This document shows, one piece after another, positions 1-64,000 of a stretch of 64,000 nucleotides of DNA (position 1 is the first letter of the stretch; each line of letters opens with the position of its first letter). Position numbers and translations under genes: made by a program. The notes below the pieces were generated by a model that saw only the letters and a list, made by a program, of their open reading frames with translations, was not told the DNA's origin and ran no database searches. The stretch comes from Eunapius fragilis (Eukaryota > Porifera > Demospongiae > Spongillida > Spongillidae): assembly GCA_963681505.1 (NCBI GenBank), contig OY811989.1:5094335-5158334 (forward strand), read 5' to 3'.

Positions 1-95
1 AGGCCATCACTAGGTGTGGGAGGAACCCATAGGCCATCACTAGGTGTGGGAGGAACCCATAGGCCATCATGTACATGTATGTACATCCACTGCAG
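1..95. repeat. 30-bp tandem repeat, two full copies plus a partial
   Basis: The unit contains CCATCACTAGGTGTGGGAGG and is present twice with a third truncated copy. It lies in what should be an MLH1 intron upstream of the first exon recognised here. No function is visible. Confidence 0.8.
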
Positions 96-668
96 CAATG
101 TACACCCTCTTCCATTGCTGCAATGTACACCCTCTTCCATTGCTGCAATATACACCCTCTTCCATTGCTGCAATGTACACCCTCTTCCATTGCTGCAATG
201 TACACCCTCTTCCATTGCTGCAATGTACACCCTCTTCCACTGCTGCAATGTACACCCTCTTCCATTGCTGCAATGTACACCCTCTTCCATTGCTGCAATG
301 TACACCCTCTTCCATTGCTGCAATGTACACCCTCTTCCATTGCTGCAATGTGCACCCTCTTCCATTGCTGCAATGTACACCCTCTTTTGTTGCTGCAATG
401 TACACCCTCTTCCATTGCTGCAATGTACACCCTCTTCCATTGCTGCAATGTGCACCCTCTTCCATTGCTGCAATGTGCACCCTCTTCCACTGCTGCAATG
501 TACACCCTCTTCCATTGCTGCAATGTACACCCTCTTTTGTTGCTGCAATGTACACCCTCTTCCATTGCTGCAATGTACACCCTCTTCCACTGCTGCAATG
601 TACACCCTCTTCCATTGCTGCAATGTACACCCTCTTCCACTGCTGCAATGTACACCCTCTTCTGCTGC
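96..668. repeat. 25-bp minisatellite, about 22 copies
   Basis: The unit includes CAATGTACACCCTCTTCCATT. Variants are few (CCAC for CCAT, TTTTGT for TTCCAT, GTGCAC for GTACAC). Because 25 is not a multiple of three, all frames cycle through the same 25-residue repeat and stay open on both strands, which explains the long ORFs here. CAATG and CATTG at the two ends of the unit are inverted and could pair. It lies inside an MLH1 intron. Confidence 0.9.
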
Positions 669-791
669 CTGCACCCTACACTGTGAATGCATGCACATGT
701 ATGCATCAGGTGGTATTATTATTTTGGTTCTCTGGTCTTCTGCCCCCACCCTAATATATAGAGAGTAGAGACATCTTTATGACTTGTGATG

Positions 792-801
792 TGTGTGTTT
801 A

Positions 802-887
<86 letters not shown>

Positions 888-920
888 TGTTTGTGTGGTG
901 TGTGTGTGTGTGTGTGGTGT
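792..920. repeat. (GT)n microsatellite
   Basis: About 125 bp of near-perfect GT dinucleotides just upstream of the MLH1 exon acceptor at 941. It serves as the pyrimidine-poor 3' part of that intron. Confidence 0.95.
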
Positions 921-941
921 GGTATGTGTATGTGCACCCAG

Positions 942-3900
942 GTATGCCATCCACAACTCGGGCATTGCCTTTATGCTGAAAAAGGTTAGAATTCATTCAG
1001 GTTTCCCCATCTGGTTCAGCATTTCTAGGGGCTCCTTGTCCCCCCGCCCCTTTATGTCCTGTAGCATGGCGAGACCATGGCAGATGTGCGGACTCATGAG
1101 TCTGCTTCAGTGAAGGACAACATTGCTGCACTTTATGGAGCTAGTGTGAGCAGGTAATGTAGTGTTGCTAGTGTGAGCAGGTGTGTAGTGTTGTTAGTGT
1201 GAGCAGGTGTATGTAGTGGTGCTGGTTTGAGCAGGTGTGCGTAATAGTGCTGGCGTGAGCAGGTGTGTAGCAATGGTGCTGGTGTGAGCAGGTGTGTAGC
1301 AATGGTGCTGGTGTGAGCAGGTGTGTAGTGTTGCTAGTGTGAGTGTTGTTAGTGTGAGCAGGTGTATGTAGTGGTGCTGGTGTGAGCAGTGTGTAGTGGT
1401 GGTGCTAGCCGTTATGACCCATCCATCAACAGGGAACTTCTCCACGTATCCTCCCAAAATTCAAAGCTTGGCTTCACTCTCGAGGGCTATGTCACCAATG
1501 CTAACTACTCGCAGAAGAAGCTGGAGTTTCTTCTATTCATAAACCGTATGATGACAATACCACCAATGTCCATGGATGAATTGGATAAATGTACTTTTGG
1601 CTTACAACCCAGATCGACTGGTCGATAGTTCAGCACTTCGCAAAGCGGTAGAGCTAGTGTATGGAGCCTACCTCCCTAAGAACACCCATCCCTTTGTTTA
1701 CCTGAGGTATGATGGGGGGTGGGGGGGGTGCAGTGGTGTGGAGGGAGAGGTGGAGTGGATGTGAGGAAGAGGTGTTGCATGTGAGGGGTGTGGTGTTTAA
1801 TGTAATGTGCTGGCTACTGGTGTTACCCCATTTGCAGCATCAATATCATTCCTTCCAACATTGATGTAAACGTGCACCCCACCAAAATGGAGGTTGGTGG
1901 AGAGGAGGCGGGGTCTATGAGTGCCCCCGTGACAACATCTCTGTACACAGGTTCACTTCCTGCATGAAGACATGATTGTGGAGGCTGTACAGAGGGCCAT
2001 TGAGGACCAGCTTCTCAGCTGCTCTACTTCCAGGACCTATTTTACCCAGACCCTGTTACCAGGTGCCCATGTCCCAGCTACCTTACCAGAGGAGGGTAAT
2101 GCAAGTACTGGTTCCAAGAAAGGTACTTATGACTTGCACCCAGGAAGCCTAAAAAACTGTCTGCCCTCTGATGTGTGCCATCTTGAATCCTTAGGACTCA
2201 CCCCTCTGAGGGAGAGGTTGGGAGGGAGAAGAGAGGAGGGGGAGAGAAAGAGAGGAAGGTCCTCCCCTCACATCCTCCCTCTCCCCTCCCATCCCCTCCC
2301 CTCCACTCCTTTTCTCTCCCCTCCCTACATGTATCATCCCTCCCTCCTTTTCTCTCCTCTCCCATCCCCTCTCCCATCCCTCCTCCCCTCCCTCCCTTTC
2401 TCTCTCTCACTTTCCCCTCTCCATCCATGTTCATAGACAAACCGCTGGCTTATGCCTACCATATGGTGCGCACAGACTCAAGGGAACGGACGCTAGATGC
2501 CTTCATGACGCCAAGGTCACTGGAGCAAAGCAGGGTCACAGGTGAGGAGCTTATGGAGGAGGTGGGACCATCTGACAGTGGGGCAGCCATGGAGACAACA
2601 ATGTCTGAACCTGTGGGTACTGAAGGAGAAGCAGAAGCTCTGGGGAAGAGGAGGCATGGTTCAGAGAGCAGTGAGAGGTATTTCACCTTATTGTCCATCA
2701 AAGGCTGGAGTTTTGTAATGCTGCAAGTTTGGCCCCTCATATTGTTAAAAGTGATATCATACCATTATTCATCCATTGATTGGTGTGCTGTTAGATGTCG
2801 GAGATATAATTTTACCTCTGATGGATAGTATGCTTTTAGAGTGTAATAAAAAGACTTAGTAACTTCATCTCTTTAAGCTTCAACATCAGGTGCAGAAGTC
2901 ATGCTGTTATACGTATCCTTCCCGAGCATTTAATGGCACTACCCATTTTCAGGAATTGAGGATGTTAACTTTGTATGTTCAGACATTCTGCGTCACAAAT
3001 CATCAGAGTTGTTAAGAGTTTGAAAACACATAGTATCATTGCAGCGAAAAGGGACCTAATGCGATATTATAAAATTTTCCAGGAAGGAGCATCAAAGTTG
3101 ATGCGTGCATTAAAGTGTATGAATAATTACACATTCAGGTCACTATAACTCCGTGCATAAGATACAAGTTGTAGAGGACATAGGTGTTTCTTAAGAGTAT
3201 CTAATAAAAACTTCAAAAAATATGCCTTAGGGCCCTTTTCGCTTCAACGATCCCATATGCACTTTTGGATTCCTCTAATGATCAAACTGTGAATTTTCTC
3301 TGTGACCAAGTTGGGACTGGCAATAGTTGGCCAGAGGGGGAAAGGTTTCTGCTCTGGGATCTCAATGATTTGACCTGGTAATGGGAAAATTAATTGCACT
3401 TGTAATGTTTAAAAAAAAAACAACAAAGCTTGCAGTTAGTATGGACTTGAATTATTCTAACATTTTTATCAATCCCATGTGCCCAGTCCCAAATATTTGT
3501 GATTGTTTTTATGTTCAGCTGTCCAGTGATGGAGCCCTCCAAGAGGAAAGCCAGGAGGAAGGAGGTCAAACTGACTAGTGTGCAGCACCTCCAACAGGCT
3601 GTTAGAAATAACCAGCACAGTGGTTAGTGTCATGTGATTACAGTTGCCTGTCACGTGACCCGCGGGTACCCCATTACTCAGGTTTAAGCCAGATCTTTCA
3701 GAATCACAAGTTTGTTGGGTGCGTGGACCAAACTAGGGCTCTGTTTCAGCATCAGGTAACCATGGTACATCGGTGTTCACTTCACTGGTATGCACTACTG
3801 CCTTGCAGACCAAACTGTACCTTGTAGACCTGACTAAAGTCACGTAGGTCATTATGTCGTCATTGGCCCATATGTATGGCTGTCGTTATGCTTGTTAGGA

Positions 3901-5243
3901 AGGAGATCTTCTATCAGCTGCTTCTCTTTGATTTCGGCAATTTTGGTTTCTTGCAGCTTTCTGTATGTTGCTTGGCAACTGCACCCACCTGTACTGTCAC
4001 TGCCCCACCCCCTTAGCCCCCTGCTCCAATCCATGAACTGGTTATGGTGGCACTGGAATCTGAGGAAAATGGTTAACCCCATCTCCACACACTGATCCTC
4101 CTCCCCATCTCTACACACATTGATCCTCCTCCCATCTCCACACACACTGATCCTCCTCCCCATCTCTACACACACTGATCCTCCTCCCCATCTCTACACA
4201 CACTGATCCTCCTCCTCCATCTCCACACACATTGATCCTCCTCCCCATCCGCAGGGTGGAAACCTGAGGATGGTCCCAAAGAGAAACTGGCTGAAGTATG
4301 AAGGGACTGGGAAGGAGGAGTTTTGTTGGAGGCCTCACTGTTAATAACCTATTCCTTATCCCAGTATGTCGTAGACCTTCTCAAGTCCAAAGCAGATATG
4401 CTCAAAGATTACTTTTCACTGGAAATAACACAAGTCAGTTACCGAAACCACAGCATCCCTTGTGACTGTGCAGTTGTTGTGTTGTTAGGATGGACACATC
4501 AGGAGTCTACCCATCTTGCTTCCATCACACTCACCCAACTTGGACTGCCTCCCAGACTTCCTGCTTCATTTGGCTACAGAGGTTTGCTAAGTGTACACAG
4601 GGTTAAATTATATGGCAATTTTTACTCCTGGGGATTGCTAGGCGGGTGCCTGGATTGGGACAGTTGAGCCTAAAACCCCCAAGACCCCAACTGCAACTAC
4701 CCTAGTGATGATACGTTGTGCCAACATAACCAGGAGCTCCATAGATGCCCGCATAGCATTACTATTTAGCTTAGTATTCCTCTCTTCTGCCCAGGTGGAA
4801 TGGGATGTTGAGGAGGAGTGCTTCCAAACGTTGGCCAGAGAGTGTGGCCTCTTCTACAGCCTTCGGTATGACCCTTTTCTCCTGGATTCATCAGACCCTA
4901 GTGACAGGCAAGGAAGTACCGAAGACCGTAGTTCACAAAGCCAGCAGGATACGTCATCATCAGCATCCATTGCTGAGTGTTCACAAGTACATCTTAGCTA
5001 CAAGCAATGTAACCAATCAATTAATCACACACGCACACACACACACACAATCACACATACAAACAGCAACAAAACAGTTCCTCGCTGTTATGCAAACGGC
5101 AACCATGGCGATGGCTAGTTGAACATGTCATATTCCCCACGCTTAGGACAGACTTTATCCCTCAGACCAAGATGGCAGAAGATGGCAGTGTGCTTGAGAT
5201 AGCTAATCTTCATGAGCTGTATAAAGTGTTTGAGCGTTGCTGA
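942..5243 (+). CDS. MLH1: MLH1 DNA mismatch repair protein, 3' portion (17 exons; 5' exons outside window)
   Basis: MLH1 pairs with PMS2/PMS1 as MutL-alpha, acting in the nucleus after MutS mismatch recognition. Exons placed by GT/AG sites and conserved blocks: 942-984, 1065-1153, 1433-1545, 1613-1706, 1838-1892, 1951-2122, 2437-2677, 3519-3622, 3682-3755, 3809-3843, 3899-3962, 4017-4071, 4255-4295, 4365-4433, 4489-4581, 4795-4986 and 5119-5243 (stop TGA). Together they cover human residues from about 183 to the end. The transducer domain has [16 protein letters not shown], then [20 protein letters not shown] and YFTQTLLPG. The linker has MVRTDSRE. The C-terminal dimerisation domain has [36 protein letters not shown] and [11 protein letters not shown]. 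It ends in LYKVFERC, matching the strictly conserved MLH1 FERC terminus. The N-terminal ATPase exons are not in this window. The 2678-3518 intron shows nothing recognisable. No disabling break is seen. Confidence 0.95.
1141..1410 (+). repeat. Intronic tandem copies of an MLH1 exon-intron junction
   Basis: About eight or nine degenerate copies of a 25-36 bp unit (GCTAGTGTGAGCAG followed by GTGTGTAG). The first copy is the real exon end, GCTAGTGTGAGCAG, followed by the donor GTAATG. The intron therefore carries several donor look-alikes of the exon's own last 14 bases. Confidence 0.8.
4080..4250. repeat. Short tandem repeat in MLH1 intron
   Basis: Five or six copies of a 28-30 bp unit containing CACACACTGATCCTCCTCCC between the exons ending at 4071 and starting at 4255. 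Confidence 0.8.
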
Positions 5244-5415
5244 ATAACTACAGCTCACCTCATGTGTCTTTGTACACCGCACATGTATCACTTCATCTTT
5301 CTAATAATGGAATGTTGCAGGCTGCTAACCATATAGGAGTTGCTCTTGGAGCTTACGGTTGAATAATATAATATCTCGGTGGTAAAAGACCTATGTGGGT
5401 GGGCATGGAAAGATG

Positions 5416-5421
5416 AATAAA
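5416..5421 (+). terminator. MLH1 polyadenylation signal AATAAA
   Basis: AATAAA lies 173 bp after the MLH1 stop and 20 bp before the convergent DDIAS stop codon. Cleavage 10-30 nt downstream would fall at or inside the DDIAS stop. Confidence 0.65.
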
Positions 5422-5440
5422 AAGATACAGTACAATGACA

Positions 5441-6804
5441 TCATGGGGTAAAGAGATCAGGGGAATGACCTCTGCATAAATCCACTTTGCTCTGGGGAGT
5501 GCTATGACAACCACTTGGTGCTAAAATTCTTCTTCGTAACACTTTTGATGAGACACAAGGGGTCACAAATTGGTCTCCGGACTGCTCCACATGGCTCCAC
5601 TGGGAGTGAGGTGTGCTGAACAGCTCTGGAGAAGTGCCATTTGTAGAGAAGACAGAAACACCATCATCGTCTGACAAACAAGAATTGGACCCTTGAAATT
5701 TTTCCATGTGCTGTGTGAGGTGGGAGGCACGACTGTGCTCACCAGGGTGAACTAGACTGTGCTCACCAGGGTGAACTAGACTGTGCTCACCAGGGTGAAC
5801 TAGACTGTGCTCAAAATGTTCCCATGCTCGTTGGCTAAATATGAGAGGTGACCAACACGAAGATGTTTGCTTCGGAGTGCTGCAGTCATCAGAGACAACA
5901 CATCCACACACATTCAGTTCGGACACAAGTGTTGTATCAGGTGTGGGTGTAACCAAGGGCACGTAAAATGGTGGACAATCCAAGGTACTGCCAGGATTGG
6001 TAGAGGTACCACTTGGGACCATTTCACCTGCCTCTGAAATAGACTTAAGTTCCACTACAGACAGGCCAGACAACCCTTCATCATGAGGCAAGCTCCATTG
6101 GGTAAGGCCAGACAACCCTTCATCATGAGGCAAGCCCCATTGGGTAAGGCTGACAGTGCTATCCCTGCGGTCTAAATATGGCGGTAAAATAGGACTGAGA
6201 GGAAATAGGGGCAGCTTCTGAAGAGCAGGAAATCTAGACTTCAGTACGGATAGGGCTGTGGATGATAAATGATCTCCAAGAACTTTGAGGCTGCAAGTTA
6301 TTAATGGTTGCAGTTCCCTCTGTCCACTCTGCTGAAGGAAATCAGAAAGACAAACCCTTCCTTCAGAGGAAGGGAACCGAAAATCAAAGGAGTTTCCTAC
6401 AAACACTGACTCCAGAATACTGTGAAGAAACTGTGATACGTCATCTAGTTCCAGATTCCTTCCTGTATGTGCCTTGTAAGCCTCTTTTACACAGCTGGAA
6501 TGGGAACACGATTGTCATAACACCCCCCACGTTCACGGTGCCCTAACCTGTGAAATTGCACCGCCGGGAGTCCGAAGATGTTGTTCAAAGATTCGCCAAA
6601 TACAGTCACATCGACACACGTTGATTCGTGGTCAGTAACATTGAGGATGACATAATATCTCAACGGAAGGTCGGCGTCTGGATATGACAAACTGCAGCTC
6701 TTACACGAATAGCTGTACCAAAGCGTGCCATGTAATGTCATACAGTTGAGGACGAGGTTATGTACCTTTCTCTCTGACTTTCCACTTTTCTTAGCTTCTT
6801 CCAA
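5441..6804 (-). CDS. DDIAS: DDIAS/Noxin-like OB-fold protein (DNA damage-induced apoptosis suppressor)
   Basis: Two coding segments are seen: about 6804-6548 and 6494-5441, joined across a 53-bp intron (donor after TTTCACAG, acceptor TTCCAG). The N-terminal half resembles the DDIAS RPA1-C-like OB-fold: two CxxC-like cysteines near SYSCKSCSLSY, then VTVFGESLNNIFGLPAVQFHR, split here by wording only as VTVFGESLNN and IFGLPAVQFHR. Exon 2 continues VSQFLHSILESVFVGNSFDF, the conserved block before the long disordered tail in vertebrate DDIAS. The tail is Ser/Pro-rich with three HSLVHPGE octapeptides and two LTQWxLPHDEGLSG repeats, and it ends PDLFTP. In vertebrates the protein protects cells from apoptosis after DNA damage. 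The first exon has no clear ATG in frame; an upstream TAA means the start is unresolved, and a further 5' exon is possible. The identification rests on motif order; the tail is not conserved. Confidence 0.75.
5728..5815. repeat. 24-bp in-frame coding repeat in DDIAS tail
   Basis: Three tandem copies of a 24-bp unit (CACCAGGGTGAACTAGACTG core) encode HSLVHPGE. A second, longer duplication at about 6061-6150 encodes the two LTQW/LPHDEGLSG copies. Both keep the frame, consistent with a disordered tail. Confidence 0.9.
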
Positions 6805-7095
6805 CAGTTATTGCACGCAGCATGGTAGCCGGACTGAGATTTAACCGCTAAAACTGTGCACAAACACGACATCGCTTGAATACAAATTCATTAAGCGATA
6901 CAGCTCTCAATAGGGTTAAAGAACTGCATTCTCCCCCCCCCCCCCCCCCCTCCCCCCCGACGCACTCGTCCCCAATAGTAGTACATTATTAGCTGTCTTT
7001 GAATGTTCTAAAATGTTTCTCTGACAGAAATGGTGTACAGATTTATTAAAACGACAATAATAATAATAAATCAAACGCCTATACTGTTCACTGGA

Positions 7096-24923
<17,828 letters not shown>

Positions 24924-25220
24924 CTTTGTTGATACATCAAGGAGCTCGAAACAAGAAATAGTTAATTAACTTTAATGAAGTCATTTAAAAAACGTCACTC
25001 GCGTAGTGCGGGACAGCCAAGAGTCGGGTCACTTCGCTCCAGTGGCGGCGGGAGGGGAGGGGGGCATATGCCCCCGGGCACCGGTCGAGGGGGGGCACCG
25101 TCAGGATGTAAAAAAACTGTCTAACAAAAATAAGCAAATTTTGACGAGACAAATAAATGATGTCATGTAACAGGTTACCCACAATCTATTATAATATCTA
25201 TGCCGCCACATAGCAAATTT
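24924..25220. other. Putative 5' flank of NBEA/LRBA with a partial hAT-like element
   Basis: The first 100 bp upstream of the NBEA/LRBA start is AT-rich with no clear TATA box. From about 25041 the sequence CAGTGGCGGCGGGAGG, then GGGGGCATATGCCCCCGGGC, looks like one end of the CAGTGGCG/poly-G element family also found at 51970, 54763 and 55101. The other end is not seen. Confidence 0.5.
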
Positions 25221-25224
25221 GATG

Positions 25225-27315
25225 CTGAATTTGACTCCTGCAGGAGTCATGTAACGCTATGAATGACTCCTGCAGCAGTCAAGTATTTCACTATGCCAGA
25301 CACCTTCTCTATATGTATGACATGACTCCGGTGGGATCAAGTATCTCTATGTTTTACTCTTGCAGGAGTCATGTACCACAATGAATGACTCCTGCAGAAG
25401 TCATAGATATAGAGATACTTTACTCCTGCAGGAGTCATACCTAAAAATACTTGACTCGTGCAGGATACATACATATAGAGACAGGAGTCAAGTATTTCTT
25501 TATGTATGACTCCTGCAGGAGTCATGTATCTCTATATGTATGACTCCTGCTTGAGTCAAGTATCTCTATACATATGACTCCTGCAGGAGTCAAGTATATC
25601 TCTATGTATGACTCCTGCAGGAGTCAAGTGTATACTTAACTCCTGCAGGAGTCATGCATATAGAGATACTTGACTCCTGTAGGAGTCATACATAGTGATT
25701 CTGGGCCCCGACAGGAGTCAAGTATCTCTATACGTTTGACTCCTGCAGGAGTCATGTAACGCTATGAATGAATCCTGCAGCAGTCAAGTATTTCACTATG
25801 CTACAGGAGTCAAGTATTTCTTTATGCATGACTCCTGCAGGAGTCCAGTATCTCAATATGTATGACTCCTGCAGGAGTCAAGTATCTCTATATGAATGAC
25901 TCCTGCGCGAGTCTTGTATCTCTGAATGTTTGACTCCTGCAGTAGTCATGAACCACTATGAATGACTCCTGCAGAAGTCAAGTATTTCACTATGCATGAC
26001 TCCTGCAGGAGTCAATAATATCCGGGCTATATCTATGACTCCTGCAGGAGTCAAGTATTTCAATATGTATTACACCTGCAGGAGTCAAGAATCTCAATGC
26101 ATGACTCCTGCAGGAGTCATGTATCCCTATGCATGACTTCTGCAGGAGTCAAGTATCTCTCTATACATATGACTCCCGCAGGAGTCAAGTATCTCTATGT
26201 ATGACTCCTGCAGGAGTCAAGTGTCTCTATATGTATGCATGTATCCTGCACGAGTCAAGTATTCCTAGGCATGACTCGTGCAGGAGCCCAGAATCACTAT
26301 GCATGACTCCTACAGGAGTCAAGTATCTTTATATGTTTGACTCCTGCAGGAGTCATGTACCACAATGAATGACTCCTGCAAGAGTCAAGTTTTTTGCTAT
26401 GTATGACTCCTGCAGGAGTCATGTATCACTATGTATGACTCCTGCAGGAGTCAAGTATCTCAATGCATGACTCCTGCAGCAGTCATGTGTCTCTATGTGT
26501 ATGACTCCTGCAGGAGTCAAGTATCTCTACATGCATGACTCCTGCAGGCTCCTGCAGGAGTCAAGTATCTCTACATGCATGACTCCTGCAGGCTCCTGCA
26601 GGAGTCAAGTATCTCTACATGCATGACTCCTGCAGGAGCCCAGAATCACTATGTCCCTATGTATGACTCGTACAGGAGTCAAGTATCTCAATGCATGACT
26701 CCTGCAGCAGTCATGTGTCTCTATGTGTATGACTCCTGCAGGAGTCAAGTATCTCTCCATGCATGACTCCTGCAGGCTCCTGCAGGAGTCATGTATCTCT
26801 ATATGCATGACTCCTGCAGGAGTTAAGTATCTCTATATGTATGACATGACTCCTGCGGGATCAAGTATCTCTATATGTTTGACTCCTGCAAGAGTCATGT
26901 ACCACAATGAATGACTCCTGCAGGAGTCAAGTTTTTCGCTATGCATGACTCCTGCAGGAGTCAAGAATTTCTATGCATGACTCCTGCAGGAGCCTTGTAT
27001 CACTATGTATGACTCATGCAGGTGTCAAGTATCTCTATGTATGACTGCTGCAGGAGTCAAGTATCTCTATATGAATGACTCCTGCAGGAGTCAAGTATCT
27101 CAATGCATGACTCCTGCATGTGAGAAATATCTGTATGTATGACTCCTGCAGGAGTCAAGTATCAAGTATCTCTATGAATGATTCTTGCAGGAGTCAAGTA
27201 TCTCTATGTATGACTCGTGCAGGAGTCATGTATGTATGACTCGTGCAGGAGTCATTTATGTATGACTCGTGCAGGAGTCAAGCATCTCTATGTATGACTC
27301 CAGCAAGAGTCAAGT
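25225..27315. repeat. Satellite A, block 1 (33-35 bp unit with perfect palindrome)
   Basis: About 60 tandem units. Each carries the 18-bp perfect palindrome TGACTCCTGCAGGAGTCA (or a one- or two-base variant) and a 15-17 bp spacer, here mostly AGTATCTCTATATGTA. The palindrome includes a PstI site. Spacers are repeated, not unique. Confidence 0.95.
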
Positions 27316-30300
27316 AGTGGGATTGGTAGTGGTAGTGGTAGTGGTAGTGGGATTGGTAGTGGGATTGGTAGTGGGATTGGTAGTGGGATTGGTAGTGGTA
27401 GTGGAAGTGGGATTGGTAATGGGATTGGTAGTGGTAGTGGTAGTGGGATTGGTAGTGGGATTGGTAGTGGGATTGGTAGTGGTAGTGGGATTGGTAGTGG
27501 GATTGGTAGTGGGATTGGTAGTGGGATTGGTAGTGGTAGTGGTAGTGGGATTGGTAGTGGTAGTGGTAGAGGTAGTGGGATTGGTAGTGGGATTGGTAGT
27601 GGTAGTGGTAGTGGTAGTGGGATTGGTAGTGGGATTGGTAGTGGGATTGGTAGTGGGATTGGTAGTGGTAGTGGTAGTGGGATTGGTAGTGGTAGTGGTA
27701 GAGGTAGTGGGATTGGTAGTGGGATAGGTAGTGGTAGTGGTAGTGGTAGTGGGATTGGTAGTGGGATTGGTAGTGGGATGGGTAGTGGGATTGGTAGTGG
27801 GATGGGTAGTGGGATTGGTAGTGGTAATTGTAGTGGTAGTGGGATCGGTAGTGGGATTTGTAGTGGTAGTGGTAGTGGGATTGGTAGTGGTAGTGGTAGT
27901 GGTAAGTGGTAGTGGGATTGTTAGTGGGATTGGTAGTGGGATTGGTAGTGGGATTGGTAGTGGAAATTGTAGTGGTAGTGGGATTGGTAGGGGAATAGGT
28001 AGTGGTAGTGGTAGTGGGATTGGTAGTGGTAGTGGTAGTGGGATTGGTAGTGGGATTGGTAGTGGTAGTGGTAATGGGATTGGTAGTGGGATTGGTAGTG
28101 GTAATTATAGTGGTAGTGCTTCACTATGGCGGGATCAATCTGCAACAATTCGGCGCAATTCGGCGCGCTGAGACAGATTGCTGCACTTTCGCAGGATCAA
28201 TCTGCAATATGTTATTCGGCACTATTCGGCGCGCTGCGACCGATTGCTGCACTTTCTTTGGTTCAATCTGCAAAAATTCAGCACAATTCGGCGCGCTGCG
28301 ACGGATTCCTGCACTTTCGCAGGATCAATCTGTAACAATACGGGGTAATTCGGCACGCCGAGACCGATTGCATAGTGGTAGTGGGATTGGTTGTGGTAGT
28401 GGTAGTGGGATTGGTAGTGGGATTGGTAGTGGTAGTGGTAGTGGTAGTGGGATTGGTAGTGGGATTGGTAGTGGGATTGGTAGTGGTAGTGGGATTGGTA
28501 GTGGGATTGGTAGTGGGATTGGTAGTGGGATTGGTAGTGGTAGTGGTAGTGGTAGTGGGATTGGTAGTGGGATTGGTAGTGGGATTGGTAGTGGGATTGG
28601 TAGTGGTAGTGGTAGTGGGATTGGTAATGGGATTGGTAGTGGTAGTGGTAGTGGGATTGGTAGTGGGATTGGTAGTGGGATTGGTAGTGGGATTGGTAGT
28701 GGTAGTGGGATTGGTAGTGGGATTGGTAGTGGGATTGGTAGTGGGATTGGTAGTGGTAGTGGTAGTGGAATTGGTAGTGGTAGTGGTAGAGGTAGTGGGA
28801 TTGGTAGTGGGATTGGTAGTGGTAGTGGTAGTGGTAGTGGGATTGGTAGTGGGATTGGTAGTGGGATTGGTAGTGGGATTGGTAGTGGTAGTGGTAGTGG
28901 GATTGGTAGTGGTAGTGGTAGAGGTAGTGGGATTGGTAGTGGGATAGGTAGTGGTAGTGGTAGTGGTAGTGGGATTGGTAGTGGGATTGGTAGTGGGATG
29001 GGTAGTGGGATTGGTAGTGGTAATTGTAGTGGTAGTGGGATCGGTAGTGGGATTTGTAGTGGTAGTGGTAGTGGGATTGGTAGTGGTAGTGGTAGTGGGA
29101 TTGGTAGTGGTAGTGGTAGTGGTAGTGGGATTGTTAGTGGGATTGGTAGTGGGATTGGTAGTGGGATTGGTAGTGGGATTGGCAGTGGGATTGGTAGTGG
29201 TAGTGGTAATGGGATTGGTAGTGGGATTGGTAGTGGTAATTATAGTGGTAGTGGGATTAGTAGTGGGACTGGTAGTGGTAGTGGTAGTGGTATTGGAAGT
29301 GGTAGTGGTAGTGGAATTGGCCGCGGTATTGGTAGTGGGATTGGTAGTGGGATTGGTTGTGGTAGTGCTATTGGTAGTGGGATTGGTAGTGGGATTGGTA
29401 GTGGTAATTGAAGTGGGATTGCGGGATCAATCTGTAACAATTCAGCGCAATTCGGCGCGCTGCGACCGATTGGTGCACTTTTGTGGGATCAATCTGTAAC
29501 AATTTGGCGCAATTCGGCGCGCTGCGACGGATTGCAGCACTTTCGCGGAACCAATCGGTAACAATTCGGCTAGCTACTACGGATTGCTGCACTATCGCCG
29601 GATCAATCTGCAACAATTCGCGGCAATTCGGCGCGCTGAGACAGATTGCTTCACTATGGCGGAATCAATCTGCAACAATTCGGCGCAATTCGGCGCGCTG
29701 AGACGGATTGCTGCACTTTCGCAGGATCAATCTGCAATATGTTATTCTGCACAATTCGGCGCGCTGCGACCGATTGCTGCACTTTCTTTGGTTCAATCTG
29801 CAAAAATTCAGCACAATTCGGCGCGCTGCAACGGATTCCTGCACTTTCGCAGGATCAATCTGTAACAATTCGGGGTAATTCGGCACGCCGAGACCGATTG
29901 CTTAGTGGTAGTGGGATTGGTAGTGGTAGTGGTAGTGGGATTGGTAGTGGGATTGGTAGTGGTAGTGGTAGTGGTAGTGGGATTGGTAGTGGGATTGGTA
30001 GTGGGATTGGTAGTGGTAGTGGGATTGGTAGTGGGATTGGTAGTGGGATTGGTAATGGGATTGGTAGTGGTAGTGGTAGTGGTAGTGGGATTGGTAGTGG
30101 CATTGGTAGTGGGATTGGTAGTGGGATTGGTAGTGGAAATAGAAGTGTTAGTGGGATTGGTAGGGGAATTGGTAGTGGTAGTGGTAGTGGGATTGGTAGT
30201 GGTAGTGGTAGTGGGATTGGTAGTGGGATTGGTAGTGGTAGTGGTAGTGGGATTGGTAGTAGTAGTGGGATTGGTAGTGGGATTGGTAGTGGGATTGGTA

Positions 30301-33300
30301 GTGGTAGTGGTAGTGGGATTGGTAGTGGTAGTGGTAGAGGTAGTGGGATTGGTAGTGGGATTGGTAGTGGTAGTGGTAGTGGTAGTGGGATTGGTAGTGG
30401 GATTGGTAGTGGGATTGGTAATGGGATTGGTAGTGGTAGTGGTAGTGGTAGTGGGATTGGTAGTGGGATTGGTAGTGGGATTGGTAGTGGGATTGGTAGT
30501 GGAAATAGAAGTGTTAGTGGGATTGGTAGGGGAATTGGTAGTGGTAGTGGTAGTGGGATTGGTAGTGGTAGTGGTAGTGGGATTGGTAGTGGGATTGGTA
30601 GTGGTAGTGGTAGTGGGATTGGTAGTAGTAGTGGGATTGGTAGTGGGATTGGTAGTGGGATTGGTAGTGGTAGTGGTAGTGGGATTGGTAGTGGTAGTGG
30701 TAGAGGTAGTGGGATTGGTAGTGGGATTGGTAGTGGTAGTGGTAGTGGTAGTGGGATTGGTAGTGGCATTTGGTAGTGGGATTGGTAGTGGTAGTGGTAG
30801 TGGGATTGGTAGTGGTAGTGGTAGAGGTAGTGGGGTTGGTAGTGGGATAGGTAGTGGTAGTGGTAGAGGTAGTGGGATTGGTAGTGGGATTGGTAGTGGA
30901 AACTGTAGTGGTAGTGGGATTGGTAGTGGGATTGGTAGTGGGATTGGTAGTGGGATTGGTAGTGGTAGTGGTAGTGGGATTGGTAGTGGTAGTGGTAGAG
31001 GTAGTGGGATTGGTAGTGGGATAGGTAGTGGTAGTGGTAGTGGTAGTGGGATTGGTAGTGGGATTGGTAGTGGGATGGGTAGTGGGATTGGTAGTGGGAT
31101 GGGTAGTGGGATTGGTAGTGGTAATTGTAGTGGTAGTGGGATCGGTAGTGGGATTTGTAGTGGTAGTGGTAGTGGGATTGGTAGTGGTAGTGGTAGTGGT
31201 AGTGGGATTGGTAGTGGTAGTGGTAGTGGTAGTGGGATTGTTAGTGGGATTGGTAGTGGGATTGGTAGTGGGATTGGTAGTGGAAATTGTAGTGGTAGTG
31301 GGATTGGCAGGGGAATAGGTAGTGGTAGTGGGATTGGTAGTGGTAGTGGTAGTGGGATTGGTAGTGGGATTGGTAGTGGTAGTGGTAATGGGATTGGTAG
31401 TGGGATTGGTAGTGGTAATTATAGTGGTAGTGCTTCACTATGGCGGGATCAATCTGCAACAATTCGGCGCAATTCGGCGCGCTGAGACAGATTGCTGCAC
31501 TTTCGCAGGATCAATCTGCAATATGTTATTCGGCACAATTCGGCGCGCTGCGACGGATTCCTGCACTTTCGCCGGATCAATCTGTAACAATACGGGGTAA
31601 TTCGGCACGCCGAGACCGATTGCATAGTGGTAGTGGGATTGGTTGTGGTAGTGGTAGTGGGATTGGTAGTGGCATTGGTAGTGGGATTGGTAGTGGTAGT
31701 GGTAGTGGTAGTGGGATTGGTAGTGGGATTGGTAGTGGTAGTGGGATTGGTAGTGGGATTGGTAGTGGGATTGGTAGTGGGATTGGTAGTGGTAGTGGTA
31801 GTGGTAGTGGGATTGGTAGTGGGATTGGTAGAGGGATTGGTAGTGGGATTGGTAGTGGTAGTGGTAGTGGGATTGGTAATGGGATTGGTAGTGGTAGTGG
31901 TAGTGGGATTGGTAGTGGGATTGGTAGTGGGATTGGTAGTGGGATTGGTAGTGGTAGTGGGATTGGTAGTGGGATTGGTAGTGGGATTGGTAGTGGGATT
32001 GGTAGAGGTAGTGGTAGTGGGATTGGTAGTGGTAGTGGTAGAGGTAGTGGGATTGGTAGTGGGATTGGTAGTGGTAGAGGTAGTGGTAGTGGGATTGGTA
32101 GTGGGATTGGTAGTGGGATTGGTAGTGGGATTGGTAGTGGCAGTGGTAGTGGGATTGGTAGTGGTAGTGGTAGAGGTAGTGGGATTGGTAGTGGGATAGG
32201 TAGTGGTAGTGGTAGTGGTAGTGGGATTGGTAGTGGGATTGGTAGTGGGATGGGTAGTGGGATTGGTAGTGGTAATTGAAGTGGTAGTGGGATCGGTAGT
32301 GGGATTTGTAGTGGTAGTGGTAGTGGGATTGGTAGTGGTAGTGGTAGTGGGATTGGTAGTGGTAGTGGTAGTGGTAGTGGGATTGTTAGTGGGATTGGTA
32401 GTGGGATTGGTAGTGGGATTGGCAGTGGGATTGGTAGTGGTAGTGGTAATGGGATTGGTAGTGGGATTGGTAGTGGTAATTATAGTGGTAGTGGGATTAG
32501 TAGTGGGATTGGTAGTGGTAGTGGTAGTGGTATTGGAAGTGGTAGTGGTAGTGGAATTGGCCACGGTATTGGTAGTGGGATTGGTAGTGGGATTAGTTGT
32601 GGTAGTGGTATTGGTAGTGGGATTGGTAGTGGGATTGGTAGTGGTAATTGAAGTGGGATTGCGGGATCAATCTGTAACAATTCAGCGCAATTCGGCGCGC
32701 TGCGACGGATTGGCGCACTTTTGCGGGATCAATCTGTAACAATTTGGCGCAATTCGGCGCGTTGCGACGGATTGCAGCACTTTCGCGGAACCAATCGGTA
32801 ACAATTCGGCGAGCTACTACGGATTGCTGCACTATCGCCGGATCAATCTGCAACAATTCGCGGCAATTCGGCGCGCTGAGACAGATTGCTTCACTATGGC
32901 GGGATCAATCTGCAACAATTCGGCGCAATTCGGTGCGCTGAGACGGATTGCTGCACTTTCGCAGGATCAATCTGCAATATGTTATTCGGCACAATTCGGC
33001 GCGCTGCGACCGATTGCTGCACTTTCTTTGGTTCAATCTGCAAAATTTCAGCACAATTCGGCGCACTGCGACGGATTCCTGCACTTTCGCAGGATCAATC
33101 TGTAACAATTCGGGGTAATTCGGCACGCCGAGACCGACTGCTTAGTGGTAGTGGGATTAGTAGTGGTAGTGGTAGTGGGATTGGTAGTGGTAGTGGTAGT
33201 GGGATTGGTAGTGGTTGTGGTAGTGGTAGTGGGATTGGTAGTGGGATTGGTAGTGGGATTGGTATTGGGATTGGTAGTGGAAATTGAAGTGTTAGTGGGA

Positions 33301-34086
33301 TTGGTAGGGGAATTGGTAGTGGTAGTGGTAGTGGGATTGGTAGTGGTAGTGGTAGTGGGATTGGTAGTGGGATTGGTAGTGGTAGTGGTAGTGGTAGTGG
33401 GATTGGTAGTGGGATTGGTAGTGGAATCGGTAGTGGTAGTGGGATTGGTAGTAGGATTGGTAGTGGGATTGGTTGTGGGATTGGTAGTGGTAGTGGTAGT
33501 GGGATTGGAAGTGGGATTGGTAGTGGGATTGGTAGTGGTAGTGGGATTGGTAGTGGGATTGGTAGTGGGATTGGTAGTGGGATTGGTAGGGGTAGTGGTA
33601 GTTGGATTGGTAGTGGTTGTGGTAGAGGTAGTGGGATTGGTAGTGGGATTGGTAGTGGTAGTGGTAGTGGTAGAGGGATTGGTAGTGGGATTGGTAGTGG
33701 GATTGGTAGTGGGATTGTTAGTGGTAGTGGTAGTGGGATTGGTAGTGGTAGTGGTAGAGGTAGTGGGATTGGTAGTGGGATAGGTTGTGGTAGTGGTAGT
33801 GGTAGTGGGATTTTGTAGTGGGATTGGTAGTGGGATTGGTAGTGGGATTGGTAGTGGTAATTATAGTGGCAGTGGGATCGGTAGTGGGATTTGTAGTGGT
33901 AGTGGTAGTGGGAATGGTAGTGGTAGTGGTAGTGGGATTGGTAGTGGTAGTGGTAGTGGTAATGGGATTGTTAGTGGGATTGGTAGTGGGATTGGTAGTG
34001 GGATTGGTAGTGGAAATTGTAGTGGTAGTGGGATTGGTAGGGGAATTGGTAGTGGTAGTGGTAGTGGGATTGGTAGTGGTAGTGGT
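27316..34086 (+). repeat. Satellite B (GGTAGTGGGATT) with embedded satellite C clusters, first segment
   Basis: A 6/12-bp unit, GGTAGT plus GGGATT, runs for kilobases with almost no C on the + strand. It is broken at regular intervals by clusters of the 62-bp satellite C at about 28120-28375, 29415-29905, 31430-31625 and 32655-33145. Junctions repeat: C clusters are entered through GGGATTGCGGGATCAATC and left through CCGAGACCGATTGCTTAGTGG. Array segments between C clusters are near copies of each other, so this is a higher-order repeat. Orientation is constant. Confidence 0.95.
29415..29905 (+). repeat. Representative satellite C cluster (62-bp unit)
   Basis: The unit reads GGATCAATCTG, then (C/T)AACAATTC, then CAATTCGGCGCGCTGCGAC, then GGATTGCTGCACTTTCGC. 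About eight units lie here. Single units differ by 5-20 percent, yet the order of variants is the same in other clusters (for example CTACTACGGATTGCTGCAC follows GCGGAACCAATCGG). Clusters are therefore copied as blocks. Confidence 0.92.
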
Positions 34087-34623
34087 CACAGCGAAACCGT
34101 TACATGGACACGGTAACGTCTCATCACGTGACCTTACCCGTCTCTTTGATGTAGGCGGATACCGTTGAAATCAATTTCAACGGGCCGTCTGTGGACTGAG
34201 AGTGGACGGTAACGTCTCTTCCCCCGTCACTCTGTCACGTCATTTATACGTTTAAATCCGTCACTTCGGTAAATCGACGGTTAAAGAGGTTCGCTTTTTA
34301 TCGTGTCGTACCGTCGGTACGTTTTAGGCACCGCGCCGCTTCTGCCCATGCAGCACCACACCATCACATGCACCTTTCTCAGATTCTGATACAGTTTTGA
34401 CAAAGTCATTGTACAAATACATAGGCATGTACGAAAGGGAAACGCATGTATTTTGCTTGGTCCTGGCCTTGTACGCATTGATGTACAAAACAACTGTACT
34501 GGTTGGATTCTGTCCTGTTGAAAGATATGATTATAGGATGAGAACCACACGATCGCGAAGTACTTGTTTAATCACAATTGTGGTTAGGTTATTGATGACA
34601 CGGGCGTGAACCTGCAGTATGAC

Positions 34624-34960
34624 AGACGCATAACTCTCTCGTCATCAAACCTTCATCTGTTACAAAAAGTCGCAGGTGAGAATAAGAGATTCTTTTGCAC
34701 ATACCTCAATGCGCTCCAAAGACAAACAAAGTAACTTCGACTGTAAAGCGAGGAAACAAAAATCGTAAGCCCAACAATAAAATAATACAACAACTTACAG
34801 ATTGGAAAGAGTATACCGTAATGCATGCGAAAGGCACAACTCTCTTGCCAGCAAACGTTCATCTGATACAAAAAAAAGAGATCCTTGTGACACATTGACA
34901 TACCTCATAGCGCTCCAGAGTACGTTCGTGGAAAGGGTAAGCAAGAGGAAAAACAAGTAT
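34624..34960. repeat. Diverged direct repeat, period about 205 bp
   Basis: ACTCTCTCGTCATCAAACC...CATCTGTTACAAAAA near 34633 recurs as ACTCTCTTGCCAGCAAACG...CATCTGATACAAAAA near 34838. Both are followed by CATACCTCA and GCGCTCCA. This is an old internal duplication of the TIR element. Confidence 0.7.
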
Positions 34961-35121
34961 CAGATATCAACTTACATAACGAAAAGCACGTACTTCCGCG
35001 TTACAACCTATTCCTGTAGACTGAAAGAAGGGGGTTCGTCACAACAAAAATGGCGCCTACCGACACATTTACCTGATGAGGCCACGCCCGTGAAGGTCAC
35101 ACCTCCCAGGAGACCAGTATG

Positions 35122-35282
35122 CACAGGAAAAAAAATCGTGTTCCGGACCTTGGGTTTTAACCTATCGACCTTGGGATCTGTTCCATCAAACGTATTCAAA
35201 GTCTTTGAATACGTTTGATGGAACAGATCCCATGGTCGATAGGTTAAAACCCAAGGTCCCGAACACGATTTCTTTTCCTGTG
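35122..35282. mobile_element. 161-bp near-perfect hairpin (MITE-like) nested in the TIR element
   Basis: CACAGGAAA at the left and TTTCCTGTG at the right frame two arms of about 80 bp that pair almost perfectly, meeting at ATTCAAAGTCTTTGAAT with virtually no loop. ATG stands on both sides and could be a 3-bp duplication. It has no coding capacity. Confidence 0.8.
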
Positions 35283-35602
35283 ATGCGTGCTCCATCTGCT
35301 GATTTTGAAGCATTCAGGACATGTACATGTAGATCTACACACGTATTCCCCACAGTGGTGACAGTAGCGTCGCTTGCCGCTCATTTTTACTTATACCATG
35401 CAGTCAGAATAATAATAATAATCATGTGACTATGACGTCAATAACTATGTGGACGGTACCGTGCCGAAGCGTTCGTCGATTACCATTGCACACACACGGG
35501 CACCGTCACTAAACGTTGCCGTGACATTTTCGTAGAAGCCCGTCATGTTCGAAAGAGACGGAGTACCGTTGCAACCCGTCTCCGGATAGCGGTTTTGCTG
35601 TG

Positions 35603-38600
35603 GGTAGTGGGATTGGTAGTGGGATTGCATGTAGTGGTAGTGGTAGTGGGATTGGTAGTGGGATTGGTAGTGGTAATTATAGTGGTAGTGGGATTAGTAG
35701 TGGGATTGGTAGTGGTAGTGGTAGTGGTATTGGAAGTGGTAGTGGTAGTGGGATTGGTAGGGGAATTGGTAGTGGTAGTGGTAGTGGAAGTGGGATTGGT
35801 AGTGGTAGTGGTAGTGGGATTGGTAGTGGGATTGGTAGTGGTAGTGGTAATGGGATTGGTAGTGGGATTGGTAGTGGTAATTATAGTGGTAGTGGGATTA
35901 GTAGTGGGATTGGTAGTGGTAGTGGTAGTGGTATTGGAAGTGGTAGTGGTAGTGGAATTGGCCACGGTATTGGTAGTGGGATTGGTAGTGGGATTGGTTG
36001 TGGTAGTGGTATTGGTAGTGGGATTGGTAGTGGGATTGGTAGTGGTATTTGAAGTGGGATTGCGGGATCAATCTGTAACAATTCAGCGCAATTCGACGCG
36101 CTGCGACGGATTGGTGCACTTTTGCGGGATCAATCTGTAACAATTTGGTGCAATTCGGCGCGCTGCGACGGATTGCAGCACTTTCGCGGAAGCAATCGGT
36201 AACAATTCGGCGAGCTACTACGGATTGCTGCACTATCGCCGGATCAATCTGCAACAATTCGCGGCAATTCGGCGCGCTGAGACAGATTGCTTCACTATGG
36301 CGGGATCAATCTGCAACAATTCGGCGCAATTCGGCGCGCTGAGACGGATTGCTGCACTTTCTTTGGTTCAATCTGCAAAAATTCAGCACAATTCGGCGCG
36401 CTGCGACGGATTCCAGCACTTTCGCAGGATCAATCTGTAACAATTCGGGGTAATTCGGCACGCCGAGACCGATTGCTTAGTGGTAGTGGGATTGGTAGTG
36501 GTAGTGGTAGTGGGATTGGTAGTGGGATTGGTAGTGGTAGTGGTAGTGGTAGTGGGATTGGTAGTGGGATTGGTAGTGGGAATGGTAGTGGTAGTGGGAT
36601 TGGTAGTGGGATTGGTAGTGGGATTGGTAGTGGGATTGGTAGTGGATGTGGTAGTGGTAGTGGGATTGGTAGTGGGATTGGTAGTGGGATTGGTAGTGGG
36701 ATTGGTCGTGGAAATTGAAGTGTTAGTGGGATTGGTAGGGGAATTGGTAGTGGTAGTTGTAGTGGGATTAGTAGTGGTAGTGGTAGTGGGATTGGTAGTG
36801 GGATTGGTAGTGGTAGTGATAGTGGGATTGGTAGTGGGATTGGTAGTGGGATTGGTAGTGGTAGTGGGATTGGTAGTGGGATTGGTAGTGGTAGGGGTAG
36901 TGGGATTGGTAGTGGTAGTGGTAGAGGTAGTGGGATTGGTAGTGGGATTGGTAGTGGTAGTGGTAGTGGTAGTGGGATTGGTAGTGGGATTGGTAGTGGG
37001 ATTGGTAGTGGGATTGGTAGTGGTAGTGGTTGTGGGATTGGTAGTGGTAGTGGTAGAGGTAGTGGGATTGGTAGTGGGATAGGTAGTGGTAGTGGTAGTG
37101 GTAGTGGGATTGGTAGTGGGATTGGTAGTGGGATTGGTAGTGGGATTGGTAGTGGGATTGGTAGTGGTAGTGGTAGTGGGATTGGTAGTGGTAGTGGTAG
37201 TGGGATTGGTAGTGGTAGTGGTAGTGGGATTGGTAATTGTAGTGGTAGTGGGATCGGTAGTGGGATTTGAAGTGGTAGTGGTAGTGGGATTGGTAGTGGT
37301 AGTGGTAGTGGGATTGGTAGTGGTAGTGGTAGTGGTAGTGGGATTGTTAGTGGGATTGGTAGTGGGATTGGTAGTGGGATTGGTAGTGGAAACTGTAGTG
37401 GTAGTGGGATTGGTAGGGGAATTTGTAGTGGTAGTGGTAGTGGGATTGGTAGTGGTAGTGGTAGTGGGATTGGTAGTGGGATTGGTAGTGGTAGTGGTAA
37501 TGGGATTGGTAGTGGGATTGGTAGTGGTAATTATAGTGGTAGTGGGATTAGTAGAGGGATTGGTATTGGTAGTGGTAGTGGTATTGGAAGTGGAAGTGGT
37601 AGTGGAATTGGCCGCGGTATTGGTAGTGGGATTGGTAGTGGGATGGGTTGTGGTAGTGGTATTAGTAGTGGGATTGGTAGTGGGATTGGTAGTGGTAATT
37701 GAAGTCGGATTGCGGGATCAATCTGTAACAATTCAGCGCAATTCGGCGCGCTGCGTCCGATTGCAGCACTTTCGCGGAACCAATCGGTAACAATTTGGCG
37801 AGCTACTACGGATTGCTGCACTATCGCCGGATCAATCTGCAACAATTCGCGGCAATTCGGCGCGCTGAGACAGATTGCTTCACTATGGCGGGATCAATCT
37901 GCAACAATTTGGGGCAATTCGGCGCGCTGAGACGGATTGCTGCACTTTCGCAGGATCAATCTGCAATATGTTATTCGGCACAATTCGGAGCGCTTCGACC
38001 GATTGCTGCACTTTCTTTGGTTCAATCTGCAAAAATTCAGCACAATTCGGCGCGCTGCGACGGATTCCTGCACTTTCGCAGTATCAATCTGTAACAATTC
38101 GGGGTAATTCGGCACGCCGAGACCGATTGCTTAGTGGTAGTGGGTTTGGTAGTGGTAGTGGTAGTGGGATTGGTAGTGGGATTGGTAGTGGTAGTGGTAG
38201 TGGTAGTGGGATTGGTAGTGGGATTGGTAGTGGGATTGGTAGTGGTAGTGGGATTGGTAGTGGGATTGGTAGTGGGATTGGTAGTGGGATTGGTAGTGGT
38301 AGTGGTAGTGGTAGTGGGATTGGTAGTGGGAGTTGTAGTGGGATTGGTAGTGGGATTGGTAGTGGTAGTGGTAGTGGGATTGGTAGTGGGATTAGTAGTG
38401 GGATTGGTAGTGGTAGTGGGATTAGTAGTGGGATTGGTAGTGGGATTGGTAGTGGGATTGGTAGTGGGATTGCTAGTGGAAATTGAAGTGTTAGTGGGAT
38501 TGGTAGGGGAATTGGTAGTGGTAGTGGTAGTGGGATTGGTAGTGGTAGTGGTAGTGGGATTGGTAGTGGGATTGGTAGTGGTAGTGGAAGTGGGATTGGT

Positions 38601-41600
38601 AGTGGGATTGGTAGTGGGATTGGTAGTGGTAGTGGGATTAGTAGTGGGATTGGTAGTGGGATTGGTAGTGGAATTGGTAGTGGTAGTGGTAGTGGGAGAA
38701 GTAGTGGTAGTGGTAGAGGTAGTGGGATTGGTAGTGGGATTGGTAGTGGTAGTGGTAGTGGAAGTGGGATTGGTAGTGGGATTGGTAGTGGGATTGGTAG
38801 TGGCAGTGGTAGTGGGATTGGTAGTGGTAGTGGTAGAGGTAGTGGGATTGGTAGTGGGATTGGTAGTGGGATTGGTAGTGGGATTGGAAGTGGTAATTGT
38901 CGTAGTAGTGGGATCGGTAGTGGGATTTGTAGTGGTAGTGGTAGTGGGATTGGTAGTGGTAGTGGTAGTGGGATTGGTAGTGGTAGTGGTAGTGGTAGTG
39001 GGATTGTTAGTGGGATTGGTAGTGGGATTGGTAGTGGGATTGGTAGTGGAAATTGTAGTGGTAGTGGGATTGGTAGGGGAATTGGTAGTGGTAGTGGTAG
39101 TGGGATTGGTAGTGGTAGTGGTAGTGGGATTGGTAGTGGGATTTGTAGTGGTAGTGGTAATGGGATTGGTAGTGGGATTGGTAGTGGTAATTATAGTGGT
39201 AGTGGGATTAGTAGTGGGATTGGTAGTGGTAGTGGTAGTGGTAATGGAAGTGGTAGTGGTAGTGGAATTGGCCGCGGTATTGGTAGTGGGATTGGTTGTG
39301 GGATTAGTTGTGGTAGTGGTATTGGTAGTGGGATTGGTAGTGGTAATTGAAGTGGGATTGCGGGATCAATCTGTAACAATTCAGCGCAATTCGGCGCGCT
39401 GCGACGGATTGGTTCACTTTTGCGGGATCAATCTGTAACAATTTGGCGCAATTCGGCGCGCTGCGACGGATTGCAGCACTTTCGCGGAACCAATCGGTAA
39501 CAATTTAGCGAGCTACTACGGATTGCTGCACTATCGCCGGATCAATCTGCAACAATTTGGGGCAATTCGGCGCGCTGAGACGGATTGCTGCACTTTCGCA
39601 GGATCAATCTGCAATATGTTATTCGGCACAATTCGGCGCGCTGCTACCGATTGCTGAACTTTCTTTGGTTCAATCTGCAAAAATTCAGCACAATTCGGCG
39701 CGCTGCGACGGATTCCTGCACTTTCGCAGGATCAATCTGTAACAATTCGGGGTAATTCGGCACGCCGAGACCGATTGCTGAGTGGTAGTGGGATTGGTAG
39801 TGGTTCTGGTAGTGGGATTGGTGGTGGGATTGGTAGTGGTAGTGATAGTGGTAGTGGGATTGGTAGTGGGATTGGTAGTGGGATTGGTAGTGGTAGTGGG
39901 ATTGGTAGTGGCAGAGGTAGTGGGATTGGTATTGAGATTGGTAGTGGTAGTGGTAGTGGGATTGGTAGTGGGATTGGTATTGGGATTGGTAGTGGTAATT
40001 GTAGTGGTAGTGGGATTGCTAGGGGGATTGGTAGTGGTAGTGGTAGTGGGATTGGTAGTGGTAGTGGTAGTGTTAGTGGGATTGGTAGTGGGATTGGCAT
40101 TGGGATTGGTAGTGGTAATTGTAGTGGTAGTGGGATTGCTAGGAGGATTGGTAGTGGTAGTGGCAGTGGGATTGGTAGTGGTAGAGGTGGTGGTAGTGGT
40201 AGTGGGATTGGTAGTGGGATTGGTAGTGGTAATAGAAGTGGGATTGCGGGATCAATCTGTAACAATTCAGCTCATTTCCTCGCGCTGCGATGGATTGGTG
40301 CACTTTTGCGGGATCTATCCGTAACAATTTGGCGCAATTCGGGATCAATCTGTAACAATTCGGGGTAAGTCGGCACGCCGAGAACGATTGCTTAGTGGTA
40401 GTGGGATTGGTAGTGGTACTGGTAGTGGGATTGGTAGTGGGATTGGTAGTGGTAGTGGTAGTGGTAGTGGGATTGGTAGTGGTACTGGTAGTGGGTTTGG
40501 TAGTGGTAGTGGGATTGGTAGTGGGATTTGTAGTGGGATTGGTAGTGGGATTGGTAGTGGTAGTGGTAGTGGTAGTGGGATAGGTAGTGGGATTGGTAGT
40601 GGGATTGGTAGTGGGATTGGTAGTGGAAATAGAAGTGTTAGTGGGATTGGTAGGGGAATTGGTAGTGGTAGTGGTAGTGGGATTGGTAGTGGTAGTGGTA
40701 GTGGGATTGGTAGTGGGATTGGTAGTGGTAGTGGTAGTGGGATTGGTAGTGGGAATGGTAGTGGGATTGGTATTGGTAGTGGGATTGGTAGTGGGATTGG
40801 TAGTGGGATTGGTAGTGGTTGTGGTAGAGGTAGTGGGATTGTTAGTGGGATTGGTAGTGGTAGTGGTAGTGGGATTGGTAGTGGCATTGGTAGTGGGATT
40901 GGTAGTGGGATTGGTAGTGGTAGTGGTAGTGGGATTGGTAGTGGTAGTGGTAGAGGTAGTGGGATTGGTAGTGGGATAGGTAGTGGTAGTGGTAGTGGTA
41001 GTGGGATTGGTAGTGGGATTGGTAGTGGGATTGTTAGTGGGATTGGTAGTGGTAATTGTAGTGGTAGTGGGATCGGTAGTGGGATTTGTAGTGGTAGTGG
41101 TTGTAGGATTGGTAGTGGTAGTGGTAGTGGGATTGGTAGTGGTAGTGGTAGTGGTAGTGGGATTGTTAGAGGGCTTGGAAGTGGGATTGGTAGTGGGATT
41201 GGTAGTGGAAATTGTAGTGGTAGTGGGATTGGTAGGGGAATTGGTAGTGATAGTGGTAGTGGGATTGGTAGTGGTAGTGGTAGTGGGATTGGTAGTGGGA
41301 TTGGTAGTGGTAGTGGTAATGGGATAGGTAGTGGGATTGGTAGTGGTAATTATAGTGGTAGTGGGATTAGTAGTGGGATTGGTAGTGGTAGTGATAGTGG
41401 TAATGGAAGTGGTATAGTGGTAGTGGAATTGGCCGCGGTATTGGTAGTGGGATTGGTAGTGGGATTGGTTGTGGTAGTGCTATTGGTAGTGGGATTGGTA
41501 GTGGGATTGGTAGTGGTAATTGAAGTGGGATTGCGGGATCAATCTGTAACAATTCAGCGCAATTCGGCGCACTGCGACGGATTGGTGCACTTTTGCGGGA

Positions 41601-44200
41601 TCAATCTGTAACAATTTGGCGCAGTTCGGCGCGCTGCGACGGATTGCAGCACTTTCGCGGAACCAATCGGTAACAATTCGGCGAGCTACTACGGATTGCT
41701 GCACTATCGCCGGATCAATCTGCAACAATTCGTGGCAATTCGGCGCGCTGAGACAGATTGCTTCACTATGGCGGGATCAATCTGCAACAATTCGACGCAT
41801 TTCGGCGTGCTGAGACGGATTGCTGCACTTTCGCAGGATCAATCTGCAATATGTTATTCGGCACAATTCGGCGCGCTGCGACCGATTGCTGAACTTTCTT
41901 TGGTTCAATCTGAAAAAATTCAGCACAATTCGGCGCGCTGCGACGGATTCCTGCACTTTCGCAGGATCAGTCTGTAACAATTCGGGGTAATTCGGCACGC
42001 CGAGACCGATTGCTTAGTGGTAGTGGGATTGGTAGTGGTAGTGGTAGTGGGATTGGTAGTGGGATTGGTAGTGGTAGTGGTAGTGGTAGTGGGATTGGTA
42101 GTGGGATTGGTAGTGGGATTGGTAGTGGTAGTGGGATTGGTAGTGGGATTGGTAGTGGGATTGGTAGTGGGAATGGTAGTGGGATTGGTAGTGGTAGTGG
42201 TAGTGGTAGTGGGATTGGTAGTGGGATTGGTAGTGGGATTGGTAGTGGGATTGGTAGTGGAATTTGAAGTGTTAGTGGGATTGGTAGGGGAATTGGTAGT
42301 GGTAGTGGTAGTGGGATTGGTAGTAGGATTGCTAGTGGGATTGGTAGTGGTAGTGGGATTAGTAGTGGGATTGGTAGTGGGATTGGTAGTGGGATTGGTA
42401 GTGGTAGTGGTAGTGGGATTCGTAGTGGTAGTGGTGGAGGTAGTGGGATTGGTTGTGGGATTGGTAGTGGAATTAGTTGTGGGATAGGTAGTGGTAATGG
42501 TAGTGGTAGTGGGATTGGTAGTGGGATTGGTAGTGGGATTGGTAGTGGGATTGGTAGTGGTAATTGTAGTAGTAGTGGGATCGGTAGTGGGATTTGTAGT
42601 GGTATTGGTAGTGGGATTGGTAGTGGTAGTGGTAGTGGGATTGGTAGTGGTAGTGGTAGTGGTAGTGGGATTGTTAGTGGGATTGGTAGTGGGATTGGTA
42701 GTGGGATTGGTAGTGGAAATTGTAGTGGTAGTGGGATTGGTAGGGGAATTGGTAGTGGTAGTGGTAGTGGGATTGGTAGTGGTAGTGGTAGTGGGATTGG
42801 TAGTGGGATTTGTAGTGGTAGTGGTAATGGGATTGGTAGTGGGATTGGTAGTGGTAATTATAGTGGTAGTGGGATTAGTAGTGGGATTGGTAGTGGTAGT
42901 GGTAGTGGTAATGGAAGTGGTAGTGGTAGTGGAATTGGCCGCGGTATTGGTAGTGGGATTGGTAGTGGGATTAGTTGTGGTAGTGGTATTGGTAGTGGGA
43001 TTGGTAGTGGGATTGGTAGTGGTAATTGAAGTGGGATTGCGGGATCAATCTGTAACAATTCAGCGCAATTCAGCGCACTGCGACGGATTGGTGCACTTTT
43101 GCGGGATCAATCTGTAACAATTTGGCGCAATTCGGCGCGCTGCGACGGATTGCAGCACTTTCGCGGAACCAATCGGTAACAATTTGGCGAGCTACTACGG
43201 ATTGCTGCACTATCGCCGGATCAATCTGCAACAATTTGTGGCAATTCGGCGCGCTGAGACGGATTGCTGCACTTTCGCAGGATCAATCTGCAAAATGTTA
43301 TTCGGCACAATTCGGCGCGCTGCGACCGATTGCTGAACTTTCTTTGGTTCAATCTGCAAAAATTCAGCACAATTCGGCGCGCTGCGACGGATTCCTGCAC
43401 TTTCGCAGGATCAGTCTGTAACAATTCGGGGTAATTCGGCACGCCGAGACCGATTGCTTAGTGGTAGTGGGATTGGTTGTGGTTCTGGTAGTGGGATTGG
43501 TAGTGGGATTGGTAGTGGTAGTGATAGTGGTAGTGGGATTGGTAGTGGGATTGGTAGTGGGATTGGTAGTGGTAGTGGGATTGGTAGTGGGATTGGTAGT
43601 GGGATTGGTAGTGGGATTGGTAGTGGTAGTGGTAGTGGTAGTGGGATTGGTAGTGGGATTGGTAGTGGGATTGGTAGTGGGATTGGTAGTGGAAATTGAA
43701 GTGTTAGTGGGATTGGTAGGGGAATTGGTAGTGGTAGTGGTAGTGGGATTGGTAGTGGTAGTGGTAGTGGGATTGGTAGTAGGATTGGTAGTGGGATTTG
43801 TAGTGGTAGTGGGATTGGTAGTGGGATTGGTAGTGGGAGTGGTAGTGGGATTGGTAGTGGTAGTGGTAGTGGGATTCGTAGTGGTAGTGGTAGAGGTAGT
43901 GGGATTGGTAGTGGGATTGGTAGTGGCAGTGGTAGTGGTAGAGGGATTGGTAGTGGGATTGGTAGTGGGATTGGTAGTGGGATAGGTAGTGGTAATGGTA
44001 GTGGTAGTGGGATTGGTAGTGGGATTGGTAGTGGGATTGGTAGTGGGATTGTAAGTGGGAATGGTAGTGGGATTGGTAGTGGGATTGGTAGTGGAAATTG
44101 TAGTGGTAGTGGGATCGGTAGGGGAATTGGTAGTGGTAGTGGTAGTGGGATTGGTAGTGGTAGTGGTAGTGGGATTGGTAGTGGGATTGGTAGTGGATAC
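35603..44200 (+). repeat. Satellite B with satellite C clusters, second segment
   Basis: Same higher-order structure and orientation as before the insertion. C clusters lie at about 36055-36480, 37705-38135, 39355-39785, 40245-40395, 41525-42015 and 43030-43460, so the spacing is about 0.9-1.65 kb. Rare reference points such as GGAATTGGCCGCGGTATTGG appear at the same place before most C clusters, which shows kilobase-scale units have been copied. The array ends at 44200, where satellite A starts. Confidence 0.95.
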
Positions 44201-47200
44201 ATATCGAAATACTTGACTCCTGCAGGAGTCATACATTGAAATACTTGACTCCTGCAGGAGTCATATACATTGAAATTCTTGAGTGACATACTTGACTCCT
44301 GCAGGAGTCAAGTATCTCCATGTATGACTCCTGAAGGAGTAAAGTTTGTCAGTATCACTGACTACTACAGGAGTCATATGTCAATATGTATGACTCCTGC
44401 AGGAGTGAGCAATCTCCATGTATGACTCCTGCAGGAGTCAAATATGTCACTATGAATGACTCCTGCAAGAGTCACGTATTTCAATATATGACTCCTGCAG
44501 GAGTGAAGTATTTCAATGAATGACTCCTGCAGGAGTCAAGAATATGTTATGTATGGCTCTTGCAGGAGTCAAGGATCTCCATACATGACACCTGAAGGAG
44601 TCAAGTATATCAGTATCAATGACTCCTTTAGGAGTCAAGTATTTCAATGTATGACTCCCGCAGGAGTCTAAAATTTCAATGTATGACTCTTGCAAAAGTC
44701 AAATATGTCTATATGTATGACTCCTGCAAGAGTCAAGTATCTCCATGCATGACTCCTGCAGGAGTCAAGTGTGTCAGAATGTATGAGTCCTGCAGGAGTC
44801 AAGTATGTCAATATGTATTACTCCTGCATGAGTCAACTATATATTTGCATGACTCCTGCAGGAGTCAAGTATGTCAGATTGGATGACTGCTGCAAGAGTC
44901 AAATTTGTCACTATGAATGACTCCTGCAGGAGTCAAGTACTTCAATGTATTACTCCTACAAGAGTCAAGTTTGTCAGTATGCATGACTCCATCAGGAGTC
45001 AAATATTTCAATGAAGGACTCCTGCAGGAGTAAAGTATGTCAATATGTATGACTCCTCCAGGAGTCATGTATCTCCATGCATTACTCCTGCAGGAGTCAT
45101 GTATGTCAGTCTGCATGACTCCTGCAGGAGTCAAATATATATTTCCGTGACTCCTGCAGGAGTCAAGTATGTCAGTATGCAAGACTCCTGCAGGAGTCAA
45201 GTATCTCAATGTATGACTCCTGCAGGAGTCAAGTATCTCCATGCATGACTCCTGCAGGAGTCAAGTATGTCTGTATGTATGACTCCTGCAGGAGTCAAGT
45301 ATGTCACTCAAGAATTTCAATGTATATGACTCCTGCAGGAGTCAAGTATTTCAATGCATGACTCCTGCAGGAGTCAAGTATTTCGATATGTATGACTCCT
45401 CCAGGAGTCAAGTATCTCCATGCATGACACCTGAAGGAGTCAAGTATTTCAGTATCAATGACTCCTACAGGAGTCATATGTCAATATGTATGACTCCTGC
45501 AGGAGTGAAGTATTTCAATGAATGACTCCTGCAGGAGTCAAGAATGTGAATATGTATGACTCTTGCAGGAGTCAAGTATCTCCATGCATGACACCTGCAG
45601 GAGTAAAGAATGTCAGTATCAATGACTCCTGCAGGAGTCAAGTATTTCAATGTATGACTCCCGCAGGAGTCAAGGATTTCAATGTATGACTCCTGCAGGA
45701 GTCAAATATGTCAATATGTATGACTCCTGCAGGAGTCAATTATCTCCAATCATGACTCCTGCAGGAGTCAAGTATGTCAGTAAGAATGCCTTCTGCAGGA
45801 GTCATATGTCAATTTGTATGACTCCTGCAGGAGTGAGCAATCTCCATGTATGACTCCTGCTGGAGTGAAATATGGCACTATGAGTGACTCCTCCAGGAGT
45901 CATTTATCTCCATGCATGACTCCTGCAGGAGTCAAGTATGCCAGTATGTATGACTCCTGCATGAGTCAACTATATGTTTGCATGACTCCTGCTGGAGTCA
46001 AGTATGTCAGTATGCAAGACTCCTGCTGGAGTCAAGTATCTCAATGTATGACTCCTGCAGGAGTCAAGTATCTCCATTCATGACTCCTGCAGGAGTCAAG
46101 TATGTCAGAATGTAAGACTCCTGTAGGAGTCAAGTATGTCACTCAAGAATTTCAATGTATGACTCCTGCAGGAGTCAAGTATTTAATTTATGACTCCTAC
46201 ATAAGTCAAGTATGATGATGTGTCTGACTCCTGCAGGAGTCAAGTATTTCAATGTATGACTCCTGCAGGAGTCAAGTATTTCAATATGTATGACTCCTGC
46301 AGAAGTCAAGTTAGTCAGTATGTATGACTTCTGCAGGAGTCATACATATATTTGCATGACTCCTGCTGGAGTCAAGTATGTCAGTATGCAAGACTCCTGC
46401 AGGAGTCAAGTATCTCAATGTATGACTCCTGCAGGAGTCAAGTATCTCCAAGCATGACTCCTGCAGTAGTCAAGAATGTCAGTACGTATGACTCCTGTAG
46501 GAGTCAAGTATGTCACTCAAGTATTTCAATGTATGACTTATGTAGGAGTCAATTATTTCAATTATGACTCCTGTAGGAGTCAAGTATATCAATATGTCTG
46601 ACTCCTGCAGGAGTCAAGTATTTCAATATATGACTCCTGCATGAGTCAAGTATTTCAACATGTATGACTCCTGCAGGAGTCAAGTATCTCCATGTATGAC
46701 ACCTGAAGGAGTCAAGTATGTCAGTATCAATGACTACTACAGGAGTCATATGTCAATATGTATGACTCCGGCAGGAGTGAGCAATCTCCATGTTTGACTC
46801 CTGCAGGAGTCAAATATGTTACTATGAATGACTCCAGCAGGAGTCACGTATTTCAATATACGACTCGTGCAGGAATGAAGTCTTTCAAGTATGCCAGTAT
46901 GTATGACTCCTGCATGAGTCAACTATAAATTTGCATGACGCCTGCAGGAGTCAAGTATGTCAGTATGCAAGACTCCTGCAGGAGTCAAGTATCTCAATGA
47001 ATAACTCCTGCAGGAGTCAAGTATCTACATGCATGACTCCTGCAGGAGTCAAGTATGTCAGTATGTACGACTCCTGCAGGAGTCAAGTATGTCAGTATGT
47101 ATGACTCCTGCAGGAGTCATACATATATTTGCATGACTCCTGCAGGAGTCAAGTATGTCAGTATGCAAGACTCCTGCAGGAGTCAAGTATCTCAATGTAT

Positions 47201-47496
47201 GACTCCTGCAGGAGTCATGTATCTCCAAGCATGACTCCTGCAGTAGTCAAGTATGTCAGTATGTATGACTCCTGCAGGAGTCAAGTATGTCACTCAAGTA
47301 TTTCAATATATGACTCCTGCAGGGGTCAATTATTTCAATCATGACTCCTGCAGGAGTCAAGTATATCAATATGTCTGACTCCTGCAGGAGTCAAGTATTT
47401 CAATGTATTACTCCTGCAGGAGTCAAGTATTTCAATATGTATGACTCCTGCAGGAGTCAAGTATCTCCATGTATGACACCTGAAGGAGTCAAGTAT
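44201..47496. repeat. Satellite A, block 2
   Basis: The same palindrome as in block 1, but spacers are mostly AGTATTTCAATGTA, AGTATGTCAGTATGTA and AGTATCTCCATGCA. A landmark, GTCACTCAAGAATTTCAATG, recurs at about 45303, 46137, 46513 and 47289 and marks a higher-order unit of several hundred base pairs. Confidence 0.95.
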
Positions 47497-47888
47497 CGGA
47501 AGTTTCGTTAGAAACTTCCATATAGGATTTGATCCCGACTATGAATGTCATTAAAAAAACGCGACCCGTCTGTAACAACACTCCCGACGATCGGGTCGTG
47601 TAGTATGTTTTAGCAATCGATCTTGAAGTCAAAAATCAGTAGTTTCGTTTTTGTTTCATGTCGCTGAACCGCGTGGTTGTTGAGAACAAGAGTGTACTGC
47701 CCGTCCTCGTACCCAGTCTCGGAACAAGGGGCGGGTCGTCTTCTCCTTCTTGCCCACGCATAACTCAGGACAGGAACATTTCTAAGCGATGAAAATTGCA
47801 CCAATAGCTTCAGAATCGGCTGGAGGACTCACTTTTATATAATATAATACTTTGATAAACAATCGACTATCAGCCTCCTATGTCTTGT

Positions 47889-48021
47889 TAGTCTCGTACC
47901 CAGACCGTCTATGACGTAAGCGATTATCGCTGTAAACACTACGTCCATACGTATGGACGTAGTGATTATACTATTTACAGCGATAATCGCTTACGTCATA
48001 GACGGTCTGGGTACGAGACTA
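47889..48021. mobile_element. 133-bp palindromic MITE with 9-bp target duplication
   Basis: The TIR starts TAGTCTCGTACCCAGACCG, the arms are about 48 bp and perfect, and a central palindrome ACTACGTCCATACGTATGG lies between. ATGTCTTGT at 47880-47888 and 48022-48030 is a perfect 9-bp target-site duplication, the length typical of Mutator-like elements. It is nested in the short foldback element. Confidence 0.88.
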
Positions 48022-48063
48022 ATGTCTTGTATAATTAAATGGATATGAAAAGAAATAAAGAAA

Positions 48064-48349
48064 ACAAGTAAATAAAAACATTCTCTACGATATAGTTGGT
48101 GGGATATAGGATTTGATTATGACATTGGTGGTGTAAAAAGCAAGGAAACAAGGTCTTATCAGAAGGGTAAATGTCATAGTCCTATATTTAGCACACAAAC
48201 AACACATGTCCTAGAAATGTGCTAAATATAGGACTATGTCATTTTCCCTTCTGATAAGACCTTGCTTCCTTGCTTTTTACACCACCAATGTCATAATCAA
48301 ATCCTATATCCCACCAACTTTCTCGTAGAGAATGTTTTTATTTACTTGT
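48064..48349. repeat. Foldback arm pair at the right end of the short element
   Basis: Two inverted arms of about 138 bp start and end with ACAAGTAAATAAAAACATTC and its complement. Arms differ at only about six positions. The tip reads CCTATATTTAGCAC and GTGCTAAATATAGG. Confidence 0.9.
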
Positions 48350-50847
48350 GTCAGTATCAATGACTACTACAGGAGTCATATGTCAATATGTATAACTCCG
48401 GCAGGAGTGAGCAATCTCCATGTATGACTCCTGCAGGAGTCAAATATGTCACTATGAATGACTCCTGCAGGAGTCACGTATTTCAATATATGACTCGTGC
48501 AGGAGTGAAGTATTTCAAGTATGCCAGTATATATGACTCCTGCATGAGTCAACTATATATTTGCATGACTCCTGCAGGAGTCAAGTATGTCAGTATGCAA
48601 GACTCCTGCAGGAGTCAAGTATCTCAATGTACGACTCCTGCAGGAGTCAAGTATCTCCATGCATGACTCCTGCAGGAGTCAAGTATGTCATTATGTATGA
48701 CTCCTGCAAGAGTCAAGTATGTCACTCAAGAATTTCAATGTATGACTCCTGCAGGAGTCAAGTATTTCAATTATGACTCCTGCAGGAGTCAAGTATGTCA
48801 ATATGTCTGACTCCTGCAGGAGTCAAGTACTTCAATGTATGACTACTGCAGGAGTCAAGTATTTCAATATTAATGACTCCTGCAGGAGTCAAGTATGTCA
48901 GTATGTATGACTCCTGCAGGAGTCAACTATATATTTGCATGACTCCTGCAGGAGTCAAGTATGTCAGTTTGTATGCCTGCTGCAGGAGTCAAATATGTTA
49001 CAATGAATGACTCCTGCAGGAGTCAAGTATGTCAGTATGTTAGTATGTATGATTCCTGCAGGAGTCGTACATATATTTGCATGACTCCTGCAGAAGTCAA
49101 GTATGTCAGTATGCAAGACTCCTGCAGGAGTCATGTATCTCAATGTATGACTCCTGCAGGAGTCAAGTATCTCCAAGCATGACTCCTGCAGGAGTCAAGT
49201 ATGTCAGTATGTATGACTCCTGCAGGAGTCAAGTATGTCACTCAAGTATTTCAATGTATGACTCCTGCAGGAGTCAATTAATTCAATTATGACTCCTGCA
49301 GGAGTCAAGTATATCAATATGTCTGACCCCTGCAGGAGTCAAGTATTTCAATGTATGACTCCTGCAGGAGTCAAGTATTTCAATATGTATGACTCCTGCA
49401 GGAGTCAAGTATCTCCATGTATGACACCTGAAGGAGTCAAGTATGTCAGTATCAATGACTACTACAGGAGTCATATGTCGATATGTATGACTCCGGCAGG
49501 AGTGAGCAATCTCCATGTATGACTCCTGCAGGAGTCAAATATGTCACTATGAATGACTCCTGCAGGAGTCACGTATTTCAATATATGACTCGTGCAGGAG
49601 TGAAGTATTTCAATGAATGACTCCTGCAGGAGTTAAGAATATCAATATGTATGACTCTTGCAGGAGTCAAGGATCTCCATACATGACACCTCCAGGAGTC
49701 AAGTATGTCAGTATCAATGACTCTTGCAGGAGTCAAGTATCTCAATGTATGACTCCCGCAGGACTCAAGTATTTCAATGTATGACTCCTGCAGGCGTCAA
49801 ATATGTCAAAATGTATGACTCCTGCAAGAGTCAAGTATCTCCATGCATGACTCCTGCAGGAGTCAAATATGTCAGTATCAATGACTCCTGCAGGAGTCAT
49901 AAGTCAATTTGTATGACTCCTGCAGGAGTGAGAAATCTCCATGTATGACTCCTGCAGGAGTTATGTATGTCAGAATGTATGAGTCCTGCAGGAGTCAAGT
50001 ATGTCAATATGTATGACTCCTGCAGGAGTCAACTATACATTTGCATGACTCCTGCAGGAGTCAAGTATGTCAGATTGGATGACAGCTGCAGGAGTCAAAT
50101 ATTTCACAATGAATGACTCCTGCAGGAGTCAAGTATTTCAATGTATGACTCCTATAAGAGTCAAGTTTGTCAGTATGCATGACTCCTGCAGGAGTCAAGT
50201 ATTTCAATGAATGACTCCTGTAGGAGTAAAGTATGTCAATATGTATGACTCCTCCAGGAGTCATGTATCTCCATGCATGAATCCTGCCGGCAGGAGTCAA
50301 GTATGTCAGTTCGTATGACTCCTGCAGGAGTCAAATATATATTTGCATGACTCCTGCAGGAGTCAAGTATGTCAGTATGCAAGACTCCTGTAGGAGTCAA
50401 GTATCTCAATGTATGACTCCTGCAGGAGTCAAGTATCTCCATGCATGACTCCTGCAGGAGTCAAGTATGTCAGTATGTTTGACTCCTGCAGGAGTCAAGT
50501 ATGTCACTTAAGAATTATTTCAATGTATGACTCCTGCAGGAGTCAAGTATTTCAATTATGACTCCTGCAGGAGTCAAGTATTTCAATGTATGACTCCTGC
50601 AAGAGTCAAGTATTTCAATATTTATGACTCCTGCAGGAGTCAAGTATGTCAGTATGTATGACTCCGGCAGGAGTCAATTATATGTTTGCATGACTCCTGC
50701 AGGAGTCAAGTATTTCAATGTATGACTCCTGCAGGAGTCAAATATGTCAATATGTATGACACCTGCAAGAGTCAAGTATCTCCATGCATGACTCATGCAG
50801 GAGTCAAGTATGTCACTATGAATGACTCCTGCAGGAGTCATGCATAG
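48350..50847. repeat. Satellite A, block 3
   Basis: Continuation of block 2 after the insertion, with the same spacer classes and the landmark GTCACTCAAG at about 48720, 49229 and, as a variant, 50505. It ends at a junction with inverted satellite C. Confidence 0.95.
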
Positions 50848-51869
50848 TTACAGATTGGTTCCGCTAAAGTGCACCAATCCGTCACAGCGCGCCGAATTGC
50901 GCTGAATTGTTACAGATTGAACCCGTGAAAGTGCAGCAATCTGTCGCAGCGCGCCGAATTGCGCCGAATTGTTGCAGATTGATCCGGCGATAGTGCAGCA
51001 ATCCGTTGCAGCGCGCCGAATTGTTTTATATTGATGGCGGGGTCAATCTGCAACAATTCGGCGTAATTCGGCGCGCATGGACGGATTGGTGCCCTTCGGC
51101 TGGACCAATCTGTAACAATTCGGCGCCATTCGGCGTGGTGCGACCGATTGTTGCACATTCACGGGATCAACCTGATTGCTGCACTTTCACGGGATCAATC
51201 TGTAACAATTCGGCGCATTTCGGCGCGCTGCGACGGATTGTTGCATTTTCGCGGGATCAATCTGCAACAATTTGGCACAATTCGGCGCTCTGCGACCGAT
51301 TGCTGCACTTTCACTGGTTCATTCTGTAACAATTCAGCGCAATTCGGCGCGCTGCGACGGATTGGTGCAATTTTGCGGGATCAATCTGCAACAATTCGGC
51401 ACAATTCGGCGCGCTGCGACGGATTGCAGCACTTTCACCGGATCAATCTGTTATAATTCAGCGCAATTCGGCGCGCTGCAACGGATTCCTGCACTTTTGC
51501 AGGATCGATCTGCAACATTTCGGCGCAATTCGGCGCACTGGGACGGATTGGTGCACTTTGGTTGGACCAATCTGTAACAATTTGGCACAATTCGGTGCGC
51601 TGCGACGGATTACTGCACTTTCGCGGGATCAATCTGCAACACCTCGGCAGAATTCGGCGCGCTGAGACGCATTGCTGCACTTTCGCGGGATCAATCTGCA
51701 ACATGTTATTCGGCACAATTCGGCGCGCTGCGACCGATTGCAGCACTTTCACGGGTTCAATTTGTAAAAATTCAGCGCAATTCGGCGCGCTGCAACGGAT
51801 TCCTGCACTTTCGCAGGATCAATATGTAACAATTCGGGGCGATTCGGCGCGCTGAGATCGATTGCTAAG
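50848..51869. repeat. Satellite C block with an internal orientation switch
   Basis: About 16 units of the 62-bp repeat. Units from 50848 to about 51026 are in reverse orientation (CAATCCGT...GCAGCGCGCCGAATTG). From about 51035 they are direct. It is the longest C block and is not interrupted by B. Confidence 0.92.
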
Positions 51870-53895
51870 TGGTAGTGGGATAGGTAGTGGTAGTGGTAGT
51901 GGGATTGGTAGCGGGATTGGTAGTGGTAGTGGTGGGATTTGTAATGGAAGTGGTAGTGGTAGCGGTAGTCAGCGGCGGATCCAGGGGGGGGGCACTCGGG
52001 GCACGTGCCCCCCCCCCCCCCCCTTCATTAATAAATTCATAACTTTTCGGGCCGCATTTTATAATATAGCTGCACGATTGCGCTGTCTATTGATATCCGC
52101 ACGCATGAACTCTACTACTGTACTATATCCCGGGCCCCCCGATACGCGATCATACTTCCCCCCCCCCCGCCCTTCGTATCGGGCCAGAAACCAACAGCAC
52201 CCCCCCCCCCCCCCCCCCCCCCGCTCTTCGTTTTGGGCCAGAATCCGACAGCACCCCCCCCCCCCCCCCCCCCGCTCCTCGTATCGGGCCATAAACCGAC
52301 AGCACCCCCCCCCCCCCCCCCCCCGCTCCTCGTATCGGGCCATAAACCGACAGCACCCCCCCCCCCCCCCCCCGCTTTTCGTATCGGGCCAGAAGCCGAC
52401 CCCACCCCCAGCCACACCCACCATCCGTGCCCCCCCCCCCCCCCAAAACCTGTATCCGCCGCTGGGTAGTGGGATTGTTAGTGATAGTGGTAGAGGTAGT
52501 GGGATTTGTAGTGGTAGTGGTAGTGGGATTGGTAGTGGGATTGGTATTGGTAGTGGTAGAGGCAGTGGGATTGGTAGTGGTATTGGTAGTGGGATTGGTA
52601 GTGGGAGTGGTAGTGGAAGTGGTAGTGGCAGTGGGATGGTAGTGGTAGTGGTAGTGGTAGTGGGATTGGTAGTGGGATTGGTAGTGGTAGTGGTAGTGGG
52701 ATTGGTAGTGGTAGTGGTATCGGTAGTGGGATGGGTAGTGGTAGTGGCAGTGGGATTGGAAGTGTTAGTGGTAGTGGGATTGGTAGTGGGATTGGTAGTG
52801 GTAGTGGTAGTGGTAGTAGGATTGGTAGTGGGATTGGTAATGGTGGTAGTGGTAGTGGGATTGGTAGTGATAGTGATAGAGGTAGTGGGATTGATAGTGG
52901 TAGTGGTAGTGGGATTGGTAGTGATAGTGATAGAGGTAGTGGGATTGGTAGTGGTAGTGGTAGTGGGATTGGTAGTGCGATTGATAGTGGTAGTGGTAGT
53001 GGGATTGGTAGTGGTAGTGGTAGTGGTATTGTTAGTGGTAGTGGTAGTGGGATTGGTAGTGGTAGTGGTTGTGGGATTGGAAGTGGGATTGGTAGTGGTA
53101 GTGATAGAGGTAGTGGGATTGGTAGTGGCAGTGGTAGTGTTAGTGGGATTGGTAGTGGGATTGGTATTGGGAATGGTAGTGGTTATTGTAATGGGAGTGG
53201 GATTGGTAGGGGGATTGGTAGTGGTAGTGGCAGTGGGATTGGTAGTGGTAGTGGTAGTGGGATTGGTAGTGGGATTGGTAGTGGTAGTGGTAGTGGTAGT
53301 GGTAGTGGGATTGGTAGTGGGATTGGTTATGGTAGTGGTAGTGGTAGGGGGATTGGTAGTGATAGTGGTAGAGGTAAAGGGATTGGAAGTGGTAGTGGTA
53401 GAGGTTTTAGTAGTCTTAGTGGTAGTGGGATTGGTAGTGGTAGTGGTAGAGGTAGTGGGATTGGTAGTGGGATTGGTAGTGGTAATTGTCGTGGTAGTGG
53501 GATCGGTAGTGGGATTTGTAGTGGTAGTGGTAGTGGGATTGGTAGTGGTAGTGGTAGTGGGATTGGTAGTGGTAGTGGTAGTGGTAGTGGGATTGGTAGT
53601 GGGATTGGTAGTGGGATTGGTAGTGGTAATTGTAGTGGTAGTGGGATTGGTAGGGGATTGGTAGTGGTAGTGGTAGTGGGATTGGTAGTGGAGTGGGATT
53701 GGTAGTGGTATTGGTAGTGGGATTGGTAGGGGGATTGGTAGTGGTAGTGGTAATGGTATTGGTAGTTGGATTGGTAATGGTGATTGTAGTGGTAGTGGTA
53801 TTGGTAGTGGGATTGGTAGTGGGATTGGTAGTGGGATTGGTTGTGGTAGTGGTAGTGGTAGTGGGATTGGTAGTGGGATTGGTAGTGGTAATTGT
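51870..53895 (+). repeat. Satellite B, distal array (diverged)
   Basis: Same G/T-only unit as the main array but with more substitutions (GATAGTGATAGAGG, GGTTATTG and similar). It is split by the poly-C element at 51970-52464. Confidence 0.93.
51970..52464. mobile_element. Poly-C TIR element (CAGCGGCGGATCCAGG ends)
   Basis: The left end is CAGCGGCGGATCCAGG and the right end is CCTGTATCCGCCGCTG, inverted with one mismatch. The inside has five 50-60 bp tandem units (TCGTATCGGGCCAGAA, then CCGACAGCA, then a poly-C run). GGTAGT stands on both sides, but that is the satellite unit. The CAG(C/T)GGCGGAT end is hAT-like. No gene is inside. Confidence 0.75.
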
Positions 53896-54150
53896 AGTGG
53901 GATTGCGGGATCAATCTGTAACAATTTGGCGCAATTCGACACGCTGCGACGGATTGCAGCACTTTCGCAGGATCAATATGTCACAATTCGGCGCGCTGTA
54001 ACAGATTGCTGCACTATAGCCGGATCAATCTGCAACATTTCGGGGCAATTCAGCGCGCTGCGATAAATTGCTTCACTATGGCGGGATCAATCTGCAACAA
54101 TTTGGCGTAATTCGTCGCGCATGGACGGATTGGTGCTCTTCGGCTGGACC
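53896..54150 (+). repeat. Satellite C, terminal cluster
   Basis: Four diverged 62-bp units mark the right limit of the satellite domain. After GGTGCTCTTCGGCTGGACCC at about 54150 the sequence is unique. Confidence 0.9.
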
Positions 54151-54762
54151 CATTACCAGAAATTTCGGACGCTCATTACGTATTCCTGACGCGTCAATGC
54201 AAACGTCCGTTAATTTTCCGCGCACGCGTCCATTGACATGTATGGAACAAAGTGCATTTCTGTTCAGTATAAATCAGGAATCGTCAGAAAAAAGGAAGGC
54301 GGTCAAAAATATAGTTAAGAACATCTTTCACTATGCTTTATTGATGAAACAAAAAAATTCAGGGTCTATCTGTAGGTTCCATGGCCCTAAAACAACACGT
54401 CCATAGACACATGTAGAAATTGTGTAGAAATTTGGGTTTTGTCAAGATGTTTGTGCATTTTTCTCTGGATCTGTGATAGTTGCAGTAAGAATCAGTGATT
54501 AAAATGTTAGCCAGATCATCGAGGAAGGGGCCAGATACCATAAAACACTCTTTCCTCTACTTTTCAAGGTTCCAGAGTCACTTCAGTGGTGTTAGGTACT
54601 GAATGTCCCATTATTAATTCTTCCACTTGCATGACGTAATGGACGTTTTAATACGGGCTCTGCCACTGTGTGACTCACTCAGGTATGTTACATCTGAGGT
54701 GCTTATAGGCGTTCTACATGTGCGTAACAACCATAGCTTGACCCACATACGTAGTATATATA
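54151..54762. other. Unique AT-rich stretch without recognised gene
   Basis: Short ORFs on both strands show no known motif. CATTACGT occurs near both ends (54175 and 54633, inverted), too short to call an element. Confidence 0.4.
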
Positions 54763-54813
54763 CAGTGGCGTATCCAGAATTTCAGCGAGGGGGTGCTTAA
54801 GGTCAGGAATACT

Positions 54814-54844
<31 letters not shown>

Positions 54845-55100
54845 GGGGGGGGGGGGGGGGGGAAGGGGAGGGCCCGCTTCTGGTCTGATATGAAAAGTGA
54901 GTGTGTGTGTGTGGGAGGGGGGGGGGATGCAGTCCGCTTCAAGTCCGATACGAAAAGTGGAGGCCTTTGGCACACGTTGTCGTTATATTTAATAACTAAC
55001 GGTTACAATTTTGACCGAGGGGGGTGCTCAAAAGCACCTGGAGCACCCTCTCCAGGGGCGGATACAGAAATTTCCAAAAGGGAGGTTTAGACCCGCGATA
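54763..55100. mobile_element. hAT-like poly-G element fragments
   Basis: A left end CAGTGGCGTATCCAG at 54763 is followed by GGGGGTGCTTAAGG and long poly-G. No matching right end is found. At about 55052 a second end, CCAGGGGCGGATACAG, begins an element in the opposite sense to the one at 60085-60329. It is interrupted by the insertion at 55101. Confidence 0.6.
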
Positions 55101-55383
55101 CAGTGGTGTAGAGAGAGGGGGGGGGGGGGGGGGGGGGACATATGTCCCCGGGCGCAGGGTTGAGGGGGCGTCGAAGTAGACGAGAGATAATTAATTATCG
55201 CGTCAACGAGAACTCACGAACGCATCGGCAGATACAGGGGGCAGTTGTAAACGCGTTCATATAATATAAGGCTCCTCCCCTTCCCTCTTTTCCGCTAGGT
55301 ACCCCCCCCCCCCCCCCCCATCGGGCCAGAAGCCGACAGCCCCCCCACCCCCCCGGGCGCTCAACACTCACACTACGTCACTG
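55101..55383. mobile_element. 283-bp hAT-like MITE with 8-bp target duplication, nested
   Basis: The ends are CAGTGGTGTAGAGAG and CTACGTCACTG (inverted CAGTGRYGTA). CCGCGATA at 55093-55100 is repeated exactly at 55384-55391, an 8-bp duplication typical of hAT. Removing it rejoins the poly-C element consensus seen at 60.28 kb (TATCGCGAGTCTCAA read backwards). It has a poly-G run, a CCCCGGGCGC motif and no gene. Confidence 0.88.
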
Positions 55384-55639
55384 CCGCGATACGAAAAGCG
55401 GGGGTGGGGTGGTGGGGGTGGTGGTGCTGTCCGCTTCAGGCCCGATACGAAAAGCGGGGGGGGGGGGGGGGTGCCGTACGCTTCAGACTGGACTCAATAA
55501 TATCTTGTATATTTACCAGACCCCGCCAAACTAAGAACTAAACAACATTTGAAATAGCCTACAACCAGCCTGCCTATACAACTGTATAGGCCTAACAGTG
55601 TGATATTGTCTAGTTGTTGGATCAGTTTCCATCACAAAA

Positions 55640-55715
55640 GTGTTGGTGCCATATGTATGTGTGTGCTTGTGTGCATGCATGTGTATGCTTGTGTGCATGT
55701 GTATATGCATGTGAA

Positions 55716-55750
<35 letters not shown>

Positions 55751-55900
55751 ATGTGGATATTGTACTTGTGTGTTCATTTGGGTCACTTCATTCATACACT
55801 CACATAAGTCTCAGTAGTCTAGTATTTGGGCAAGCTGGATTGGAACTGGACCTCTCAAGCTAGAGGTGTTTGTTCATGTACATGTACATGTACGTTGTTT

Positions 55901-55971
<71 letters not shown>

Positions 55972-55985
55972 TATATGTCTGGAGT
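55640..55985. repeat. (GTGTGCAT)n and (GT)n microsatellites
   Basis: Two simple-repeat tracts, 55655-55750 and 55900-55970, with a short unique piece between them. A further stretch to 56616 has small tandem copies of AAGGGGAGCTAG near 56080 and no gene. Confidence 0.9.
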
Positions 55986-56139
55986 ATGTATTTGTGCATT
56001 TCTGTGTTTTTATAACATTTCTGCATGTTATAAGTGGGGCTCAATATAGCCCAAGTATCAACTAGCTGGACCTCTCAAGCAAGGGGAGCTAGATCATACA
56101 CAAGGGGAGCTAGCTAGATCATACGCATTGTGTGTGGGT

Positions 56140-56402
56140 GTGCATATGTCTGTTGAGAATATATCATATATGTCTGTTGAGAATATGTGCATGTGTTTGT
56201 GTGCATTAGATGTGTGTGCATTGTGCATGTTATCGCTCTTCTGCTAATGGGCTGCTTCTGTACTGTTAGGTGAGCAGCAGCTGGCTTCATGTGTGTTAGT
56301 TAATTATTTGCTCATGCATATAAACACATGCACACATGTATATCACTATACATATCACACATGCACACATATACACAACACACACACACACACACACACA
56401 CA
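56140..56402 (+). repeat. Copy 1 of a diverged duplication (copy 2 at 59745-60080)
   Basis: GGTGAGCAGCAGCTGGCTTC, TTATTTGCTCATGCAT, then AACACATGCACACATGTATA recur at 59912-59985 in the same order. Copy 1 lacks about 20 bp within the part corresponding to 59884-59905. Confidence 0.75.
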
Positions 56403-56616
56403 CAGGATGTTTGCTATGACCAAACGCAAAGTCTCCCATTTAACACCATGGAATGTACATGTATGTTAGTTGGTTCAATACATACAACACACCAGTTGTT
56501 GCATGTGCTGGACTTATACATACTGGATTGCCTTTTGAAAGTGGCACTGCCCAGGCCTCTACGATCCAGAAACCTACTTCAAATGACACCAAGTGCTCAG
56601 ATCTTGGGTGGGTGTG

Positions 56617-56725
56617 CAGTGGCGGATCCAGCATATTTTAGGTTCATTAAAACCGGGCAATTATGGGCCCGTGCCCATAATTGCCCGGTTTTAATGAGCC
56701 TAAAATATGCCTGGATCCACCACTG
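56617..56725. mobile_element. 109-bp palindromic hAT-like MITE
   Basis: The arms begin CAGTGGCGGATCCAG and end CTGGATCCACCACTG, and pair over nearly the whole length around CCCGTGCCC. GGTGTG directly flanks both sides, a 6-bp repeat; shifting the right end by two bases gives 8 bp (TGGGTGTG). Confidence 0.85.
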
Positions 56726-57224
56726 GGTGTGTCTCACTAGTTCCCGAGTCCTATATACAGTACAGAGGCATTATGTATTTGCAACTTCCACCACATGTTG
56801 TATGAACAGGACTGGTGTATTGGATTGCTGTGATGTATGTAGTGGACTGGTATGTTGTATGATGGAGGAGGGAAGGGGGTGTGGCATTGCCCCTGCACAT
56901 TTATTAAAGAGGGAGGGTGTTGGTGGGAAGTACTAGACACCGGTGTACCATCCTCAGATTTTTACATTTGAAGTTCTGAAGCCATGGGTAAATATGAAGT
57001 CATGTGTGTGAATAGCTCAGCATATCCAGTGGCCAAATCTATTGAGATAGGGTAGAAATAATTTCACTGCCATTATCAAGGCTCCATCCAGTGAGACCAT
57101 TTACATGTAAATACAAACACAAACACACACACACAGAGGGTGTTTGATATCACCAAATGCAAAGTCTGCTATTTAAGTCCATGGAGTTTATGTGAGGTGG
57201 TCCAGTACATACTACACACACCGG

Positions 57225-57345
57225 TCCAGTACATACATCACACCAGTCCAGTACATACATCACACCAGTCCAGTACATACATCACACCAGTCCAGTACAT
57301 ACATCACACCAGTCCAGTACATTCAATACATCAGCCCAGTACAAC
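57225..57345. repeat. CCAGTCCAGTACATACATCACA tandem repeat
   Basis: Five 21-bp copies, period CCAGTACATACATCACA core. It abuts the 3' end of the minus-strand coding remnant at 57331. Confidence 0.85.
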
Positions 57346-57770
57346 ACCGGCACCAGTCCTGTACATTATTAGTGCTAGAAGTTCAGTGTTCTGTGCAATG
57401 CACTGTTCCCACTGTTCTAATAAAAGCGCATCAATGTCCTCCAGTGAAACTGAATGGAAGTGATGCAAGGAAGGACCTACAGCCTTGTAGTCCTCTTCTG
57501 AGTCTCCATCAAAGAACTCAACTCCGTCATCAGTGGTCTTCCACCACACACCAGGTCCACAAATAAGGTAATCACTAATCCTCTCGATGTGTGCTTGGTA
57601 TGATGCAGATTTCATAATCTCCCTTGTAAAGTGGGTGTTTGAGATTTTTCCTGTAACTTTTCCAAACTTTTCTACCTCACAACTTTTGCACTGCTACCGT
57701 GTCCTCATGTTTAGAATGTTGCTCATAATGCAGGCGTTTGATGGCATTGGTGATAATGTTCTCTGTGTTT
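57331..57770 (-). pseudogene. Unrecognised coding remnant, probably frameshifted
   Basis: On the minus strand, 57615-57331 reads MKSASYQAHIERISDYLICG, then an acidic stretch with FFDGDSEEDYKAVG and ending in LLLEQWEQCIAQNTELLAL. The frame continues upstream to about 57675 (CEVEKFGKVTGKISNTHFTR) and meets a stop. In another frame 57765-57690 reads NIITNAIKRLHYEQHSKHED and runs into the same point. The two pieces look like one protein broken by a small indel near 57680. I recognise no family. It could also be two unrelated short ORFs; composition is the only support. Confidence 0.35.
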
Positions 57771-57954
57771 TGATTTCATGTTGAATTGCTGATTTGTTTG
57801 ACTTGACTGAACATTCTCACCTGAATCTCCGTGTTTAGGGATCTTAGACAAATGATTCGGTACAGCAGTGGTGAGTGGGTTGTTAATGCATGAAAGTAGT
57901 GGCCAAACTTTTTTCTTCTAGTCATTTGGTTTGGTGGTTTGGTGCCACAAATAA

Positions 57955-59065
57955 CTTAGCACACAAACACCCCTCACCACACGCACCCTACACACCCCAC
58001 ACTCCCCTCTACACGCACCCCTCCACACCCATCCACACACACCCTACACTCCCATCCACACACCCTACAGACTCCCTTTGCACACTCACCTACACACCAC
58101 CCCTCTCCACACACCCCACACTCCCATCCACACACACCCTACACTCCCATCCACACACCCTACAGACTCCCTTTGCACACCCACCTACACAACTCCCTCT
58201 CCACACACACCCTATACTCCATACCCCTACACACTCACCTCCACACACCCCACACTCCCATCCACACACACCCTACACTCCCATCCACACACCCTACAGA
58301 CTCCCTTTGCACACTCACCTACACACCACCCCTCTCTACACACATCCTACACTCCATACCCCCTACACACTCACTTCTCCACACACACCCTATACACTCC
58401 CCTCCCCACATAGACACACGTCTCTGCACACCCTACACACTCACTCCCCTCCACACACCCTCTGCACACACCCTACATTCCTTGCTCCACTCCCCACACC
58501 CCTCTCCACGCACACTCCACACATCCCCTCTATACACTCCTCTGTTCTTTCCACACACTCCGTGTACACACTCTGCACATACCCCTCCACACACCCTACA
58601 CACTCCCTCCACACACCCTACACACTCCCTCCACACTCCCTCCACACACCCTACACACTCCCCCTCATACACTACACATCCCTTATTCATACACCACACA
58701 CACACTTGCACACCACTAATCCCCACTCACTTTCTCTCCATACACCACACACACCCCTCCGCACACACACCCTACACTCCCTCTCCACACGCACCTGCAC
58801 ACCACTACTCTCCAACCACTTTGTGTACACACTCCCCTCCACACACCCCTCACCGCATGCACCCTACACACCCACCCCCTCCACACACACACTGTACACT
58901 CCGCACACCCACCTACACAACTCCCCTTCCCACACACTACACCTCACACTCCACCATCCCTCTCCACACACACGTCTCCACAAGCCCCTCTCCACACCCT
59001 ACACATCCCTCTCCATACACACATACATCTCCACACACACCCTACACACACCATATACAAAATGA
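57955..59065. repeat. CACACCCTACACTCCC low-complexity repeat with longer periodicity
   Basis: About 1.1 kb of C/A/T sequence with irregular 11-20 bp units and at least three near-identical blocks of about 120 bp around CCTACAGACTCCCTTTGCAC. It has no G-rich interruptions, and all ORFs are repeat artefacts (His/Thr/Pro). Confidence 0.9.
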
Positions 59066-59117
59066 TTGGTTCTTACGGAAGCAAAGCCACACCCCCTAGT
59101 TACAGCCTCATAAATGG

Positions 59118-59384
59118 CCGCACGAAACGAACCGTAATTCATTTTGCGGACACATCAACGCTTACAAAAGTGTGAAATACAAACATCCTATCATTCAAGG
59201 TACCTTGAATATTAGAGATTTGAGTGGAATACAAGATTTAGATACAATATGCAATAACTACGACGTTCGTACAGCAATTAAATACTACTGTCACATCCAA
59301 AAAGGAGACCTTTTTCGGTGTTCTAAGACAAACATAGTGGTAGGACCACCACATAAAACGGATTCTTATACCACTCGTCAGTAG
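59118..59384 (+). CDS. Orphan ORF, unrecognised
   Basis: An open frame of about 85 codons ends at 59384 (TAG just after SYTTRQ). It reads SFCGHINAYKSVKYKHPIIQ, later LSGIQDLDTICNNYDVRTAI and CHIQKGDLFRCSKTNIVV. The only ATG-like start is a GTG at 59172. Composition is protein-like and the local base composition differs from the flanking repeats. There is no splice partner or known domain that I can name. It may be an exon or a transposon remnant. Confidence 0.3.
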   Translation, partial: PHETNRNSFCGHINAYKSVKYKHPIIQGTLNIRDLSGIQDLDTICNNYDVRTAIKYYCHIQKGDLFRCSKTNIVVGPPHKTDSYTTRQ

Positions 59385-59744
59385 CTATCCACCTATGTGA
59401 AAAAGAGTCGTAGTACGATGCGTTTAAGCATCCGCATAACGCAAAAATGCGTTAAAAAAATGGGCAACTTAAAAAGCGTTGCAGCGCGCGCACGCACTTG
59501 GTTGCCATGACACCAAATTTACTTCATATATTATACAACCTAAGTACATTCTCGGGAAATATTAAGATGATTTATACCTTATCAGACTAAGTGAAAACCA
59601 TTATTCCAATACAGTCCTCAAATTAGTAATTAAATTTAATAACTGCAAAAATTGCCTTAACATCACTGAGTTCTTTTGGTGTGTATGTTCTGTGTGTGTG
59701 TGTGTGTGTTTGTGTATGTGCACGTCGACTATGCGCATGTATAT

Positions 59745-60080
59745 GTGTGTTTTTGTGTGTGTTAGGTGTGGGTGCATTGTATATGTTATAGCTCTTCTGG
59801 TCAGAGGGTATATAGCTTTGTCCCTAGGAAATGACTGGAGGGGATTTAAGACATTCATCAGACGAGACCAATGTGCTGCTTCCTAACAACAAGCTCATAC
59901 TGTACGGTGAGGTAAGCAGCAGCTGGCTTGATGTGAATTATTTGCTCATGCATGTAAACACATGCACACATGTATATCACTATACACACATCACATACCA
60001 CACATGCACATGTATATTCACACACAACACACATACACGTACATGCACAAAGCACACAGCCACACACACACACACACACA
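59745..60080 (+). repeat. Copy 2 of the 56.1-kb duplication, with a possible first exon
   Basis: This copy contains ATG at 59831 and reads MTGGDLRHSSDETNVLLPNN, then KLILYGE before a good donor, GAG/GTAAGC, at 59911. Copy 1 at 56260 keeps the donor region but lost the preceding codons. No downstream exon is seen, so the exon is speculative. Confidence 0.45.
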
Positions 60081-60084
60081 CACA

Positions 60085-60329
60085 ATGGACAGCATCCCCC
60101 CCCCCCCCCCCCCCCTTGCTTTTCGTATCGGGCTTGAAGTGGACAGCACCCCCTCCCCCCGCTTTTTGTATCGGGCCTGAAGCGGGCAGCAACCCCCCCC
60201 CCCCCCCCCCGCTTTTCATGTCGGGTCTAAAGCAGACAGCACCCCCCCCCCCCCCCCCCCCCCAACCCCCCTGCATTTCGTATCGCGAGTCTCAACCCCC
60301 CCTTTTGGAAAACCCTGTATCCGCCCCTG
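60085..60329. mobile_element. Truncated poly-C element
   Basis: Four poly-C units with TCGTATCGGGC spacers and a right end CCTGTATCCGCCCCTG at 60329. The left end is lost in the CA repeat at 60060. It belongs to the family of 51970-52464 and of the element broken at 55101. Confidence 0.75.
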
Positions 60330-60570
60330 GATTGTAACACGTGTGTGTGTGTGCGCGCGCGTGTATGAATCTATGTATTTATGTGTGTATGTATCGATGA
60401 TCTAATTACATCAGTATGTCTGAGTACATGTATTTATGTGCTTGTGTAATTTTGATTTCAAATTGAACTCATGGGATATAAAGCCGTCCCGTATGTATAG
60501 ATAACATTTGAATGGAGAGAAAATGCATCCAACGAAAGTGGGAGAGTACCTTTTATCAGTTTAAGGTAAT
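60330..60570. other. Spacer with GT-rich start, no feature recognised
   Basis: A short GTGTGCGCGC tract followed by unique sequence up to the left hairpin of the large element. Confidence 0.5.
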
Positions 60571-60571
60571 C

Positions 60572-60593
60572 TGAACCTGCGGCAGCAGGTTCA
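60572..60593. promoter_or_regulatory. Left-terminal 22-nt hairpin of the large element
   Basis: A 9-bp perfect stem with a GGCA loop. The equivalent in the short element (47498-47519) has the same stem and loop lengths with a GTTA loop but a different stem sequence. Confidence 0.75.
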
Positions 60594-61074
60594 ATATAGG
60601 ATTGATTGAGGGTTGATGAATGTCATTAATAAAACTTCACTAGCGTCTGGACGGACAACGGAGAAACGGATCGCTTATCTCTTTATTGCGATAGAATGAG
60701 GGTACAACGACCTACAGTTCTACGTTGGTACCGTGTCATAAAACGGTGTGGTTATAGAGAAACAAACAATTTCCTGTTTCTCGTGCCCAGTCCTAAAATA
60801 ATTCTCCATCGTCGTCGTCGTCGTCTTCTTAGGAAGGTATAACTCGAGCTAGGAACGGTTTAGAAGGACGGGAATAGTACTAATCGCTTCGAAATTTACC
60901 GGCACGTTATCCATACATGTCATATAGACACATATCAAGTTCTATTTAATAATGTATGTAATAGATATTTATTAATAATTTTAGGCAGTATAAATACTCT
61001 AACCTGCACAAAAAATATTTGGTGTTCCTATCGCAGTTTAGTTGTTACTTTGGCTAGTGAAGTTGTTTTTCTAA

Positions 61075-62457
61075 AAATGCCTTCGCGTAATCAAAAGAAG
61101 AGATCTAAGCAACGAGCGAAAAGCAAGACGAGAACAAAGCTAAAGCCCGAGCGCTCTACAAGGCCGATCCCGAAAAGAAGAAGGCCTCTGTACGCGACAG
61201 CTACAACGCAGATATTGAATCTAAGCGATCTGCTAAAAGGCGGCGATATAAAGAGGACCTTGAGGAGAACCGTGCTGCTAAAAAGCGGCGATACGAAGAG
61301 GACCTCGAGGAAAACCGTGCTGCTAAAAGGCGGCGATATGAAGAGGACCTCGAGGGGAACCGCGCTGCTAACAGGCGGCGATATGAAGAGGACCTCGAGG
61401 GGAACCGTGCTGCTAAAAGGCGGCGATATGAAGAGTACCTCGAGGAGAATCGTGCTGCTAAAAGGCGGCGATATGAAGAGGACCTCGAGGAGAACCGTGC
61501 TGCTAAAAGGCGGCGATATGAAGAGGACCTCGAGGAGAACCGTGCTGCTAAAAGGCGGCGATATGAAGAGGACCTCGAGGAGAACCGTGCTGCTAAAAGG
61601 CGGCGATATGAAGAGGACCTCGAGAAGAACCGTGCTGCTAAAAGGCGGCGATGTGAAGAGGACCTCGAGGGAAACCGCGCTGCTAACAGGCAGAAATACG
61701 AGGACAATTCAGCTGCCATTAAAGCATCTAAAAGGAGTCGGTATTGGAATGACCCCGCTGTCCGATTGGCTAAATGTGCTTCCGAGAGGACGCGGTACCG
61801 CAGGGGTCACAGCACTACCACTACCACCCAAAGGTATGTTATGGCATGTTGTATTAACATTAAAAAGCTGTGCATGCAATATTTGTAGAGCATAGTCGGG
61901 CGGTGTTTGGTCGGGCTTGTCACCCTTCTACCTGACCAAACGCGGTAGTAGGGCCCGCCCGACAATGTACAGCACGGATCTGCACAAAACCATTCACTTC
62001 ACATGTAAAGCATGCATGGTGACTCAACTGTGTGTACAGTAATAGTGTCTATTGTTTTACTAATCTGATGTATAAAAAGGCTTCCTTATTTGAAGGCTTC
62101 CTTATCTGTCTAGCCATGTACATGTGTTGCAACTGTATGAATATAATTGCAGTTGCAAGGGCTGATAACTATAGGTGAAATGACAATAACTGCAACCATA
62201 TCCTGCTCCCATATAGCTACTCCTTGTATGAACCCAAATCTTATGCACTAATGGAGTATAATGGTGGTCTTGAAAAAGCTATTCTTAGGGATAGTGAGCT
62301 TCTAAGTGAAGTAAATGATGCCTTTTGTAAGTCTCATCCATTGCTAGCTCAAAAGGTTGTTACTAGATCTGCCACCATAAGGTACTTCTACTCTCACATT
62401 TATGTAAAATCAGACATTCTGCCCACACTCATAACGCTGCAGACCTTGTCCACACTC
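61075..62457 (+). CDS. Element-borne gene with 45-bp coding repeats, two exons visible
   Basis: From ATG 61078 the frame reads a basic start (PSRNQKKRSKQRAK). The neighbouring frame, open from about 61108, reads KARALYKADPEKKKAS, then nine or ten 15-residue repeats of the type AKRRRYEEDLEENRA (about 61243-61690). It ends AKCASERTRYRRGHSTTTTT with a donor at AAAGG/TATGTT (about 61831). A second exon (about 62217-62382) reads SYALMEYNGGLEKAILRDSE and NDAFCKSHPLLAQKVV before donor AAG/GTACTT. Repeats of the KADPEKK/RRYEED kind are known from many sponge and cnidarian proteins, often of transposon origin; function unknown. One missing base in the A4 run at 61119-61122 would explain the split between start and repeat frame. 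Further exons or an early end are possible. The longest ATG-initiated ORF (LLKGGDMKRTSRR) is the shadow frame. Confidence 0.5.
61240..61690 (+). repeat. 45-bp coding repeat, about ten copies
   Basis: The unit is GCTGCTAAAAGGCGGCGATA, TGAAGAGGACCTCGAGGAGA, ACCGT. Copies are 90-100 percent alike, with synonymous and GAG/GGG changes. Because 45 is divisible by three, both strands and several frames stay open. Confidence 0.95.
61890..62215. other. Intron of the element-borne gene
   Basis: AT-rich, with a short inverted motif GGTCGGGC...GCCCGCCCGAC around 61905-61965. No gene. Confidence 0.4.
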
Positions 62458-62700
62458 ACCTGAAAACATATCCTTATCAATCTACATGGTGCCATGTTAT
62501 CCCAGATCTACATGCAGTCATGTAGTTCACTTCCTGGGTTCCCACACTATCCAGCTTTACTTCATGTAGGCTACACCTCCATGTTTAGATTGGAGCATTT
62601 TCAAATTTGACCAATAAAATTTTAGCACATGCCGTTAATATGATGGAATTGGACCAATAGAATTATAGCACAGTCTGCACACGTGTTAAGGCTTTGCAGG

Positions 62701-62708
62701 TATAAAAG
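62701..62708 (+). promoter_or_regulatory. TATA box of the small downstream ORF
   Basis: TATAAAAG lies 156 bp before the ATG at 62864, the clearest TATA motif in the window. Transcription would start near 62730. Confidence 0.55.
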
Positions 62709-62863
62709 TCAGTCATGCACCCGCTGAATTATAGTGCACTTTGAAAAAAGAGGTAAGAATTTAATAATATACTCTATGTGGATTCACGTGTAAACTTGCT
62801 TGAAAAAAGAATTAGGTAAAAAATTTTAAAATCATACTCTCTGTCTCTGTCACGTACATGTAG

Positions 62864-63233
62864 ATGGCAGCTGAAGACCTAACTGGTTTTTTTTTATCAA
62901 GAGGGGTCTGTGGAGGAAGAGGATGACATACATCCTCCGACTCCTCCCCTTCACCCCGCCACCTTCAGAAGCCCCGCCACTCCTACCACCACCAGCAGCA
63001 GCGCTACCCCCGCCGGCACCACCAGCGCTGCCCCCGCCGGCACCACCAGCACTACCCCCCCCCCCAGCCCCCCCGGCACCACCAGCGCTGCCCCCGCTAC
63101 CACCGCCGCCTGTGCTCCCTCCCTGGCCTGCATGGCCACTGCCACCCTGGCAGAACGCAGCATGGCGGGGAGGCCGAGGAGGAGGACGTCCCCGCAGGAG
63201 ACGAGGGCGCGGGCGAGGACAACTAATAATTAA
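62864..63233 (+). CDS. Small Pro/Thr/Ala-rich protein with basic tail, frame broken at a T run
   Basis: ATG 62864 reads MAAEDLTGFF and then a stop 20 codons on. From 62898 another frame reads QEGSVEEEDDIHPPTPPLHP, a Thr/Ala/Pro-rich stretch, and MAGRPRRRTSPQETRARART before TAA at about 63231. One T fewer in the T9 run at 62887-62895 would join them, so the break may be a homopolymer error or a real inactivation. A third frame gives a poly-Pro and RGG-rich reading (GGRGGGRPRRRRGRGRG), which is an alternative. The tract TTTTTTTTTATCAAG could also be a splice acceptor. ATTAAA at 63266 is a possible polyadenylation signal. No family recognised. Confidence 0.4.
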
Positions 63234-63521
63234 TACTACAAATTCATATAATAATAATTATTATTATTAAAGTTATTTATTGAAAATGATACTACATATA
63301 CAATATTTACAGTTTTAAGCTACGCAATTTTACTAAACAAAAAACAATACACTGGAACGGAGAAGGTGAGGAGACTAACATCCAGTTGCCATTGAACGGG
63401 ACAGCAGAGCTCTGGCATTCGCTCTAACTAGGACCAGGTTTAACCTGCCATAGAGAGCCGAAGTGACCTGGGACTTGCAACAATTTGATCTAATTGCCAA
63501 CGGTGAAAAAAAACCTATGAA
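63234..63521. other. 3' flank of the small ORF
   Basis: An ATTATT-rich stretch with ATTAAA at 63266-63271, then unique sequence up to the foldback. No gene. Confidence 0.45.
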
Positions 63522-63817
63522 ACAAGTAAATAAAAACATTCTCTAACGAGAGAGTTGATGGTATATAGGATTGACCAATGGTGGTGTAAAAAGCACGGAA
63601 ACAAGAGTGACAGAAATTTTACTCGAAAATTGAAATTGGCCTATATTTAGCACGCTCACAAAATAACAGCGCATGCCTGAGTAATGTGCTAAATATAGGC
63701 CAATTTCAATTTTCGAGTAAAATTTCTGTCACTCTTGTTTCCGTGCTTTTTACACCACCATTGGTCAATCCTATATACCATCAACTCTCTCGTTAGAGAA
63801 TGTTTTTATTTACTTGT
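63522..63817. repeat. Foldback arm pair at the right end of the large element
   Basis: Two arms of about 137 bp pair essentially perfectly. The outer part (ACAAGTAAATAAAAACATTC), the ATATAGGATT block, GGTGGTGTAAAAAGCA and the tip CCTATATTTAGCAC are shared with 48064-48349. The sequence between them is not shared, yet still pairs within the element. Confidence 0.92.
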
Positions 63818-63924
63818 AAATAAATTTAACTCCTTCAACAGTTTAGGAGCACTTTGCTACTGGCAGGTGAATGCCACGAATTCAATAGTGAAAAACTAAT
63901 TGTTCGTTAAAAACCAGAACACTA

Positions 63925-63993
63925 TAAGGTGCGTGCATGTGTGTGTGTGTATGTGTTGTGTGTGTATGTGTGTGTGTGTGCGTGTGTGTGTGT
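63925..63993. repeat. (GT)n microsatellite at window end
   Basis: GT-rich simple repeat; nothing else is visible in the last 180 bases. Confidence 0.9.
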
Positions 63994-64000
63994 AAAAAAA

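Follow-up and report, generated by a model that had tools for sequence, protein, structure and literature searches.

Two repeats in the genome of Eunapius fragilis (GCA_963681505.1, 219 Mb), at 60570-63816 and 47496-48348 of a 64,000-nt stretch of contig OY811989.1 (the window), are very probably non-autonomous copies of a Helitron family, that is, of rolling-circle elements with an HUH/Y2 Rep-helicase. The family is large and recently active, combining the TC end and A|T insertion of Helitron1 with a 5' hairpin like that of Helitron2. This hairpin is conserved by base pairing and not by letters. On the 3' side, two inverted 3' termini together form a palindrome of ~290 nt, a double inverted terminus. 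The first-pass annotation had proposed an undescribed mobile family; a single mobile family is upheld, but it belongs to a known superfamily with variant ends, and a 5' hairpin with compensatory mutations is already in print for Helitron2 in the accessible part of PMC3627910.

The two window copies and their Rep-helicase-bearing relatives

Both window copies begin with TC, a 9-bp stem and a GNNA loop, followed by a 12-14-bp repeat with an inverted counterpart close to the right end. The motifs and the left and right modules named in the first-pass annotation are all present, with the ends now best read as TC...CTTG, inserted between A and T with one T ambiguous:

60570..63816, + strand: probable non-autonomous Helitron copy of family A with ends TC...CTTG, lying between A and T (ends, flanks and homology to the Rep-helicase-bearing loci L069, L070 and L071)
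60571..60593, + strand: 5'-terminal hairpin, family A, C plus TGAACCTGC, GGCA loop, GCAGGTTCA (arms, fold and covariation)
60594..60605, + strand: 5' subterminal inverted repeat ATATAGGATTGA (inverted-repeat detection)
61077..61888, + strand: ORF1 remnant with a 45-nt (15-aa) repeat, KRRRYEEDLEENRAA (frame disrupted in this copy, open across 185 aa in L069)
62371..62373, no strand: internal-deletion junction with 3 nt shared (alignment; L070 position 1215 joins 7838)
62864..63233, + strand: proline-rich ORF remnant (172 aa in L070)
63522..63817, + strand: right-end palindrome, family A, 132-nt arms (63522-63653 and 63686-63817), 100% complementary, 32-nt loop
63765..63776, - strand: 3' subterminal inverted repeat ATATAGGATTGA, 40 nt from the 3' end (inverted-repeat detection)
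63786..63799, + strand: small 3' hairpin TCTCT/CGTT/AGAGA, family A, 17 nt before the 3' end (weak fold)
47496..48348, + strand: second probable non-autonomous copy, family B, inside a tandem array (perfect empty site)
47497..47519, + strand: 5'-terminal hairpin, family B, C plus GGAAGTTTC, GTTA loop, GAAACTTCC
47520..47533, + strand: 5' subterminal inverted repeat ATATAGGATTTGAT (inverted-repeat detection)
48064..48349, + strand: right-end palindrome, family B, arms 48064-48195 and 48218-48349, 96% complementary
48296..48309, - strand: 3' subterminal inverted repeat ATATAGGATTTGAT (inverted-repeat detection)

Copies with the same ends encode a Rep-Pif1-OTU protein (Helitron_like_N, Pif1 and OTU domains). 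Locus L069 carries the left hairpin, ORF1 and part of Rep, and loci L070 and L071 join Rep-helicase (RepHel) sequence to the right palindrome. In Pfam, the L071 protein (on C2) matches Helitron_like_N (1.4e-25), PIF1 (1.2e-20), Pif1_2B (2.8e-9) and OTU (2.8e-5). The RepHel protein also contains the motifs APHYH, YVTGY and GVGGTGKS, and the HUH and Y2 character of the L071 protein is assigned by motif. Its helicase part matches the Helraiser structure PDB 7lcc (9.7e-26), a similarity confined to the helicase, with no phmmer match to the Helraiser Rep domain. When five proteins from linked loci were scanned against Pfam (E<=0.001), no endonuclease family that would indicate an AP endonuclease came up, and a DDE or tyrosine-recombinase element was rejected, as neither family appeared in that scan and RepHel is present.

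The RepHel frames are broken in L069 and L070, and that of L071 extends past the start of the locus; adding up parts of different copies, we infer a full-length element of ~11-12 kb. Sister RepHel families at 61-84% identity also exist; for two copies of those 84% identical to L071 (1405918 and 1777642, in the listed part of C1), no right mark was found at the expected distance. The longer window copy had been proposed as the parent form. It is instead an internal-deletion derivative, since ~6.6 kb including the Rep-helicase is gone relative to L070 and its remaining frames are broken.

Structured ends

The hairpin arms are perfect over 9 nt in both copies (60572-60580 with 60585-60593 in family A, 47498-47506 with 47511-47519 in family B), and their folds in single-stranded DNA have energies of -9.8 and -8.2 kcal/mol, respectively; none of 200 shuffles of either folds as well. 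For the left-end pattern ATC-N22-ATATAGGATT, 88 of the first 100 sites listed pair at all nine stem positions, and the loop is GNNA in 97 of 100 listed hairpins; the 9-bp stem is mostly closed by C-GNNA-G. Six perfect stem classes were seen. A search for further ones, in which both outer stem bases are not G, yielded none; visual inspection put its 29 matches (control 5) down to decayed copies of the known classes, to chance sites or to the arm of the right end. Where left ends were found without requiring a hairpin, 10 of 88 were shortened, truncated or poorly paired.

That structure and not sequence is kept, as the first-pass annotation had suggested, is borne out by the stem alignment: 95.5% of cells are paired, seven of the nine pairs have changed on both sides, and the covariation score was reached by 0 of 500 shuffles. 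Weaker measures separate less well, with the count of further pair types reached by 336 of 500 shuffles and that of pairs changed on both sides by 12 of 500. The 5' inverted repeat begins 24 nt in, right after the hairpin and outside its stem. In family A, the right end showed no second copy of this stem.

The right module is a near-perfect palindrome, whose arms within a copy are 95.5-100% identical in 12 of 13 copies and 84.1% in one. Between families A/A2, B, C and F, the arms are 66-86% identical, rising to 90-92% for the close families A and A2; all 40 scored right modules stand at 99-100% identity. The 132-bp stem folds at -159.5 kcal/mol (DNA parameters). The 3' subterminal repeat lies 39-40 nt from the end, and the small 3' hairpin, within a 53-nt stretch, is matched in fold by 25 of 200 shuffles in family A and 4 of 200 in family B. 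Locus L008, considered as a solo palindrome of the Heltir/ATon kind, proved to be an internal-deletion copy, its inner flank continuing into the family A left module. In the first part of C1, 11 of 33 palindromes have no left end within 4 kb, and solo palindromes moving by themselves, as in Heltir/ATon, may be among them.

Both structures might instead be kept by a mutational process, in which one arm templates the other through fold-back repair or gene conversion, a reading compatible with Helitron identity. The long palindrome arms evolve in concert over 110 nt, too much for base-by-base reading by a protein; moreover, an inverted loop (TAAC for GTTA) occurs in one of 100 listed hairpins, and two of 21 left/right pairs have the palindrome in reversed orientation with respect to the left end. 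Pure copying, however, is not expected to fix a 9-bp length and a GNNA loop across stem classes, at a set place beside the cut, and we regard it as rather unlikely to account for both structures, although the stem covariation could partly come from arm-to-arm copying instead of selection. A role in RNA, in which the palindrome would supply double-stranded RNA that silences or protects and the left hairpin would be an RNA motif, is improbable: the 132-bp stem would give strong double-stranded RNA if transcribed, but both structures coincide precisely with the element ends, in 650-900 bp copies and in RepHel-bearing copies alike. Recognition of the 5' hairpin as folded single-stranded DNA is one plausible reading of its conservation.

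Insertion site, abundance and linkage of the modules

For the copy at 47496-48348, two further units of the array (46694 and 49419) match the joined flanks at 50 of 50 positions. Insertion at A|T without target duplication is shown by this one empty site, represented by two identical array units. Furthermore, 49 of 54 distinct left ends have ATC as the flank preceding the stem. Of 37 palindromes in the loci examined, 32 have one and only one side that can be recognised as inner, and in 31 of these the outer flank starts with T.

Within the window alone, ATATAGGATT (<=1 mismatch) has 10 matches against 4.6 expected, a count as high in one of 100 shuffles and not much above chance; the case rests on genome-wide counts. 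Assembly-wide motif searches found 1,781 sites of ATC-N22-ATATAGGATT (control 6) and 333 of ATC-N22-ATATAGGTTT (control 6), giving ~2,100 pattern-matched left ends in total, together with 1,448 occurrences of ATATAGGATT-N(8-16)-ATGAATGTCATTAA (control 0) and 3,697 of the right mark ATGTTTTTATTTACTTG (control 1). Head-to-tail end junctions, a possible footprint of circles, gave 0 exact matches with a pattern that omits the GGAAGTCTC class, an outcome compatible with a circular intermediate.

The modules are linked. An exact-mark palindrome lies within 4 kb on the correct side of 22 of 54 left ends and on the wrong side of one (33 palindromes, first 4.92 Mb of C1), and a right module within 10 kb on the correct side of 21 of 40 left modules and on the wrong side of two (40 right modules). 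Neither of the outcomes that the first-pass annotation had said would make the modules unrelated repeats, copies without a hairpin or modules usually apart, occurred: most examined copies show the hairpin. A left repeat and a foldback/MITE side by side by chance would account for the 34 of 100 listed right marks without an exact partner mark (of 20 loci around such marks, 11 have no partner and nine have one at 1-3 changes) and for the 32 of 54 left ends without an exact-mark palindrome within 4 kb on the correct side, but it is hardly credible and was rejected on the module linkage and the perfect empty site for the whole unit; inverted repeat matches between both ends of each window copy also contradict it.

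A proposed hairpin-reading Helitron and its known relatives

How Helitron proteins locate and cut their 5' end is poorly understood. In the family described here, Rep would bind the 5' hairpin as it folds in exposed single strands of DNA and would nick two bases away from the stem, at A^TC, and the helicase would unwind rightwards until stalled by the palindrome and the small 3' hairpin, with a second nick falling at CTTG^T. The palindrome would thereby terminate rolling-circle replication, and the strand would leave as a circle that inserts at a further AT. Stem letters would drift by paired changes because the structure (9-bp stem, C-GNNA-G) is what is read.

We tentatively propose, as a possibility short of an expectation, a distinct lineage between Helitron1 and Helitron2, whose Rep recognises a folded 5' DNA hairpin with a C-GNNA-G loop and any stem, and whose 290-nt double-terminus 3' terminator is self-templating. 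If so, one protein could move families with unlike stem letters. The ~2,100 left ends, six natural stem classes and near-identical copies form a natural mutant series, in which recognition of structure versus sequence is directly testable.

The studied model, Helraiser, belongs to a type that lacks a 5' hairpin. In the accessible part of PMC4778049, Helitron1/Helraiser shares with the window family the 5' TC, A|T insertion without target duplication and a RepHel with a Pif1-type helicase, but Helitron1 has no 5' hairpin and ends in CTRR, whereas the window family has CTTG, a 5' hairpin and a 290-nt palindrome (PMC4778049, same part). Helitron2, as portrayed in the accessible text of PMC3627910, likewise has a 5'-terminal hairpin, short asymmetric inverted repeats near both ends and a 3' repeat that precedes a small 3' hairpin. 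Its 5' repeat, however, lies 0-2 bp from the end and forms part of the hairpin, whereas that of the window family follows directly after the hairpin, and its target follows TTTT, in contrast to A|T and a long 3' palindrome here. FoHeli of Fusarium also has hairpins at the 5' or both ends, asymmetric inverted repeats and RepHel, but its end motifs (TCAG...ATTTT or TGCCT...CTCCTGT) and targets differ, and the available portion of PMC5148889 describes no long 3' palindrome. More generally, we found no description of a ~290-nt palindromic or concertedly evolving Helitron end in the accessible portions of the open-licence literature, including PMC5148889, PMC3627910, PMC4067079, PMC4778049, PMC6431247, PMC6544945 and PMC3422177. 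The Helentron/HINE/DINE-1 group, in the accessible part of PMC4067079, resembles the window family in its subterminal inverted repeats, structured ends, OTU protease and many small non-autonomous copies, but targets TT instead of A|T, and its AP endonuclease was not found in the window family's protein. Finally, in the accessible text of PMC3422177, maize Heltir has inverted repeats resembling Helitron 3' termini, and mosquito ATon has terminal inverted repeats and AT insertion. In the window family, by contrast, the pair of inverted 3' termini makes up the right side of a longer element, which also has a true 5' end and a partner that codes for RepHel.

Two elements with a shared pair of ends

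The window, at C19:5094335-5158334 in a genome of 218.9 Mb and 24 contigs, carries two Helitron copies built on the same plan:

60570-63816: family A element, starting TC, with a perfect 9-bp stem, a GGCA loop and then ATATAGGATTGA
47496-48348: family B element, starting TC, with another perfect 9-bp stem, a GTTA loop and then ATATAGGATTTGAT

In both, the right module is a palindrome with 132-nt arms (complementarity 100% in family A, 96% in family B) that terminates in TTTATTTACTTG and contains, inverted, the 12-14-nt repeat found behind the left hairpin. None of 200 shuffles folds as well as the window 5' hairpins, taken as isolated single-stranded DNA, and the family A palindrome folds with z = -34.7.

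When 47496-48348 is excised and its flanks are joined, the resulting 50-nt string perfectly matches array units at 46694 and 49419, so insertion occurred between A and T without duplication. This empty site comes from a tandem array (about 44300-50400) whose repeat unit is palindromic (GACTCCTGCAGGAGTC...) and in which the family B copy lies. Within that copy lies a 133-bp inverted-repeat element (TAGTCTCGTACCCAGACC..., 47880-48030) with the 9-bp direct repeat ATGTCTTGT on both flanks, presumably a Mutator-type MITE inserted into the Helitron.

A conserved 5' hairpin across the genome

Both ends are abundant. The left-end pattern ATC-N22-ATATAGGATT occurs at 1,781 genomic places against 6 for its control, the sister pattern ATC-N22-ATATAGGTTT at 333 against 6, and ATATAGGATT-N(8-16)-ATGAATGTCATTAA, which makes no hairpin requirement, at 1,448 against 0; the right mark occurs at 3,697 places against 1. 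Among the first 100 ATC-N22-ATATAGGATT places listed, all on C1, the stem pairs at 9/9 positions in 88, at 8 in 10, at 7 in one and at 6 in one, and 97 have a GNNA loop. Six perfect stem classes were seen: TGAACCTGC, GGAAGTTTC, GAGAGTTAC, AGGAACTAC and GGAACCTGC among these 100 places, with AGGAACTAC and GGAACCTGC occurring once each, and GGAAGTCTC among the ATC-N22-ATATAGGTTT matches; GGAACCTGC and GGAAGTCTC are each one pair away from another class.

Covariation was scored over 22 distinct rows, 21 from the ATC-N22-ATATAGGATT list and one from ATC-N22-ATATAGGTTT, variants of the latter being left uncounted. Paired cells make up 95.5% of this alignment, and seven of the nine stem pairs have changes on both sides. 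The score of 0.610 compares with 0.227 for shuffles (0/500 reach 0.610); when the partners are slid, it does not exceed 0.093. The measure of pairs with both sides changed was equalled in 12/500 shuffles, and that of further pair types was no higher than in shuffles of this stem set (336/500 reach it). The first-pass annotation's suggestion that structure is kept while letters differ thus extends from two copies to many.

A hairpin-blind check compared 88 ATATAGGATT-N(8-16)-ATGAATGTCATTAA places up to 9.52 Mb with the ATC-N22-ATATAGGATT list, finding ATC at the expected position in 74. The remaining 14 were read (L078, L112-L124): TTC is followed by a 9/9 or 8/9 hairpin in three, ACC by an 8/9 hairpin in one, and in 10 the left end is shortened, truncated or poorly paired. 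Shortened, still-pairing hairpins of the GAGAGTTAC class occur at L114, L115 and L124 (C1:1920966, 2188523 and 7573591), the first with 8 bp and a 3-nt loop, as if stem and loop had shortened together. At L078 (C1:2632880-2633840) the 5' half of the left hairpin is missing and the right end is intact, which may reflect 5'-truncated insertion or later damage.

At the target site, 54 distinct left ends at loci read, partly drawn from pattern-listed places, show ATC (49), TTC (three), GTC (one) or ACC (one). Among 30 loci fetched by similarity instead of pattern, all 19 printed in register have AT before C.

Linked ends and matched palindrome arms

Left and right modules had been proposed to belong together, and their spacing agrees. 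In the first 4.92 Mb of C1, an exact-mark palindrome lies within 4 kb on the correct side of 22/54 left ends and on the wrong side of 1/54 (24/60 versus 1/60 with six ATATAGGTTT left ends included). When the best 40 left modules are compared with the best 40 right ones, a right module lies within 10 kb of 21 left modules on the correct side and of two on the wrong side, one of the two belonging to a nested group on C1. In 32 of 37 palindromes at the loci read, just one side is recognisable as the inner one (T-rich, mostly TTTC...) and the outer side is unique, starting with T in 31; in the other five, the sides are changed or unclear. The palindromes read therefore occupy the right-hand end of larger units.

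Of 100 right marks listed, 66 form 33 facing pairs spaced 256-290 nt apart and 34 have no exact-match partner; at 20 of these fetched, a partner with one to three changes is present at nine and absent at 11. Each of the 40 right modules scored, the best among 1,204 first-look candidates, matches the window copy at 99-100% identity, pointing to recent spread. At C1:6980194-6984082, family A elements are nested, one beside or inside another in opposite orientation and adjoining a further left end; this is insertion into their own kind.

Of 14 sources compared over 110 nt, 13 gave a palindrome. The two arms of a copy are 95.5-100% identical in 12 of these and 84.1% identical in the thirteenth. 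Across families, identity of the corresponding arm drops to 66-86% for A/A2, B, C and F, and to 90-92% for the closely related A and A2. On this comparison the arms evolve together, by selection, copying or both. In 2/21 left/right pairs the palindrome has the opposite orientation with respect to the left end, as fits arms that pair and invert. Could copying of one arm from the other keep both hairpin and palindrome matched? It accounts well for the long palindrome, but the short 5' hairpin is a poorer fit because its length, loop and place are all fixed, and we consider copying an unlikely explanation for the two together.

A study of Helraiser describes an essential 5' end, cleavage observed on single-stranded DNA and a 3' hairpin as termination signal (PMC4778049), and a Helitron2 study reports compensatory mutations in 5' hairpins and proposes end pairing (PMC3627910). 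In the sponge elements, the Rep domain would read the folded 5' hairpin adjoining A^TC, and the reaction would end at the palindrome and the small 3' hairpin within it.

Coding partner and relation to known Helitrons

The genome contains 91 matches to Pfam Helitron_like_N, and three loci were selected for reading because one of these lay close to a left or right module. L069, which contains 200 N and whose read stretch ends before the right end, has the left hairpin, an open 185-aa ORF1 and, split over two frames, the Rep and helicase parts; in L070 the Rep-helicase is in broken pieces, accompanied by a proline-rich ORF and the palindrome; and in L071 the palindrome is joined by a 1,877-aa Rep-helicase-OTU frame that is open and extends past the start of the locus. 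In Pfam the coding partner matches Helitron_like_N, PIF1, Pif1 2B and OTU, and its Rep-helicase protein (RepHel) contains APHYH, YVTGY and GVGGTGKS, which we take to be the HUH, Y2 and Walker A motifs, respectively. The solved Helraiser structure 7lcc matches RepHel across the helicase part. At L048-L068 there are several more RepHel families, most of them sharing 61-91% identity with L071; a number of their copies are open and near-identical, and these families are possibly other active Helitrons.

The longer window copy had been put forward as a possible parent; the alignments point the other way. Its left part aligns with L069 and then with L070 on either side of a gap at about 1215-7838; about 3 nt are shared at this main junction, and a second gap, some 200 nt long, directly precedes the palindrome. 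Judged from these gaps, the family A window copy is a deletion derivative.

The family is a Helitron: the proposal of an undescribed mobile family holds as far as one mobile family is concerned, and that family belongs to a known superfamily. With Helitron1, the sponge elements share the TC start and A|T insertion, whereas Helitron1 has CTRR and no 5' hairpin and the sponge elements have a 5' hairpin and no CTRR. They share the 5' hairpin with Helitron2, in which, however, the repeat lies within the hairpin, unlike theirs. From Helentron they differ in lacking its endonuclease, on a Pfam scan of five proteins (E<=0.001).
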